NCBI RefSeq assembly: GCF_017068455.1
Contig: NZ_CP070608.1
Coordinates: 248,001-312,000 of the forward strand
Length of the DNA stretch: 64,000 nucleotides
Direction: 5' to 3'
Origin: Fulvivirga lutea
Lineage (GTDB): Bacteria > Bacteroidota > Bacteroidia > Cytophagales > Cyclobacteriaceae
Shown: positions 1 through 64,000 of the stretch, in pieces
Layout of the letters: every line of letters begins with the position of its first letter
Position numbering within the stretch: the stretch's first letter is position 1
The notes under the pieces: generated by a model
What the model saw: the letters and a program-made list of their open reading frames with translations, nothing else
Told to the model about the DNA's origin: nothing
Databases searched by the model: none
Made by a program: the position numbers and the translations under genes

Positions 1-309
1 CTAAACTATAGTCTTAACTTTAGCCAGAGAGGTTTTGAAGATTCCAACACAACACAGTCGCTCAGATTTTCCGGAGATTTCTCATTAACTGAAAAGTGGA
101 AAATAACCTTCAACTCTGGTTATGACTTTGAAAATAAAGATTTCACGACTACTCGACTCGGTATTACACGGGACCTGCACTGTTGGCAAATGGATTTCAA
201 CTGGACTCCCTTTGGTCGATTCCAAAGCTATAGTTTTTCAATCCACGTGAAATCGTCTTTATTACAGGATCTTAAGATAGACAGAAACAGAAGTTTCTTC
301 GATCGCTAA
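1..309 (+). CDS. lptD: LptD-like LPS-assembly outer-membrane protein, C-terminal end (partial)
   Basis: Frame 1 is open from the window edge to a TAA at 307-309 and gives about 102 residues. They alternate polar and hydrophobic residues like beta strands of an outer-membrane barrel. The tail contains the segments WTPFGRFQSYSF and LLQDLKIDRNR, which resemble the C-terminus of the large Bacteroidota LptD-like barrels that insert lipopolysaccharide into the outer leaflet of the outer membrane. Only the last strands are visible, so the family call rests on this tail and could be another large barrel. It ends 8 bp before the convergent lysS gene. Confidence 0.65.
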   Translation, partial: LNYSLNFSQRGFEDSNTTQSLRFSGDFSLTEKWKITFNSGYDFENKDFTTTRLGITRDLHCWQMDFNWTPFGRFQSYSFSIHVKSSLLQDLKIDRNRSFFDR

Positions 310-317
310 TCATCCTA

Positions 318-2045
318 TTACTTTTGCCAACCCTTTACCTCGTCAATTGTAGGATTTTCAATCTCTAGCTTCATCTTCTTACGCATACCACAGATGTCAT
401 TAAAAAGCTTATTTGGGTTTGCTTCTCTTATCTGTTTTGTAGCTGTAATCTCCATTTTATGTATAATAGGCAACAAATCTTCTCTTATACCTAACTTCTT
501 AAAATCCTCATCTGTTGCTTTTACTGGCTTCCTCTCCGGTTTCATCTGAGGAAAGAATAGTACATCTTGAATGGAATTGGAGTTAGTCATTATCATACTT
601 AATCGATCTATCCCTACGCCTAATCCTGCTGTTGGAGGCATTCCATATTCAAGAGCTCGCAAGAAATCTTCGTCCAAAGTCATTGCTTCTTCATCTCCTC
701 GTTTACCGAGCTCCAATTGCTCCTGGAAACGCTGTCTTTGATCTATAGGATCATTTAATTCCGAGAATGAATTACATATTTCTTTTCCATTAGCTATTGC
801 CTCAAATCTCTCTACCAAGCCTTCTTTGGTTCTATGCTTTTTGGCTAATGGAGACATTTCCACTGGATAATCTGTAATAAAAGTTGGTTGAATAAGCTGG
901 CCTTCACATTTCTCCCCAAAAATTTCATCAATTAACTTACCCTTACCCATAGTTTCATCAACAGGTACTTTCAGCTCTTTCGCTGTTTTACGAAGCTCTT
1001 CTTCATTCATCTCAGAAATATCTATTCCTGTAAAATGCTCGATGGCTTCAAACATGGTAAACCTTTTCCAAGGCCTCTTAAAGTCAATTACATTCTTACC
1101 TACTTGAACTTCCGTAGTGCCATGAATGTCAAGTGCCACTTTCTCAATCATCTCTTCGACCAAATCCATCATCCAGTTATAGTCCTTATATGCCACATAT
1201 AACTCAACCTGGGTAAATTCAGGATTATGGAATCTTGACATCCCTTCATTTCTGAAGTCTTTAGAAAACTCATAAACCCCATCGAAACCCCCAACAATCA
1301 ATCTCTTTAAATAAAGTTCGTTGGCTATTCTTAGATACAAAGTCATATCTAAGCTATTGTGATGAGTTTTGAAAGGCTTTGCAGCAGCTCCTCCATAAAG
1401 TGGTTGTAATATTGGTGTTTCTACTTCCAGATAGCCCTTTTCATTCAAATACTCACGCATTGAATTCACCAGCCTTGTTCTCTTAATGAAGGTATCCTTG
1501 ATATGATCATTTACAATCAAGTCAACATATCGTTGTCTATATCTAAGCTCAGGATCTGCGAAAGCATCGTGTTTCACAATATTCCCATGTTCGTCTTCCG
1601 TTTCTTTAACAATTGGCAAAGGTCTGAGAGACTTGGAAAGTACTTTTAGTGAAGTTACATGGATAGAAATCTCACCGGTTTGAGTAGTGAACACATAGCC
1701 CTTTATTCCTATGATATCGCCTATATCAAGCAGCTTTTTAAAGACCGTATTATAAAGTGTCTTATCCTCGTCCGGGCAAATATCATCTCTTCGAATATAA
1801 ATTTGAATACGATCAGTTGAATCCTGAATTTCAGCAAATGATGCTGAACCCATGATTCTGCGGCTCATGATTCTACCTGCAATCGAGATGTTTTTATAAT
1901 CAATTTTCCTTCGTTCGTAATTTTCAAGGATTTCTTTGGCAGAAACATTTACCTCGTAAGGTTCAGAAGGATAGGGATTAATACCCAATTCTTCCAGTTT
2001 TTCTTTGGCTTCTCTTCTTACTTTTTCCTGTTCGCTCAGTTGCAT
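318..2045 (-). CDS. lysS: Lysine--tRNA ligase, class II
   Basis: LysRS charges tRNA-Lys with lysine using ATP in the cytoplasm. The 575 residues show the N-terminal OB-fold anticodon-binding domain (about residues 50-150) and the class II catalytic core. Motif 2 appears as [18 protein letters not shown] near residue 268 and motif 3 as [11 protein letters not shown] near residue 490. Length is somewhat above the usual ~500 because of a C-terminal tail of about 60 residues ending in [18 protein letters not shown], a tail I associate with Bacteroidota LysRS. The ATG at 2045 lies about 27 bp downstream of a good -7 element. It is a single gene, convergent with the upstream LptD-like gene. Confidence 0.97.
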
Positions 2046-2071
2046 ATGAATTCAAAATTTTATCGAAGGCG

Positions 2072-2079
2072 CAAAGATA
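2072..2079 (-). promoter_or_regulatory. Probable lysS promoter (-7 element TATCTTTG)
   Basis: Read on the minus strand this is TATCTTTG, a perfect match to the Bacteroidota -7 consensus TAnnTTTG. It sits 27 bp before the lysS ATG. No clear TTTG is seen 19 bp upstream, so the -33 element is weak. Confidence 0.55.
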
Positions 2080-2232
2080 TATAATATCACGTTTTATTCA
2101 TTTTGTATTATTAATTGATCTTTTAATTTTTCATCAAATATTGATGTAATATTTTGGGTTACTTTTTACAATTTGAAAGTATTAACTTTACTTATTTCAA
2201 ACCATTATTATCATTTAGCTACCAAATAATTG

Positions 2233-2240
2233 TATTTTTG
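2233..2240 (+). promoter_or_regulatory. Probable promoter of the adhesin operon (-7 element TATTTTTG)
   Basis: TATTTTTG matches TAnnTTTG and would start transcription near 2246. This helps decide the start of the following gene: an in-frame TTG at 2247 would sit on the transcription start, so the ATG at 2271 is preferred. The -33 region is only weakly matched (TTTAG around 2214). Confidence 0.5.
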
Positions 2241-2270
2241 TACTGATTGCATTACGTAAGTTTTAGAACT

Positions 2271-5200
2271 ATGAAAACGACTGGCTTTATTAAGAAATAT
2301 ATTATGTGCATGTTCTTATTGAGTATCTACTCATTAGGGGCAAAAGGCGACTGTTTACCAGAAGTAAGTGCTACATTCAACGCTTCTAGTCTGAGTGTTA
2401 CTGCCAGCTCAACAAAAGAGCTATCAAATGTTGTCTTGAAGTTTTGTGACGAGTCAACTCAAAAGTTTGATGACTTGAGTGGTAAAACCAAAAGTTTTCA
2501 GGGAACTGGTGATAATGCAAACAAAGAAATTATTGGTATTTGGATTAAGTCTGGATGCAATTCAAGTGGTGATGGGCCCGGTTACGGAGAATATGTAGCA
2601 AATGTAAGTTGGAATGGCTCATGCTTTGCTAATTTGACGGAACCTGTTAGACCGGTTCTTGAATGTGTTGATCATAATGCAAATGGCACTTTTACCGCAC
2701 ATTTTGGATACCTAAATGAGAATAATTCTGTTGCTACAATTGAGGTGGGTCCCAATAACAAATTTACTCCCAACCCTAAAGATCGAGGTCAAACTACAAT
2801 ATTTCAACCAGGTAGAGTTTATGATGCCTTCCAGGTAAATTTTGACGGAAGCAACCTTGTTTGGACACTTAAAAGTCCTAACGGCTCAACCCGTACTTCC
2901 ACTGCCAGCAATAATCCTGACCAAAAATGTTTCAATGATGACTATTGTCTTGCGTCATCTATTGATGGTGGTTCAATAGCTTTTAATGGACCATATAACC
3001 CACAGGGAACAAATATTATTAACAATGTAGAATTACCTTCTAGCCCGTTTGAAGGAGTAGATTTCGAATATGTTTGGTTACAAAGCGAAGTAAATGTGCC
3101 TAATACCGTTGGGAATTCTAGCTGGAGCATGGTTGCCGGTTCTGAAAATTTAACTGAATTACCTATTTCAGGACTGTTGCAAACAATGTATTACATCCGA
3201 TGTGCAAGAATTGCAGGTTGCGAAGATTACTGGGGTGAAACAAATATCGTTGAAGTAGCAGTTGACCCTTGTACTCCTGAAAATATCGATGGCGGAACCA
3301 TCGCTTTCAATGGACCATATGATCCTCAAGGAACAAATATCATTAACAATGTGGAACTACCTACCAGCCCGTTTGAAGGTGTTGACTTTGAATATGTGTG
3401 GGTAAAGAGCTTGGTCAATGAGCCAAATTATGTTGGCAACAGCAATTGGAGCCTAGTGGAAGGATCGCAAAACTTAACCGAACTGCCTATTTCAGGATTA
3501 TTCCAAACTACCTATTACCTAAGATGTGCTAGAATCATTGGCTGTGACTCGTACTACTGGGGTGAAACTAATATCGTTGAAGTAGCAGTTGACCCTTGTA
3601 CTCCTGAAAATATCGATGGCGGAACCATCGCTTTCAATGGACCATATAACCCACAGGGAACAAATATCATTAACAATGTGGAACTACCTACCAGCCCGTT
3701 TGAAGGTGTTGACTTTGAATATGTGTGGGTAAAGAGCTTGGTCAATGAGCCAAATTATGTTGGCAACAGCAATTGGAGCCTAGTGGAAGGATCGCAAAAC
3801 TTAACCGAACTGCCTATTTCAGGATTATTCCAAACTACCTATTACCTAAGATGTGCTAGAATCATTGGCTGTGACTCGTACTACTGGGGTGAAACTAATA
3901 TCGTTGAAGTAGCAGTTGACCCTTGTACTCCTGAAAATATCGATGGCGGAACCATCGCTTTCAATGGACCATATGATCCTCAAGGAACAAATATCATTAA
4001 CAATGTGGAACTACCTACCAGCCCGTTTGAAGGTGTTGACTTTGAATATGTGTGGGTAAAGAGCTTGGTCAATGAGCCAAATTATGTTGGCAACAGCAAT
4101 TGGAGCCTAGTGGAAGGATCGCAAAACTTAACCGAACTGCCTATTTCAGGATTATTCCAAACTACCTATTACCTAAGATGTGCTAGAATCATTGGCTGTG
4201 ACTCGTACTACTGGGGTGAAACTAATATCGTTGAAGTAGCAGTTGACCCTTGTACTCCTGAAAATATCGATGGCGGAACCATCGCTTTCAATGGACCATA
4301 TAACCCACAGGGAACAAATATCATTAACAATGTGGAACTACCTACCAGCCCGTTTGAAGGTGTTGACTTTGAATATGTGTGGGTAAAGAGCTTGGTCAAT
4401 GAGCCAAATTATGTTGGCAACAGCAATTGGAGCCTAGTGGAAGGATCGCAAAACTTAACCGAACTGCCTATTTCAGGATTATTCCAAACTACCTATTACC
4501 TAAGATGTGCTAGAATCATTGGCTGTGACTCGTACTACTGGGGTGAAACTAATATCGTTGAAGTAGCAGTAGATCCTTGTACGCCAGAAAATATCGATGG
4601 CGGAACCATTGCTTTTAATGGACCATATAACCCTCAGGGAACAAATATCATTAACAATGTAGAATTACCTTCCAGCCCATTTGAAGGTGTTGACTTTGAA
4701 TATGTGTGGTTGCAAAGCGAGGAAAATGTGCCCAATACTGTTGGAAATTCTAGCTGGAGTATGGTTGCCGGTTCTGAAAATTTAACTGAATTACCTATTT
4801 CAGGACTGTTGCAAACAATGTATTACATCCGATGCGCTAGAATTGTAGGTTGTGAAGATTACTGGGGTGAAACAAATATTGTTGAAGTAGCAGTAGATCC
4901 TTGTACGCCAGAAAATATCGATGGTGGAATCATTGCTTTTAGTGGACCATATAACCCACAGGGAACAAATATCATTAACAATGTAGAATTACCTTCCAGC
5001 CCATTTGAAGGTGTTGACTTTGAATATGTGTGGTTGCAAAGCGAGGAAAATGTGCCCAATACTGTTGGAAATTCTAGCTGGAGTATGGTTGCCGGTTCTG
5101 AAAATTTAACTGAATTACCTATTTCAGGACTGTTGCAAACAATGTATTACATCCGATGCGCTAGAATTGTAGGTTGTGAAGATTACTGGGGTGAAACAAA

Positions 5201-7262
5201 TATTGTAGAAGTAGAAGTGTTTGAAATACCAACTGCAACACTTTCTGGTGGTGGTGAATTTTGTGCCGGAAGTAGTGGGACAATTCAAATCAACTTTAGT
5301 GGTACATCTCCTTTTAACTTCACTTATAGTAATGGTGTAGATACTTTTGATCAAACCACTGAATTAAATGAAATTTTAATTGAAGTTCCAGCCGGAAACT
5401 ATAGCTTGGTTTCAGTTTCGGATGCTAATTATAATGGTACTGTTAGCGGTACAGCTTCTGTGTCTGAAATTGAATTACCAACCGCACTGCTGACTGGTGG
5501 TGGACAAATCTGTGGCGAAGGCACAGCCACAGTTTCAATCGACTTAACAGGTATAGCGCCTTTCGTTGTGACTTATTCTAATGGTGCTGAAACTACTGAA
5601 GTGACTGTAGAAGGCAATAACTATTCTTTCGAAGCAAGCGCTGGAAGCTACTCCTTAGTTAGTGTTCAAGATGCTAACTGCCAGGGAACTGTAAGCGGTC
5701 AGGCTGTGGTAAGCCAATCGGATGCCCCTACTGCTTCTATTTCTGGTGGCGGACAAATTTGTGGCGAAGGCACAGCTACAGTTTCTATCGACTTAACAGG
5801 TACAGCGCCTTTCGTTGTGACTTATTCTAATGGTGCTGAAACTACTGAAGTAAGTGTGGAGGGAAATAACTATTCTTTCGAAGCAGGTGCTGGCAGCTAC
5901 TCTTTAGTAAGTGTTCAGGATGCTAATTGTCAGGGTACTGTAAACGGTCAAGCTGTGGTAAGTCAATTGGATGCCCCTACTGCTTCCATCTCTGGTGGCG
6001 GACAAATTTGTGGCGAAGGCACGGCTACAGTGTCTATCGACTTAACGGGTACAGCGCCTTTCGTTGTTACCTATTCTAATGGTGCTGAAACTACTGAAGT
6101 GACTGTGGAGGGCAATAACTATTCTTTCGAAGCAAGCGCTGGTAGCTACTCCTTAGTTAGTGTTCAGGATGCTAATTGTCAGGGTACTGTAAACGGTCAG
6201 GCTGTGGTAAGCCAATCGGATGCCCCTACTGCTTCCATTTCTGGTGGCGGACAAATTTGTGGCGAAGGCACGACTACAGTGTCTATCGACTTATCAGGTA
6301 CAGCACCTTTCGTTGTGACTTATTCTAATGGTACTGAAACTACTGAAGTGACTGTGGAGGGCAATAACTATTCTTTCGAAGCAAACGCTGGTAGCTACTC
6401 TTTAATAAGTGTTCAGGATGCTAATTGTCAGGGTACTGTGAGTGGAAGTGCTTCTGTGACTTCTGCATCTACTCCAGAAGGAGAAATTTACCTTGATCCT
6501 AATTACTGTCTTGGCACGGATATTACCTTGAATAATGATATTAGTGGAGAAGGTAATTCTTACAGTTGGACCACAACAGGATCAGGTAACCTGCAAGGTG
6601 CTGATATGAAAGTTCCAACATACATTGCTATCGAAGAAGAGGATAAGGTTCAATTTATACTTACTGTTAATAATGGTTGTTCGAATACTGAATTTTTTGC
6701 AGTAACGAATGTTATCGGTACTACTGCTAATTTTAGTGTTTCACCTGAGTTAAAGAACGGAGAGATGTTAGTTGGTGTAAAGTATGACTTTATTGCAAAT
6801 GACAGAGAAGCAAATTCATATAACTGGGATTTTTCGGATGGAGTGACTTCATCATTACCTGAAGTAGCACATGTTTATAAGTCTGTAGGAAGCTATAAGA
6901 TTACCTTGTCAACAAACGATGGTGATTGCTCTGATTCAAAAAGCATTGATGTTACAGTGATAGAAAATGACAACTTGTTTATACCAAACGTATTTAGTCC
7001 AACTTCTTCTAACCCTGAAAACAGCTCAGTTAAAGTATATGGCGAAGACCTCTCAAACGAAGGATTTGAATTCTTTATTTATAACAGATGGGGTCAAGTT
7101 GTATATAGAACTTCAAATCTTGATGAAGCGCAAAATTTTGGATGGAATGGAGAGACTTCAGGCGAAGAAAAAGGGAATAATGTATTCACTTATACTGTCC
7201 GTGGTAAATTTAATAACGGCAACCCATTTGAAGAAACAGGGACTATAACCTTGGTTAAATGA
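2271..7262 (+). CDS. Giant repeat-containing surface protein with PKD-like domain and T9SS type B sorting domain
   Basis: This encodes 1663 residues from the ATG at 2271. A signal peptide (KKYIMCMFLLSIYSLGAKG) is followed by a unique N-terminal region to about residue 222. Next come seven ~108-residue Ig-like units (223-982), each with a CTPENIDGG-type start and a YYLRCARIIGC-type end. Then there are five 83-residue units (988-1402) with GGGQICGEG and SYSLVSVQDANCQG. A PKD-like domain (about 1485-1560, YNWDFSDG) and a C-terminal domain starting FIPNVFSP with YNRWGQVVY follow. That last domain is the gliding-motility-associated type B T9SS signal (CHU_C), so the protein should be exported and held at the cell surface, probably as an adhesin. 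The PorP/SprF gene starts 1 bp after its stop, as is typical for type B cargo. Its ligand cannot be told from sequence. Confidence 0.93.
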   Translation: MKTTGFIKKYIMCMFLLSIYSLGAKGDCLPEVSATFNASSLSVTASSTKELSNVVLKFCDESTQKFDDLSGKTKSFQGTGDNANKEIIGIWIKSGCNSSGDGPGYGEYVANVSWNGSCFANLTEPVRPVLECVDHNANGTFTAHFGYLNENNSVATIEVGPNNKFTPNPKDRGQTTIFQPGRVYDAFQVNFDGSNLVWTLKSPNGSTRTSTASNNPDQKCFNDDYCLASSIDGGSIAFNGPYNPQGTNIINNVELPSSPFEGVDFEYVWLQSEVNVPNTVGNSSWSMVAGSENLTELPISGLLQTMYYIRCARIAGCEDYWGETNIVEVAVDPCTPENIDGGTIAFNGPYDPQGTNIINNVELPTSPFEGVDFEYVWVKSLVNEPNYVGNSNWSLVEGSQNLTELPISGLFQTTYYLRCARIIGCDSYYWGETNIVEVAVDPCTPENIDGGTIAFNGPYNPQGTNIINNVELPTSPFEGVDFEYVWVKSLVNEPNYVGNSNWSLVEGSQNLTELPISGLFQTTYYLRCARIIGCDSYYWGETNIVEVAVDPCTPENIDGGTIAFNGPYDPQGTNIINNVELPTSPFEGVDFEYVWVKSLVNEPNYVGNSNWSLVEGSQNLTELPISGLFQTTYYLRCARIIGCDSYYWGETNIVEVAVDPCTPENIDGGTIAFNGPYNPQGTNIINNVELPTSPFEGVDFEYVWVKSLVNEPNYVGNSNWSLVEGSQNLTELPISGLFQTTYYLRCARIIGCDSYYWGETNIVEVAVDPCTPENIDGGTIAFNGPYNPQGTNIINNVELPSSPFEGVDFEYVWLQSEENVPNTVGNSSWSMVAGSENLTELPISGLLQTMYYIRCARIVGCEDYWGETNIVEVAVDPCTPENIDGGIIAFSGPYNPQGTNIINNVELPSSPFEGVDFEYVWLQSEENVPNTVGNSSWSMVAGSENLTELPISGLLQTMYYIRCARIVGCEDYWGETNIVEVEVFEIPTATLSGGGEFCAGSSGTIQINFSGTSPFNFTYSNGVDTFDQTTELNEILIEVPAGNYSLVSVSDANYNGTVSGTASVSEIELPTALLTGGGQICGEGTATVSIDLTGIAPFVVTYSNGAETTEVTVEGNNYSFEASAGSYSLVSVQDANCQGTVSGQAVVSQSDAPTASISGGGQICGEGTATVSIDLTGTAPFVVTYSNGAETTEVSVEGNNYSFEAGAGSYSLVSVQDANCQGTVNGQAVVSQLDAPTASISGGGQICGEGTATVSIDLTGTAPFVVTYSNGAETTEVTVEGNNYSFEASAGSYSLVSVQDANCQGTVNGQAVVSQSDAPTASISGGGQICGEGTTTVSIDLSGTAPFVVTYSNGTETTEVTVEGNNYSFEANAGSYSLISVQDANCQGTVSGSASVTSASTPEGEIYLDPNYCLGTDITLNNDISGEGNSYSWTTTGSGNLQGADMKVPTYIAIEEEDKVQFILTVNNGCSNTEFFAVTNVIGTTANFSVSPELKNGEMLVGVKYDFIANDREANSYNWDFSDGVTSSLPEVAHVYKSVGSYKITLSTNDGDCSDSKSIDVTVIENDNLFIPNVFSPTSSNPENSSVKVYGEDLSNEGFEFFIYNRWGQVVYRTSNLDEAQNFGWNGETSGEEKGNNVFTYTVRGKFNNGNPFEETGTITLVK
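2937..5216 (+). repeat. Tandem array of seven 324/327-bp units inside the adhesin gene
   Basis: Unit starts are 2937, 3261, 3588, 3915, 4242, 4569 and 4893. Units 1, 6 and 7 are 324 bp (CEDYWG variant, WLQSE). Units 2-5 are 327 bp (CDSYYWG variant, WVKSLVNEP) and almost identical in DNA. The array is in frame throughout, so changes in unit number would keep the reading frame. Confidence 0.97.
3261..4568 (+). repeat. Perfect 654-bp tandem duplication (units 2+3 = units 4+5)
   Basis: Read base by base, 3261-3914 and 3915-4568 appear identical. Units 2 and 4 carry GATCCTCAA where units 3 and 5 carry AACCCACAG; otherwise the four units agree. The alternating pattern shows that a two-unit block was duplicated recently, not single units. 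Confidence 0.93.
5232..6476 (+). repeat. Second tandem array: five 249-bp (83-residue) SprB-like units
   Basis: Unit starts are 5232, 5481, 5730, 5979 and 6228. The first unit is divergent; the other four share GGGQICGEG, APFVVTYSNG and SYSLVSVQDANCQG. The fold resembles the SprB-type repeats of Bacteroidota surface proteins; that family assignment is by eye. Confidence 0.93.
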
Positions 7263-7263
7263 G

Positions 7264-8310
7264 ATGAGCAATAGGTGGCTCAAAGTTTTAATTGTTATAG
7301 TTATTTTTCTTCCTTTGACAAGCAATGTACAAGGACAAGATGCCGTATTTTCTCAATTTTTTAATAGTACACTCTATTTAAATCCGGCACTTGCTGGAAT
7401 AGAACCTGACGTTACTGTTAGTTTTGGGCATCGGTCTCAATGGCAAAACCTGCTATTTCCTTATACAACCAGTCAATTTTCTGCAATTGTTCCTTATTAC
7501 AAAAATAAACACCAAAAACCTCTTGGACATGTAGGTGCTCTCGGGGTATCTGTTTATAGTGATGTAGCTGGTGAGGATAATAATTTTAAAACCACTGGTG
7601 GGAATATCACCGGTGCTTACAATTTACCTTTGGATAAACAGTACGTTCACTTAATTTCATTTGGATTACAGATAGGTGCAATTAATAAACGGATAGACCC
7701 GGATAATTTGCAATGGGGGGAGCAGTACGATGCTTTTATTGGGTTTGATGCCAGTATAAGTCCATCTGAAGTAAGCAACCTTAGAGGAAGAACATTTATC
7801 GATATTAATGCTGGCGCCTTTTATTGGTGGACCCCGCTACCAAGAGAAAATGCACTTATTAATAGTGCCAATTCAGGTCTATCAATTTCTCATTTAAATA
7901 ATCCGAATGAATCGCTGTTAGACACTGAATCGCAGCAATTACCTCTATTATGGAAATATCATGGCGGCATAGTCTTTAATCTATCTCACAAGGCAACAGC
8001 ATCAATCAACTATTTAATTGCTTATCAGGACGAAACTACCCAGAACAATATAGGCAGTTATTTAAGCTATAAGCTCACTACGTTTCATAGTGGAAAAGTA
8101 AAGTATGGCATAGCCAGACTTGGCGGTTGGTATAGAGTGAATGATTCATTTATTCTTCTGACTGAATTTGAAACAGCTCTGTTCAAAGTTGCATTTAGCT
8201 ATGACTGGAATACATCTTCGTTAAGATATAATGATAGAGGAATTGGAACCTATGAAATTAATTTGGCTTACAGATTTGCAAGTCATACACCTCCAAAGTC
8301 TAGATACTAA
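7264..8310 (+). CDS. PorP/SprF family type IX secretion membrane protein
   Basis: This 348-residue outer-membrane protein has a signal peptide ending near NVQGQDA. The PorP/SprF hallmark FSQFFNSTLYLNPALAG is at about residues 30-46, followed by beta-barrel-like alternation to the C-terminus (YEINLAYRF). Family members pair with one type B T9SS cargo each and are needed for its secretion or attachment, as SprF is for SprB. The gene starts 1 bp after the adhesin stop and abuts the next gene without a gap, so the three are surely one operon. It is therefore the likely dedicated partner of the upstream adhesin. Confidence 0.92.
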   Translation: MSNRWLKVLIVIVIFLPLTSNVQGQDAVFSQFFNSTLYLNPALAGIEPDVTVSFGHRSQWQNLLFPYTTSQFSAIVPYYKNKHQKPLGHVGALGVSVYSDVAGEDNNFKTTGGNITGAYNLPLDKQYVHLISFGLQIGAINKRIDPDNLQWGEQYDAFIGFDASISPSEVSNLRGRTFIDINAGAFYWWTPLPRENALINSANSGLSISHLNNPNESLLDTESQQLPLLWKYHGGIVFNLSHKATASINYLIAYQDETTQNNIGSYLSYKLTTFHSGKVKYGIARLGGWYRVNDSFILLTEFETALFKVAFSYDWNTSSLRYNDRGIGTYEINLAYRFASHTPPKSRY

Positions 8311-10335
8311 ATGAGATACTTAATTACATTAATTCTTATTACCTGTTCTCATTTCAATTATTCCCAAAAAGTACTCTGGGCAAGTGAAGTATTGGAAGTC
8401 TCGTCTGAATGGACTGCATCAAGACATTTAGTGCTATTAGGTGATGATTCTCATAAAGCTAAACAAGTGCTTGGTGAACCTAATATATATCCTGGAAGTG
8501 AAGGATCTACCAGGGCCTGGGCACCAAAAAAGGCAAAAGAATTAGATTTTATTAAAGTAGGCTTCGAAGAGGCTATTCATATAAAGCAGATTGCCATTGC
8601 AGAATCTCTTAACCCCACAGCCGTTTCCAAAGTATATGCTTATGATGAACAGGGCAATGAACATCTCATTAACATCTTTAACCCGAAGCCAATACCTATT
8701 AAGGGTCGTTTGTTGAATGTTTTTTTGGAAGAAACGCCCTATAAAGTAAATGCGATTAAAGTAGAAATAGATGGTAGTAAAGTACCGGGACACAATGGAA
8801 TTGATGCCATAGCAATCTCAGACTCAGAAGTGCCAATTAAAATTAATGTTGAATTTGCTACAGGAATTTATGCCTCAGTAGACCCTGAACGGTTGAGTGA
8901 AAGTATCAACAGTCCTTATAAAGATTTGAAACCGCTTATCACACCTGATGCTAATGCCATGTTCTTCAGCAGAGTTCAGGATCCTAGTAATGTTGGTGGC
9001 CATAAAGATTTAGAAGATATCTGGTATGCAGAAAAAGATGCATATGGCGAATGGCAAAAGGCAGTTAATATCGGTGCTCCTTTGAACAATGACGGACCAA
9101 ATTTCATCTGTTCAATTATCCCAAATAAGAGTGGGTACATTTTATTGCTTGGCAATAGATACAAGAAAAATAAAATGATAGAAGGGCTATCAATAGCCTA
9201 CAAGTTAGATAGTGGGCTTTCATCTATCAGAGATGTAATTATCGAAAATCCTGAAAATTATTCTCCTTATGCCAATTATTTCATGAGTCAAAATCAAAAA
9301 TCAATTTTGATGTCAGTACAGAGAAGAGAGTCTTTTGGTAAGAGAGATTTATATGTCAGTCATGTAAAAGAAAACGGTAATTATGGAACGCCTATTAACT
9401 TGGGTAAAACAATCAATACTTCTGATGAAGAGTCTTCTCCTTTTTTAGCACCAGATGGTAAGACCTTATATTTCTCTTCAAAAGGTCATTTAGGTTTTGG
9501 AGGCAGTGACATATTTGTTTCTCACCGATTGGATGATTCATGGACTAATTGGAGTGAACCTGAGAATTTGGGGCCATTGATAAATAACGGTGACGACCAG
9601 ATATTTTTTCAGTTAGAGTATGATAGCAAGTATGCATACTATGTTAACGGAACTGGCGATGATGCCGATATATATAGGATTGAATTACCGGCAATGCATC
9701 TACCTGAGCCAATCGTTACAGTATATGGAAAAGTGCTTGACAAAAACACGTTGGTTCCACTTGATAAAGCTGACATTACACTCAGCAATACAACCAATCA
9801 CTTCATTGAAGCTGAAGTGTACACATCAGAAGATGGTTTTTACAGCTTTGCCATACCCATAGGTGCTGTTTACGAAATAAACGCAGAGAGAGAAGGCTAT
9901 ATATCCGTTGAACATGAACCGATGGACATGCACTCTATTTATGAGAGTGATAGTGTTAATAAAGACATTTTAATGTCTCCCATTGAAGTTGGAGAGCGAA
10001 TTTCATTGGATAACATCTATTTTGACTTTGATAATGCGACATTGAGACCTGAATCAGCACCTCAATTGAATAAGGTGATAAAATTCTTAGAGGACAATAA
10101 GAAAATAAAAATACAGCTGGACGGACATACTTGCTCAATTGGTAAGGACGATTACAATCAGAAGCTTTCAGAAGACCGTGCGAGAGCAGTACTTGAATAT
10201 TTGGTAGATAATGGTATTAAAGATAAGAGACTATCTTCCTTTGGTTTTGGTGAAACTAAACCAAGAGAAACCAACGAGGATGAATCTGGCCGAGAAAAAA
10301 ACAGACGCGTTGAATTCGTGATTTTAGAGAAGTGA
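8311..10335 (+). CDS. OmpA-family protein with PD40 propeller and CarboxypepD_reg-like domain (PorE-like)
   Basis: This protein has 674 residues. After a signal peptide (about 1-18) comes an unusual ~150-residue region (VLEVSSEW... to DAIAISD) that looks like a discoidin or galactose-binding fold. Then come PD40/WD40-like propeller blades (about 195-460, with SPFLAPDGKTLYFSSKG), a carboxypeptidase-regulatory-like Ig domain (about 470-555), and a C-terminal OmpA peptidoglycan-binding domain (about 565-674, FDFDNATLRPES, LDGHT, NRRVEFV). The last three parts match the PorE architecture, which ties T9SS to peptidoglycan. In this operon it probably anchors the adhesin/SprF pair. The N-terminal domain is not part of standard PorE and may bind glycans; that part is inference. 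Confidence 0.88.
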   Translation: MRYLITLILITCSHFNYSQKVLWASEVLEVSSEWTASRHLVLLGDDSHKAKQVLGEPNIYPGSEGSTRAWAPKKAKELDFIKVGFEEAIHIKQIAIAESLNPTAVSKVYAYDEQGNEHLINIFNPKPIPIKGRLLNVFLEETPYKVNAIKVEIDGSKVPGHNGIDAIAISDSEVPIKINVEFATGIYASVDPERLSESINSPYKDLKPLITPDANAMFFSRVQDPSNVGGHKDLEDIWYAEKDAYGEWQKAVNIGAPLNNDGPNFICSIIPNKSGYILLLGNRYKKNKMIEGLSIAYKLDSGLSSIRDVIIENPENYSPYANYFMSQNQKSILMSVQRRESFGKRDLYVSHVKENGNYGTPINLGKTINTSDEESSPFLAPDGKTLYFSSKGHLGFGGSDIFVSHRLDDSWTNWSEPENLGPLINNGDDQIFFQLEYDSKYAYYVNGTGDDADIYRIELPAMHLPEPIVTVYGKVLDKNTLVPLDKADITLSNTTNHFIEAEVYTSEDGFYSFAIPIGAVYEINAEREGYISVEHEPMDMHSIYESDSVNKDILMSPIEVGERISLDNIYFDFDNATLRPESAPQLNKVIKFLEDNKKIKIQLDGHTCSIGKDDYNQKLSEDRARAVLEYLVDNGIKDKRLSSFGFGETKPRETNEDESGREKNRRVEFVILEK

Positions 10336-11508
10336 TTTTCTTCTCTTTAGTTCCTTTCGTATTAAGGACAACTCTCTACTACTTTGGCCTGCTACCGAGG
10401 TATTTTCGCTTGCTCTTCTCAGCAAATACGGTATCACGGACTTTACAGGTCCGTAAGGAACATATTTGGCTACATTATAGCCTGCCTTCGCTAGGTTAAA
10501 TGAAATATTGTCGCTCATACCATAAAGCTGGGCAAACCATACTCTAGGATCATTATTATTCATGCTGTGTTTCTCCATCAGTAAAGCCAGGTAATAATTA
10601 CTATACTCGTTATGCGAACCACAAACAACTGACACTCTTTGTTTATTATCGATACAAAAAGCTAAGCCCTTATTAAAATTATCGTCTGTTGCCTCTTTTG
10701 TTGGTTGAATAGGGCTAGGATACCCTTTTTCTTCAGCTCTTTCTCTTTCCTTTTCCATGTAGGCACCTCTAACCAACTTTACACCTAAGTAATAGTTATC
10801 CATGGCGGCATAATGAAAGGCATTCTTTAACGCCTCCAGAGTGCCAGTACGGTACATTTGAAGTGTATTATAAACAATGGCCTTTTCTTTATTGTATTCC
10901 TTCATCATGGCATAGGCCATATCATCTATCGGATTCTGAAGCCAGGTTTCTTCTGCATCAATTAAGATTGGCACATTACTTTCAAAGGCTTTTTTACAAA
11001 TGGTATTTACTCTTTCCTTTACTCTATCAAAGGCCTTATTCTCCTTTTCTGTAAGCGTTTCTCCATTCTGAATTTTAATAAGCAGATTAGTATTCGCCAA
11101 ACCTGTTACTTTAAAAACACTGAATGGTATACTTGGTGATGACTTCGCAAACTCTACAGTCTTAAGGATTTCATCTTTTGTTTTATCAAAAGAAGCTTCA
11201 TCCTCCTCTCCCTCTACAGAATAATCTAAAATAGTGCCTATAGAATAATCACTGAGCTCCTTAATGGTCTTCTCACTTTCCTTAATGGTTTCTCCACCAC
11301 AGAAATGCTCAAATATGGTATACTTTATAATTCCCTTTATTGGTAAGCGTAGTGCCATCCCCAACTTCACAGATCCTGTGGCTAAGCTGGAAATAGTCGG
11401 ATTGTTAACTACTGTAAAAAGAAAATTAGCCTTTTTTAGTGCTTTATTTGACTTCGCTTCAAAAGCGATGGATGTATCATCAAAAGAAATATTCGATGCT
11501 AATTGCAT
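10324..11508 (-). CDS. Proline dehydrogenase (monofunctional)
   Basis: This 394-residue FAD enzyme oxidises proline to pyrroline-5-carboxylate, the first step of proline breakdown. Signature segments of the PRODH barrel are LVRGAYMEKERERA (substrate and flavin region), GSHNEYSNYYL and, near the C-terminus, the RRASENT motif that binds the proline carboxylate. It lacks the P5C dehydrogenase half of PutA. Its last 12 bases overlap the end of the convergent OmpA-family gene and no terminator lies between them. Upstream, TATCTTTG at 11527-11534 is its likely -7 element. Confidence 0.93.
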   Translation of the reverse strand: MQLASNISFDDTSIAFEAKSNKALKKANFLFTVVNNPTISSLATGSVKLGMALRLPIKGIIKYTIFEHFCGGETIKESEKTIKELSDYSIGTILDYSVEGEEDEASFDKTKDEILKTVEFAKSSPSIPFSVFKVTGLANTNLLIKIQNGETLTEKENKAFDRVKERVNTICKKAFESNVPILIDAEETWLQNPIDDMAYAMMKEYNKEKAIVYNTLQMYRTGTLEALKNAFHYAAMDNYYLGVKLVRGAYMEKERERAEEKGYPSPIQPTKEATDDNFNKGLAFCIDNKQRVSVVCGSHNEYSNYYLALLMEKHSMNNNDPRVWFAQLYGMSDNISFNLAKAGYNVAKYVPYGPVKSVIPYLLRRASENTSVAGQSSRELSLIRKELKRRKSLL

Positions 11509-11526
11509 AGGTAAAATTTATTGAGT

Positions 11527-11534
11527 CAAAGATA
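11527..11534 (-). promoter_or_regulatory. Probable proline dehydrogenase promoter (-7 element)
   Basis: TATCTTTG on the minus strand lies 19 bp before the ATG at 11508 and fits TAnnTTTG. A TTG lies 16 bp further upstream, which is a shorter spacing than the usual 19. Confidence 0.5.
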
Positions 11535-11586
11535 TAAAATAACCTATAATCAACTGATTTGTTTTAATTTAATATCTTAGTCTGCT

Positions 11587-12660
11587 ATGAGTGAGATCAA
11601 TTCTATAGAGGAAGCAAGAGTCAAAATTGATTCTATTGATGCAGAATTACTGCGTTTATTGAATGACCGTATGGAAGTTGTTAAATCTATAGGTGATTTG
11701 AAGAGAAACTCCAATGGAGCCATTTACAGGCCGGACAGGGAACAGGCCATCATTCAAAGGTTATCTGAGCTTACTACTGGCAGATTGAACAAGAAGGCGA
11801 TTGAGGCAATTTTTCTTGAAATTTTTGCTGTAAGTAGAAATATTGAATTGTCGGAAAAAGTGGCCTACCTCGGGCCTGAGGGTAGCTTTACGCATCAGGC
11901 GGCAGAAAGTAGGTTCGGAGCAATAAGTGAATACATACCGCTAAAAACCATTAAAAGTGTTTTTGAAGCTGTGGACACCAAAAGGGTTAGATTTGGTGTG
12001 ATCCCTGTTGAAAACAATCAGGAAGGCATAGTTAATGATACTATTAAGCTTTTAAATAGTTTAGATATTAATATCGTAGCCGAATTACCAATGCCTATTC
12101 ACTTTACTTTCGGTTCCATCAATGATGACCTGAAAGCAATAACTAAAATTTATTCAAAAGATATTGCCTTTCAGCAATGCAGTAAATTTATAGAAGAATA
12201 TTTCAACCATGACGTTGAATTAATACCTGTAGATTCAACCAGTAAAGCAGCTCAATTGGCCTCTGAGAAAAGCGGCACAGCAGCTATCTGCTCACCCATT
12301 GCAGCTAAGCTGTATAAACTGCCTGTTTTGTTTGATAATATTGAAGATAGTGCAGACAACTTTACACGTTTTTTAATCATTTCAGATGATTTTAAGAATA
12401 ATAAAAGCGGTAATGATAAAACATCGATATTGGTTAAGCTTTCTTCCGAACCAGGAAGTCTCGTTAATTTTTTGCAAAAATTTTATGATGCTAACATCAA
12501 TCTGAACAAGATTGAAAGTTATCCTGCAAAAAAAGGCAAAGGTTTTAGTTATCAGTTTCTATTAGAATTTGATGGACATTTTGATGACGCATCCGTCAGT
12601 CAGTTGCTGGCAGATAATGATAGTATTAAATGGTTAGGCAGCTACCCTAAATTGTGTTAG
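11587..12660 (+). CDS. pheA: Bifunctional chorismate mutase / prephenate dehydratase
   Basis: This 357-residue P-protein makes prephenate and then phenylpyruvate for phenylalanine. An AroQ-type chorismate mutase helix bundle (about 5-85, IDSIDAELLRLLNDRMEVV) precedes the dehydratase domain (about 92-270, YLGPEGSFTHQAA) and an ACT domain (about 278-355). In the ACT domain the usual ESRP motif reads ESYP, and PGSLVNFL stands for GALV. Both motifs shape the Phe feedback site in known P-proteins, so inhibition may be kept but tuned differently. The next gene starts 1 bp after its stop, so it heads the pheA-DAHP synthase-aroB operon. Confidence 0.95.
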   Translation: MSEINSIEEARVKIDSIDAELLRLLNDRMEVVKSIGDLKRNSNGAIYRPDREQAIIQRLSELTTGRLNKKAIEAIFLEIFAVSRNIELSEKVAYLGPEGSFTHQAAESRFGAISEYIPLKTIKSVFEAVDTKRVRFGVIPVENNQEGIVNDTIKLLNSLDINIVAELPMPIHFTFGSINDDLKAITKIYSKDIAFQQCSKFIEEYFNHDVELIPVDSTSKAAQLASEKSGTAAICSPIAAKLYKLPVLFDNIEDSADNFTRFLIISDDFKNNKSGNDKTSILVKLSSEPGSLVNFLQKFYDANINLNKIESYPAKKGKGFSYQFLLEFDGHFDDASVSQLLADNDSIKWLGSYPKLC

Positions 12661-12661
12661 T

Positions 12662-13747
12662 ATGAGAGAAAGAATAGAAACCCTCTGGAAGAAAGATAAA
12701 TCGCCTTTAATGATTGCTGGGCCATGTAGTGCCGAGAGTGAAGAACAACTACGTTTAAGTACGCAGTTGTTGAGCGAAATAGGTGTCAAAGTAATTCGTG
12801 CGGGTATTTGGAAGCCAAGAACCAGACCAAATACGTTTGAAGGCATAGGAAGCCCCGCATTGCAATGGATTAAAGACATTAAAAAGGATTTTGATGTTCA
12901 GTTTGCTATTGAAGTAGCTACGGCACAACACGTAGAATTGGCTCTGGAATATGGTGTTGATGTTTTATGGATAGGTGCCAGAACCACTGTAAACCCATTT
13001 ACAGTTCAAGAAATTGCAGACTCATTGAAAGGAGTTGACATTCCTGTTCTTGTTAAAAACCCAATTAATCCTGATTTAGCCTTGTGGTTAGGAGCATTGG
13101 AGCGCCTATCTAATGCAGGTATTTCTAAATTAGGCGCCATACATAGGGGTTTTTCATCACATAGAAAATCGAAATATCGAAATGAGCCTTTATGGCAGAT
13201 ACCCATAGAATTAAAAAGGCTTCACCCGGACCTGCCATTAATTGGAGACCCGAGTCACATTGCTGGTGAGAGAGGTTTAATAGAAGCCGTTTCTCAGAAG
13301 GCACTAGATGTTAATTATGATGGCTTAATGATAGAGGTGCATCCAAATCCGGATAAAGCACTTAGCGATGCCAAACAGCAAATTACACCAGCAACTCTGG
13401 AGAGACTTCTTGGTACTTTGCAAGTACGGTCTGCAACCTCAGATAATGCCTTATTTTTATCTAAACTGGAGCAATTACGTGATAAAATTGACGAAGTTGA
13501 TCAAGAGCTCATACAGGTTCTAAGGAATAGAATGGATTTGGTGGATGAATTAGGTGTTTATAAAAAAGAAAACAACGTCTCTATATTCCAACTAAACAGG
13601 TGGAAGGATATAATGCAGAGTAGAGGGAAATGGGCTGAAGATGCGCAATTAAGAAGAGAGTTCATCGAAGATATTTACAAGATAATTCATGAGGAATCTA
13701 TAAAAAAACAAACAAGTATTTCTGAAGCTTCAACTACCAGCAAATAA
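12662..13747 (+). CDS. Bifunctional DAHP synthase (type I-beta) / chorismate mutase
   Basis: This 361-residue enzyme carries the first step of the shikimate pathway. The N-terminal ~260 residues are a KDO8P-like DAHP synthase (AGPCSAES, IWKPRTRP, GDPSHIAG, LMIEVHPNPDKA). It joins phosphoenolpyruvate and erythrose 4-phosphate. The C-terminal ~90 residues are an AroQ chorismate mutase (LRDKIDEVDQELIQVLRNRM). In related fusions the mutase domain acts as the sensor for feedback by prephenate or chorismate. It sits between pheA and aroB with gaps of 1 and 2 bp. Symbols aroF, aroG and aroA are all used for this family, so none is given. Confidence 0.95.
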   Translation: MRERIETLWKKDKSPLMIAGPCSAESEEQLRLSTQLLSEIGVKVIRAGIWKPRTRPNTFEGIGSPALQWIKDIKKDFDVQFAIEVATAQHVELALEYGVDVLWIGARTTVNPFTVQEIADSLKGVDIPVLVKNPINPDLALWLGALERLSNAGISKLGAIHRGFSSHRKSKYRNEPLWQIPIELKRLHPDLPLIGDPSHIAGERGLIEAVSQKALDVNYDGLMIEVHPNPDKALSDAKQQITPATLERLLGTLQVRSATSDNALFLSKLEQLRDKIDEVDQELIQVLRNRMDLVDELGVYKKENNVSIFQLNRWKDIMQSRGKWAEDAQLRREFIEDIYKIIHEESIKKQTSISEASTTSK

Positions 13748-13749
13748 TT

Positions 13750-14775
13750 GTGAGCAACGTTATTTTTTCAACACAAATAAGTAAAGAACTAAATAGGATA
13801 CTCGATAGCACCAAGTATAGCAAGCTGGCTGTTATTGTGGACGAAAACACCTTAAAGCATTGCTTGCCATTATTGGATACTAAAGATTATAAGTTAATTG
13901 AAATAAATGCCGGGGAAAAATATAAGACACTAGATACCTGTACCTTCATCTGGCAGAAACTAACTGAGTATTCTTTTGACAGACACGGACTCGTAATAAA
14001 TCTTGGTGGTGGTGTTATTGGAGATATGGGCGGGTTTTGCGCCAGCACATATAAAAGAGGTATTCGATTTATAAACATCCCTACTACATTACTCGCACAG
14101 GTAGATGCAAGTGTGGGTGGAAAATTAGGTGTAGATTTTAACGGGTTTAAAAATCACATTGGACTTTTTGCTGAGCCTGAAGCTGTACTTATTGATGCTA
14201 TCTTTCTAAGGACATTGCCAGAGAATGAATTAAAATCAGGCTATGCGGAGGTTATAAAGCACCATCTGATTAGAGATTTTAATGGGTGGAATACTCTTTC
14301 TCAGTCAGAGTTTAACTCCCTCGATTGGTTAGAGATTATTAAACACTCGGTTAAAATAAAAAACCAGATAGTAAGTGAAGACCCCAGAGAATCTGGATTA
14401 AGAAAAATATTAAACTTTGGACATACAGTGGGTCACGCCATTGAAAGCCACTTTTTAAATACTGATGAGCCTTTGTTACATGGTGAAGCCATTGCATTAG
14501 GAATGATTTGTGAAAGCCATATTTCCTTTCAAAGGAATATGATTTCAAAAGATGTGTTAAATGAAATCACCCATCATATTTCAAACCACTATAAATTGAG
14601 GGTTATTAAAGAAGAAGCTTTTGAAATACTTTGGAATTTAATGGGGCAAGATAAAAAAAATAACACCTCCAATGTTTTAGCTGTTTTGCTAAACTCTATT
14701 GGAGAAGCAACCTTCGACTGTACAATCTCTAAAAAAGAGACGTTTGAAGCTTTAAACTTCTTAAATCATGTGTAG
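13750..14775 (+). CDS. aroB: 3-Dehydroquinate synthase (GTG start)
   Basis: This 341-residue NAD- and metal-dependent enzyme converts DAHP to 3-dehydroquinate. Motifs are LGGGVIGDMGGFCASTYKRG (NAD-binding and catalytic loop), TTLLAQVDASVGGK, and the metal ligands in LNFGHTVGHAIE and LHGEAIALGM. No ATG is available at the 5' end. The GTG at 13750, 2 bp after the upstream stop, gives the expected N-terminus SNVIFSTQ. Its 3' end overlaps the convergent small membrane gene by 10 bp. Confidence 0.95.
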   Translation: MSNVIFSTQISKELNRILDSTKYSKLAVIVDENTLKHCLPLLDTKDYKLIEINAGEKYKTLDTCTFIWQKLTEYSFDRHGLVINLGGGVIGDMGGFCASTYKRGIRFINIPTTLLAQVDASVGGKLGVDFNGFKNHIGLFAEPEAVLIDAIFLRTLPENELKSGYAEVIKHHLIRDFNGWNTLSQSEFNSLDWLEIIKHSVKIKNQIVSEDPRESGLRKILNFGHTVGHAIESHFLNTDEPLLHGEAIALGMICESHISFQRNMISKDVLNEITHHISNHYKLRVIKEEAFEILWNLMGQDKKNNTSNVLAVLLNSIGEATFDCTISKKETFEALNFLNHV

Positions 14776-14951
14776 TTAACATCTGATTCATCATAAAGGT
14801 CTGTTTTTCCTTTATTGTCTAATTCAGATGCTTTTTTTACTACTGAACTTCTAACTTTTTTACCGGTTTTCCCAAAAGCCATAAAGGCCACAGCCGCACC
14901 TGTTGCTAAACCAAATAACAAAGCCAATTTTTTACCTGTTTTCATTTTCAA
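14766..14951 (-). CDS. Small YtxH-like membrane-associated protein
   Basis: This is a 61-residue protein. A lysine-rich start (MKMKTGKK) is followed by one glycine- and alanine-rich membrane segment (about residues 8-26, LALLFGLATGAAVAFMAF), a basic stretch (GKTGKKVRSSVVKKA) and an acidic tail. This is the layout of the short YtxH-like proteins, a family linked to stress in Firmicutes but without a defined function here. It overlaps the convergent aroB end by 10 bases and lies opposite in direction to the aromatic genes on both sides. The start codon is the only sensible ATG. Confidence 0.7.
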   Translation of the reverse strand: MKMKTGKKLALLFGLATGAAVAFMAFGKTGKKVRSSVVKKASELDNKGKTDLYDESDVNYT

Positions 14952-15043
14952 TTTAAAGTTTTACTAGAGACAAATAGTTTGTTTATATACTGTTATATAC
15001 GTTTTTTCCTCTATAATTGTTCTCTTCACATAGAAAGTAAATT

Positions 15044-16261
15044 ATGAGTGAAGAAAGTATCTTACTTCCATCTACATCAAATTTTGATCCAAAAATTATA
15101 CAACTCCCTGCATCAAAGAGTGTTGCCAACCGTGCCTTAATTGTTCATGCTCTGGCAAAAGGAAAATCTGAGATAAAAAATCTATCTGAAGCAAGAGATA
15201 CACAAACCATGATACGCCTTTTACACTCTGATTCGGAACTATTGGATGTTCTTGATGCAGGAACTACCATGCGCTTTCTAACAGCTTTTTTGGCCATTAC
15301 TAATCAACATAAAATACTAACCGGAACCGCCAGAATGAAAGAGCGACCAATAGGTATTCTTGTTGATTCATTAAAAAGTATTGGAGCCAAAATTAGTTAT
15401 GTCGAAAGAGAAGGTTTTCCACCAATTAAAATTGAAGGATTTGCTGCTACAGAGGTTAAAGAAATAAAGATGCGCGGTGATGTTAGTAGCCAATACATTT
15501 CAGCTTTAATGATGGTGGCTCCTTTATTAAAAGGTGGCTTAAAAATAAACCTGGAGGGGAAAATAGGTAGTAAGCCTTATATTGAAATGACTCTTGCTGT
15601 AATGAAACACTTTGGAGCAGCGGGAGAATTTAGTGCAAATGTGATTTCAATTCCTCCTCAAAAGTATAAAGACGCTACCTATTCTATCGAACCTGACTGG
15701 TCCGCTGCGAGTTACTGGTATAGTCTAGTTGCATTGAGTAAAAATTCTAGCATAACGTTGGCAGGATTAAAGCCTGACGCCATACAGGGTGATAGTGTTA
15801 TCTGGAAGATAATGCAATCATTAGGAGTGAACACTACTTTTAATGAAGAAGGGGCAGTGTTGACTAAAGCAGAATACAGCAATTCGTTTGAATATGATTT
15901 TACTCATTGTCCTGACCTTGCTCAAACAGTAGCCGTGGTATGTGCTGCCAAAGGAATAAAGGCAAAGTTCACCGGGTTAGAAAGTCTTAAAATAAAGGAG
16001 ACAGACAGAGTAAAGGCACTACAAGTTGAGCTTAGCAAGTTTGGTGCAGCCTTATATGAGGTTGATAATGTTTGGATTTTAGAACCTGCACCAAATCCTG
16101 AATGGGATCATTTGGTAATAGATACATACGAAGATCACAGAATGGCTATGGCTTTCGCCCCTTTATGCATGTTAGGTAAAGTGGAAATTAAAGATCCATC
16201 GGTAGTGAATAAGTCCTATCCTGGCTTTTGGAACGACTTTAGAAAAGTGGGTCTAGCTTAG
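15044..16261 (+). CDS. aroA: 3-Phosphoshikimate 1-carboxyvinyltransferase (EPSP synthase)
   Basis: This 405-residue cytoplasmic enzyme transfers enolpyruvyl from PEP to shikimate 3-phosphate. Recognisable parts are PASKSVANRALI at the N-terminus (shikimate-3-phosphate lysine and serine), DAGTTMRFLTAF (the family NAGTAxR loop), RPIGILVDSL, GDVSSQYISALMM, and late EDHRMAMAFAP with the catalytic and PEP-binding residues. The enzyme is slightly shorter than the ~430 of enterobacteria. It follows the aromatic operon but is separated by the opposing YtxH-like gene, so it needs its own promoter; TATAATTG near 15012 is a weak candidate. Confidence 0.95.
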   Translation: MSEESILLPSTSNFDPKIIQLPASKSVANRALIVHALAKGKSEIKNLSEARDTQTMIRLLHSDSELLDVLDAGTTMRFLTAFLAITNQHKILTGTARMKERPIGILVDSLKSIGAKISYVEREGFPPIKIEGFAATEVKEIKMRGDVSSQYISALMMVAPLLKGGLKINLEGKIGSKPYIEMTLAVMKHFGAAGEFSANVISIPPQKYKDATYSIEPDWSAASYWYSLVALSKNSSITLAGLKPDAIQGDSVIWKIMQSLGVNTTFNEEGAVLTKAEYSNSFEYDFTHCPDLAQTVAVVCAAKGIKAKFTGLESLKIKETDRVKALQVELSKFGAALYEVDNVWILEPAPNPEWDHLVIDTYEDHRMAMAFAPLCMLGKVEIKDPSVVNKSYPGFWNDFRKVGLA

Positions 16262-17036
16262 CCCGAAGCTGTTTAAAATAATCCGCTGTTTTTAATAATC
16301 GACTCCCATACCACGAAAACAATTCTCCATCTACAATTAGAATTTTAGATTTTGGGAAGAGCTCTTCAAATTCCTCTAAATGTTTCTTCTTAAACGGAAA
16401 TGGTTCGGATGAAAGAAGCACCACTTGTGGCTGAAGATTTTCTAACTCTTCCAAACTAAGCTCAGGGTATCTGCTTGGTGAAATTAAATTTTCAAAACCC
16501 GACTTTTGAAGCATTTTATTGATAAAGGTATCCTTTCCAACCACCATCTTGGGTTTATTCCAGATGAAGTAAAGACATGTAAGTTTTTTAAATTCTGGTA
16601 ATTGATCAAATGACGTTCTAATGGAATTAACCAATCGGTTCGCTTTATCTTCTACTCTAAATATCGTGCCTATAGAAGTGATCATATTTAGAGAATCATT
16701 CAAATCATAGATATCACTCATCCAAACCGGGTACTTCTTTTTAAGCTGATTAATACCAGACTCATAATTTTCCTCCTTATTACCAATTATAAGATCAGGC
16801 TGAATTTCATCAATCTTATCAAATCTAAAGTTCTTTGTACCTCCAATTATTGGTTTTGATTTTACGCTGTCAGCTGGATGTATACAGAATTTAGTAAGAC
16901 CTGCTATTTTATCCTCCAAACCTAAGTCAAAAAGCAACTCTGTTTGTGAAGGAACTAAGGAAATTACCCGCATGGGGGAATGAGGTATTATGACCTCAGA
17001 CCCCATTTGGTCTTTAAAAAGTTGTTTCTCAGCCAT
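16239..17036 (-). CDS. BtuF-like helical-backbone metal receptor without signal peptide
   Basis: These 265 residues have the two-lobed fold of periplasmic vitamin B12 and siderophore receptors. RVISLVPSQTELLFDLGL (about 24-41) opens lobe 1, PDLIIGNKEENYE follows, and LSLEELENLQPQVVLLSSEPFPF lies in lobe 2. The protein starts MAEKQLFKDQMG with no hydrophobic signal or lipobox, so as written it is cytoplasmic. No BtuC or BtuD genes are nearby. The start is set by the ATG at 17036, 37 bp after the histidine kinase stop; nothing upstream in frame would add a signal peptide. Its end overlaps aroA by 23 bp. The ligand is unknown. Confidence 0.8.
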   Translation of the reverse strand: MAEKQLFKDQMGSEVIIPHSPMRVISLVPSQTELLFDLGLEDKIAGLTKFCIHPADSVKSKPIIGGTKNFRFDKIDEIQPDLIIGNKEENYESGINQLKKKYPVWMSDIYDLNDSLNMITSIGTIFRVEDKANRLVNSIRTSFDQLPEFKKLTCLYFIWNKPKMVVGKDTFINKMLQKSGFENLISPSRYPELSLEELENLQPQVVLLSSEPFPFKKKHLEEFEELFPKSKILIVDGELFSWYGSRLLKTADYFKQLRAKLDPLF

Positions 17037-17073
17037 CTATTCAAAGCTAGCTGAGACAATAAGAATTAAAAAA

Positions 17074-18198
17074 TTAGTTTAATGAAAATGCTCGGGCGTG
17101 GACTTCGGTATTAAGGAAGTTTGGTATCGATATGGTAAAGGAAGTTCCTTTACCATACTCAGACTGCACCCTTATTTGTCCACCAAGTTTATCAACTGTA
17201 TCTTTTACTATATATAACCCCAAACCAGATCCTTTGGCATTTTCATCTGCCCTGTAAAAGATATCGAAGATATAATTAAGGTACTGCTGTCTGATACCGA
17301 TACCGTTATCTTCAACCTTAATATTGCATTCATCAGGCGTAACCTGAATGTTTATTTTTAAGTATGACTCCTGTTTTCCCTTATCGCTGTATTTAAAGGC
17401 ATTGGAAATAACATTGGTCAGAATGGTTTTTACTCTCACCGAATCAGAATATAAATCTGATATTCGGTTTATATTGTAAGTAACAGCAACATGATCAGCA
17501 TTGTAAAAATTAGTGAGCTGATCAAGTTCCTCTTTAATGATTTCTTCAAAGTCAATTCTTTCATTTCGTATTGCTAACTTCTCGTTTCTGTAAAAACTGT
17601 TGATGTCTTCTATAAAATGGTCGAGTTTTAACAAACTCTTTCTTATCATACCCAGGTAGTCGTGCTTTTCCTTCTCCGGATCCTGTCTGGCTAGCTCTAC
17701 TAGACCTAGTGCTGATAATAATGGCGCTCTTAAATCGTGAGAGGTTTTATAGATAAATTGATCTAGTTCGTTGTTGGCTTTCCTTAGCTTCTCTTCTGCA
17801 ATTTTCCTATCAGTGATGTCGTGAAGCGTGATTACCAAACCTCCAACCTCTTCATTTTTTAACAGATTAGATATTGTAACATCAAAGTACAATGTGCCAC
17901 CCTTCTTTGCCAGTAGACATATTTCTGTAAGCTTACTCTCTTTACTATTATCTCTTCTGTTAACAAAATCTCGTAATGAGTTCTGCTTTTCAGGATTAAT
18001 AAACTCAAATAAACTTTTGCCTAAAGCTTCCTCGGGCCGTGTGCCCAATTTTCTTCTCACTGATCCGTTGATATATTTAATCACATATTCATCATCGGTG
18101 ATTAAAATTATATCGTTGGATTTCTCCACAATTGAATGAAACATATCTTCTCCCTCCAGCCCAGCTAAGGACAACCCCTCTAGATAATTTATTGTCAT
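17074..18198 (-). CDS. PAS-domain sensor histidine kinase, soluble
   Basis: This is a 374-residue kinase with no membrane segment. One PAS domain (about 20-135, ending DITDRK) is linked by a short helix to HisKA (SHDLRAPLLSALGLVELA, phospho-accepting His about residue 156) and a HATPase domain with the N box NVISNAFKYSDKG, G1 VEDNGIGI and G2 GSGLGLYIVKD. It should autophosphorylate on signals sensed inside the cell. No receiver domain or response regulator gene is adjacent. It starts 59 bp after the stop of a YfiR-like gene on the same strand and is probably cotranscribed with it. Confidence 0.93.
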   Translation of the reverse strand: MTINYLEGLSLAGLEGEDMFHSIVEKSNDIILITDDEYVIKYINGSVRRKLGTRPEEALGKSLFEFINPEKQNSLRDFVNRRDNSKESKLTEICLLAKKGGTLYFDVTISNLLKNEEVGGLVITLHDITDRKIAEEKLRKANNELDQFIYKTSHDLRAPLLSALGLVELARQDPEKEKHDYLGMIRKSLLKLDHFIEDINSFYRNEKLAIRNERIDFEEIIKEELDQLTNFYNADHVAVTYNINRISDLYSDSVRVKTILTNVISNAFKYSDKGKQESYLKINIQVTPDECNIKVEDNGIGIRQQYLNYIFDIFYRADENAKGSGLGLYIVKDTVDKLGGQIRVQSEYGKGTSFTISIPNFLNTEVHARAFSLN

Positions 18199-18257
18199 TA
18201 TTTCGGCATTCTATAGGTGCCTAACACCAGAATCAAATATCTACGAGTACGACTTAC

Positions 18258-18779
18258 TTATATAAGTATTGCCATTGCAGCTAACTGACCACTTACTTTT
18301 AAATTGGCCTGATCAACAGTTTTTTGATTAAGCTCGAAAACTAATTTGTTATTTACTGTTCTAAAGTTGATTGCACTTCCTTTCTGACCTAACCCTGGAG
18401 TGTCAGTAATAGTTAGTGTAGGATAACCAGCAAGCTTTCTTTGAATACTTTCGAAAGATCTTCCTTCATTTTTACCCACATAAATAATATGGCACCCTGT
18501 TATTTCATTTACAGAGTTGAATTTCTTAACAGCATATTTCTTATCACCTCTTACCTTACCATCGTACCAAGTGTTTAGTGTGCTGTATACATTATCATCT
18601 CCAATTACTCCGATTACAAAGTCTTGTGACGAATCGTATCCTGGCCACTGAATATATTTAATGAAGTTGTAAATCATCATTGAGTGGATTTCGTGAACAG
18701 GGCGATCGCTACCTGCTTTTCCAGTTAATGAAGCAATTAGTAAAAGTGTTAATGCAAATGTTGTTTGTAATTTTCTCAT
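18258..18779 (-). CDS. YfiR-like (DUF4154) periplasmic protein, paralog 1
   Basis: This protein has 173 residues with a signal peptide (MRKLQTTFALTLLLIASLTGKAG). The mature part begins RPVHEIHSMMIYNFIKYIQWPG and ends LAAMAILI. DUF4154/YfiR proteins are periplasmic; YfiR of Pseudomonas restrains a membrane diguanylate cyclase. No such cyclase is in this window, so only the family is transferred. The ATG at 18779 is chosen over an in-frame GTG at 18815 because that GTG overlaps a sigma-54-like promoter (18818-18836). The partner paralog at 22315 has the same length and nearly the same first motif. Confidence 0.85.
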   Translation of the reverse strand: MRKLQTTFALTLLLIASLTGKAGSDRPVHEIHSMMIYNFIKYIQWPGYDSSQDFVIGVIGDDNVYSTLNTWYDGKVRGDKKYAVKKFNSVNEITGCHIIYVGKNEGRSFESIQRKLAGYPTLTITDTPGLGQKGSAINFRTVNNKLVFELNQKTVDQANLKVSGQLAAMAILI

Positions 18780-18817
18780 TTTTTTTAAATAAACTAGTTG
18801 GACAATGCTCTTCACTT

Positions 18818-18836
18818 TACAAAGGCAGTGCCAAAA
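18818..18836 (-). promoter_or_regulatory. Candidate sigma-54 promoter for YfiR-like gene 1 and the kinase
   Basis: The minus strand reads TTTTGGCACTGCCTTTGTA. This has the -24 box TGGCAC and, after exactly 10 bp from GG, GT where GC is consensus in the -12 box. Predicted transcription start is near 18807, giving a 28-base leader to the ATG at 18779. The same bases contain TGCCTTTG, a poor match to TAnnTTTG, as an alternative. Confidence 0.55.
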
Positions 18837-18920
18837 AATTAATTTAAACTAAAAAATGGGTTTTAAGTCCAAAAAAGGGCTTTTCAACTAAATGAGAAAA
18901 GATTAATTGAAATATTTATT

Positions 18921-18953
18921 CACGATATTTCGTGTTTTTCACGATATTTCGTG
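18921..18953 (-). promoter_or_regulatory. Two tandem dyads, candidate activator-binding (enhancer) sites
   Basis: CACGATATTTCGTG occurs at 18921-18934 and again at 18940-18953, 19 bp apart start to start. Each is a dyad, CACGA-N4-TCGTG; the second extends to TTCACGA/TCGTGAA. They lie about 114-146 bp upstream of the predicted sigma-54 start, just past the stop of the sigma-54 activator gene. This is the usual place for enhancer sites of such activators. There is no T-run, so a terminator is unlikely. Confidence 0.6.
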
Positions 18954-18955
18954 AA

Positions 18956-21900
18956 TTATTGACGTGAAATATTGAGCTTTTTAATTCTGCTTTCAAGCGT
19001 TGTTGGTTTGAGGCCCAGCACCTCTGCAGCACCTCCTGGTCCACTAATTTTCCAATTGGTGTGGTGTAATACTTTTAAAATATAGTTGCGTTCAAATTTT
19101 TCGAGTGTCTCAAATTTATCATCATTTTGTGTTGACTTCGTACCCGAAAGAAACCAGTCGCCTAGCTTCAATTGATTAGAAGGGCTAATAATTACAGCAC
19201 GCTCGATAATATTTTCAAGCTCACGCACATTACCGGGCCAATTGTATTTCTCCAATTGAGAAATAACACTTTGTGGTATTTTATTTACTTCTTTTCCCAG
19301 TTTTTGATTATATCTCTGAACAAAATGATTCACTAACAATCTAATATCACTCTTTCGCTCCCTCAAAGCCGGAATATATAGCGGAAACACATTTAACCGA
19401 TAAAATAAATCAGATCTAAAACTACCTTCTTCAACAGCCTTTTCAAGATCGCGATTAGTAGCAGCTATTAAGCGCACATCTACTTTGATGGTCTTTGTAC
19501 CGCCTAATCTTTCAAACTCACCTTCTTGCAAAGCTCTCAAAAGCTTTGGTTGTAGCTCAATGGGCATTTCACCCACTTCATCTAAAAACAAGGTACCTCC
19601 ATCGGCCAGCTCAAACCTACCTTGTTTGGCAGCAACTGCCCCTGTAAATGCACCTTTTTCATGCCCAAATAATTCACTTTCTATTAATGTAGCGGGCAAT
19701 GCAGCACAATTTATCTTTATCAGTGGTTTATCCTTTCTTTCACTTAAACTATGAATTGCTTTGGAAATCACCTCTTTACCTGTACCGGTCTCACCGAGTA
19801 TTAATACTGTTGAAGATGTTTTGGCAACATGCTCCATATCAACTAAAACGCGCTTAAAATCTTTATCCTGGCTTATTATGTTTTCAATATAATTTGTAGA
19901 TCCAATTTCTTCCTTTAGGTAAATATTTTCAGCTTCTAGCTTATCTCGTAGATCTTTCACCTCCTCTAGTGCCTTCTCCAACTTTTTTGTACGGTCTTTT
20001 ACCTCCTTTTCAAGGTTATCATTCATTTGCCGTAAACTTTTTTCAATGGTCACTCTCTCAATTGAGTTCACTATTACTTCCGCCACAAGCTTAAGAAGAA
20101 TGATATCATTAATAGACCAATTATTTTTCTGCTCTGCATCAAAACCCATGTAGCCATACACTCTATTACCAACCACCATTGGCATATTCAGCATAGATTT
20201 GATGCCGTATTGATCGAATATCTTCTGAAACGCTCCTATGTCATCCGTCTGCTCTTCAATATCTGAGATTAGAAGCATACGTTTAGCGTCAAGCAATTCA
20301 AAAGGCCATGGGTAATCCTTTCGTAAAACTTTCTGAAACTCAGATTTTAAAGGCATTACATCCCGTTTCACCCATTCAGCGGTAGTTGTACCGTAAGAAC
20401 CATCTTCACTCAGTTTGAATATGTAAGATCTGTCTGCATTAACGTATTCGCCTACCTTCCGCAAGGCCCAGTCGATTGACTCTCTGATTGTCTTTTCATT
20501 AGCATTAATGAATTCTGCTGAAATATCTGAAACCAAACCTTCGAGCTCTAACCTCTCTTTCAACTCATCTTCCACTCTTTTGCGCTCAATTTCAAGGCCC
20601 ATTCGGTTGGCACCAATTAATAATAGTGACTCAACCCACGGCTCTCGCTCCAATTCTTTAGAGTCAATAATAAAAAGATGCCCAATAGTTTTTTTGGAGC
20701 TATCAGAAATAGGTACACCCAGATAACCTTGCGATTTATTAGCTGTTAAAAATGCATCTTTTGGGAAGGCCTGCGCAATTCCCTGTCTATAATAAGTAGT
20801 TCCCTCTTTCAACACCTTCTCAGCTGGAGAACCATTTACTTTATAGGTGTAATTTTCTTCAAAATGATCCTTGTTCCACAAACTAACAATCTCAAGCTCA
20901 TCCTGAACGTTATCTACAACCTGTGATATACCAACAATAGAAACATTGAGGTATTCAGCCATTGTTCTAATGAAATTGGGAATAAAATCCATCTTGGATT
21001 TTGACAAAGCTTCTTCCACCAGCCTTGTAATAATACCCTCAATATGTTTTTGTTGAGAAATGGGTTGTATCACTAATATTATTCCCTGGTTCTGCTCCAC
21101 AGCGTAATGCGAAGCTGATACTTCAGCTGAGATGGTCTCCCCATTTTTGCACTGTAATACAAACTGTGCAGATAAACCCTTTTTGCTACTTAATACAGAG
21201 TCTAAAAACTTATTAATCTTATCATGCTGTGAGGGAGTATATTCCGATATTTTTTTTCCGATGAGTTCTTTACCCCTGAATCCCAAAATATCTTCAGATC
21301 TTGGGTTTACCTCGGCAATAGATTGAGTTACCGCATCAAGTATTATGATGGCATCATTTGAATAATTAAGGATATTCTGAAACTTGTTCTGACTATCTTC
21401 AAGCGCCCTTTTAGTTGTGGCCTTCTCCTTACTTTCAAGTTCCAGTCTTTCGGTGATATCTAAACTACTACCAATCATTCGGGTAGCTCGGCCATTTTCA
21501 TCTCTTGCAATGACCATTCCCCTATCCTTAAACCACCTATATTGTCCCGCTTTATTTTTTAATCGATGCTCCGACTCATATTTCTTTGTTAAGCCCTTTA
21601 AGTGATCAGCTAACCGAATGCTATACTTCGCTGAATCGTCTGGATGTAGAAAGTCATTCCAATCAGTTAAAAAATTCATTAGCTCTTTTCGAGTGTAACC
21701 TAAATTTTCCGCAAACTGATTGCTGAAGAAAATCTTTTTATCCTTAATATTCCAATCCCAAACCCCTTCATTTAGAATTTCCATACCCACTTTCCACCTC
21801 TCCTGATTGGCCATTAACTCCTGCTCAACACTTCGTTGTTTTTCAACATCAATTAAAAAATGGCACAATAATTCGCTTTCGTCAGACTTAAAAATGCGCG

Positions 21901-22198
21901 GAATAATCTGTACCACTTTTTCGTTGCCCGAACAAAGCAATAATGGCGTATCAAAGGCCTCTTCTGAATTAGAAGAAAGCTTAGAGAAATAACTTTTAAA
22001 GCTTTTTAGTGAGAAATCAGGGTGTATGTCTGTTACTTTCTTTGCAAGAAGTACTTCATTAGAATATCCTGACAATTCGCAAAACTGATTATTAACGGCT
22101 ATCAGCTCACCTTCGGCATTCATCCAGCACATAGCAAAAGGTGCATTTTTAATGCTTTCCTCCAATGTATGAGCAGAGACTAGTGAAGTTTTATTCAT
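18956..22198 (-). CDS. Sigma-54-dependent transcriptional activator with PAS and GAF sensor domains
   Basis: This protein has 1080 residues and no membrane segment. Three PAS domains (about 10-115, 135-255 and 265-385) precede two GAF domains (about 390-540 and 555-720), a coiled coil (about 725-775) and an AAA+ core. The core has Walker A GETGTGKE, the sigma-54 contact loop GAFTGA and Walker [13 protein letters not shown] Fis-type helix-turn-helix ([17 protein letters not shown]) ends the protein. The layout is close to FhlA-type activators, with no receiver domain, so control must come through ligand or redox sensing by PAS/GAF. The ATG at 22198 is preferred over a TTG one codon upstream. 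YfiR-like genes flank it on both sides. Confidence 0.93.
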
Positions 22199-22260
22199 CA
22201 ATTTAAAAGCCGATTAACAGAAAATTAAGAGTTTTGATTATGATTATCTAAAGGCTACCT

Positions 22261-22296
22261 AATAAAAAAGCCATTCACTGGTTAGCGAATGGCTTT
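22261..22296 (-). terminator. Intrinsic terminator after YfiR-like gene 2
   Basis: A 10-bp perfect stem, AAAGCCATTC (22267-22276) with GAATGGCTTT (22287-22296), and a 10-base loop. On the minus strand it is followed by TTTTTTATT. It separates YfiR-like gene 2 from the sigma-54 activator, so the two are not simply cotranscribed. Confidence 0.85.
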
Positions 22297-22314
22297 CAAT
22301 TATTTTTAATTCGG

Positions 22315-22836
22315 TTATATTAATATTGCCATGGCCGTTAATTGACTTGAGGTTTTTAAGTTGGCTTTATTCATTGCCGCCTGATTCAATTCAAACTTTA
22401 ACCTACCATCTAACACTTTAAAGTTGATACAACTTCCTTTTTCTCCTAGACCTCTTCTGTTTGTAACTGTTAAAGTTGAGCTAGAGCCAATTTTGCCTAA
22501 AACATCCTCAAACTGATTGCTACCGCTATCTCCAACATACAACAGCTGACAGCCAGATACCTCTGAAGCTGATTCAAATTTCTTAATAATGAACTTCTTA
22601 CCACCTCTCTCCTTATTTCCGTACCAGGTATTAAGTGTGTTATAAACGTTGTCATCCTTGAGTACGCCTATCACAAATTCACCTGCATTCTGATCACCAG
22701 GCCACTGGATATACTTCAAAAAGTTGTAAATCATCATCGCATGCAATTCATGCTCAGGACGATTTTGGGATTGCACCTGAGTATTAAACGCCATGGTACA
22801 AACAGCCATTAAAAATATAATTTTGATCAATTTCAT
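22315..22836 (-). CDS. YfiR-like (DUF4154) periplasmic protein, paralog 2
   Basis: This protein has 173 residues, the same length as paralog 1. A signal peptide (about 1-24, ending VQSQ) leads into RPEHELHAMMIYNFLKYIQWPG, and the C-terminus is LTAMAILI. Both match paralog 1 almost residue for residue, while the middle is more divergent. The ATG at 22836 is used; an in-frame GTG at 22839 is less likely. It has a TATTTTTG -7 element upstream (22866-22873) and no sigma-54-like box, so the two paralogs seem to be controlled differently. Its own terminator follows at 22261-22296. Confidence 0.85.
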   Translation of the reverse strand: MKLIKIIFLMAVCTMAFNTQVQSQNRPEHELHAMMIYNFLKYIQWPGDQNAGEFVIGVLKDDNVYNTLNTWYGNKERGGKKFIIKKFESASEVSGCQLLYVGDSGSNQFEDVLGKIGSSSTLTVTNRRGLGEKGSCINFKVLDGRLKFELNQAAMNKANLKTSSQLTAMAILI

Positions 22837-22865
22837 CACTTCTCAAGTTTAGTCATAGGTTGCAA

Positions 22866-22873
22866 CAAAAATA
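22866..22873 (-). promoter_or_regulatory. Probable promoter of YfiR-like gene 2 (-7 element TATTTTTG)
   Basis: A perfect TAnnTTTG match on the minus strand, 29 bp before the ATG at 22836. The expected TTTG 19 bp upstream reads TTCA, so the -33 box is weak. Confidence 0.45.
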
Positions 22874-22953
22874 CGAAACCATTCTGGTTAATTGAAAAAT
22901 TCCAACTCTTCAAATAGCTGAATGTAAGGAAATTACAAAAATAAATTTCGATT

Positions 22954-24027
22954 TTACTTCAAATAGCGAAAATCATGCCCGTTTTTAACCTTTAATAAGA
23001 ATGAATAAATAAGTTTTATAACATTCTGAACATCTTCTTTATGTACAGTTTCTACTGTGGTATGCATATATTTCAATGGTAGCGAAATTAAAGCCGATGC
23101 GACTCCCTGATTTGAGTAAGCAAAAGCGTCTGTATCAGTACCGGTAGCTCTTGATGCAGCTGCTCGCTGAAATGGTATTTTATTCTTTTCTGCCACTTCA
23201 ATAATCATGTCAAGCACATTGTTGTGCACCGCAGGGCCATATGTCAGAACAGGGCCATCCCCGGCCTTTTGATGACCACTTTCTATTTTGTTATACATGG
23301 GTGAGCAAGTATCGTGGCAAACATCCGTTACAATGGCTATATTAGGATTAATCCTTTCTGCGATCATCTGCGCCCCTCTCAAACCTACTTCCTCTTGTAC
23401 AGCATTGACTATATACAGACCAAAATCTAGTTTCTTTTTATTTTCATGTAGCATTTTAGCTACTTCCGCAATCATGAAGCCGCCTATTCTATTATCTAGT
23501 GCCCTACCTGATAAGTAATTTTTGTTAAGGTCAATCAACTCATCATCAAAAGTCATTACACAGCCAACGTGCACTCCTAACTTTTCTACCTCTTCCTTAC
23601 TAGTGCACCCTACATCGACAAAAATATTCTTGAGTGAAGGTTGTTCTTCAGATGATTTATCTCTTCTAACATGAATTGCCGGCCAACCAAAAACACCTTT
23701 TATAATGCCCTTTTTTGTATGGATGTTTACTCTTTTCGATGGTGCAATCTGATGGTCAGAGCCACCATTACGCCTAACGTAGATATACCCTTCTTCTGTA
23801 ATGTAGTTCACAAACCATGAAATCTCATCGGCATGAGCCTCAATCACAACTTTGTAATTTGCCTTTGGGTTTATTACACCTACCGCTGTTCCATAAGTGT
23901 CAGTAAAATAATCATCTATGTATGGCTTAATGTATTCAAGCCATATCTCTTGCCCTGATTTTTCAAAACCTGTTGGCGATGCATTATTTAAATACTTATC
24001 TAAAAACTTTCTGCTCTCTTTTTTCAT
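22954..24027 (-). CDS. M42-family metallo-aminopeptidase
   Basis: This 357-residue cytoplasmic peptidase is of the tetrahedral-aminopeptidase/glutamyl-aminopeptidase type. Two-metal-site residues are visible in order: EAHADEI (His, Asp), SGRALDNRIGG (bridging Asp), VQEEVGLRGA (catalytic Glu pair), VTDVCHDT (Asp) and a final His in KYMHTTVETVH. Length is normal for the family. It starts 2 bp after the stop of the carboxylase gene, so the two are cotranscribed. A metabolic link between them is not evident. Confidence 0.93.
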   Translation of the reverse strand: MKKESRKFLDKYLNNASPTGFEKSGQEIWLEYIKPYIDDYFTDTYGTAVGVINPKANYKVVIEAHADEISWFVNYITEEGYIYVRRNGGSDHQIAPSKRVNIHTKKGIIKGVFGWPAIHVRRDKSSEEQPSLKNIFVDVGCTSKEEVEKLGVHVGCVMTFDDELIDLNKNYLSGRALDNRIGGFMIAEVAKMLHENKKKLDFGLYIVNAVQEEVGLRGAQMIAERINPNIAIVTDVCHDTCSPMYNKIESGHQKAGDGPVLTYGPAVHNNVLDMIIEVAEKNKIPFQRAAASRATGTDTDAFAYSNQGVASALISLPLKYMHTTVETVHKEDVQNVIKLIYSFLLKVKNGHDFRYLK

Positions 24028-24029
24028 AA

Positions 24030-25607
24030 TTACAAAGGAATATTTCCGTGTTTCTTTTTGGGTAAAGTATCAACTTTATTCTCAAGCATTTTGAATGCTT
24101 TGATGAGCTTCGAGCGTGTATCTTCGGGCATAATCACCTCATCAATATAACCTCTGTGGGCAGCTCTGTAAGGGTTGGCAAATTTCTCTGTGTATTCATC
24201 GACCTTTTCCTGCAATTTGGCCTCAGGGTCTTTGGCTTCAGAAATTTCTTTTCTAAAAATAATCTCTGATGCACCTTTTGCTCCCATAACGGCTATTTCT
24301 GCCATCGGCCAAGCATAGTTCATGTCAGCACCAATATGTTTAGAGTTCATTACATCATACGCTCCACCATACGCCTTTCTTGTAATTACTGTAATTCTTG
24401 GCACAGTTGCTTCACTAAAAGCATAAAGTAATTTAGCTCCATTAGTAATTATTGCATTCCACTCCTGATCTGTTCCTGGTAAGAATCCGGGTACATCTTC
24501 CAACACTAATAATGGAATATTAAAACAATCACAAAAACGTACAAATCGAGCTCCTTTTGTGCTGGCGTCAATATCTAATACACCTGCCAATGACGCAGGC
24601 TGATTGCCCACTACACCAATACTCCTTCCTGCTATTCTCGCGAAACCGACAACGATATTATCAGCAAAGTTTTTATGAACCTCCATGAAAGAATCTTCAT
24701 CTACAATGCCTTCAATAACCTCACGCATATCGTAAGGCTGGTTAGGATTATCTGGAATGATGTTATTTAAGGAAGGTACTTTTTCATCAGCCTTACTTTC
24801 ATACGCAACCATTGGCGCATCATCCTCACAGTTTTGTGGCATGTAGCTCAACAGTGCCTTTATATTATTAATACATTCTACTTCATTAGCGCATGAAAAG
24901 TGTGTTACACCGCTTTTCGTACTGTGAGTGCTTGCTCCACCCAACTCCTCTGCCGAAACATCCTCCTGAGTAACAGTTTTCACCACATTCGGCCCTGTCA
25001 CAAACATGTAAGAAGTATTCTCTACCATTAGGATGAAATCAGTAATCGCGGGTGAGTAAACTGCTCCTCCAGCGCAAGGTCCCATAATAGCTGAAATCTG
25101 AGGTATAACGCCTGAAGCCCGTGTGTTTCGATAAAAGATATCCGCATAACCGCCTAAGGAAACTACCCCTTCCTGAATTCTTGCGCCACCTGAATCGTTT
25201 AAACCGATTAATGGAGCACCATTTTTCATGGCCAACTCCATAATTTTAACGATCTTCTCAGCATGTGTTTCTGATAATGAACCACCGAAAACAGTAAAGT
25301 CCTGTGAGAACACATAGATCAACCTACCGTTGACCGTTCCATAGCCAGTCACAACACCATCACCTAAATAGTACTGCTTATCCAAGCCAAAATCTTTACA
25401 ACGGTGCATGACAAACTTTCCAATCTCTTCAAACGAGCCCTCATCTAACAACAGATCAATACGTTCTCTTGCTGTCAACTTCCCCTTGCCGTGTTGAGCT
25501 TCTATTCTTGCTTCACCGCCACCTTTTAACGCTTCGTTATTTTTACTTTCTAATAGTTTATATTTTTCGTCTTTTGTAGGTAATGTATAGACTCTTTTAT
25601 CAGACAT
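24030..25607 (-). CDS. Acyl-CoA carboxylase carboxyltransferase (beta) subunit, propionyl-CoA carboxylase type
   Basis: This 525-residue subunit moves CO2 from carboxybiotin to an acyl-CoA, most often propionyl-CoA in this family. The N-terminal crotonase-like half has [16 protein letters not shown] and [19 protein letters not shown]. The C-terminal half has [34 protein letters not shown] and [18 protein letters not shown], typical of PccB or methylmalonyl-CoA decarboxylase alpha. No biotin carboxylase is adjacent; a separate biotinyl carrier is at 61840, far away, and could be its partner. Confidence 0.92.
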
Positions 25608-25636
25608 GTAGTTATCGATTTATTTGATTAGAGCGT

Positions 25637-25644
25637 CAAATATA
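25637..25644 (-). promoter_or_regulatory. Possible carboxylase promoter (-7 element TATATTTG)
   Basis: TATATTTG on the minus strand matches TAnnTTTG and lies 29 bp before the ATG at 25607. No -33 box at the usual distance is clear. Confidence 0.45.
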
Positions 25645-25718
25645 AGTAAAAGAGAGCCAATAAGCGGATAGGCTTTTTAATAAATCCCAGCTATATTGTG
25701 AACTGATATAATTACTGA

Positions 25719-26669
25719 ATGAAAAAAATTGCACTAATCGATTGTGGTACAAACACCTTTCATTTGATGATAGCCGAATTAGGAAGCAAAAATTTCAGAA
25801 TCATTGAAAGAATAAAGAAGGCTGTAAAAATTGGTGCTGGTGGCATTAATAATCAAACGATACTGCTAGATGCGCAAGATAGGGCTATTGAGGCCCTCAG
25901 CTCATTTAGTGAGCGAATTATAAATGAAAAAATAGAAGAGGTTCATGCTTTTGCTACTAGTGCATTCCGGAATGCTACTAACGGTGAGGATATAAAAAAG
26001 AGCATTTTTAAAATTACAGGTATTGATGTATCCATTATTACTGGTGATAGGGAAGCAGAGTTAATATTTAAAGGCGTAAGCCTGGCGCTTAATTTAGATG
26101 AAAAACCAGCGTTGGTGATGGACATTGGAGGCGGTAGTGTAGAATTTATCATCGGTAATAATAAAGAGATTAGCTGGAAAAGAAGTTTTGAAATAGGTGG
26201 ACAGAGATTAGTTGAGCTGTTTCATAAGTCTGATCCTATAGACTCCAATGAAATGAAAGCTTTGGATCAGTATTTTGACGAAAATCTTGGCGAATTAGTG
26301 ACAGCTCTTTCTAAGTACAAACCTTTGATACTTGCAGGCTCGTCAGGTACTTTCGATACTTTAAGTGAAATCTACTGCAAAGAAAATGGACTTGATTTCG
26401 ATGAAAATAAACCGGAATTACCACTCACATTATCTTCATATCTACAAATACATCAAAAATTGATCAACAAAACACGGGAAGAACGAATGCAAATTCCCGG
26501 TATGATTGAGATACGAGTTGATATGATTGTTGTAGCTTCGTGCCTGATAAATTACCTAGTATCAAAATATAAGTTTGAAAGTGTTAGAGTATCTACATAC
26601 TCCTTAAAAGAGGGTGCTCTGGCTGAGCTAATGAATCAAAATTCAGATGGAAGAAATAATCCCAGTTGA
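25719..26669 (+). CDS. Ppx/GppA-family exopolyphosphatase / guanosine pentaphosphate phosphohydrolase
   Basis: This 316-residue protein has the sugar-kinase/actin fold. Phosphate 1 motif is ALIDCGTNTFHLMI at the start, FATSAFRNATNG follows near residue 75, phosphate 2 is MDIGGGSVEFI near 132, and LAGSSGTFDTL is near 215. It lacks the C-terminal HD-like domain of the long proteobacterial enzymes, so the substrate (polyphosphate or pppGpp) cannot be settled. Its end overlaps the next gene by 23 bp, which suggests coupled translation. Confidence 0.9.
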   Translation: MKKIALIDCGTNTFHLMIAELGSKNFRIIERIKKAVKIGAGGINNQTILLDAQDRAIEALSSFSERIINEKIEEVHAFATSAFRNATNGEDIKKSIFKITGIDVSIITGDREAELIFKGVSLALNLDEKPALVMDIGGGSVEFIIGNNKEISWKRSFEIGGQRLVELFHKSDPIDSNEMKALDQYFDENLGELVTALSKYKPLILAGSSGTFDTLSEIYCKENGLDFDENKPELPLTLSSYLQIHQKLINKTREERMQIPGMIEIRVDMIVVASCLINYLVSKYKFESVRVSTYSLKEGALAELMNQNSDGRNNPS

Positions 26670-27720
26670 GCGACTAACAAAATTCACAAAGAACATTTTT
26701 CTATCAATAGGATGTAGTGAATCAGATGCTGATCTAGCAACCAATGTTCTAATAAAAGCTGACTTAAGAGGTATTGATTCTCACGGTGTGGCACGGTTAA
26801 TTGGATACGTACGACTATGGGAAACAGATAGAGTAAATCCCAAACCTGAAATTAAAATAGTGCACGAAACCCCTAGTACAGCAGTTGTTGACGGTGATAA
26901 AGGTTTAGGTTTGGTAGTGGCTCCAAAAGCTATGGAAATAGCCATGGAAAAAGCTGATAAAGTTGGTACCGGTTGGGTGAGCGTTAAAAATTCGAACCAT
27001 TTCGGGATAGCAGGTTATCACGCCATGATGGGACTAGAAAGAGATATGATTGGTATGGCTATGACGAATGCAAGTCCTTTAGTAGCTCCTACATTCGCTA
27101 CGGAAAGAATGCTAGGAACTAATCCTATAGCTGTAAGCATACCCACTAAAAATCAACCTCCTTTTGTAGCGGATTTAGCAACAACTACTGCTGCTAATGG
27201 CAAACTGGAAATTCTACAACGCAAAGATGTAGAAGCACCCTTAGGTTGGGTACAGAAAAAAGATGGCAGTGCATCCACTAACCCTAATGAATTAAAAGAT
27301 GGCGGAGCACTACTTCCACTAGGTGGTGATCGAGAACATGGGAGCCACAAAGGTTATGCACTAGGATCCATCGTAGATATTTTCTCTGCGGTTTTCAGTG
27401 GTGCCAACTATGGGCCTTGGGCGCCTCCGTTTGTAAGCTTTCTACCCTTACCTGAAAATCCGGTGGGTGAAGGCTTAGGTCATTTCGTAGGTGCTATGCG
27501 CATAGATGCCTGGAGGCCAGCCGATGAATTTAAATCTCACATGGATAACTGGATTTCCCGTTTTAGAGAAACAAAGGCCATTGAAGGTAAGAAGGTATTA
27601 ATACCAGGTGATCCAGAAAGAGAGTTTGAAGCTAAAAGAATAAAAGAGGGAATCCCTCTAAATTCAAAAGTGGTGGCTGATTTGCAGGAGTTGGCTGAAA
27701 AGTTTGGTGTTAAACTTTAG
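26647..27720 (+). CDS. Ldh-family NAD(P)-dependent dehydrogenase (malate/L-lactate type)
   Basis: These 357 residues belong to the family of malate/lactate/ureidoglycolate dehydrogenases that is unrelated to classical LDH. Hallmarks are DLRGIDSHGVARLIGYV (catalytic His, near residues 37-53), VSVKNSNHFGIAGYHA, GTNPIAVSIP and GDREHGSHKGYALG. Substrate specificity cannot be read from these motifs. The ATG at 26647 lies inside the upstream gene's last codons, making an overlapping pair with the Ppx/GppA gene. Confidence 0.9.
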   Translation: MEEIIPVERLTKFTKNIFLSIGCSESDADLATNVLIKADLRGIDSHGVARLIGYVRLWETDRVNPKPEIKIVHETPSTAVVDGDKGLGLVVAPKAMEIAMEKADKVGTGWVSVKNSNHFGIAGYHAMMGLERDMIGMAMTNASPLVAPTFATERMLGTNPIAVSIPTKNQPPFVADLATTTAANGKLEILQRKDVEAPLGWVQKKDGSASTNPNELKDGGALLPLGGDREHGSHKGYALGSIVDIFSAVFSGANYGPWAPPFVSFLPLPENPVGEGLGHFVGAMRIDAWRPADEFKSHMDNWISRFRETKAIEGKKVLIPGDPEREFEAKRIKEGIPLNSKVVADLQELAEKFGVKL

Positions 27721-27721
27721 C

Positions 27722-28264
27722 TTAAAATCCCAAGGTTACCCCAATTCTAAACACCCATGGGCTGTTATAAGGTGATTTATCTTCATCATAGAGTACATTA
27801 TACAATGCTGCGATATTGAAACCAGCATTTCTACCTAATGGTTGAAAATAACCGCCACCTACAAATGCCCCCGGAACCCACTCTCTTCTTGATGAGCCAT
27901 CATTAATATTGAAAAATTCAAGGCTCAAATTTTCATACTCTGCCTGTGCATAGAATTGCTCTTGAATATTATGCCTAGCAAAGAGACGGTAACCATAAAT
28001 GTTAGTTTCAAAATCTTCAAAATTGTCAAATTCTCTTTTGAAGTAAATATAGGTGATGCCCAGACCTGCCGAGAAGTCATCAGTAAATCGGTACCCGACT
28101 AAAGGTGAAATTTCAATGTTTGTAATTGTTCCAAATTGAAGCCCAAGATTACCCCCAAAATAAATTCTATCAGATAGTTTATCACCATCTAATTCATTCC
28201 CTGTCTGAGCTAAAGATGCATATGACATCAAAGCAAAGACAAATAGAACAGCGTATTTTTTCAT
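27722..28264 (-). CDS. Small outer-membrane beta-barrel protein
   Basis: This protein has 180 residues with a signal peptide (MKKYAVLFVFALMSYASLAQ). Alternating amphipathic strands run through to an aromatic C-terminus (WVFRIGVTLGF), the layout of 8-strand barrels. No enzymatic motif is seen and the role is unknown. It overlaps the upstream ftsB-like gene by 4 bp (ATGA), so they are translated from one message. It ends 1 bp from the end of the convergent dehydrogenase gene. Confidence 0.8.
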   Translation of the reverse strand: MKKYAVLFVFALMSYASLAQTGNELDGDKLSDRIYFGGNLGLQFGTITNIEISPLVGYRFTDDFSAGLGITYIYFKREFDNFEDFETNIYGYRLFARHNIQEQFYAQAEYENLSLEFFNINDGSSRREWVPGAFVGGGYFQPLGRNAGFNIAALYNVLYDEDKSPYNSPWVFRIGVTLGF

Positions 28265-28548
28265 TCCTCTTCTTCGATAATAAATAAGTCTTCTGACTCT
28301 TTTTTCATGAGGTACTTCTCGCGTGCGAATTTCTCCAGTTTTTTCTTGCTACTAAAAAGCTCCTCACGCTCCTGCTTTACCTCAGTAATTTTCTCTAGAT
28401 AATACGCTTTTTGGTCTTCAAGGTTCTTCCTTTTTTGATTCAATTTGTATTGGGTGTAGATATCGTTTGAATCAATAAAAAGCATCCAGATTAAAAAGAA
28501 AATACCAAACAAGAAGTAAAAGTTTCTGCTAAATCTTGGAATTTGCAT
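28261..28548 (-). CDS. FtsB/DivIC-family cell-division protein (septum formation initiator)
   Basis: This protein has 95 residues. A short basic N-terminus is followed by one membrane helix (about 9-24, FYFLFGIFFLIWMLFI), then a coiled coil (about 35-72) rich in Lys, Glu and Gln, and the family-typical REKYLMKKESEDLF end. FtsB/DivIC proteins bridge FtsL and FtsQ/DivIB in the divisome. It lies downstream of eno but behind the eno terminator, so it has its own promoter. An eno-ftsB neighbourhood is common in bacteria and supports the call. Confidence 0.85.
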   Translation of the reverse strand: MQIPRFSRNFYFLFGIFFLIWMLFIDSNDIYTQYKLNQKRKNLEDQKAYYLEKITEVKQEREELFSSKKKLEKFAREKYLMKKESEDLFIIEEEE

Positions 28549-28600
28549 TGTATGATAGTTTAAAAAATATGTTTGAATATAAGAATAAATACGATTTTCT

Positions 28601-28630
28601 AAAAAAAGCCGGCTGAAGAACCGGCTTTTT
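28601..28630 (-). terminator. Intrinsic terminator of the carA-eno transcript
   Basis: A 10-bp perfect stem AAAAAGCCGG (28603-28612) with CCGGCTTTTT (28621-28630) and an 8-base loop. The minus strand runs on into a T-rich tract (TTTTTTT). It lies 25 bp past the eno stop. Confidence 0.92.
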
Positions 28631-28654
28631 AGATATGTAATCGTACAGTATACT

Positions 28655-29935
<1,281 letters not shown>

Positions 29936-31039
29936 TTATTTTTTAGATTTCATTAATTCAATAAATTGATCGAATAGGTATCTGCTATCATGTGGTCCTG
30001 GAGAAGCTTCAGGGTGATACTGCACTGAAAATGCGTTCTTACCTTTTACTTTGATACCTGCCACAGTATCATCATTTAAATGGCGGTGAGTAACTTCTAC
30101 TTTATCAGATTTCTCTATGTCTTCAGCAGAAACCACAAACCCATGATTTTGGGATGTAATCTCACTTTTACCTGTTCCTAAATTTAATATTGGATGATTT
30201 AAACCTCTATGGCCGTGGTGCATTTTATATGTACCAATGCCACAGGCTCTGGCTAAGATTTGATGACCTAAACATATGCCAAATAATGGTTTATCTTCCT
30301 TGAGTATTTCTTTTACTGTTTCCACAGCATAATCCATTACGGATGGGTCACCAGGTCCGTTGGATATAAAATAACCATCAGGATTGAAAGATTTAAGATC
30401 TTCGAATGTAGATTTTGCAGGGAAAACTTCACAATAAACACCTCTTGAAATAAGGTTCTTTAATATGCTGTTTTTAATACCTAAATCTAATACAGCAACT
30501 TTGAATTCAGCATTTTCATCTCCCAGTTTCTTTCTTTCCTTAGTACATACTTTAGAAGAAAGTTCCAGACCATCCATAGAAGGGACTTTTGCAAGTTCTT
30601 TTTTAAGTTCATCAGGGTTCAATTCAGAAGAAATAATCGCATTCATTGCTCCTTTACTTCTAATATGCCTAACAAGCATTCTTGTGTCAATATCTGCTAT
30701 GCCTGTAACCTCATGCCTTTCTAAATACTGCTGGAGACTTTCATTTGATCTTTGTCTACTGGCTATCGGAGAATAATCATTAACAACAATTCCGCTTATT
30801 TTAGGATAGTCAGACTCATTTTCATCCTCAATAACCCCATAGTTTCCTATGTGCGAATTAGTATTAACAATTATTTGGCCCGTATAAGATGGGTCTGTGT
30901 AAATTTCCTGGTAGCCAGTCATGCCCGTATTAAAGCATATTTCACCACCTTTTGTTCCATTTTTACCTATTGCTGTACCTTCAAAAAGAAGACCATCTTC
31001 AAGTAACAGATAGGCTTTTTGTTTCGTGGTTGTATCCAT
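29936..31039 (-). CDS. carA: Carbamoyl-phosphate synthase small subunit
   Basis: This 367-residue glutaminase subunit feeds ammonia to CarB for pyrimidine and arginine synthesis. The N-terminal CPSase domain (LLEDGLLFEGTAIG, NTGMTGYQEI) is followed by a class I glutamine amidotransferase with the nucleophile in FGICLGHQILA and the catalytic His in QYHPEASPGPHDS. CarB is not in the window. The rplQ-carA-eno order is one I know from other Bacteroidota. It has its own probable promoter at 31056, just past the rplQ terminator. Confidence 0.96.
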   Translation of the reverse strand: MDTTTKQKAYLLLEDGLLFEGTAIGKNGTKGGEICFNTGMTGYQEIYTDPSYTGQIIVNTNSHIGNYGVIEDENESDYPKISGIVVNDYSPIASRQRSNESLQQYLERHEVTGIADIDTRMLVRHIRSKGAMNAIISSELNPDELKKELAKVPSMDGLELSSKVCTKERKKLGDENAEFKVAVLDLGIKNSILKNLISRGVYCEVFPAKSTFEDLKSFNPDGYFISNGPGDPSVMDYAVETVKEILKEDKPLFGICLGHQILARACGIGTYKMHHGHRGLNHPILNLGTGKSEITSQNHGFVVSAEDIEKSDKVEVTHRHLNDDTVAGIKVKGKNAFSVQYHPEASPGPHDSRYLFDQFIELMKSKK

Positions 31040-31055
31040 TAAATTTAGTTTGGTG

Positions 31056-31063
31056 CAAAAATA
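31056..31063 (-). promoter_or_regulatory. Probable carA promoter (-7 element TATTTTTG)
   Basis: TATTTTTG on the minus strand, 17 bp before the carA ATG. It overlaps the T-run of the rplQ terminator, so the same bases end one transcript and could begin the next. The -33 box is poor. Confidence 0.45.
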
Positions 31064-31095
31064 AAAAAAGGGATTAGATATAAATCCAATCCCTT
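31061..31095 (-). terminator. Intrinsic terminator of the ribosomal superoperon
   Basis: An 8-bp stem AAGGGATT (31068-31075) with AATCCCTT (31088-31095) and a 12-base loop. It is followed on the minus strand by TTTTTTTAT. It lies 24 bp past the rplQ stop and closes the rplC-rplQ gene run. Confidence 0.85.
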
Positions 31096-31118
31096 CTATT
31101 TTTTAGAAATTCAACGTT

Positions 31119-31727
31119 TTAGTTGTCTTTCTCTTCATCCTTTTTCTCTTCTTTAGCTTCTGCCTTAGGTTCTTCTGCCTTTGGCTCTTCCTTCGCTTCT
31201 TCAGCTTTAGCTTCTACTTCTTCTACAGCTTCCGCCTTTGGCTCTTCTTTCTTCTCAGATTTTGCTTCCGTTGCTTCTGCTTTAGGAGCATCGTCCTTCT
31301 TGCTGCTTCCACCTCTTCGGCTTCTTCTAGTCTTAGATTTCTTAGCCCCCTTCTCTTCAAGCATCAACTCATTGTAGTCAACTAACTCAATGATACACAT
31401 GTCTGCATTATCACCAAGTCTGTTTCCTAACTTAAGAATTCTTGTGTAACCACCTGGTCTGTCAGCAATTTTAGTTGCTACTTCATCAAATAGTTCTTTA
31501 ACAGAATCTTTATCGTTTAAGTAAGAGAAAACAACTCGTCTAGAGTGTGTAGTGTCATCTTTAGCTTTTGTAAGGATAGGCTCTACATATTTTCTTAACG
31601 CTCTTGCTTTTGCTACTGTAGTAGTGATTCTCTTGTTTGAAATCAATGAAGAGGCCATATTAGAAAGCATTGCACTTCTATGAGGAGCAGTTCTTCCTAA
31701 ATGATTAAATTTCTTACCGTGTCTCAT
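31119..31727 (-). CDS. rplQ: Ribosomal protein bL17 with long charged C-terminal tail
   Basis: This protein has 202 residues. The first ~120 are canonical bL17 ([21 protein letters not shown], ending IELVDYN). The remaining ~80 are a basic patch ([14 protein letters not shown]) followed by a low-complexity Lys/Glu/Ala tail. The core sits near the peptide exit tunnel, so the tail would reach into solvent there. Long tails of this sort occur in Bacteroidota bL17, and their function is unknown. It is last in the operon and 6 bp after rpoA. Confidence 0.96.
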
Positions 31728-31733
31728 TGCTTA

Positions 31734-32723
31734 TTATTCTTCATCAAGTTTATACTTGGATAGATCCATACCGAAAGTAAGGTTCTTATCCTGAACTAAT
31801 TGCTCAAGTTCAGCTAATGACTTTTTACCAAAGTTTCTGAACTTCATCATATCAGAAATTTCTAATCTTACTAGATCGCCTAAAGTTTTTACATCAGCCG
31901 CCTTTAAGCAATTGTAAGCTCTTACTGATAAGTCTAAATCGTTAAGTTGAGTTTTCAACAACTTACGCATGTGAAGCATCTCTTCATCCACTTGCTCAAT
32001 TTCACCAGCTCTCTCAGTTTCTAATTCGATAGACTTGTCAGAGAACAACATGAAATGCTGAATAAGTATGTGAGCAGCACCTTCTAATGCTTTCTCAGGA
32101 TGAATTGATCCATCAGTTTCAATATCTAAAACTAACTGCTCATAGTCAGTTTTCTGCTCTACCCTTGTATTCTCAACGCTGTATTTCACATTTTTGATAG
32201 GTGTGAAGATCGCATCGATTGGAATAAATCCGAATACTTGCTCAGCAGGTTTGTTTTCTTCAGCAGGTAAATAACCTCTTCCTTTGTCAACAGATAATTC
32301 GATTTCGAAATCAACTGAATCATCAAGATTACAGATTACTAAATCTGGGTTAAGTACTTCAAAAGCAGAAGTGAAATTAGAAATATCACCAGCTTTGAAT
32401 TCCTTTTGATTTTTTATTGAAACTGTAATTTTATTATCAAAAGAATCTCCGATTTTCTTAAATCTTACCATTTTAAGGTTTAAGATAATTTCAGAAACAT
32501 CTTCTACAACACCTTCTATCGTTGAGAATTCGTGTAACACACCAGGAACTTTAATTCCTGTAATGGCATGACCCTCTAAAGAAGAAAGTAAAATTCTTCT
32601 TAGGGCATTACCAATAGTTACACCGTACCCTTTTTCAAGAGGTTTAAATGTGAAGATACCATGAAAGTCATCCGCCTTTTCCATGGCGACCTTATCTGGC
32701 ATTTGGAATGCTAAAATTGACAT
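31734..32723 (-). CDS. rpoA: RNA polymerase alpha subunit
   Basis: This protein has 329 residues. The N-terminal dimerisation domain (about 1-230) has [21 protein letters not shown] linker leads to the alpha-CTD (about 255-325, [20 protein letters not shown] and [17 protein letters not shown]), which contacts DNA and activators. Its position after rpsD and before rplQ is the usual one. A 9-bp hairpin lies in the 66-bp gap to rpsD. Confidence 0.98.
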
Positions 32724-32747
32724 ATTAGTATTAGCTTTAATTGTTGT

Positions 32748-32770
32748 AGTCCCGATAAAAGATCGGGACT
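32748..32770 (-). promoter_or_regulatory. Hairpin between rpsD and rpoA
   Basis: A perfect 9-bp stem, AGTCCCGAT and ATCGGGACT, with a 5-base loop. It lacks a T-run, so it should not terminate. It could protect or process the message, or be a binding site for ribosomal protein S4. Confidence 0.6.
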
Positions 32771-32789
32771 AGTAAATATTTTATTTCGA

Positions 32790-33395
32790 TTACTTAGAGT
32801 AAAGTTCAACGATTAGCTGCTCGTTAATGTTCTCAGGAATATCATCACGCTGAGGAACAGAAACTACCTTTCCAGCTAATTCACTAGCATCAAACTCTAA
32901 CCAAGGGAATCTTTTGGCTCCGTTTGTTGCAAGGCTATCAGTAACAGCTTCTAATGATTTAGAACGCTCTCTAACCGCTACAACATCTCCGATTCTTAAA
33001 GAAACAGAAGGAACATTTACGATTTCACCATTTACAGTGATGTGCTTGTGTAGAACTAATTGTCTTGCAGCTCTTCTAGTAGGAGCAATACCTAATCTGA
33101 ATACTGTGTTATCCAATCTAGCTTCAAGCATTTGCAATAGGATTTCACCAGTTACACCAGATTTTCTAGAAGCTTTCTTGAATATGTTAGCAAATTGCTT
33201 CTCTAATACACCGTAAGTGTATTTAGCCTTTTGCTTTTCCATTAACTGGATAGCATATTCAGATTGCTTTCTTCTTCTGCTTCTACCATGTTGGCCCGGA
33301 GGGTATGCTTTTTTAGCAACCGCCTTGCTTGGACCAAATATTGGCTCATTAAATCTTCTAGCAATTTTCGCTTTCGGACCTCTGTATCTTGCCAT
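32790..33395 (-). CDS. rpsD: Ribosomal protein uS4
   Basis: This 201-residue primary 16S-binding protein has an S4 RNA-binding domain at about 92-155 ([26 protein letters not shown], quoted in part: [20 protein letters not shown]). The N-terminus [17 protein letters not shown] lacks the zinc cysteines of the C+ form. Elsewhere uS4 represses its own operon by binding a pseudoknot in the leader. Confidence 0.98.
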
Positions 33396-33421
33396 TTCTT
33401 ATTCTTTCTTAATAGATAATA

Positions 33422-33814
33422 TTATACTCTTCTTCTTTTAGGAGGTCTACATCCATTGTGTGGTAATGGAGTAACATCCTTAATCATAGTAACTTCAATA
33501 CCAGTATTTTGGATAGTACGGATAGCTGATTCTCTACCTGCACCAGGGCCTTTTACTAGTACTTCTACTTTTCTTAAACCAAGATCATAAGCTTTTTGAG
33601 CGCAATCTTGTGCTGCCATCTGAGCTGCATATGGAGTGTTCTTTTTAGAACCTTTGAATCCCATTTTACCGGCTGATGCCCATGATATCACCTGACCAGT
33701 TGTATTAGTCATTGATATGATGATGTTATTGAACGAAGCTTTGATATGCGCTTGACCAATAGCCTCTACAGCTACTACACGCTTTTTTGCTTTATCTTTT
33801 CTTTTCTGTGCCAT
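33422..33814 (-). CDS. rpsK: Ribosomal protein uS11
   Basis: A 130-residue protein of the 30S platform next to the 3' end of 16S rRNA. It ends in the conserved [13 protein letters not shown] and carries [13 protein letters not shown] and TQSTGQ-like [13 protein letters not shown]. It sits between rpsM and rpsD, as usual. The start ATG at 33814 follows the rpsM stop by 18 bp. Confidence 0.98.
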
Positions 33815-33832
33815 CGTTAATTACACTATTTA

Positions 33833-34210
33833 TTATTTAGTAGCTTTTTTCTTGTTAGCTACAGTCTTTCTCTTACCTTTTCTTGTTCTAGAGTTGTTCT
33901 TAGTTCTTTGTCCTCTAACCGGAAGACCTTTTCTATGTCTAAGACCTCTGTAACAACCGATATCTAACAATCTTTTGATACTAAGTTGAACTTCTGACTT
34001 AAGAACACCTTCTACTTTGTGATTCTCACTGATAATGTTACGAATCGCTGTAGATTCGTCATCAGTCCAATCTTGTGCTTTTTTGTTAGGATCCACCCCA
34101 GCCTGCTCAAGAATATTTTGCGCTGTACTTCTTCCTATACCAAAAATATAGGTAAGGGCAATTACGCCTCTTTTATTATCTGGAATATCAACTCCTGCAA
34201 TACGTGCCAT
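33833..34210 (-). CDS. rpsM: Ribosomal protein uS13
   Basis: A 125-residue 30S head protein touching the P-site tRNA and the bridge to 50S. It has [20 protein letters not shown] at the N-terminus, [14 protein letters not shown], and the conserved [19 protein letters not shown], followed by a basic tail rich in Lys and Arg. It follows rpmJ by 3 bp. Confidence 0.98.
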
Positions 34211-34213
34211 AAC

Positions 34214-34330
34214 TTAGCCTTGTCTTTGTTTAAACCTTGGATTCTTTTTATTAATTACGTAGACCTTCCCATTTCTTCTGATCACTTTGCAATCAGCGCT
34301 ACGTTTTTTAACAGATGCTTTAACTTTCAT
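34214..34330 (-). CDS. rpmJ: Ribosomal protein bL36
   Basis: A 38-residue gene, easily missed because of its size. It reads [19 protein letters not shown] and ends [12 protein letters not shown]. It keeps only one cysteine (DCKV), so it is the zinc-free form of bL36. Its place between infA (stop 34338) and rpsM (start 34210) is where bL36 is found in most bacteria. Confidence 0.95.
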
Positions 34331-34337
34331 CAGTATC

Positions 34338-34556
34338 TTATTTATATCTATAAACTATTCGTCCCTTTGTTAAATCGTAAGGCGACATTTCTAACTTCAC
34401 TTTGTCACCCGGTAAAATCTTAATATAGTTCATTCTCATTTTGCCAGATATATGCGCAATTACTTCGTGTCCATTTTCTAACTCAACTCTAAACATTGCG
34501 TTAGATAATGCTTCTGTAATTGTACCATCTTGCTCAATAGACTGCTGTTTTGCCAT
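34338..34556 (-). CDS. infA: Translation initiation factor IF-1
   Basis: A 72-residue single OB-fold (S1-like) protein that binds the ribosomal A site at initiation. It shows [40 protein letters not shown] and the end [13 protein letters not shown]. It lies 1 bp after the map stop, so map and infA are translationally linked. Confidence 0.98.
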
Positions 34557-34557
34557 A

Positions 34558-35331
34558 TTAAAACTTAAAGTTTTCTTCTATATATTTATGGGTCGTTAAG
34601 ACCTCAGTTCCTTCTTTAAATATTGCTACTGTATGTTCAAAGTGGGCAGATGGTTTCCTATCTGCTGTTCTTATTGTCCATCCATCGTCTTCCTGAACTA
34701 CACTTTTAGAACCCAGATTAATCATAGGCTCAATTGCTATAACCAATCCATCATTTAGTTTAGGTCCTCTACCAGGTTTACCATAATTTGGCACTTCCGG
34801 ACTTTCATGAAGTTCTTCTCCTATTCCGTGCCCCACTAACTCACGAACAATACCATACCCAAATGGTTCCACATGTTTTTGAATAGCGCTGGCTATATCA
34901 CCAATTCTATTTCCACACACAGCTTTTTCAATACCTTTATAAAGCGACTCTTTTGTCACTTTCAAGAGCTTTAACGTTTCGTCATTCACTTTTCCTACTG
35001 GGTAAGTGTAAGCTGAATCGCTATGAAACCCTTTGAAGAAGACACCACAATCAACTGATATAATGTCACCTTCTTTTAATTCATAATCGCTTGGAAATCC
35101 GTGAACTACGTTCTCATTTAATGAAATACATAGTGACGCAGGAAATCCGTTGAAATTTTTAAATGAAGGTACTCCTCCATGATCTCTTATGAACTCTTCT
35201 GCAATTCTGTCAAGCTCAATGGTTTTAACACCTGGCTTAACATGCTTTGCAACTTCACCGTGCGCTTTTCCTAAAATTTGCGCACTTTCTTTTATTAGTT
35301 CTACTTGCTCTCTAGTCTTGTAATGAATCAT
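34558..35331 (-). CDS. map: Methionine aminopeptidase, type I
   Basis: This 257-residue enzyme removes the start methionine from new proteins. The five metal ligands are visible: Asp in SVDCGVFF, Asp in FHSDSAYTY, His in [12 protein letters not shown], Glu in IAIEPMIN and Glu in HFEHTVAIF. It is somewhat longer than short type Ia forms only by ordinary loops. It lies between secY and infA as in many Bacteroidota and Gram-positives. Confidence 0.97.
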
Positions 35332-35339
35332 TATCTGAA

Positions 35340-36653
35340 CTAGGCAGCAGCAATTTGAGATCGTCCTTTTACTTTTCCGGACTTCATCATTCCTTCATAA
35401 TGTCTCATCAACAAATAACTTTCTATTTGTTGCAAAGTATCAAGAATTACACCCACCATAATGATCAATGATGTTCCGCCAAAAAACTGAGCGAAATTAC
35501 CACTTACACCAGCTTGAACAGCAAATGCAGGTAGTATAGCAACGATTGCCAAGAATATTGATCCTGGTAATGTAATTTTTGTTAAAATCTGATCTATGAA
35601 TTCAGAAGTTTGCTTTCCAGGCTTAATACCAGGAATAAAACCTCCATTTCTTTTCAAATTATCAGCTATGTCATTAGGGTTAACAGTAATAGCCGTGTAA
35701 AAGAATGTAAAAACAAGTATTAACAAACCAAACACTAAGTTATACTGCCAGCTGTAAGGGTCAGCAAAAGTACTTCCAATATATGCCCCGATATCACTAT
35801 CTTGCCATAAACCGGCAATCATTGATGGAATGAACATTAATGCCTGAGCAAAAATGATAGGCATTACACCTGAAGCATTCACTTTTAATGGAATATAATC
35901 TCTTTTACCACCGTACAACTTGTTACCAATAACTTGCTTTGCATACTGAATAGGTATTCTTCTCGCAGCCTGTGTTAGCATTACTGTTGCCATTACCACG
36001 AAGAATAATGCCACAATTTCCAACACAAACATAAGAGCTCCACTCATGCCTCTTGTCATCATTTCACTTACGATTGATCCAGGAAACCTAGATATGATAC
36101 CAATCATAATAAGCATAGAAATACCGTTTCCAATACCCTTATCGGTGATTCTCTCACCTAGCCACATACAGAACATGGTTCCCGCAACCAAGATTACCAT
36201 TGAAGCAACCTGGAAAAATGCAGCTGAATACATGATAGCTTCAGCAGGTATCGTTACAGCTAAGTAACTACCGCCTTGAGCTGCTGTAATAGCTATTGTT
36301 AAAAATCTCGTGATTTGAGTTAATCTTTTTCTTCCAGATTCACCTTCCTTTTGAAGCTTTTGGAAGTAAGGTACAGCCACTGTCAACAACTGAATAACAA
36401 TTGAGGCAGAAATATAAGGCATAATACCTAGAGCAAAAATCGAAGCCCTACTAAATGAACCTCCTAAAAAGGTATTTAAAAGATCGAATATACCACCAGT
36501 AGCTCCACTACCTAATGCATCTGGATCAACTCCGGGAAGCACGATGAATGAACCTAATCTGAAAATCATCAAGAACCCAATAGTATTAAGGATTCTGATT
36601 CTCAGATCTTCAATTGAAAATATATTCTTTATAGTAGTAAAAAACTTCTTCAT
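35340..36653 (-). CDS. secY: Protein translocase subunit SecY
   Basis: A 437-residue channel of the Sec pathway in the inner membrane, with about ten membrane helices. Family segments are ALGIMPYISASIVIQLL (helix 2 region), GIGNGISMLIMIGII and KVNASGVMPIIFAQALM. The C-terminal cytoplasmic loop for ribosome and SecA binding includes RNGGFIPGIKPGKQT. It lies 3 bp after rplO. Confidence 0.98.
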   Translation of the reverse strand: MKKFFTTIKNIFSIEDLRIRILNTIGFLMIFRLGSFIVLPGVDPDALGSGATGGIFDLLNTFLGGSFSRASIFALGIMPYISASIVIQLLTVAVPYFQKLQKEGESGRKRLTQITRFLTIAITAAQGGSYLAVTIPAEAIMYSAAFFQVASMVILVAGTMFCMWLGERITDKGIGNGISMLIMIGIISRFPGSIVSEMMTRGMSGALMFVLEIVALFFVVMATVMLTQAARRIPIQYAKQVIGNKLYGGKRDYIPLKVNASGVMPIIFAQALMFIPSMIAGLWQDSDIGAYIGSTFADPYSWQYNLVFGLLILVFTFFYTAITVNPNDIADNLKRNGGFIPGIKPGKQTSEFIDQILTKITLPGSIFLAIVAILPAFAVQAGVSGNFAQFFGGTSLIIMVGVILDTLQQIESYLLMRHYEGMMKSGKVKGRSQIAAA

Positions 36654-36655
36654 AA

Positions 36656-37102
36656 TTACAACGTAGTTGCTTTACCGCCAGCAGCTTCTATTGCTTTAGC
36701 TGCAGTTGCTGAAAAAGCATGAGCCGTAACATCTACTTTAGACTTTAACTCTCCGTTTCCTAATATTTTAACAACATCATTCTTATGAGCCAATCCATTG
36801 TCAACCAATAATTGAAGATCGATTGCTTTCGCTTTAGTTTTGCCTACAAGCTCTTCTAAAGTGCTAAGATTGATTGCTCTGTATTCAATTCTGTTAGGAC
36901 TAGTGAAACCAAACTTAGGTACACGTCTTTGAAGTGGCATTTGACCACCTTCAAAACCTTTTTTCTTGCTGTAACCAGATCTTGATTGAGCACCTTTATG
37001 TCCTCTTGTAGAAGTACCACCTTTACCAGATCCTTGACCTCTACCTATTCTTTTCTTTCCTTTTACAGAACCCTCTGCAGGTTTTAATGTATTGAGTTTC
37101 AT
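36656..37102 (-). CDS. rplO: Ribosomal protein uL15
   Basis: A 148-residue 50S protein. The glycine- and arginine-rich N-terminus GRGQGSGKGGTSTRGHKG threads into 23S rRNA, followed by GFEGGQMPLQRRVPKFGF. It starts 3 bp after rpmD and precedes secY as in most bacteria. Confidence 0.98.
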   Translation of the reverse strand: MKLNTLKPAEGSVKGKKRIGRGQGSGKGGTSTRGHKGAQSRSGYSKKKGFEGGQMPLQRRVPKFGFTSPNRIEYRAINLSTLEELVGKTKAKAIDLQLLVDNGLAHKNDVVKILGNGELKSKVDVTAHAFSATAAKAIEAAGGKATTL

Positions 37103-37104
37103 AA

Positions 37105-37284
37105 TTATATCTCAGTTACAGATACCAAATGGTTCACTTTATTAATCATTCCGTTTACTTGTGGAGTTAATTCCACTTCAACAGATTTATTTATCTTACC
37201 TAAGCCTAAAGCTTTGATAGTTCTCTTTTGTACCTCAGGTCTTCCGATTGTACTTCTTACTTGTGAAATTTTAACTTTAGACAT
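37105..37284 (-). CDS. rpmD: Ribosomal protein uL30
   Basis: A 59-residue gene, easily missed because of its size. It reads MSKVKISQVRSTIGRPEVQK and continues TIKALGLGKINKSVEVE, ending LVSVTEI, the standard bacterial uL30. It lies between rpsE (stop 37289) and rplO (start 37102), its normal place. Confidence 0.96.
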   Translation of the reverse strand: MSKVKISQVRSTIGRPEVQKRTIKALGLGKINKSVEVELTPQVNGMINKVNHLVSVTEI

Positions 37285-37288
37285 GATC

Positions 37289-37807
37289 TTATCCGTTAAA
37301 TACTTTAGACAATGATACTCCTCTATCTTTAGCTACAGTAAAAGGATCTCTCATGTTGGTAAGAGCATCAAATGTTGCTTTTACCACGTTGTGAGGGTTA
37401 GATGATCCTTTAGATTTCGCAAGTACGTTATGTACACCTGCACTTTCTAATACAGCACGCATCGCACCACCAGCTATAACACCAGTACCAGGAGATGCTG
37501 GTTTCAACAATACGAAACCACCACTGTATTTACCTAAAGCCTCGTGAGGTACAGTTCCCTTAATAACAGGAACTTTCACTAAGTTTTTCTTTGCGTCATC
37601 AATTCCTTTAGTGATAGCGTCAGTTACTTCGTTAGCTTTTCCTAATCCGTAACCTACAACACCATTACCATCACCAACAACCACAATAGCAGAGAAGCTA
37701 AATCTTCTACCACCTTTCACCACTTTGGCTACTCTTTTGATGGCAACAACCTTTTCTTTAAGGTCGATTTCGCTTGCTTTCACTGATTTAATATTACTTT
37801 GAGACAT
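37289..37807 (-). CDS. rpsE: Ribosomal protein uS5
   Basis: A 172-residue 30S protein at the mRNA entry tunnel that helps accuracy. The N-terminal dsRBD-like part has [20 protein letters not shown] and [12 protein letters not shown]. The C-terminal part has [20 protein letters not shown] and [16 protein letters not shown]. Confidence 0.98.
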
Positions 37808-37813
37808 AATGCT

Positions 37814-38158
37814 TTAAAATTTTAGACCTCCATCTCTTGCACCATCAGCTAAAGCTTTTACTTTACCATGATACAAATAACCATTTCTATCAAATACTAC
37901 TTCTTTGATGCCGGCAGCAGATGCTTTTTCAGCGATCTTCTTACCTACTTCTATGGAAGTGTTAATATTTAGCTTAGAACCTAACTCTGCAGATGAAGAT
38001 GCAGAAAGCGTCTGTCCTTTACTATCGTCAATAATCTGGGCGTAAATAGCCTTATTACTTTTAAAAACAGATAATCTTGGTCTTTCAGTAGTACCCTGAA
38101 TTCTGTTTCTGATACCCTTTTTAATTCGAAGTCTTCTTCTAATCTTATTGAATGCCAT
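37814..38158 (-). CDS. rplR: Ribosomal protein uL18
   Basis: A 114-residue 5S rRNA-binding protein. It has a basic N-terminus ([17 protein letters not shown]), the [20 protein letters not shown] core and the end [20 protein letters not shown]. It is in standard order between rplF and rpsE. Confidence 0.98.
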
Positions 38159-38166
38159 CTCTTTAA

Positions 38167-38724
38167 TTATTTAGCAGCTTGCTTACCAGCCTTACGTCTA
38201 ACATACTGACCAACAAACTTGATACCTTTACCTTTGTAAGGCTCAACCTCTCTCAACGACTTAATTTTAGCCGCTACTTGTCCGATTAATTGCTTATCGT
38301 AACCTTCTAATGTTACTACCGGATTCTTACCTTTCTCAGTCTCAGCTGATACAGATAATTCACTTGGAATGGCCATCCAGATATTGTGAGAATATCCAAG
38401 GCTTAGTTCCAACACATTGTTTTGAGCGGTGGCTTTGTAACCTACCCCTACTAACTCCAACTGCTTCTTATATCCTTGGCTAACTCCTTCAAACATATTA
38501 TGTATCAAAGACCTGTATAAACCATGAAGAGCTTTATGTCTCTTCTGTTCTGTTGGTCTTTCGATACTTAACGTGCCTTCATTTTCAACCAATTTGAAAG
38601 CAGGGTCAATTTTTTGTTTAAGCTCGCCTTTTGGTCCTTTTACAGAAATGATACCTTCCTTAGTATCATAATTGTAGGACACTCCGTCAACAAGCTTAAT
38701 TGGTTTTTTCCCTATTCGTGACAT
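38167..38724 (-). CDS. rplF: Ribosomal protein uL6
   Basis: A 185-residue protein near the GTPase centre of 50S, made of two related domains. It begins [15 protein letters not shown] and has LVGVGYKA in the middle. The C-terminal signature [20 protein letters not shown] contacts the sarcin-ricin loop region. Confidence 0.98.
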
Positions 38725-38745
38725 TGATGTCTATTTAATTAATTC

Positions 38746-39141
38746 TTAGTAAACGTAACACAATACTTCTCCACCAACTTGAAGCTCTCTGGCTTCTTTG
38801 TCAGTAACAACACCTTTAGATGTAGATATGATAGCTACACCTAATCCGTTTAATACTCTTGGTAGAGCATCAGCCTTGGTATACTTTCTTAAACCAGGTT
38901 TACTCACTCTTTCAAGGTTATAAACAGCAGGCTTGTTATCTTCAGTGTACTTAAGCGCTATTTTTATATTACCCTGATGGTTTTTAGTATCCTCGAACTT
39001 ATAGTTCAGGATATAACCTTTATCAAAAAGTACCTTCGTAAGTTCCTTTTTGATATTTGAGGCAGGTATATCAATTACCTTATGCTTTGCTTTAATAGCA
39101 TTCCTCAAACGGGTCAAATAATCTGCTATTGGATCTGTCAT
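38746..39141 (-). CDS. rpsH: Ribosomal protein uS8
   Basis: A 131-residue central 16S-binding protein. It begins [20 protein letters not shown] and has [17 protein letters not shown] and [20 protein letters not shown]. In enteric bacteria uS8 represses the spc genes. Here a 92-bp gap with a promoter-like element precedes it, longer than the other gaps in the run. Confidence 0.98.
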
Positions 39142-39188
39142 TTTAATTTAAATCTAATTATATCCTTACTACCCCTGAAAACGGCCTG

Positions 39189-39196
39189 CAAAGATA
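39189..39196 (-). promoter_or_regulatory. Possible internal promoter before rpsH (-7 element TATCTTTG)
   Basis: A perfect TAnnTTTG match on the minus strand, in the 92-bp rpsN-rpsH gap and 48 bp before the rpsH ATG. A T-rich stretch, not TTTG, lies at the -33 distance. Confidence 0.45.
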
Positions 39197-39233
39197 CAAA
39201 CATTTTATTTCTTTAAAAATATATTTAAGAGAA

Positions 39234-39503
39234 TTACCAGCTAGCTTTTGTAACACCTGGTATTTTACCTTCAGAAGCCATTTCTCTGAATGTAACCCTA
39301 GAGATTCCAAACTTTCTCATGTAGCCTTTTGGTCTTCCAGTTAGTTTACATCTGTTATGTAATCTTACCGGGGAAGCGTTTCTTGGAAGTTTATCCAATG
39401 CTTCATAATCACCAGCTTCTTTAAGAGCTTTTCTCTTAGCAGCATACTTTGCTACTAATTTTTCTCTTTTTAATTCTCTTGCTTTTATTGCAGCTCTTGC
39501 CAT
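39234..39503 (-). CDS. rpsN: Ribosomal protein uS14 (zinc-free long form)
   Basis: An 89-residue 30S head protein. It has [20 protein letters not shown], with a single cysteine, so it is the long zinc-independent form, and it begins [16 protein letters not shown]. It lies 5 bp after rplE. A longer gap follows it. Confidence 0.98.
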
Positions 39504-39508
39504 AATAT

Positions 39509-40060
39509 TTAGTTTTTACTTGCGAATGGCATACCGAATGCCTTCAACAGTTCGTAACTTTCTTCATCAGAATCAGCAGTAGTCACAAAAGTGATATCCA
39601 TACCGTTGATCTTATTTACTTTTTCGATACTGATTTCAGGGAAAATGATTTGTTCCTTTACACCTAATGTATAGTTACCTCTTCCGTCAAAACCTTTATC
39701 ACTTACGCCTTTGAAATCTCTTACCCTTGGTAAAGCAATAGAAAGAAGTCTATCTAAGAATTCATACATCTTATCACCTCTTAAAGTTACTTTAGCACCA
39801 ATTGGCATTTCTTCTCTTAACTTAAAGTTAGAGATTGACTTCTTTGACATTGTAGGTATAGCTTTCTGACCTGTGATAGCAGTTAGCTCTTCAACACCTA
39901 CATCTACTAATTTCTTATCAGCTACAGCAGCACCAATACCTTTGTTAAGGCAAATCTTAGTTACCTTAGGCACCTGCATGATAGAAGTGTATTGAAACTT
40001 TTCCTTTAAAGCAGGAACAATTTCTTTCTGATATTTCTCTTTTAATCTCGGACTAGCCAT
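39509..40060 (-). CDS. rplE: Ribosomal protein uL5
   Basis: A 183-residue 5S rRNA-binding protein of the central protuberance. The start chosen is the ATG at 40060, giving [20 protein letters not shown] longer in-frame reading would run back into rplX and has no family support. It contains [36 protein letters not shown] and [18 protein letters not shown]. Confidence 0.97.
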
Positions 40061-40061
40061 C

Positions 40062-40379
40062 TTAAATAATTTCTCCAGTTTTCTTAGAATATCTCTGCAA
40101 CTTGCCTTTATCGTCAAGTTTTCTACCAGTTCTGGTAGCCTCTCCAGTAGCTGGATCAACAAGCATTAAATTGCTTACGTGAACCGCAGCTTCTGTTTTT
40201 TCAATTCCACCTTCAGGCTTAGTAGCTGATGGTTTAACGTGTTTAGTTACAACGTTTACTCCTTCTACTACCGCTCTGTTTTTATCAGTAACAACTTCTA
40301 GAACAACCCCTGTTTTACCTTTTGAGTTACCAGAGATTACCTTTACAGTGTCACCTTTTTTTATGTGTAATTTTTTCAT
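40062..40379 (-). CDS. rplX: Ribosomal protein uL24
   Basis: A 105-residue assembly-initiator protein of 50S. The KOW motif is at the N-terminus ([20 protein letters not shown]). It ends in a basic segment, [10 protein letters not shown]. It ends 1 bp before the rplE start. Confidence 0.98.
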
Positions 40380-40394
40380 TTTCTTATTCTACTA

Positions 40395-40763
40395 TTAAAG
40401 TACTTCAGGAGCCAATGAAACAATTTTCATGAATTGCTTTTCTCTCAATTCTCTTGCAACAGGTCCGAATATACGTGTACCTCTTGGTTCATCGTTCGGG
40501 TTTAATAATACCGCAGCATTATCTTCAAATCTGATATAAGAACCATCCTTTCTTCTTACCTCTTTCTTAGTTCTTACAACTACAGCTCTTGAAACCGTTC
40601 CTTTTTTAAGGTTACTAGAAGAAAGTGCAGACTTCACTGATACAACAATTTTGTCACCTACTGAAGCATACTTCTTACCTGTACCTCCCAACACTCGGAT
40701 GCATAGAACCTCTTTGGCTCCACTGTTATCCGCAACATTTAATCTTGACTCTTGTTGTACCAT
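40395..40763 (-). CDS. rplN: Ribosomal protein uL14
   Basis: A 122-residue 50S protein at the subunit interface. It begins [20 protein letters not shown] and has [34 protein letters not shown] and [10 protein letters not shown], all standard. It follows rpsQ by 1 bp. Confidence 0.98.
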
Positions 40764-40764
40764 T

Positions 40765-41022
40765 TTATTTAGCCTTTTCTATGATTTCAACTAATCTCCA
40801 TCTTTTGTTTTTACTCAGAGGACGAGTTTCCATAATACGAACAGTATCTCCGATACCACATTCGTTTTTATCGTCATGAGCCGTAAACTTGGTAGTTTTG
40901 TTAACAAACTTACCATACATAGGGTGTTTCTCTTTTCTGTGAACAGCAACAGTGATAGACTTCTCCATCTTGTTGCTAACCACTTGCCCTACTCTTTCTT
41001 TTCTTAATTTTCTTGCTTCCAT
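40765..41022 (-). CDS. rpsQ: Ribosomal protein uS17
   Basis: An 85-residue OB-fold protein binding helix 11 of 16S. The ATG at 41022 ([16 protein letters not shown]) is chosen over a TTG six codons upstream, which would overlap rpmC. It contains [20 protein letters not shown] and the signature [18 protein letters not shown]. Confidence 0.97.
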
Positions 41023-41029
41023 CTTACTT

Positions 41030-41224
41030 TTAATTTGCAAGTTCTTTAGCCCTTAACTCAGTTTGTAGTCTAGCAATTAGTTTGCGAGATTCTCTTATTT
41101 TCATAGGATTTTCTATTGGAGAAATCTCATGAGCAAACTTTAGTTTTCTGTAAGCTTCTTTTTCGCTTACTAACTTTTGCTTCAATTCATCAAGGCCTAG
41201 TGCTTTTATTTCTGAATTTTTCAT
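41030..41224 (-). CDS. rpmC: Ribosomal protein uL29
   Basis: A 64-residue two-helix protein at the exit tunnel that docks SRP and trigger factor. The ATG at 41224 ([18 protein letters not shown]) is preferred. A longer reading would extend into rplP. It ends with the family-typical [18 protein letters not shown]. Confidence 0.96.
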
Positions 41225-41231
41225 ATCGCTA

Positions 41232-41651
41232 TTATTCAACGTAATCTCTACGAACAACAAACTTCGTTTTTAAAGGAAGCTTCTGTTGCGCTAATCTTAA
41301 CGCTTCTTGAGCTAACTCTTTTTTAATTCCACCGGCTTCAAAAAGAATAGTGCCAGGCTTCACTACTGCTACCCAATACTCAGGAGCACCTTTACCTTTA
41401 CCCATCCTTACTTCAGCAGGTTTCTTTGTGATTGGTTTGTCAGGAAATATTCTGATCCAAACCTGACCTTCTCTTTTCATTGCTCTGGTCATCGCAATCC
41501 TTGCTGCCTCTATTTGCCTTGAAGTAATCCATCCGGGCTCCATTGCTTTGATTCCGAATGCACCAAAAGCAATAGTATGTCCTCTTTGGGCGATACCTTT
41601 TATTCTGCCTTTTTGCTGTTTTCTGAACTTTGTTCTTTTCGGCTGTAACAT
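41232..41651 (-). CDS. rplP: Ribosomal protein uL16
   Basis: A 139-residue 50S protein near the A-site tRNA elbow. It begins [19 protein letters not shown] and has [20 protein letters not shown] and the signature [19 protein letters not shown] 48-bp gap separates it from rpsC. Confidence 0.98.
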
Positions 41652-41699
41652 ATCTTTATGTCTTTAGGTCACATCTATTCGTGACTACACGTTAACTAA

Positions 41700-42419
41700 T
41701 TACTTCTTTCTACTTCTTTTAGGACCATCGCCTCTTTTTCTTCCACCGCCTTGGCCTTGGTTTCCTCCACCTACATTAGGAGAAAGATCTCTTTTACCAT
41801 AAACCTCGCCTTTGAAGATCCATACTTTGATACCGATTTTACCATAAACAGTGTTTGCTTCACTGATAGCATAATCGATGTCTGCTCTTAATGTATGAAG
41901 AGGAATTCTACCTTCTTTATATTGTTCAGATCTTGCCATTTCAGCACCACCTAAACGACCAGAAACCTTTACTTTGATACCTTGAGCTCCTACTCTCATA
42001 GAAGAAGCAATTGCTTGCTTCATAGCTCTTCTGTAAGAAATTCTGGCTTGAAGTTGTTGAGCGATTGACTCGCCTACTAGTTTAGCATCTAACTCAGGTC
42101 TTTTAATTTCGAAGATGTTGATTTGAACATCTTTACCTGTAAGTTGCTTTAACTCTTCTTTGATTTTATCTACTTCAGACCCTCCTTTACCAATAACAAC
42201 TCCTGGACGTGCCGTGTGTACTGTTAAAGTGATTCTTTTTAATGTTCTTTCGATAACTACCTTAGAGATACCACCTTTAGGGATACGAGCACTTACGTAT
42301 TTTCTGATCTTATGGTCTTCAACCAACTTATCAGCGAACGTATCGCCACCATACCAAGCTGAGTCCCAGCCTCTAACGATGCCTAATCTAAACGCTATTG
42401 GGTTTACCTTCTGTCCCAT
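41700..42419 (-). CDS. rpsC: Ribosomal protein uS3
   Basis: A 239-residue mRNA-entry protein with helicase activity in the 30S. The KH domain has [20 protein letters not shown]; the C-terminal domain has [20 protein letters not shown]. It ends in a glycine-rich, basic tail ([19 protein letters not shown]). Its start overlaps the rplV stop by 1 base. Confidence 0.98.
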
Positions 42420-42808
42420 TACTTATCTTTTTTATCTTTAGTCTCTACTTTTTCTTCAGTCTGTGGAGCTGCACTATCAAGTACAAGAGTTACGTGATTA
42501 GATCTTTTTCTAATTCTGTGAGCTCTTCCTTGTGGAGCAGGTCTTAATCTTTTTAAGATTCTACCGCTGTCAACAGTGATAGTCTTAACAAATAGATCTG
42601 CATCCTCAAGATCCACATCCTGGTTTTTCTGCTGCCAGTTTGAGATAGCTGACAACAATAATTTCTCTAGTCTAGCTGCACCTTGCTTAGGCTCAAACTT
42701 CAATATGTTTAAGGCCTTATTAACTTTTTCACCTCTTATTAGATTGGCTACCAATCTCATTTTACGAGGAGAAGTAGGTACATTATTTAATTTAGCTACT
42801 GCCTCCAT
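42419..42808 (-). CDS. rplV: Ribosomal protein uL22
   Basis: A 129-residue 50S protein that lines the exit tunnel. It has [19 protein letters not shown] and the beta-hairpin [20 protein letters not shown], the usual macrolide-relevant loop. A short Glu/Lys tail ([13 protein letters not shown]) extends the family core. Confidence 0.98.
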
Positions 42809-42810
42809 AA

Positions 42811-43089
42811 TTATCTCTTGCCTTTATCTTTTTTACCAACGTGACCTCTGAAGTTTCTAGTAGGAGCAAATTCACCAAGCTTGTGTCCTACCATGTTTTC
42901 AGTTACATATACAGGTATAAATTTATTGCCATTATGTACGGCAAAAGTATGTCCTACAAAATCAGGAGATACCATTGATCTTCTTGACCAGGTTTTGATT
43001 ACTGACTTTTTACCTGATTCATTCATGGCTTCTACCTTGTTCTCTAGCCTAAAGTCTATATAAGGCCCTTTTTTTAGTGATCTTGCCAT
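42811..43089 (-). CDS. rpsS: Ribosomal protein uS19
   Basis: A 92-residue 30S head protein. It begins [20 protein letters not shown] and has [20 protein letters not shown] and [20 protein letters not shown], the family signature. Its ATG overlaps the last base of rplB. Confidence 0.98.
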
Positions 43090-43913
43090 TATTTCTTACC
43101 TCTACTTATGATTAGATTATTTGAATACTTTTTAGGTGTTCTTGTCTTCTTACCTTTAGCGTACAATCCTTTTCTTGATCTTGGATGTCCACCTGAAGAC
43201 TTACCTTCACCACCACCCATCGGGTGATCAACAGGGTTCATAGCTACACCTCTTGTTCTTGGTCTTCTTCCTAACCATCTGTTTCTACCTGCCTTACCCA
43301 AGTTCACGTTCATGTGATCTGAGTTAGACACTGCACCAACTGTAGCAAGGCAAGTAACTAATACTCTTCTTGTTTCGCCTGAAGGTAATTTGATAGTAGC
43401 ATATTTTCCTTCTCTTGCTAAAAGCTGAACATAAGAACCAGCACTTCTAGCCATTGCACCACCTTTACCAGGCTTCAACTCTAAGTTGTGAATGATTGTT
43501 CCTAAAGGAATTTTGCTAAGAGGAAGAGCGTTTCCTACTTCAGGAGCAACATTTTCTCCTGATACGATTTCCTGACCAACTGTTAATCCTTCAGGAGCAA
43601 TGATATAAGCTTTCGCTCCATCAGCATAATAAAGTAAAGCAATACGTGCAGATCTTGTTGGATCGTACTCGATAGCCTTTACAGTTGCAGGTACATCGAA
43701 TTTATTTCTTTTGAAGTCAATAATTCTGGATTTCTTTTTGTGACCACCACCAATGTAGCGCATAGTCATTTTACCAGAATTGTTTCTACCTCCAGTTCTC
43801 TTCTTAGTTACTACCAATGACTTTTCAGGAGTATCTTTTGTGATCTCTGTAAAGCCTGGTGCTACTCTGTATCTCTGTCCGGGTGTAACCGGTCTTAATT
43901 TTTTAATCGCCAT
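43089..43913 (-). CDS. rplB: Ribosomal protein uL2
   Basis: A 274-residue protein close to the peptidyl-transferase centre. It has [20 protein letters not shown], then [20 protein letters not shown]. The conserved [20 protein letters not shown] includes the histidine linked to peptide-bond formation. Standard length. Confidence 0.98.
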
Positions 43914-43924
43914 TTTCCGCTAAA

Positions 43925-44212
43925 TTATATTTCGCTATAAAAATCGATTACATCACCTTCAGAAACTGTAACAATAGCCTTCTTGTAAGAAGATGTTCTT
44001 CCAGTAATAACTCTTGACTTTGTGAATCTAGATTTAGACTTACCTAAGTAGTTCATGGTGTTAACACTCTCTACCGTAACTCCGTACATCTTCTCCACTT
44101 CTCTTTTAATCTCTACTTTATTGGCTTTTCGATCTACTACGAAACCATACATGCCTTTTTCATTTAAAGCAGATACCTTTTCCGTAACCAATGGCTTAAC
44201 TAAAACGCTCAT
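43925..44212 (-). CDS. rplW: Ribosomal protein uL23
   Basis: A 95-residue exit-tunnel protein that docks trigger factor and SRP. It begins MSVLVKPLVTEKVSALNEKG, then VEKMYGVTVESVNTMNYLGK. It lies 2 bp after rplD. Confidence 0.97.
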   Translation of the reverse strand: MSVLVKPLVTEKVSALNEKGMYGFVVDRKANKVEIKREVEKMYGVTVESVNTMNYLGKSKSRFTKSRVITGRTSSYKKAIVTVSEGDVIDFYSEI

Positions 44213-44214
44213 TA

Positions 44215-44844
44215 TTATTTCTTCAATAGGTTATCAATTTTCTCAATTGATCCTTCACTAAGGATCAAGTTATCTGCGTTCAACACATCGTAAGTTGTAA
44301 GCATATCAGCTTTCACCACTTTTGTGTTCTGAACGTTTCTTCCTGACAAAGCAACGCTTTTATTATTTTCAGGAAGTACAAGCAATGTCTTCTTGTTATC
44401 TAAAGAAAGAGCTGTTAGCATTTTTACATACTCTTTAGTTTTTGGAGTCTCGAAAGAGAAATCCTCAACTACTGAAATGCTCTTATCTTTTGCTTTATAA
44501 GTAAGGGCTGATTTTCTAGCTAGTTCCTTAAGTTTCTTGTTCAATTTGAAAGAATAGTTTCTTGGTTGTGGACCAAAAACTCTACCTCCACCTCTGAATA
44601 CAGGAGACTTAATGCTACCAGCTCTTGCAGTACCAGTTCCTTTTTGCTTTTTAATCTTTTTCGTTGAACCAGCGATTTCTGCTCTCTCTTTAGATTTGTG
44701 AGTTCCTTGTCTTTGGTTAGCAAGGAATTGCTTCACGTCTAAATAGATAGCATGATCATTAGGTTCGATACCAAACACCTCTTTAGAAAGGGTAACTTTT
44801 CTTCCGGTATCTTCTCCGCTATATTTTATTACTGAGATATTCAT
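44215..44844 (-). CDS. rplD: Ribosomal protein uL4
   Basis: A 209-residue protein whose loop reaches the exit tunnel. It has the loop signature [20 protein letters not shown] and [20 protein letters not shown]. In E. coli uL4 represses the S10 operon. It overlaps the rplC stop by 1 base. Confidence 0.97.
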
Positions 44845-45476
44845 TATTTCTCAAGAATTACAGTTGAATTTTTGGCTCCTGGAACGGATCCACTAACTAA
44901 AATCAGGTTTTTCTCAGGCATAATTTTCATTACCCTAAGGTTTACAAGCTTGGTTCTGCTACCGCCAGTTCTTCCTGCCATTCTCATTCCTTTGAAAACT
45001 CTAGCAGGATAAGAAGCACCACCTATAGAACCTGGAGCTCTTAATCTGTTGTGCTGACCGTGAGTTTGCTGACCAACACCACCGAAGTTATGTCTTTTAA
45101 CAACCCCTTGGAAACCTTTTCCTTTTGATGTGCCTACTGCATCTACGAAGTCTCCTTCCACAAATACATCACCCACATTAATTTCCTGTCCTAATTGAAT
45201 TTGACCTTCAAATTCTTCACGGAAATCTCTAAACTCTACAACTTCTCTTTTAGGAGTTGTTTGCGCTTTTGCGAAATGTCCTTTTAAAGCGTTTGGAGTA
45301 TTCTTTTCTTTACGCTCTCCAAAGCCCAATTGAACAGCCTTGTAGCCATCCTTTTCCTCATTTTTTACTTGCGTAACCACGCAAGGACCAGCTTCTATTA
45401 TCGTGCATGCGACATTTCGTCCATCGGCACCAAAAATGCTAGTCATTCCGATTTTCTTTCCTATAATACCAGACAT
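44844..45476 (-). CDS. rplC: Ribosomal protein uL3 (first gene of the superoperon here)
   Basis: A 210-residue 50S assembly protein. It begins [20 protein letters not shown] and has [20 protein letters not shown] and MAGRTGG. In most bacteria rpsJ (uS10) precedes rplC; here the upstream neighbour is recO on the same strand, behind a 189-bp gap with a consensus promoter. Confidence 0.98.
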
Positions 45477-45538
45477 TTTTTAATCTTTTGTAAGCGTAAT
45501 AATGCTTTATCTTCCACGGTTTTTCCGCAAAAGGACTG

Positions 45539-45569
45539 CAAAGATAGCAACTCTTAAGAAGTTACCAAA
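45539..45569 (-). promoter_or_regulatory. Consensus Bacteroidota promoter for the ribosomal superoperon
   Basis: On the minus strand TTTG (45566-45569), a 19-bp spacer and TATCTTTG (45539-45546) match the TTTG-N19-TAnnTTTG pattern exactly. Predicted start is about 55 bases before the rplC ATG. A GC-rich patch (45596-45615) lies just upstream. Confidence 0.85.
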
Positions 45570-45665
45570 TACAAAGTGTTAAATTTTTTCTTTAAGCCTG
45601 AGGCGGCCTGCGGAATGATTTGGCGAAGATAAACGCTTTATCTAAATCAATCAATAAAAGCTAAT

Positions 45666-46328
45666 TTATTTCAAAACAGCCCTTAATATTTCTATCGATT
45701 TGAATTCTCCAGGTATATCAATATGCGTTCTATAAAACTGTAATAAATCATCAAGAATAGCTCTTCTTAATGAATTAGGTATAGAGTGCCTGGAATCAAA
45801 TTCCGAGTTTATCAGTTCTTCCAACTTCTCTACCTCATTCGCACTATCAATATACATAAACTGATTTGTGGTAGTTATACCTATACCTAAGTAATGAGAA
45901 AGTTGAATGAGAAATATCAAATGAAAATTGAGATTAATTTCTTTTTGTGCATCTAGACTAAGAATAGTTCTACTTATAAAATTGAATAGCGACTCATCTG
46001 CCTCGTCTTCTTTGATACATTTATATAGTACTTCAGATATGAACACACCAATTGATGACTTAACAATATCATAGGGCATGGAATTAAGTGGCGTGCTGCA
46101 ATTCATTTCGGAAATTCGCTGAATTCCTGAGTTTGGCTTTTTGTATACAACCATGTTTAGCAATGTAAGTGGTTGAAATAAAGCAATTTTTCCTTTTGCT
46201 CTTGCACTGCGAACACCATTGACTATATAAGATTGGAGCCCAAACTCCTCCGTATAAACTTTGGCTATAATAGAGGTGTCTCTGTATTTAAAGTATTTAA
46301 GAACAACCCCTTTGGTTTTATGAAGCAT
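45666..46328 (-). CDS. recO: DNA repair protein RecO
   Basis: This 220-residue recombination mediator helps load RecA with RecR. The N-terminal OB-fold has KTKGVVLKYFKYRDTSIIAK and YIVNGVRSARAKGKIALFQP. The rest is the helical C-terminal domain without the zinc cysteines seen in some species. Its ATG overlaps the porZ stop by 1 base (TAATG), so it is cotranscribed and probably translationally coupled with porZ. Confidence 0.92.
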   Translation of the reverse strand: MLHKTKGVVLKYFKYRDTSIIAKVYTEEFGLQSYIVNGVRSARAKGKIALFQPLTLLNMVVYKKPNSGIQRISEMNCSTPLNSMPYDIVKSSIGVFISEVLYKCIKEDEADESLFNFISRTILSLDAQKEINLNFHLIFLIQLSHYLGIGITTTNQFMYIDSANEVEKLEELINSEFDSRHSIPNSLRRAILDDLLQFYRTHIDIPGEFKSIEILRAVLK

Positions 46329-48553
46329 TAGTTAACTATCGCTATTTTGGCAACGAAGGTTTCTTCACCATCATCGCTGGAACTGAATACAAAGTACACT
46401 CCGGTTGAAGCTCTTCTACCATTATAGTCTAATACGTTCCAAGAGGCAGTTCCTCCTGCTGCGCGAGTATCCCAAATAAGTCTTCCATTGGAGTCGGTGA
46501 TTTTAACATTCGCATTTTCAGCTAATCCGCTAATACCTACTAGCCCCTGAAATTCCTTAGAGACTGGGTTTGGAAATACTTTAACATTTTGATGTGAAGT
46601 GACAGCCTCAGTTGCATCTGAACGATAAGAGACAATTCCACTAGGAGTACCGATGAAAACCTCGCCAGTAGTTGGGATTATATCAAGCGCCAAAATACTA
46701 TTTGAAGGCAGTGGGCTATTTTCAATATTAAAATTAGCCAGGAGTTCGTTCACATCATTATTGAATAACCATACTCCATTATTTGTGCCTATCCACTTTC
46801 TATTACCGCCATCAATTTTAATGGATGTTATTTCTTCGTCTCTCAGCAAAAACCTATTCTCAAAAATGGGCTTAAATACGTCTACTGAAGTACCAATTAT
46901 ATTTGTTAGTGATGACATTGTTGCCACACCGCTACTCGTTCCTATCCAGATTTCTCCATTTTTATCAATTTCAATGGCATTAACTGCTCTTGATGGTAAC
47001 CCTCCATTTCCGGGTTGATCAGTTAATATTCTTGCCTCTTCTGTAGACTTATCGAAAACCAAAAGCCCTCCACCTGCGGTAGGATCTATGACCATCCAGA
47101 GATATAAGTTGGAGTTTATAATTTGAGTTATTCTATTTTCTGGCAAAGTATAAGATTGCCAAGTTGAACCATCGAACAAATGCAAAGGCCTTACAGCATT
47201 ATAATTAATAGCCCATAGCCCTTCATCTGAGTCGATCATATCAGTTACATAAATTGAGTTCTCTTCTAAACTAACTTGCTCCAAACTTGAGTTAGATGTG
47301 TTGTAAAAGATAGTTGGGTTCTGACCTGATTGTCTCATGATTCCATAACCAAACGATGAAAAATAGTAGGAATCAGTGTTAGAAAAATAAACGCATTCAG
47401 TAATATCTAAAAATTCATCATCAAACTGAGAAGATGATTGCCAGTTACCATTAGCAAATGTGTTATACCCGAAATCATTATTTTGAGGTTGAAACGACTC
47501 GTTAGGCCCACCTGGCATACTTATTATTAAATTATCCAAGGTAAAAAATTCCGCCACTTGATTAGTATTCGGGCCAGAAGGATTAAAACTCTCAAAACCC
47601 CAATTCACATTGGTAACCAAGCCATTATTGATACTCCCAACCCAAATGCTGTTACCGTCCAGGTCTGCATCCAGCGGAATGTCTATGGCGTTATCAACAA
47701 ATTCAGTAATAGAAAGGTCAGAATATAGTACCTGAACCACACCTTCATTGATGGTTACAAGATTGTTATTATTGGACTTTAAAACTGAAAGAGACACTCC
47801 TTGATAAGCTGAAGACCTATTCCAAATTCCATTTTCATATATGTACAGGCCATCTTCATTAATAAATGCTGCCGGTTTTGAATCGAATTCCGAAATGAAG
47901 TCTATTTTAACCAAAGGGATACCATCAGGTAGAGAATCTCTTTTCCAATTTACAGGGTTTAACAAGTTAGTGCCATTGGAATAGTTTGAAGCAATAACAC
48001 CTTCAGCAGTTGCCAGCATCACAGTATCCCCAACAATAAGGGCCTGATTAATGCTAACTTGATTAGCCATTTCTCCCAGTTGCCTATACGTTTCTGTTAT
48101 TTCAATTCTGTTGAGATCCATCCTCAGTAGGCCATAGGCAGTAGAGATGAATGCTAAATTGTCTGTTGTTGTAATATGGTTGATTCTCTTTGAACCCAAT
48201 ACCTGCGATTTACTCACCAAGTCCAAATTAACTATTTCATTACCATCCAACACATCTACGTTCCCTGATTCAAAACCAATGATAAGTTTATCTAACGCTT
48301 GACTATACCCTATGGCGGAGATATCATCCTCTTGTAAACCATTGATTTTTGAAATGGTCGTTAAAGAACCATCTTCCTTGTCATAAACGAACAAACCGTT
48401 ATCGCTCACTGCAAATACACGATTATCTTCAACCAGAACTTGGTTAACCCGATTATAAGAAAAATGCGTGCGCCATGTGCCAATGGGTATATTGGATTGA
48501 GCATTAATTAAAAATGAATGGAATAAGAATACTACTAAAAGAAAGTTTTTCAT
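46328..48553 (-). CDS. porZ: PorZ-like type IX secretion protein
   Basis: This protein has 741 residues. A signal peptide (MKNFLLVVFLFHSFLINAQ) is followed by IPIGTWRTHFSYNRVNQVLV, the start typical of PorZ. Two beta-propellers fill about 25-640, with two-component-regulator-type blades such as IEIDKNGEIWIGTSSGVATM. The C-terminal ~80 residues (VKVFPNPV, GVYFV) form a type A T9SS sorting domain. In Porphyromonas, PorZ sits on the cell surface with the attachment complex PorU/V/Q and handles A-LPS. It lies in the operon tdk-porZ-recO, with a 4-bp overlap to tdk. Confidence 0.9.
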   Translation of the reverse strand: MKNFLLVVFLFHSFLINAQSNIPIGTWRTHFSYNRVNQVLVEDNRVFAVSDNGLFVYDKEDGSLTTISKINGLQEDDISAIGYSQALDKLIIGFESGNVDVLDGNEIVNLDLVSKSQVLGSKRINHITTTDNLAFISTAYGLLRMDLNRIEITETYRQLGEMANQVSINQALIVGDTVMLATAEGVIASNYSNGTNLLNPVNWKRDSLPDGIPLVKIDFISEFDSKPAAFINEDGLYIYENGIWNRSSAYQGVSLSVLKSNNNNLVTINEGVVQVLYSDLSITEFVDNAIDIPLDADLDGNSIWVGSINNGLVTNVNWGFESFNPSGPNTNQVAEFFTLDNLIISMPGGPNESFQPQNNDFGYNTFANGNWQSSSQFDDEFLDITECVYFSNTDSYYFSSFGYGIMRQSGQNPTIFYNTSNSSLEQVSLEENSIYVTDMIDSDEGLWAINYNAVRPLHLFDGSTWQSYTLPENRITQIINSNLYLWMVIDPTAGGGLLVFDKSTEEARILTDQPGNGGLPSRAVNAIEIDKNGEIWIGTSSGVATMSSLTNIIGTSVDVFKPIFENRFLLRDEEITSIKIDGGNRKWIGTNNGVWLFNNDVNELLANFNIENSPLPSNSILALDIIPTTGEVFIGTPSGIVSYRSDATEAVTSHQNVKVFPNPVSKEFQGLVGISGLAENANVKITDSNGRLIWDTRAAGGTASWNVLDYNGRRASTGVYFVFSSSDDGEETFVAKIAIVN

Positions 48554-49134
48554 TTTCTATTTTTCATCCCTTCGAAAAAGCTTCTTCGGCTTCGTGCCTC
48601 ATACTCTTGTTTCTCGCCAAGGAGCACCTGACTATCTTCTTTGGCCAACCTAAAACTGAACGATGCCAGCTCGCCAGTATCTGCACATATCGCATGAACC
48701 TTTGTGACAAACTCAGCTACCGCCAACAAATTAGGCATAGGGCCAAACGGCTTCCCCTCATAATCCATGTCTAAACCTGCAACTATCACTCGTTTACCAC
48801 TATTTGCCAATTTATTACAAACATCAACGAGTTGGTCGTCAAAGAATTGTGCTTCATCAATACCAACTACATCACAATTGCCAGCCAATAGTAAAATGTC
48901 ATTGGCAAAATTTACGGGAGTAGAACGTATTGATGTTTCATTATGCGAAACAACATTTTCTTTATCGTATCTGGTATCGACTTTCGGTTTAAAGATTTCT
49001 ACTTTCTGTTTTGCAATTATGGCGCGATTTAACCTACGAATAAGCTCTTCAGTTTTACCGGAAAACATGCAGCCACACACTACTTCTATCCAGCCGGATT
49101 TGTTACTCTTCCCTAAATGTGGCTCAATAAACAT
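48550..49134 (-). CDS. tdk: Thymidine kinase (TK1 family) lacking the usual zinc cysteines
   Basis: This 194-residue salvage enzyme phosphorylates thymidine. It has a P-loop, GCMFSGKTEELIRRL (about 21-35), and the catalytic segment VGIDEAQFF. TK1 enzymes normally hold a zinc through two cysteine pairs in the C-terminal lasso. Here the first pair reads CADT, and the second, usually ARCRxC, reads YEARSRRSF. Three of four ligands are therefore gone, while the rest of the lasso (SFRL, VLLGE) is kept. The enzyme is probably active but structured without zinc. It overlaps porZ by 4 bp. Confidence 0.93.
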   Translation of the reverse strand: MFIEPHLGKSNKSGWIEVVCGCMFSGKTEELIRRLNRAIIAKQKVEIFKPKVDTRYDKENVVSHNETSIRSTPVNFANDILLLAGNCDVVGIDEAQFFDDQLVDVCNKLANSGKRVIVAGLDMDYEGKPFGPMPNLLAVAEFVTKVHAICADTGELASFSFRLAKEDSQVLLGEKQEYEARSRRSFFEGMKNRK

Positions 49135-49174
49135 CCTGCAAAAATATATTTTTTTGAATACTGGAACTGCTCAT

Positions 49175-49504
49175 TTAATAAGTATAATCCAGATGAGGAA
49201 GTTTTGATTCATCAGGGACTTCAATTTCTACTTCATCTTTCTCTAATCTTACCTGGCAACATAAACGCTCTGATTTCAGATTAAGCCTGTTCATATTAGC
49301 AAATTTTTGCTCTGCATCTGTAATAGATGATAGATTCTCACCTCCTTTAACCACCTTAAATTTACATGTGGTGCACCTTCCTTTACCTCCACAAGCATGC
49401 ATCCAGTCAACAAAATTATCCTGAAGAATAGATAACACCGGTTTGGTAGTATCGTTACTCTTAATTGTAAGGTTATTGAGGTTAGAAATCGTAATTTTCA
49501 CCAT
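49175..49504 (-). CDS. [2Fe-2S] ferredoxin
   Basis: This 109-residue electron carrier has the adrenodoxin- or plant-like beta-grasp fold. Cluster cysteines are in HACGGKGRCTTCK (about residues 38-50) and RLCCQVRL (about 82), giving the C-x5-C-x2-C-xn-C pattern. The electron partner is not in the window. It lies divergently from the unknown gene at 49544, with 39 bp between them, and precedes tdk on the same strand. Confidence 0.9.
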   Translation of the reverse strand: MVKITISNLNNLTIKSNDTTKPVLSILQDNFVDWMHACGGKGRCTTCKFKVVKGGENLSSITDAEQKFANMNRLNLKSERLCCQVRLEKDEVEIEVPDESKLPHLDYTY

Positions 49505-49543
49505 AATTGCAAATAAACAGTTTTCTAAAAGGGCACACTAAAT

Positions 49544-50521
49544 ATGGATAACATTCTTAATAGAAAAGGAATTAAGAGCTACAGTCAAAGATTTTCAACC
49601 ACCATTGTTAACAATCTTTTTTCAACCAAGGAATCGATTGATGGTGAACAAATTAAAAAAGCGACAAGTATAAGCCAGGTAAATTCATTCGTGGTTAAAG
49701 GGTTATTCGAAGCCTGGCAAAAAGAAATTGACAATCTTAAAAGTCCGTATTTTGATTACAGTTCGCCTAAAGTACAGGAGGCTTTAAAGTCTTTTATGAA
49801 CGTACTTTCGAGGAATATTTCTGTTAAGAAGGAAGCTTTTACACCATTGTTAGAGAAGGCCGTTGAAGAGAGCATTTTACTCATTTTCTCACCTTTCGAT
49901 TATTATGAGCACCTCTCTGATCATTACAGTGGAGAAATCACAGTAGAAAATTTGAAATCTATCAAAAAGTATGTGAAGGTAAATAACAACATCCTTGAAC
50001 TGATAATTGAAAAAATGGAATCGAGCAAAGGGGGTGAAAGCAGTTACCCATCAATGCTGGCCGAAGTTCTTCATGAAATTGAGTCAGGACCTGAAGAAAT
50101 TGATACTTATTATGATTCATTTAATGAAGTAGAGCCACTTTCAGAAACGGATATTTATGGCGACATCTCCAAGCCTGAGCCGGTTAAGTCTGTTGAAAAT
50201 GAGGTTAAAATTGAAGTTAAAGAGACAAAGGATACTTTAAATGATACCCTCGCCACGAATGAAACCACAATAGCAGAAATGCATGAGCAATCATCCTTAG
50301 AGAGTATGGCCTCAGGGTTAACTATTAATCAGCGTTTTATGTTTCAGAATGCATTGTTTAATGGAGATGAAGAGCTGATGAAGAAGACTTTAGATTTTAT
50401 TGATCAGTGTAGCGATAGAAAACAGGCATTAGATCATATCTATCAGGAATTTCCTCATTGGAATATAGAAGGTGAAGAATTCGAAGAATTTGTGGAGCTG
50501 ATTAACAAGAGGCTGGGCTAG
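49544..50521 (+). CDS. Conserved Bacteroidota protein of unknown function
   Basis: This protein has 325 residues with no signal peptide or membrane segment. The N-terminal ~165 residues are helical (LNRKGIKSYSQRFSTTIVNN, FSPFDYYEHLSDHYSG). A low-complexity acidic linker (about 180-250) follows. The C-terminal ~75 residues form a helical domain with NQRFMFQNALFNGDEELMKK, which I have seen in other Bacteroidota hypothetical proteins. No enzyme motif is visible. It is alone on the plus strand here and overlaps the end of rodA by 4 bp. A cytoplasmic adaptor or chaperone role would be a guess. Confidence 0.75.
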   Translation: MDNILNRKGIKSYSQRFSTTIVNNLFSTKESIDGEQIKKATSISQVNSFVVKGLFEAWQKEIDNLKSPYFDYSSPKVQEALKSFMNVLSRNISVKKEAFTPLLEKAVEESILLIFSPFDYYEHLSDHYSGEITVENLKSIKKYVKVNNNILELIIEKMESSKGGESSYPSMLAEVLHEIESGPEEIDTYYDSFNEVEPLSETDIYGDISKPEPVKSVENEVKIEVKETKDTLNDTLATNETTIAEMHEQSSLESMASGLTINQRFMFQNALFNGDEELMKKTLDFIDQCSDRKQALDHIYQEFPHWNIEGEEFEEFVELINKRLG

Positions 50522-51792
50522 TGGATCAACACCTGGCTTCTATGAGCATCTAATTTAATCAGCACAAAAAGCAGAATGGCAAAGCCCCAAAGGGAAGAGC
50601 CTCCGTAAGAGAACAACGGCAATGGAATACCAATTACGGGAAACAACCCGATTGTCATTCCAATATTTACTGCAAAGTGAAAAAATAAAATGCAGGCCAC
50701 GCTGTAGCCATATACTCTGGCAAACTTCCATTTCTGCCGTTCAGCAATGTGAATTATTCTCAGAAGCAGTACAGTAAACAAGCCTATAGTTATCAAACTG
50801 CCCAACCAGCCATGTTCTTCTCCAATAGTGCAGAAAATAAAGTCTGTGCTTTGTTCAGGAACAAAATCGAACTTGGTTTGTGTGCCTTTGAGGAAGCCCT
50901 TACCAGTAAAACCTCCTGAACCGATAGCGATTTTAGATTGTGTAACATTCCAGCCGTAACCTAGCGGATCTGCATCTGGATTGATTAACGCTTTAATTCT
51001 ATTTTGCTGGTGAGGTTTTAAGACATCTGAAATAATATAATCTACACTTCTGATAACTCCGGAAACTATTAAAGCTCCGGCAACAACCAATGCTATTGTT
51101 TTGAAGGTCTTCTTTTTAATGAATAAGATGGTGGCTGCTGCCAAAGCTGTTATACCAATATATAAGTATAGATGATTAGGTACCAATAAGGTGAGAATGA
51201 AAATTATTGCACTTGCGGTTCCTAAAATCAACAAGGTAGGCGACATACCTTCTCTAAAGAATACAAATACAAAGATGCTATAGACTAATGCCGTACCAGT
51301 ATCGCCTTGAAGAATGATAAGGATGGCTGGTAGGCCAATTATTATAAACAAAATAATTTGGTTGCTGATCCTATCAATCTTAAAGCCTGTAGAACTCATA
51401 AACTTAGCCACTGCAATGGCTGTGGCAAACTTGGCAAACTCAGAAGGCTGCAATCTCATTGGACCCAATTCAAACCAAGATTTTGAACCAGCTACTTCGC
51501 GGCCAAATAATAATACAAATACCAGAAGTAAGATTATACCTCCGTAAATGAAGTAGCCAAAGGTGTCGTAGAACTTAAAATCTACCACCATTATGGCAAT
51601 AATTAGAATAATGGACGAGCCAAGGAATACTAACTGGCGCCCACTATTTAGTGACATGTCAAAAATACTTTGATTGGCAGATTCATCATACACTGCAGCG
51701 AAAATATTCATCCATCCTAATATCGCTATAAGGAAGAACAGCAATACTGTTAGCCAATCAATATTATTCGATATATCGTCTCTAGTACTCAA
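50518..51792 (-). CDS. rodA: Rod-shape peptidoglycan glycosyltransferase RodA
   Basis: This 424-residue SEDS-family polymerase acts in the inner membrane and extends glycan strands with its partner PBP2. It has about ten membrane helices, the large periplasmic loop (SKIAIGSGGFTGKGFLKGTQ, PEQSTDFIFCTIGEEHGWLG) and the C-terminal PLFSYGGSS. The start overlaps the end of mrdA by 4 bp. It closes the mreB-to-rodA operon. Confidence 0.95.
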   Translation of the reverse strand: MSTRDDISNNIDWLTVLLFFLIAILGWMNIFAAVYDESANQSIFDMSLNSGRQLVFLGSSIILIIAIMVVDFKFYDTFGYFIYGGIILLLVFVLLFGREVAGSKSWFELGPMRLQPSEFAKFATAIAVAKFMSSTGFKIDRISNQIILFIIIGLPAILIILQGDTGTALVYSIFVFVFFREGMSPTLLILGTASAIIFILTLLVPNHLYLYIGITALAAATILFIKKKTFKTIALVVAGALIVSGVIRSVDYIISDVLKPHQQNRIKALINPDADPLGYGWNVTQSKIAIGSGGFTGKGFLKGTQTKFDFVPEQSTDFIFCTIGEEHGWLGSLITIGLFTVLLLRIIHIAERQKWKFARVYGYSVACILFFHFAVNIGMTIGLFPVIGIPLPLFSYGGSSLWGFAILLFVLIKLDAHRSQVLIH

Positions 51793-53594
51793 TGTAAAAA
51801 TTCTCCTTTCTTCACATATTCCTCAATATAAGGGCGCTGTGTTTCACCGATTAAATATTTTTCAATCATTAAACTGGCAATGGAAGCAGCTGCTCTTGCA
51901 CCCTGTCCGGCATCTTCCACATAAACCGAAACAGCAATTTTGGGATTATCTTTTGGAGCAAAGGCAATGAAAACTGAGTGGTCAGGCATCGGATCATTTT
52001 GCACCGTTCCAGTTTTACCACATACTTCGATATCTTTTAGCTTAGCCCGGTATTGGCCAGTTCCTGAATTAACTACCTCGGCCATAGCTTCCACAGCAAT
52101 ATCAAAATACTCTGGGCTTACAGATGTAAAGTGTTTTTCCTGATATTTTGGTAATGGCTCTCCTGTGTCACCGATCGATTTTACCAAATGGGGTATATAA
52201 TAGTAACCTCTATTGGCTACAATAGCCGCAAAGTTTGCCATTTGAATAGGTACAACCAGATTCTCCCCTTCACCAATCGCAATCGAATAAATATTAGAGT
52301 ATTTCCAAGGCCTGTTGTCATAAGCCCGATCATAATATGACACATTGGGTACCAATCCGTTTTTCTCGTTAGGCAAGTCAATACCTAAGGGCTCACCTAA
52401 GCCAAAGGTCTTCACATGCTCATTCCATATTTTTAATCCTAGTCGAGTATCTTCATAAGGATCATTAGAAACGCCCCTATTTACTACCCTTTTCATCACA
52501 TTGTAGAAATATGGATTACAAGAATTTGTAATTGCTCCGATGAGCGTTTCCCCCGGCCCATGATAATGGCATTTCATGGGAAACATTATACAAGGAATAT
52601 AGGTGCTCCTAGAAATGACACCCTCCTCCAGACCAATCATTGCCTGTATGATTTTAAAGATTGACCCCGGGCGGTACTGTGCCATCAAAGGCCTATTGAA
52701 TAAAGGCTTCGCAGTATCTGCACTTATTTCTGCAAAGTTTTTACTATAGTTTCTGCCTGTAAGTAAGCTTGGGTCATAAGAAGGGCCTGATACTAACGAC
52801 AATATCTCTCCTGTAGAAGGCTCCAAAGCCACGATGCTTCCTGATTTACCTTCTAACAACATTTCTCCGTACGATTGAAGATCTAAATCTATCGTTGACA
52901 CTAGATTTTGACCTGGTATTGAAAGTGTATCATATTTACCATCTTCAAAATCACCTTTTTCAACACCTTTAACATTCTTGATTTTATACTTCACTCCACG
53001 CCTACCTCGCAGATATTTCTCATAATATGCCTCAATTCCACTTTGGCCTATATAGTCACCTTGTTGATAGTAATCCAATGTATCTCTTTCTAGTTGCCTT
53101 TTCGAAATCTCACTAACGTATCCGAGAGCATTTGAAAGTATTGGCCTTGTGTATGCTCTTGTTGTTCTAGCCTGTATATCAAAGCCTGAGAAATTGACCA
53201 GATAATCCTGAACTCTTGCTAAATCAGTATTGCTTAATTGTTTAATAAATATTGATGGCTGAACATAAGAAAACTTCTTAGCCACCTTTAACTTTTCTTC
53301 AAACTCCTGCCTCGTAATATTGAACAACTCGCAAAAGTGAGTAGTGTCCATTGCTTTTACTTCGCTCGGAATAACGGTTAGATTATATTGTGGTGTGTTA
53401 TAAACAATCAAGTCACCATTACGATCGTAAATTATTCCTCTATAAGGATAATCAATTACCTTGTGGATGATGTTACTGTTGGCAGCCTGTGCATATTTAG
53501 AGTCAAGTACCTGAATTGCAAAGAGCTTAATGAGGAATGTAGCAGCAACTACAATTATGAGTAACTGGATGATATGTTTACGAGTGTTATCCAT
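51789..53594 (-). CDS. mrdA: Penicillin-binding protein 2 (class B transpeptidase of the elongasome)
   Basis: This 601-residue protein has one N-terminal membrane helix (about 9-28), a pedestal domain (about 50-230) and a transpeptidase domain. The catalytic motifs are RPGSIFKI (serine), SCN in ITNSCNPYFYN and CGKTGT. It cross-links peptidoglycan with RodA. It shares 1 base with mreD upstream and overlaps rodA downstream. There is no extra lipid or metal motif. Confidence 0.95.
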   Translation of the reverse strand: MDNTRKHIIQLLIIVVAATFLIKLFAIQVLDSKYAQAANSNIIHKVIDYPYRGIIYDRNGDLIVYNTPQYNLTVIPSEVKAMDTTHFCELFNITRQEFEEKLKVAKKFSYVQPSIFIKQLSNTDLARVQDYLVNFSGFDIQARTTRAYTRPILSNALGYVSEISKRQLERDTLDYYQQGDYIGQSGIEAYYEKYLRGRRGVKYKIKNVKGVEKGDFEDGKYDTLSIPGQNLVSTIDLDLQSYGEMLLEGKSGSIVALEPSTGEILSLVSGPSYDPSLLTGRNYSKNFAEISADTAKPLFNRPLMAQYRPGSIFKIIQAMIGLEEGVISRSTYIPCIMFPMKCHYHGPGETLIGAITNSCNPYFYNVMKRVVNRGVSNDPYEDTRLGLKIWNEHVKTFGLGEPLGIDLPNEKNGLVPNVSYYDRAYDNRPWKYSNIYSIAIGEGENLVVPIQMANFAAIVANRGYYYIPHLVKSIGDTGEPLPKYQEKHFTSVSPEYFDIAVEAMAEVVNSGTGQYRAKLKDIEVCGKTGTVQNDPMPDHSVFIAFAPKDNPKIAVSVYVEDAGQGARAAASIASLMIEKYLIGETQRPYIEEYVKKGEFLH

Positions 53595-54109
53595 TATGAT
53601 CTTCTACTTCTGTAGAACAGATATTGACCTATAAAAATTACTCCAGTTGTAAAAATTGTACTCAATATCACTTTTGATAAAGTGAACCAGAACAAATTAA
53701 AGCTCGATGCCTCGATGTAAAAAAGGACCAAATGGTGTAACAAGACGATTGGAAAAATATACCCTAGCATCCATTGCCAGCCATTTAAATTGATGGTAGG
53801 CAAAGTTCCCACGTCATAGCCACCTTGAGGTGTAATCATATTGAGCCAGTAGCTTCTAATGTACATGATAAACACGCAAGCAAAAGCATGCATACCTAAC
53901 GTATCATAAAAAATATCCACCGACAATCCGGTTAAGAAGCCCAGTAACAGACCGGCAAGAATGCCGATATCAACAGGGAGACATAAAAGAAAGGCTACAT
54001 AGGCCAAGCAAAATGCCATATCAAAAAGAACAACATTATGCAAAATGAGACCCTGTACGAGCACATAACCAAAAAAAGAAATAATATGTATGGTTAGTTT
54101 TGAACCCAT
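53594..54109 (-). CDS. mreD: Rod-shape-determining protein MreD
   Basis: This 171-residue membrane protein has five or six hydrophobic helices (for instance IISFFGYVLVQGLILHNVVL). Primary sequence is weakly conserved in this family. The call rests on its topology and its exact place between mreC and mrdA, each sharing one or a few bases with it. It joins the MreC-PBP2-RodA complex in the inner membrane. Confidence 0.85.
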   Translation of the reverse strand: MGSKLTIHIISFFGYVLVQGLILHNVVLFDMAFCLAYVAFLLCLPVDIGILAGLLLGFLTGLSVDIFYDTLGMHAFACVFIMYIRSYWLNMITPQGGYDVGTLPTINLNGWQWMLGYIFPIVLLHHLVLFYIEASSFNLFWFTLSKVILSTIFTTGVIFIGQYLFYRSRRS

Positions 54110-54936
54110 TAGTTTACTAGTGACTCAATAGAGTCTTGCTCTACTTTTAAGTTGTTTTTAATCAGATACACATATGAAAGCCGGTTCAAATCGGTTGATA
54201 ATTTAATATCAGCGTCATAGAAGAGGGCATCTTCACTAATTTCGAATGACTCAATTGTTCCTACAGGTATTCCTTCCGGGAAAATGGCGTTATAGCCGGA
54301 GGTAACTATCGTGTCTCCTGCAGTAAGATTAACATGCCGAGGTAAGTAAAGCACATTAGCAGTCAAATAATCCTCGCCATCCCACTTAACAGTACATAAA
54401 TCTCCCGTTCTTTTAATCTTCGATGATACCATTGAATTGCCGTGAAGAATGGATATAATAACACTAAAGTTTCTGGAAACTTCTTTCACCTTACCTACTA
54501 CCCCATTATTATTAATGACGGCCATTCCTGGTTCAATTCCATGTTTTGTTCCTTTGTTAATGGTAATGTAGTTTTCGAACTTTCTCGTGGAGTTTTTAAT
54601 CACCTTGGCAGGAATAAATTCGTATTGATTCAGAAGTTCATCATCTTGGCGCTGACGAACATTGATGTTGTAGAGACTTTGTTCCAATTGCTCCAGTTGC
54701 CTTCTAAGATTGGCATTTTCTTCAGCCAAATCGGTATTTACTTCCTTTAGATTAAAGTAATCAGAAATGCCTCTTGACGTGGCTAGTAAATTAGCACTGA
54801 TCCGATTTGAGGAGTTAAAGTATTTAGCAGATTGATAATTATTATTCTGAACTATAAACCAAATACATAGCGCCTCTAAAAACAGAAATGTCAGAAAGGC
54901 TCTATACTTATATAGAAACAGAAATAATCGTTGCAT
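54109..54936 (-). CDS. mreC: Rod-shape-determining protein MreC
   Basis: This 275-residue protein has a short cytoplasmic end, one membrane helix (about 9-27), a coiled coil (about 60-95) and a periplasmic beta-domain (about 105-255). The beta-domain carries NKGTKHGIEPGMAVINNNGV and GDTIVTSGYNAIFPEGIPVG. It links PBP2 to MreB and RodA. It shares one base with mreD and follows mreB by 19 bp. Confidence 0.93.
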   Translation of the reverse strand: MQRLFLFLYKYRAFLTFLFLEALCIWFIVQNNNYQSAKYFNSSNRISANLLATSRGISDYFNLKEVNTDLAEENANLRRQLEQLEQSLYNINVRQRQDDELLNQYEFIPAKVIKNSTRKFENYITINKGTKHGIEPGMAVINNNGVVGKVKEVSRNFSVIISILHGNSMVSSKIKRTGDLCTVKWDGEDYLTANVLYLPRHVNLTAGDTIVTSGYNAIFPEGIPVGTIESFEISEDALFYDADIKLSTDLNRLSYVYLIKNNLKVEQDSIESLVN

Positions 54937-54955
54937 TCACGCGCTTTATTGAATG

Positions 54956-55981
54956 TTAAACCATCAATACCGCTTTGTAGGCATTGAGGTTTTTAAGAGC
55001 AAAACCTGTACCTCTCACCACTGCTCTTAAAGGATCTTCAGCAATGTGAATCGGTAATTTTGTTTTTAAAGCCAACCGTTTATCCAGGCCTCTGAGCAAT
55101 GCTCCCCCACCTGTTAGGTGAATACCGTTATCGTAAATATCTGCCGAAAGCTCAGGTGGAGAAATCTCCAATGCTTTTAGTACAGCTTCTTCAATTTTTG
55201 ATACTGATTTATCTAACGCAAAGGCAATTTCAGAATAGGAAATCTTAATAACTTTCGGGATACCAGTCATTAAATCCCTACCTCTTATTTCGTAATCTTC
55301 AGGGCCATCATCTAATTCTGTAAGGGCAGAACCTACTTCAATTTTTACTTTTTCAGCTGAACGCTCACCGATTAGTAAGTTGTGCTGCCTTCTCATGTAG
55401 TCTAGAATATCTCTATTGAAAGTATCACCGGCAACTCTTATGGACTGATCGCACACGATACCAGATAAAGCAATTACTGCAATTTCAGTTGTACCACCTC
55501 CAATATCTACAATCATAGAGCCTACAGGCTGCTCGATATCTATCCCAATACCAATCGCTGCTGCAATAGGCTCATGGATCATATACACCTCTTTAGCTCC
55601 GGCATGTTCAGCAGAGTCACGAACTGCTCGCTTCTCAACTTCCGTAATACCTGAAGGAATACAAATTACCATTCTATGAGATGATGGGAAAAACCTCTTT
55701 CCTTGATCAATCATTTTGATCATTCCACGAATCATGTGCTCAGCAGCATGGAAGTCGGCAATTACACCATCCTTTAGCGGGCGAATTGTTTTTATGTTAT
55801 CGTGCGTCTTCTCATGCATTTGCATTGCTTCTCGACCAATAGCTAACACCTTATTCGTGTTCTTGTCTATGGCGATGATCGAAGGCTCATCTACAACAAT
55901 TTTATCTTTATTGATAATCAGCGTATTGGCAGTACCTAAGTCTATCGCAATGTCGCTGGAAAAAAAATCAAACAATCCCAT
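54956..55981 (-). CDS. mreB: Rod-shape-determining actin homolog MreB
   Basis: This 341-residue cytoplasmic actin-like ATPase guides wall elongation. It has the phosphate-1 loop DIAIDLGTANTLI, MVICIPSG, phosphate 2 VDIGGGTTEIAVIAL and the adenosine motif LTGGGALLRGLD. Standard length. It heads mreB-mreC-mreD-mrdA-rodA, separated from purH by 84 bp. Confidence 0.97.
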   Translation of the reverse strand: MGLFDFFSSDIAIDLGTANTLIINKDKIVVDEPSIIAIDKNTNKVLAIGREAMQMHEKTHDNIKTIRPLKDGVIADFHAAEHMIRGMIKMIDQGKRFFPSSHRMVICIPSGITEVEKRAVRDSAEHAGAKEVYMIHEPIAAAIGIGIDIEQPVGSMIVDIGGGTTEIAVIALSGIVCDQSIRVAGDTFNRDILDYMRRQHNLLIGERSAEKVKIEVGSALTELDDGPEDYEIRGRDLMTGIPKVIKISYSEIAFALDKSVSKIEEAVLKALEISPPELSADIYDNGIHLTGGGALLRGLDKRLALKTKLPIHIAEDPLRAVVRGTGFALKNLNAYKAVLMV

Positions 55982-56065
55982 GTTATCCCTTACTAAATTT
56001 TGGCTTTATCTAAGTGTGGAAAATTACAAATTACTTTCCTTAATCGATTAAATATAAAAACATTT

Positions 56066-57589
56066 TTAGTGTTTAAAATGACGCACCCCGGTAAATACCA
56101 TAGCCATGTCATTTTTATCACAAAAATCAATTGAATCTTGGTCTTTAATTGAACCGCCAGGCTGAACTACTGCTGAAATTCCTTCGCCATTTGCAATTTC
56201 TACGCAATCTGGAAAAGGGAAAAATGCATCAGATGCCATTACAGCTCCGTTCAAATCGAAACCGAAAACTTTAGCCTTTTGTATGGCCTGTTTTAAAGCA
56301 TCAACTCTTGATGTTTGCCCTACCCCACTTGAAAACAACTGACCCTCATTAGCTAAAACGATCGTATTTGACTTGGTGTGTTTGGCGATTTTACTTGCAA
56401 AGATTAATGCCTTCATTTCAGACTCTGTTGGCTGCTTTTTTGTAACTGTTTTCAGGTCTTCTAAGGCATCTGTTTTCAAATCCCTGTCCTGCTCAATTAC
56501 ACCGTTTAGTAGGCTCTTAAACTGTTTTTTAGTCGTAAGTGGCGTCTTTTGCTTTAATAGAATTCTATTCTTTTTGCCCTTTAAAAGCTCCAGCGCCTCT
56601 GCATCAAAATCTGGAGCGATTAACACTTCAAAGAACAAATCGTGCATTACCTCTGCCGCTTCTTTATCCACTTTCTTATTAGTAATTAATACACCACCAA
56701 ATGCTGAAATGGTATCGGCAGCAAAGGCCTTTTCATAGGCTTCTTTTACAGAAGATGCTGTTGCAACGCCACATGCATTGGTATGTTTTAATATGGCAAA
56801 GGCCGTTTCATCAAACTCTTCTATCAGGTTTACTGCTGCATCTATATCCACTAAATTGTTGTAAGAAAGCTCCTTCCCATTCAATTGCTCAAGCATATCA
56901 TCCAGCTTGCCGTAGAATGTGCCTTGCTGATGCGGATTTTCACCATACCTCAATTCACTACCATTTCGCACACTTTGCTTAAACACCTGAATGTTTTGTG
57001 TTTCATTAAAGTAATTGAAGATTGCAGAATCATAATGTGAGCTAATATCAAACGCTTTAGCTGCAAATAGTTTTCTATCTTCCAGTTCTGTAGAGCATTT
57101 TTTACTAGCCAAAATTTCTTCTACCTGCGAGTATTGTTCTCGCGAAGAAACGATTAATACATCTTTATAATTTTTAGCTGCAGCTCTTATTAGTGAGATG
57201 CCACCTATATCTATTTTCTCAATTATGTCAGATTCACCAGCGCCTGAAGCAACTGTTTCTTCGAATGGATAAAGATCAACGATTACTAAGTCGATGCTCG
57301 GAATATTATATTCTGATGCAGTTTTAACATCATCTTCTAATTCTCTTCTGTACAAAATTCCTCCAAAGATGGCCGGATGTAACGTTTTAACTCTACCTCC
57401 AAAAATCGATGGATAAGTAGTCATTTCTTCCACGGGAGTTACACTCACACTTAAATCTTCAATGAATTTCTGAGTACCTCCAGTAGAAAAAATCTGCACG
57501 CCATTAGCTGCTAATAGCTTTACAATTGGCTCTAGATTATCCTTATAATAAACTGATATTAATGCAGATTTGATTTTTACTGATGACAT
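56066..57589 (-). CDS. purH: Bifunctional AICAR formyltransferase / IMP cyclohydrolase
   Basis: This 507-residue enzyme performs the last two steps of IMP synthesis. The N-terminal IMP cyclohydrolase (about 1-195) has SALISVYYKDNL, GGTQKFIEDL and TLHPAIFGGIL. The C-terminal AICAR transformylase has SYNNLVDIDAAVNLIEEF, ILKHTNACGVA and, late, SDAFFPFPDCVEIA. It ends VFTGVRHFKH. A 22-bp palindrome lies 6 bp upstream of its ATG. Confidence 0.97.
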   Translation of the reverse strand: MSSVKIKSALISVYYKDNLEPIVKLLAANGVQIFSTGGTQKFIEDLSVSVTPVEEMTTYPSIFGGRVKTLHPAIFGGILYRRELEDDVKTASEYNIPSIDLVIVDLYPFEETVASGAGESDIIEKIDIGGISLIRAAAKNYKDVLIVSSREQYSQVEEILASKKCSTELEDRKLFAAKAFDISSHYDSAIFNYFNETQNIQVFKQSVRNGSELRYGENPHQQGTFYGKLDDMLEQLNGKELSYNNLVDIDAAVNLIEEFDETAFAILKHTNACGVATASSVKEAYEKAFAADTISAFGGVLITNKKVDKEAAEVMHDLFFEVLIAPDFDAEALELLKGKKNRILLKQKTPLTTKKQFKSLLNGVIEQDRDLKTDALEDLKTVTKKQPTESEMKALIFASKIAKHTKSNTIVLANEGQLFSSGVGQTSRVDALKQAIQKAKVFGFDLNGAVMASDAFFPFPDCVEIANGEGISAVVQPGGSIKDQDSIDFCDKNDMAMVFTGVRHFKH

Positions 57590-57595
57590 TATGTA

Positions 57596-57617
57596 GCGGC
57601 TTTAAATTTAAAGCCGC
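57596..57617 (-). promoter_or_regulatory. Perfect 22-bp palindrome in the purN-purH gap
   Basis: GCGGCTTTAAA followed by its exact complement TTTAAAGCCGC, 6 bp before the purH ATG. It has no loop and no T-run. The overlapping TAGCTTTG (57617-57624), which includes the purN stop, fits a -7 element, so the palindrome would be at the start of a purH transcript: an operator or a leader hairpin. Confidence 0.55.
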
Positions 57618-57621
57618 AAAG

Positions 57622-58203
57622 CTAGTAATTTTTGAAAGACTTTTGAATTACAGTCTCAATTACCTTAGGGTAATGTTCGTATTCGAGTGCGTGCACTTTT
57701 TCAGCTATGGTTTCCGGAGTGTCTGATGATGTTAATTGGCATTTTGCCTGAAATATAATGTTGCCTTCATCATACTTCTCATTCACATAATGAATGGTAA
57801 TGCCAGACTCCGTTTCTCCTGCTGCTTTCACCGCTTTATGCACATGATCGCCATACATTCCTTTACCACCAAAGTTAGGCAGTAAGGCAGGGTGGATATT
57901 TAATATTTTGTTTGGATAAGCCTCCACCAAATACCTTGGAACTAACCACATAAAACCGGCTAGAATGATAAAATCAATCTTATTATTGGCCAGAACTTTT
58001 AGTATCTCTTCTGATTTGTAAAATGAATCTCTTGAAAAAATGGCTGTTGGAATATCTAATTTATGGGCTCTTTCCAGCACATAGGCTTTGGAATTATTTG
58101 ATAGAATGAGACTTACCTCTATATCATTTGATTCACTAAAATATTCTGCAATATTCTGTGCATTAGAACCACTTCCGGAAGCAAAAATTGCTAGTCTGAT
58201 CAT
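57622..58203 (-). CDS. purN: Phosphoribosylglycinamide formyltransferase
   Basis: This 193-residue enzyme uses 10-formyl-THF to formylate GAR, the third purine step. It begins with FASGSGSNAQNIAEYF and has NIHPALLPNFGGKGMYGDHV (catalytic Asn and His) and SGITIHYVNEKYDEGNI (catalytic Asp). Its stop TAG lies in a promoter-like element of purH. It follows the prenyltransferase gene by 7 bp. Confidence 0.96.
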   Translation of the reverse strand: MIRLAIFASGSGSNAQNIAEYFSESNDIEVSLILSNNSKAYVLERAHKLDIPTAIFSRDSFYKSEEILKVLANNKIDFIILAGFMWLVPRYLVEAYPNKILNIHPALLPNFGGKGMYGDHVHKAVKAAGETESGITIHYVNEKYDEGNIIFQAKCQLTSSDTPETIAEKVHALEYEHYPKVIETVIQKSFKNY

Positions 58204-58210
58204 TGAAGTA

Positions 58211-59077
58211 TTAATAAAAAAAGGCCATTGAAGTTATGCCTGCCAGCATTACTAATTTACAATAGTTACTAAGGTAATTGAACTCCTTCACCGTATCTGC
58301 TTTACGCAATCTTAAAAATAAGTATGCCAAAGGCCCAATGAGTAACAGTGCCATTGTTAACATAGATGCTCCTATTCTTAGATAGAAAAGAGAGCACAAA
58401 GAGAGCAACAGAGAAACCGAAATTATATAGATGATTAGCTTAGTTTTCCTGGGGCCGTGAACAACTGGTAATGTTCTGCAATCAAAAGTTGAGTCGCCCT
58501 TTAAATCCTCCAAATCTTTTATTATCTCTCTTATTAAGGTCATAAAAAAGGCAAATAGTGCATACCCTAGTATATAGTTATTATTTGGCTCAAAATAAAT
58601 AGCTATAACATAAATGGATAACCCAGTTAATAAAGCAACCACAAGATTGCCTACAAGCACAGTTCTTTTTAGTTGGTTGGAGTAGCTCCATAAAAGTAAT
58701 GCAGAAATAAAGTTAAGTAACCCTATTTTGTAGCCGAGAAGAAAACCCATTGTTATGCCAATAAAATTGAGTGCAGTATGGAGAATCATAGCTACTCTTC
58801 TTTTTAAAATTCTACCTACTACAACACGCTGGGGTTTGTTAATCAAATCAATTTTAACATCATAATAATCATTGATAATGTAGCCCGCTGCGGCAATTAT
58901 TACTGTTGAACCCGACAAAATTGCAAGGTTGAGGCTGGTGATAACTGATGCATTTTCCAGTAAAAAAAAGGCCGTGAAATATTGGGCAAATACAATGATC
59001 ACAAGATTCCAAAACCTGGTTAACTTGATGAATCCTGAAAAGGAAAAATTGACTGGCTTTGAATATTCTATTGACAT
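58211..59077 (-). CDS. UbiA-family prenyltransferase (geranylgeranylglycerol-phosphate geranylgeranyltransferase-like)
   Basis: This 288-residue inner-membrane protein has about eight helices. The first Asp motif is NDYYDVKIDLINKP (about 70-83) and the second DLEDLKGD (about 190). These place it in the UbiA family with Mg-prenyl diphosphate binding. Bacteroidota members near GGGP synthase exist, but the acceptor is unknown here. The ATG at 59077 is chosen over a TTG one codon upstream. A 13-bp hairpin abuts this ATG. Confidence 0.85.
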   Translation of the reverse strand: MSIEYSKPVNFSFSGFIKLTRFWNLVIIVFAQYFTAFFLLENASVITSLNLAILSGSTVIIAAAGYIINDYYDVKIDLINKPQRVVVGRILKRRVAMILHTALNFIGITMGFLLGYKIGLLNFISALLLWSYSNQLKRTVLVGNLVVALLTGLSIYVIAIYFEPNNNYILGYALFAFFMTLIREIIKDLEDLKGDSTFDCRTLPVVHGPRKTKLIIYIISVSLLLSLCSLFYLRIGASMLTMALLLIGPLAYLFLRLRKADTVKEFNYLSNYCKLVMLAGITSMAFFY

Positions 59078-59109
59078 CAAGGGTTAATTTATTTCAAAAT
59101 TAACCCTTG
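59078..59109 (-). promoter_or_regulatory. 13-bp hairpin directly abutting the prenyltransferase start codon
   Basis: CAAGGGTTAATTT (59078-59090) pairs perfectly with AAATTAACCCTTG (59097-59109) across a 6-base loop. On the minus strand it begins 15 bp past the TonB receptor stop and ends at the ATG of the next gene. There is no T-run, so terminator function is doubtful. Confidence 0.7.
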
Positions 59110-59124
59110 AGTTTGGTATTACCA

Positions 59125-61569
59125 CTATAATCTTAAAGTAACACTAGCCAAAAAATTTCTAGTAGCTTGTGGGTAGAGATAATTCTCCCGAATTTCTGAT
59201 CCAGGCCCTGCAAAGTATCCAAAAGTATAGCCGTTGGAAGAATATAGTTCGTCAAACACATTATTTATCAATACTGAGAAAGTCAGTTCCTTAAAATGAT
59301 TTGATAAAACCGTATAAGACAGCCTTAGGTCGTTCACAAAATAGGCATCCAGCTTTCTATTCGGGTTACTCGTATTGTCCAAAAATTGTTCACCAACATA
59401 TTTTGAAAGAAGAGTAATCTCCCCATTATTCACAGGAGTAAATTTAAGTTGTGACCCGGCAATAACATTGGGAGAAAATGCGATATCGGTGTCAGAATAA
59501 TTATTGGTAATGATGTTAAACTCATCAAAATTCTGGCCGTAATCATAGAGTACTTCGTTAAACTCCTCTATTTTATTTCTGCTCAGAGTGAGGTTAGCTT
59601 GCCAATTCCAGCGCCTTGATAATTGTGCGCCCCCTACTAATTCTATACCCGCTCTATAGCTATTTTCAACATTTGTTCTAACAGAAGCTCCAACATCATT
59701 TAACTCACCAGTCAAAATCAATTGATCTTGATAGTCCATGTAATAACCATTAATTCCTATCTGCATTTTGGAATTCACGAATTTATAGCCTAATTCCAAG
59801 TTGTTTAGTCGTTCACTTTTAGGTGTAGTAGGTGAATCAATGAAATCATTTCTAACGGGCTCTCTGTTGGCCACGGCAAACGAGGAATAAAACGAATGGT
59901 TGTCGCTCATTTGATAAAAGACACCAAACTTAGGATTGAAAAAGTTGAATTCTTCATTCACATCAATTTCAACAAGATCATTGTCTGTGCCATTGGTCTC
60001 ATACCCAATAAATCTGTACTGTATATCTACATACGCAGAAAGTCTGTCATTGAGGTTGTAGTTCAACTTAACGAAAGAGTTAAAATCATCTTTCACTCCA
60101 ACATTATCATAATACCTGTCTTCAATTTGAAAATTAGTGGCTAGTTGTGCCCAAATTAATTCTCCAAAATGGTCACCATCATATCTGTTAGCTGCCCCGC
60201 CTACCGTTAGATCAAACTTATCATTGGTATAGTTTACTGAATAGGTAAAGCCATAAAAATCATTATCCAGCCACCTACGTCTAATAATATCTGACGATTC
60301 GATAAGCGTGTCTCCCAAGGCAACGGGTTCTAAACCATAGTCTTCAAAATCATCCTCGTAACGATATTGCTCAAAAAAACCTCTTCCATAAGTGTAATGC
60401 GCAGAAATATTGGCAACCAGGTTAGGCGTTAATTCTTGGGAAACATGCAGCTGATAATGGTCTTGTTTGTAATCATCTACCTGATTATCATAGAGATACC
60501 AGTTGAATGTACGACCAGAATTTTTAATATTCTCAGCTTGCAATTCATTGAGCCCATTATTAATAATTACGGCCTCTATTCCCTCAGTATCATTTTCTAA
60601 TACAGCCTCTGGAGTACCGTACCACGACTGATAGGTTCGCTCTGCTCCGCCAAACATAATGGCCTTTACCATGGTCTTGTCCTTGTAAAATCCTCCAGCA
60701 AAGTAATAAGATTGCAAATCAGAAGAAGCACGATCGATATAGCCATCGGATTCTATTTTTGAAAGCCTGCCATCGATAGTCCAGTATTTGTTGAAAAGGC
60801 CTGTGCCAAATCCCAAAGTATGCCTTCTGGTATTAAATGACCCAAACGAATTTACTATGTCTGCATAAGGCTCAGACTTTCTGGCATTGGTTTGAATATT
60901 TACAGTACCTCCGAATGCACCAGCACCGTTGGTTGAAGTACCAACACCTCGTTGAATCTGGATATTGTTAGTAGATGAAGCTAAGTCAGGAGTATTCACC
61001 CAGAATACACCTTGAGATTCACTGTCATTAAGAGGAATTCCATTGATAGTAACATTTATTCTGGTAGCATCGGAACCTCTTATTCGTAACCCCGTGTAAC
61101 CGATTCCTGCTCCGGCATCGGAAGTCGTTACAAGTGAAGGCGTGAAATTGAGTATGAAGGGTAAATCCTGTCCAAGGTTCAAGCTTTCAATACTTTCTTT
61201 ATCTACAGAAGTATATGTCATGGGAGTATCTTCAGAAGCCCTGGTGGATGACACTACCACCTCATCAGTAAGAAATGCCTCTGATTCCAATTTAATGCTA
61301 AGTTGCTTTGTATCTGGAATACGTATAGACTTCTCAATACCTGAATAACCAACATAGGATACCCTTAAAGGATAAAAGCCTTTGGGCAAATCTGTAAAAG
61401 TAAATTCGCCATTTAAGTTGGAAGCGCCAATGATATCTCCCAACACCAGAGTTGCATTTGGTAATGGATCATCAGTTGAATCATCTAGCACTTTAATTGT
61501 TAGGTCGTATTGACCATAGCTCAATGTAATGGTGCATAACACCATAAATGAAGAGATTAAAATTCTCAT
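59125..61569 (-). CDS. TonB-dependent outer-membrane receptor, TPP-riboswitch-controlled
   Basis: This protein has 814 residues. The signal peptide (about 1-19) is followed by a CarboxypepD_reg-like beta domain (about 22-105, KVLDDSTDDPLPNATLVLG), a plug (about 110-225, GLRIRGSDATRINVTINGIP) and a 22-strand-type barrel to the end (LASVTLRL). Such receptors import large or scarce nutrients with TonB energy. The leader carries a TPP riboswitch, which predicts thiamine or a thiamine precursor as cargo. That is an inference from regulation, not from the barrel. Confidence 0.93.
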   Translation of the reverse strand: MRILISSFMVLCTITLSYGQYDLTIKVLDDSTDDPLPNATLVLGDIIGASNLNGEFTFTDLPKGFYPLRVSYVGYSGIEKSIRIPDTKQLSIKLESEAFLTDEVVVSSTRASEDTPMTYTSVDKESIESLNLGQDLPFILNFTPSLVTTSDAGAGIGYTGLRIRGSDATRINVTINGIPLNDSESQGVFWVNTPDLASSTNNIQIQRGVGTSTNGAGAFGGTVNIQTNARKSEPYADIVNSFGSFNTRRHTLGFGTGLFNKYWTIDGRLSKIESDGYIDRASSDLQSYYFAGGFYKDKTMVKAIMFGGAERTYQSWYGTPEAVLENDTEGIEAVIINNGLNELQAENIKNSGRTFNWYLYDNQVDDYKQDHYQLHVSQELTPNLVANISAHYTYGRGFFEQYRYEDDFEDYGLEPVALGDTLIESSDIIRRRWLDNDFYGFTYSVNYTNDKFDLTVGGAANRYDGDHFGELIWAQLATNFQIEDRYYDNVGVKDDFNSFVKLNYNLNDRLSAYVDIQYRFIGYETNGTDNDLVEIDVNEEFNFFNPKFGVFYQMSDNHSFYSSFAVANREPVRNDFIDSPTTPKSERLNNLELGYKFVNSKMQIGINGYYMDYQDQLILTGELNDVGASVRTNVENSYRAGIELVGGAQLSRRWNWQANLTLSRNKIEEFNEVLYDYGQNFDEFNIITNNYSDTDIAFSPNVIAGSQLKFTPVNNGEITLLSKYVGEQFLDNTSNPNRKLDAYFVNDLRLSYTVLSNHFKELTFSVLINNVFDELYSSNGYTFGYFAGPGSEIRENYLYPQATRNFLASVTLRL

Positions 61570-61596
61570 TTTAAAAATTATTAAAAGTTAAACAAC

Positions 61597-61619
61597 TAAG
61601 GGAGAGGGGAATTCCCTTA
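61597..61619 (-). promoter_or_regulatory. Candidate expression-platform hairpin of the TPP riboswitch
   Basis: TAAGGGA (61597-61603) pairs with TCCCTTA (61613-61619) across a 9-base loop, between the aptamer and the receptor ATG at 61569. On the minus strand it is followed by GTTGTTTAACTTTT, a weak T-run. Control by termination or by sequestration is possible. Confidence 0.45.
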
Positions 61620-61632
61620 AACAATTTAACAT

Positions 61633-61723
61633 ACCTCCCTACGCCAGCATTACCTGGATCAGGTTCAGTTCCGTTGAATCATAGGAACTATGGGTATAAT
61701 CTCAGCCCTTACAGGCACCCCTT
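61633..61723 (-). ncRNA. TPP (thiamine pyrophosphate) riboswitch aptamer
   Basis: Read on the minus strand the element shows GGGGTGCC, GGCTGAGA, TACCC, GAACTGAACCTGATCCAGGT and CAGCGTAGGGAGG in the order of the THI-box. The core strings CTGAGA, ACCTGATC and GCGTAGGGA match the conserved TPP aptamer. It lies in the leader of the TonB receptor gene. TPP binding should lower expression of that gene when thiamine is plentiful. Confidence 0.95.
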
Positions 61724-61730
61724 GATGGTG

Positions 61731-61738
61731 CAAAGGTA
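61731..61738 (-). promoter_or_regulatory. Probable promoter of the riboswitch-receptor transcript (-7 TACCTTTG)
   Basis: TACCTTTG on the minus strand matches TAnnTTTG and sits 8 bp before the riboswitch, so transcription would begin at its first bases. The -33 position reads TGGG, a partial match. Confidence 0.6.
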
Positions 61739-61839
61739 GACGAATAATGATAGATACCCCATGGTAAAGGGATTATTTCTAACGATGCGACAGGTAGGTT
61801 GCCTTAAAATTTTATATTTGGAGGTATTAATATTTTACT

Positions 61840-62334
61840 ATGTACAAAGCGAGCATTTCTGATAAGAATTACGAGGTAGATATTACCAAGGATAAGATTA
61901 TCGTAGACGATCAATCATTTGAATGGGATATTGCAAAAATTGATCAACGTCTGTTTCACATTATTAAAGACGATACGGCTTACCGGGCCGAAATACTTTC
62001 AGTTGATAAAAAAGAGAAAGTTGTTTTAATAAAGCTAAACGGAAAAAAAATTGAAGTTGCATTACAGGATAAATTAGATCTCCTGCTAGAAAAACTTGGC
62101 TTAGATAATTTGGCCGATGCACAGATTAACGAGATAAAAGCACCTATGCCTGGCCTGATCCTAGAAATAGATGTGAAAGAAGGTGATGAAGTTAAGAAAG
62201 GTGATTCCATTATGATTTTGGAAGCCATGAAGATGGAAAACGTATTAAAATCACCGGGAGACGGAGTTATTAAGGCAATTAAAGTAGCTAAAGGTGACAG
62301 CGTAGAAAAAAATCAGGTACTTGTTCAGTTTTGA
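61840..62334 (+). CDS. Biotinyl (acetyl/propionyl-CoA carboxylase biotin carrier) protein
   Basis: This protein has 164 residues. The C-terminal biotinyl domain (about 95-164) carries EAMKMENVLKSP, in which the lysine is biotinylated, and MPGLILEIDVKEGDEVKKGD. The N-terminal ~90 residues are a small beta domain typical of stand-alone Bacteroidota carriers. No biotin carboxylase is adjacent. It may serve the carboxyltransferase encoded at 24030; the two are far apart in the window. Confidence 0.9.
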   Translation: MYKASISDKNYEVDITKDKIIVDDQSFEWDIAKIDQRLFHIIKDDTAYRAEILSVDKKEKVVLIKLNGKKIEVALQDKLDLLLEKLGLDNLADAQINEIKAPMPGLILEIDVKEGDEVKKGDSIMILEAMKMENVLKSPGDGVIKAIKVAKGDSVEKNQVLVQF

Positions 62335-62391
62335 TCATCAAGTTTGAATGAAGCATACTATATTTGCTAAATTTTAATACATCATCAATAC

Positions 62392-63096
62392 ATGAAATAT
62401 AAACGAATATTACTCAAACTCAGTGGCGAATCTTTAATGGGCGAAGGCCAATATGGAATAGACCCAAAGCGATTGAATCAATACGCTGAAGAAATTAAGG
62501 CAGTGCAGGACCAGGGAGTTGAAGTAGCTATAGTAATTGGTGGTGGTAATATTTACAGAGGTGTGCAAGCTGAAGCATCAGGCATTGAAAGAGTACAGGG
62601 CGACTATATGGGCATGCTAGCCACCGTAATAAACGGCATGGCATTGCAAAGTGCTTTAGAATCTGCAGGAATGTATACACGATTGATGTCGGGCATTAAA
62701 ATGGAGCAAGTGTGTGAGCCATTTATAAGAAGAAGAGCCATCAGGCATTTAGAAAAAGGACGTATTGTAATTTTTGGAGCGGGCATTGGTAATCCATATT
62801 TCACAACAGACTCAACTGCTAGTTTACGAGCTATCGAAATTCAGGCAGATGTGGTTTTAAAAGGAACTAGGGTAGATGGTGTTTATACGGCAGACCCTGA
62901 AAAGGATCCTACTGCAACCAGATATTCAGAATTATCCTTCCAGGAGGCATATGAAAAAAACTTAAATATTATGGACATGACAGCTTTTACGTTATGTCAG
63001 GAGAATAATTTGCCGATTATAGTATTTGATATGAACAAGCCAGGCAACCTTATGCATATTTTAGAAGGTGAGAGTGCTGGCACATTAATAAATTAA
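62392..63096 (+). CDS. pyrH: UMP kinase
   Basis: This 234-residue amino-acid-kinase-fold enzyme makes UDP. It has [20 protein letters not shown] at the N-terminus, IGGGNIYRG and the nucleotide loop [20 protein letters not shown]. It precedes frr by 23 bp, the common pyrH-frr pair. Confidence 0.97.
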
Positions 63097-63119
63097 CCTA
63101 ATAAACCCGTTTATAAACT

Positions 63120-63680
63120 ATGGAAGAAATTAAAATGTACCTTGACGAGTGTAAGGAAATGATGAATAAGGCCATTAAACACCTCACAAACGAATTAGGT
63201 AAAATTAGAGCAGGTAAAGCAAGCCCTGCCATGATCGATAGTGTAATGGTAGAATATTACGGAACACCAACACCAATAAATCAGGTAGCATCGGTTACAG
63301 CTCCTGACGCAAGAACACTATTTATTAAACCATGGGAAAAGAGTGTAATTCCGGAAATTGAAAAAGGTATAATCAACAGTAACCTTGGACTGAATCCTCA
63401 GAATGATGGTGAACAGATTATCATCAATATCCCTCAATTAACCGAAGAAAGAAGAACTGGATTGGTTAAACAAGCAAAAGCAGAAGGAGAGCAAGCCAAA
63501 GTGAGTATCAGAAACTCACGAAAAGAAATTAATGATGAACTTAAAAAGCTTCAGAAAGAAGGTGCCTCTGAAGATGAAATTAAACGTGCGGAAGATAATG
63601 TGCAGTCGCTAACCGATGAATTTACTAAAAAGGTAGACGACATTCTTGACAAAAAAGAAGCAGAAATTATGCACGTATAA
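63120..63680 (+). CDS. frr: Ribosome-recycling factor
   Basis: This 186-residue tRNA-shaped protein splits post-termination ribosomes with EF-G. It has HLTNELGKIRAGKASPAMID, the hinge to ALFIKPWEKS-like TLFIKPWEKSVIPEIEKGII and the C-terminal helix with IRNSRKEINDELKKL. It is standard in length and sits directly after pyrH. Confidence 0.97.
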   Translation: MEEIKMYLDECKEMMNKAIKHLTNELGKIRAGKASPAMIDSVMVEYYGTPTPINQVASVTAPDARTLFIKPWEKSVIPEIEKGIINSNLGLNPQNDGEQIIINIPQLTEERRTGLVKQAKAEGEQAKVSIRNSRKEINDELKKLQKEGASEDEIKRAEDNVQSLTDEFTKKVDDILDKKEAEIMHV

Positions 63681-63682
63681 GC

Positions 63683-63922
63683 ATGACGTTTATAGACTGG
63701 GTAGGCGCTTTTGGAGTATTTTTAATTTTATTGGCCTACTTATTACATTCTTTAAACCGAATCCATTCAGATGGTTCGGTTTATTTATTTTTAAATCTTT
63801 TTGGGGCAGGCCTCGCATGCGTAGCGTCAATCATGCTAAACTACTGGCCTTTTATAATTCTTGAATCAGCATGGGTGCTGGTTTCAATTTATAATTTAGT
63901 TAAAACATTTCGTCAAGGTTAG
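63683..63922 (+). CDS. Small membrane protein of the CBU_0592 type
   Basis: This 79-residue protein has three hydrophobic segments (about 4-24, 33-52 and 54-70: WVGAFGVFLILLAYLLHSL, VYLFLNLFGAGLACVASIML, WPFIILESAWVLVSIYNL). The conserved string SDGSVYLFLNLFGAG and ESAW match small hypothetical membrane proteins of this kind. No function is known. It starts 2 bp after frr and overlaps the convergent end of the last gene by 23 bp. Confidence 0.75.
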   Translation: MTFIDWVGAFGVFLILLAYLLHSLNRIHSDGSVYLFLNLFGAGLACVASIMLNYWPFIILESAWVLVSIYNLVKTFRQG

Positions 63923-64000
63923 CGGCAATTCCTATTCGTACTTCAAAGTTTTGATACTCTCCATCAATCCAATTTGTTACAGCCTCAACTCTCAAAAATC
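63900..64000 (-). CDS. Unknown protein, C-terminal end (partial)
   Basis: Read on the minus strand, one frame is open from the window edge to a TAA at 63902-63900 and ends RIGIAANLDEMF. About 32 residues are visible, starting RVEAVTNWIDGEYQNFEV. I do not recognise the family. Its last 23 bases overlap the end of the small membrane protein gene, as do several other convergent pairs here. Confidence 0.45.
   Translation of the reverse strand, partial: FLRVEAVTNWIDGEYQNFEVRIGIAANLDEMF

Follow-up and report, generated by a model that had tools for sequence, protein, structure and literature searches.

The sigma-54 activator gene in the 64,000-nucleotide stretch of Fulvivirga lutea DNA analyzed here (the window) is predicted to form a cis-encoded sigma-54 switch, in which the activator and a pair of dyads at the 3′ end of its own gene would control the adjoining gene yfiR-A, a histidine kinase gene and probably a FecB-like gene (rough probability 0.86).

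Organization of the locus

On the minus strand, the genes and elements are arranged in the order yfiR-B, activator gene, two dyads, −24/−12 promoter, yfiR-A, PAS histidine kinase gene and FecB-like gene. The activator (18956–22201, minus strand, the open reading frame ending at 18956 with the stop included) has a length of 1081 aa and matched the Pfam families Sigma54_activat (1.9e-73), PAS, GAF and HTH_8 (1.4e-6). It comprises PAS repeats, a GAF domain, an AAA+ sigma-54 interaction domain in whose translation the GAFTGA motif can be read, and a C-terminal Fis-type HTH, and thus has the features by which bacterial enhancer-binding proteins are recognized. We take it to have the FhlA/GabR-like layout of a one-component PAS/GAF-AAA+-Fis enhancer-binding protein. 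Common to both are the PAS or GAF input, the AAA+ domain with GAFTGA, the Fis-type HTH and the lack of a matched receiver domain, whereas the activator of the window differs by its several PAS domains and by an N-terminal part that diverges strongly in the relative G005. Since no receiver domain was matched with Pfam in the activator, phosphorylation by the neighbouring kinase cannot be assumed. No −24/−12 element was recognized upstream of the activator gene.

The first gene downstream of the −24/−12 element is yfiR-A (18258–18779, minus strand, ATG at 18779), which encodes a YfiR/HmsC-like protein of 173 aa (DUF4154, 5.4e-36) that, from an N-terminal signal peptide judged by eye alone, looks like a small secreted protein. 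It is followed after 59 bp by the PAS histidine kinase gene (17074–18198, minus strand, 374 aa; HATPase_c 1.3e-25, HisKA 5e-9), for whose product no receiver domain was matched with Pfam and no membrane segment was obvious by eye, and after a further gap of 37 bp by the FecB-like gene for a periplasmic-binding-protein-like product (16239–17036, minus strand; Peripla_BP_2 5.2e-20). The terminator scan listed no minus-strand terminator-like site within 16000–18258, and the operon therefore probably reaches this third gene, so that the FecB-like gene is likely to lie on the transcript of yfiR-A and the kinase gene.

Upstream of the activator gene lies a second YfiR/HmsC-like gene, yfiR-B (22315–22839, minus strand; DUF4154, 8.9e-34), which is preceded by the housekeeping-type −7 box TATTTTTG (22866–22873, minus strand), an exact match to TAnnTTTG; in all four orthologues such an exact match is present 31–36 bp 5′ of the yfiR-B start. 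Between yfiR-B and the activator gene, the minus strand has at 22267–22296 an inverted repeat with a T run behind it, which by eye is likely a terminator, though absent from the list of the terminator scan.

Candidate enhancer dyads and the predicted −24/−12 promoter

Just past the activator stop lie two exact copies of the near-palindrome CACGATATTTCGTG, at 18921–18934 (proximal candidate enhancer dyad) and 18940–18953 (distal candidate), with a start-to-start spacing of 19 bp, in agreement with the sequence-only reading from which this analysis started. Both are conserved in three relatives. With at most one mismatch to the pattern CACGAWATWTCGTG, the two dyads were the sole matches in the genome of 4,137,993 bases (4.14 Mb). 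The reversed control of this pattern gave one forward and one reverse match in the whole genome; a single site is thus not rare, but the tandem pair is. Within the window, 11 matches with up to three mismatches were found, four of them being the two dyads counted on both strands, against a shuffle mean of 3.44, and none of 100 shuffles reached 11. The dyads are very probably the DNA docking sites of the activator itself, as predicted from sequence.

That the dyads instead act in RNA, terminating or attenuating transcription where the activator mRNA ends, with the two repeats paired in one hairpin, was considered quite improbable. The dyad RNA does fold well (−15.8 kcal/mol, z −5.2, reached by 0 of 200 shuffles), but near-palindromic copies pair automatically. 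Two terminator-like sites were listed at the dyads, but on the plus strand, opposite to the genes; on the coding strand no T run follows the dyads and the scan listed no minus-strand terminator there. No Rfam family was matched within 17000–23100.

Downstream of the dyads, the predicted −24/−12 promoter TGGCACTGCCTTTGTA (18818–18833, minus strand) matches TGGCAC-N5-TTG, with TGGCACTGCCTTTG at 18833–18820. Between the nearer dyad and the T of TGGCAC there are 87 bp, where about 90 bp had been proposed for a TTGGCAC-N5-TTGTA element. Ten of the 11 scored positions fit and the GG-N10-G spacing is present, the single deviation being GT in place of GC at −12, as had been pointed out before; in the other 13 scored members of the genus the −12 dinucleotide is GT, GG or GA. 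None of 200 dinucleotide-shuffled versions of the 184-bp intergenic stretch contained an equally good −24/−12 element, and genome-wide TGGCACN5TTG had 21 matches compared with 7 in the reversed control. An rpoN gene is present in the genome (PF04552, 1.6e-54, at C1:1669206).

The start of transcription is predicted at about 18807/18806, which places the yfiR-A ATG at 18779 about 28 bp past it, the distance given in the sequence-only reading. At the predicted +1 begins a conserved 5′ leader, ATTGTCCAACTAGTTTATT (18788–18806, minus strand), located at the same place in all four orthologues. The leader pattern ATTGTCCAA..AGTTTAT was observed at 18788–18806 in the window and in L042, L043 and L044; in 15 genomes of the genus it had seven matches, four of them at this locus, while the reversed control had three. 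The element TCCAACTA is recurrent in the leaders of several relatives.

Conservation in relatives carrying the activator

The activator protein was searched in 58 genomes, including that of the window (G000) and 15 from its genus. Besides the window's genome, G008, G011 and G005 carry the activator gene between two yfiR genes, and in all three, paired dyads just past the activator stop and TGGCACT-N4-TTG are kept. A lack of the dyads in orthologous regions, named in the sequence-only reading as a result that would refute it, was thus looked for and not found in these three genomes. The distance from the dyad core to the −24 element is 87–89 bp in all four genomes, and the spacer between them has largely diverged. 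One dyad is damaged in G011, and the outer dyad bases differ in G005, where the activator compares with that of the window at 34% in its N-terminal part and at 67% in its AAA+/HTH part. The histidine kinase gene of G011 is broken up into two open reading frames (L043, 4097–5246).

Transcription of yfiR-A from a housekeeping promoter of the TAnnTTTG type, with TGGCAC-N5-TTG present by chance, is very improbable. G008 does have an exact match, TATTTTTG, before yfiR-A, at the position of the −24 element and overlapping it, but no exact TAnnTTTG precedes yfiR-A in G000, G011 and G005, while yfiR-B, in contrast, has one in all four orthologues. The −24/−12 scores, moreover, are 9–10 in all four and were reached by 0, 1, 0 and 0 of 200 shuffles. 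The conserved dyads and −24/−12 elements of the orthologues thus support the earlier proposal that the activator drives the YfiR-like gene and the kinase gene behind it, which we infer from sequence.

Relatives without the activator and a second enhancer type

A block of ppx, a carboxylase-like gene, an M42 peptidase gene, yfiR genes, a FecB-like gene and aroA is found genus-wide, some copies being cut by contig ends and that of G012 being split over two contigs. In ten members of the genus, the yfiR block lacks the activator gene, and in seven of these (G001, G002, G004, G006, G007, G009 and G014) a yfiR gene is preceded by a −24/−12 element and by TCCCA-N23-TGGGA. The −24/−12 elements of the seven score 8–10, values reached by 8, 1, 0, 1, 1, 5 and 0 of 200 shuffles, and TCCCA-N23-TGGGA is located 63, 75 or 85–86 bp upstream of −24 (L222–L228). 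These distances differ by steps of about one helical turn. When the pair is described as two TCCCAnnnTGGGA dyads about 20 bp apart, it is found with two mismatches in G003 and G010 too, and one dyad of this type was seen by eye in G013; the −24/−12 candidates of G003, G010 and G013 are weak, being reached by 6, 13 and 34 of 200 shuffles. The CACG-type pair was found only in the four genomes with the activator gene at this place, out of 14 genomes of the genus scored.

Across whole genomes, TCCCA-N23-TGGGA shows no enrichment (64 forward matches over 15 genomes against 66 for the reversed control), and its weight therefore rests on the seven matches at one place. The tandem TCCCA-type pattern, with up to two mismatches, had matches in 11 of 390 genomes (1 for the reversed control). 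Two of these are at yfiR, and an activator AAA+ domain, from which a cognate activator could be named, adjoins none of the 11. Among 19 yfiR loci from outside the genus, 16 lacked a −24/−12 element with a score of 8 or more in the 250 bp upstream, the other three scoring 8, 9 and 9. Judging from these sites, control of yfiR by sigma-54 seems to characterize this genus, in which it comes with two enhancer types.

The proposal of a self-contained switch accordingly stands in part: activator, dyads and promoter do adjoin each other, but the −24/−12 element of yfiR is also present, with another dyad pair, in members of the genus that lack the activator gene. As judged by these loci, the enhancer type has been exchanged at one retained promoter, in one direction or the other. 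In a tree of six proteins from 23 genomes, G000, G008 and G011 were grouped with a support of 1.0 and G005 was placed with a support of 0.158, too low to rank the two enhancer types by age. Tentatively, the activator gene with its 3′ dyads might be a portable cassette that lands before an existing sigma-54 promoter and thereby subjects it to a new signal.

Link between the dyad and the DNA-binding domain across phyla

An exact scan of genome contigs for tandem ACGAWATWTCGT-N4-10-ACGAWATWTCGT yielded at least 118 loci. Among the matches listed, a sigma-54 activator gene lies no more than 200 bp away at 75 of 118, which come from several phyla. Within 150 bp of an activator open reading frame lie 72 of the 118 listed loci, 40 before the start, 26 after the stop and 6 inside the frame, the last probably owing to wrong start calls; the frequent position before the start is a further point against the RNA reading of the dyads. 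At the other listed loci, an activator is located within 600 bp (3), further away (6) or nowhere in the surrounding stretch examined (37), and because of the latter two groups a dyad by itself is no proof of an activator site. Elements of the −24/−12 type are found predominantly on the outward side of the 118 listed loci, with 39 outward against 0 inward at a score of at least 10 out of 11, 79 against 6 at a score of at least 9, and 101 against 30 at a score of at least 8.

A helix of the type GAAxL...TTLxxR, searched with the expression GAA..L...TL..[RK] that was written after inspection of the sequences, is present in 65 of the 73 activators neighbouring listed tandem dyads and in none of the 15 control activators, which were taken from relatives and from sites in the window's own genome; some of the 8 neighbouring activators without it are open reading frames cut at the end of the locus. 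These counts tie the tandem dyad to a single class of Fis-type DNA-binding domains, and the activator of the window belongs to this class. Activators of G010 and G023 whose helices read NPKTLF have a different dyad behind them, identical or close to TTCTGATATATCAGAA, together with a −24/−12 element. Non-orthologous activators sampled from relatives have a −24/−12 element with a score of at least 9 after the stop in 5 of 24 cases, and most lack a dyad pair or a −24/−12 element there, which speaks against a general rule.

Binding of the dyads by another regulator, either a repressor or a different activator, with the activator of the window acting elsewhere, is improbable. The pairing of activator and dyads is deduced from sequence, relatives with the other dyad pair at the same promoter indicate that this promoter can answer to more than one regulator, and the tandem dyads of Chryseolinea are mostly away from activator genes. 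Against this stand the activators close to 75 of the 118 listed loci in several phyla, with their common helix class, and the restriction of the CACG-type pair within the genus to genomes that carry the activator gene at this locus. The many tandem ACGAWATWTCGT pairs of the Chryseolinea genomes have GC-rich spacers, and an activator adjoins 1 of the 10 loci L055, L059, L069, L080, L092, L093, L100, L107, L109 and L117; these pairs may form a regulon controlled in trans or be a dispersed repeat.

The targets at tandem-dyad loci include, by Pfam, an OsmC-like protein (L079), a cyanate lyase (L064) and an NMT1-like binding protein (L046). Similar N-termini to that of the OsmC-like target were seen by eye at other flavobacterial loci. 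The genome of the window has a second activator (G000:C1:1536500-1549500, L033) of 1287 aa, 56% alike in the AAA+/HTH part. Downstream of it lie dyads that by eye are imperfect and TGGCACACCCCTTGGT, then a gene with DUF7793 and a cluster of signalling genes.

Proposed mechanism and comparison with known systems

In the proposed switch, the activator would be made from its own promoter and would sense a cytoplasmic signal with its PAS/GAF domains. As dimers, it would recognize both CACGAwATwTCGTG dyads at the 3′ end of its own gene with the Fis-type HTH; the dyad centres precede the predicted start by about 120 and 140 bp. The assembled ring would contact sigma-54 RNA polymerase at −24/−12, thereby opening transcription of yfiR-A, the histidine kinase gene and probably the FecB-like gene. 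YfiR-B, with its conserved housekeeping-type promoter, may serve as the basal paralogue and YfiR-A as the inducible one.

In Pseudomonas, YfiR acts in the periplasm to repress YfiN, a diguanylate cyclase. The yfiR-A product of the window shares the YfiR/HmsC-like domain with it, but a YfiN-type GGDEF partner was not found in the genome and the neighbour is a histidine kinase, unlike in the YfiBNR system of Pseudomonas (PMC4655355). The search for GGDEF gave 0 matches at E ≤ 0.001 in the window's genome, while 8 of 14 control genomes were positive in the same search. Classic YfiR-YfiN signalling is therefore unlikely, YfiR-A must have another target, and a reading of the locus in terms of YfiN and c-di-GMP was rejected. 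The order M42 peptidase gene, yfiR, yfiR, kinase gene was found at 6 of 8 outgroup loci, and the kinase gene beside yfiR is, on this gene order, an ancestral neighbour.

In Desulfovibrio vulgaris, according to passages of PMC4641369, activator genes are co-localized with sigma-54 promoters and predicted binding motifs; six are divergent and one, DVU0569, has the promoter downstream of the activator gene, as in the window. The systems differ in phylum and targets, the dyad described here and a YfiR target are absent from those passages, and neither CGAAA nor TTTCG was found in the main text of PMC4641369. In the open-access literature, no article was found that joins sigma-54, Bacteroidetes and YfiR, nor one that joins them with enhancer binding protein; the match listed for YfiR and Bacteroidetes was off topic, and among those listed for the dyad letters there was no sigma-54 title.

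Significance

The layout of an activator gene beside its own enhancer and target promoter is of a known kind, and the finding is sharpened by its conservation and by the cross-phylum link between the dyad and the DNA-binding domain. An enhancer motif is computationally assigned to a DNA-binding-domain class of activators in several phyla, and the targets of uncharacterized activators with this helix would thereby become predictable from DNA alone. YfiR-like proteins are put under predicted sigma-54 control beside a histidine kinase, in a genome without a GGDEF match. Because the −24/−12 element is kept and the enhancer pair differs within one genus, the swap, or its reversal by loss, may be reconstructed and tested; the change of enhancer type at a retained promoter makes the rewiring of a sigma-54 circuit directly testable, and this exchange is the part that most deserves follow-up.
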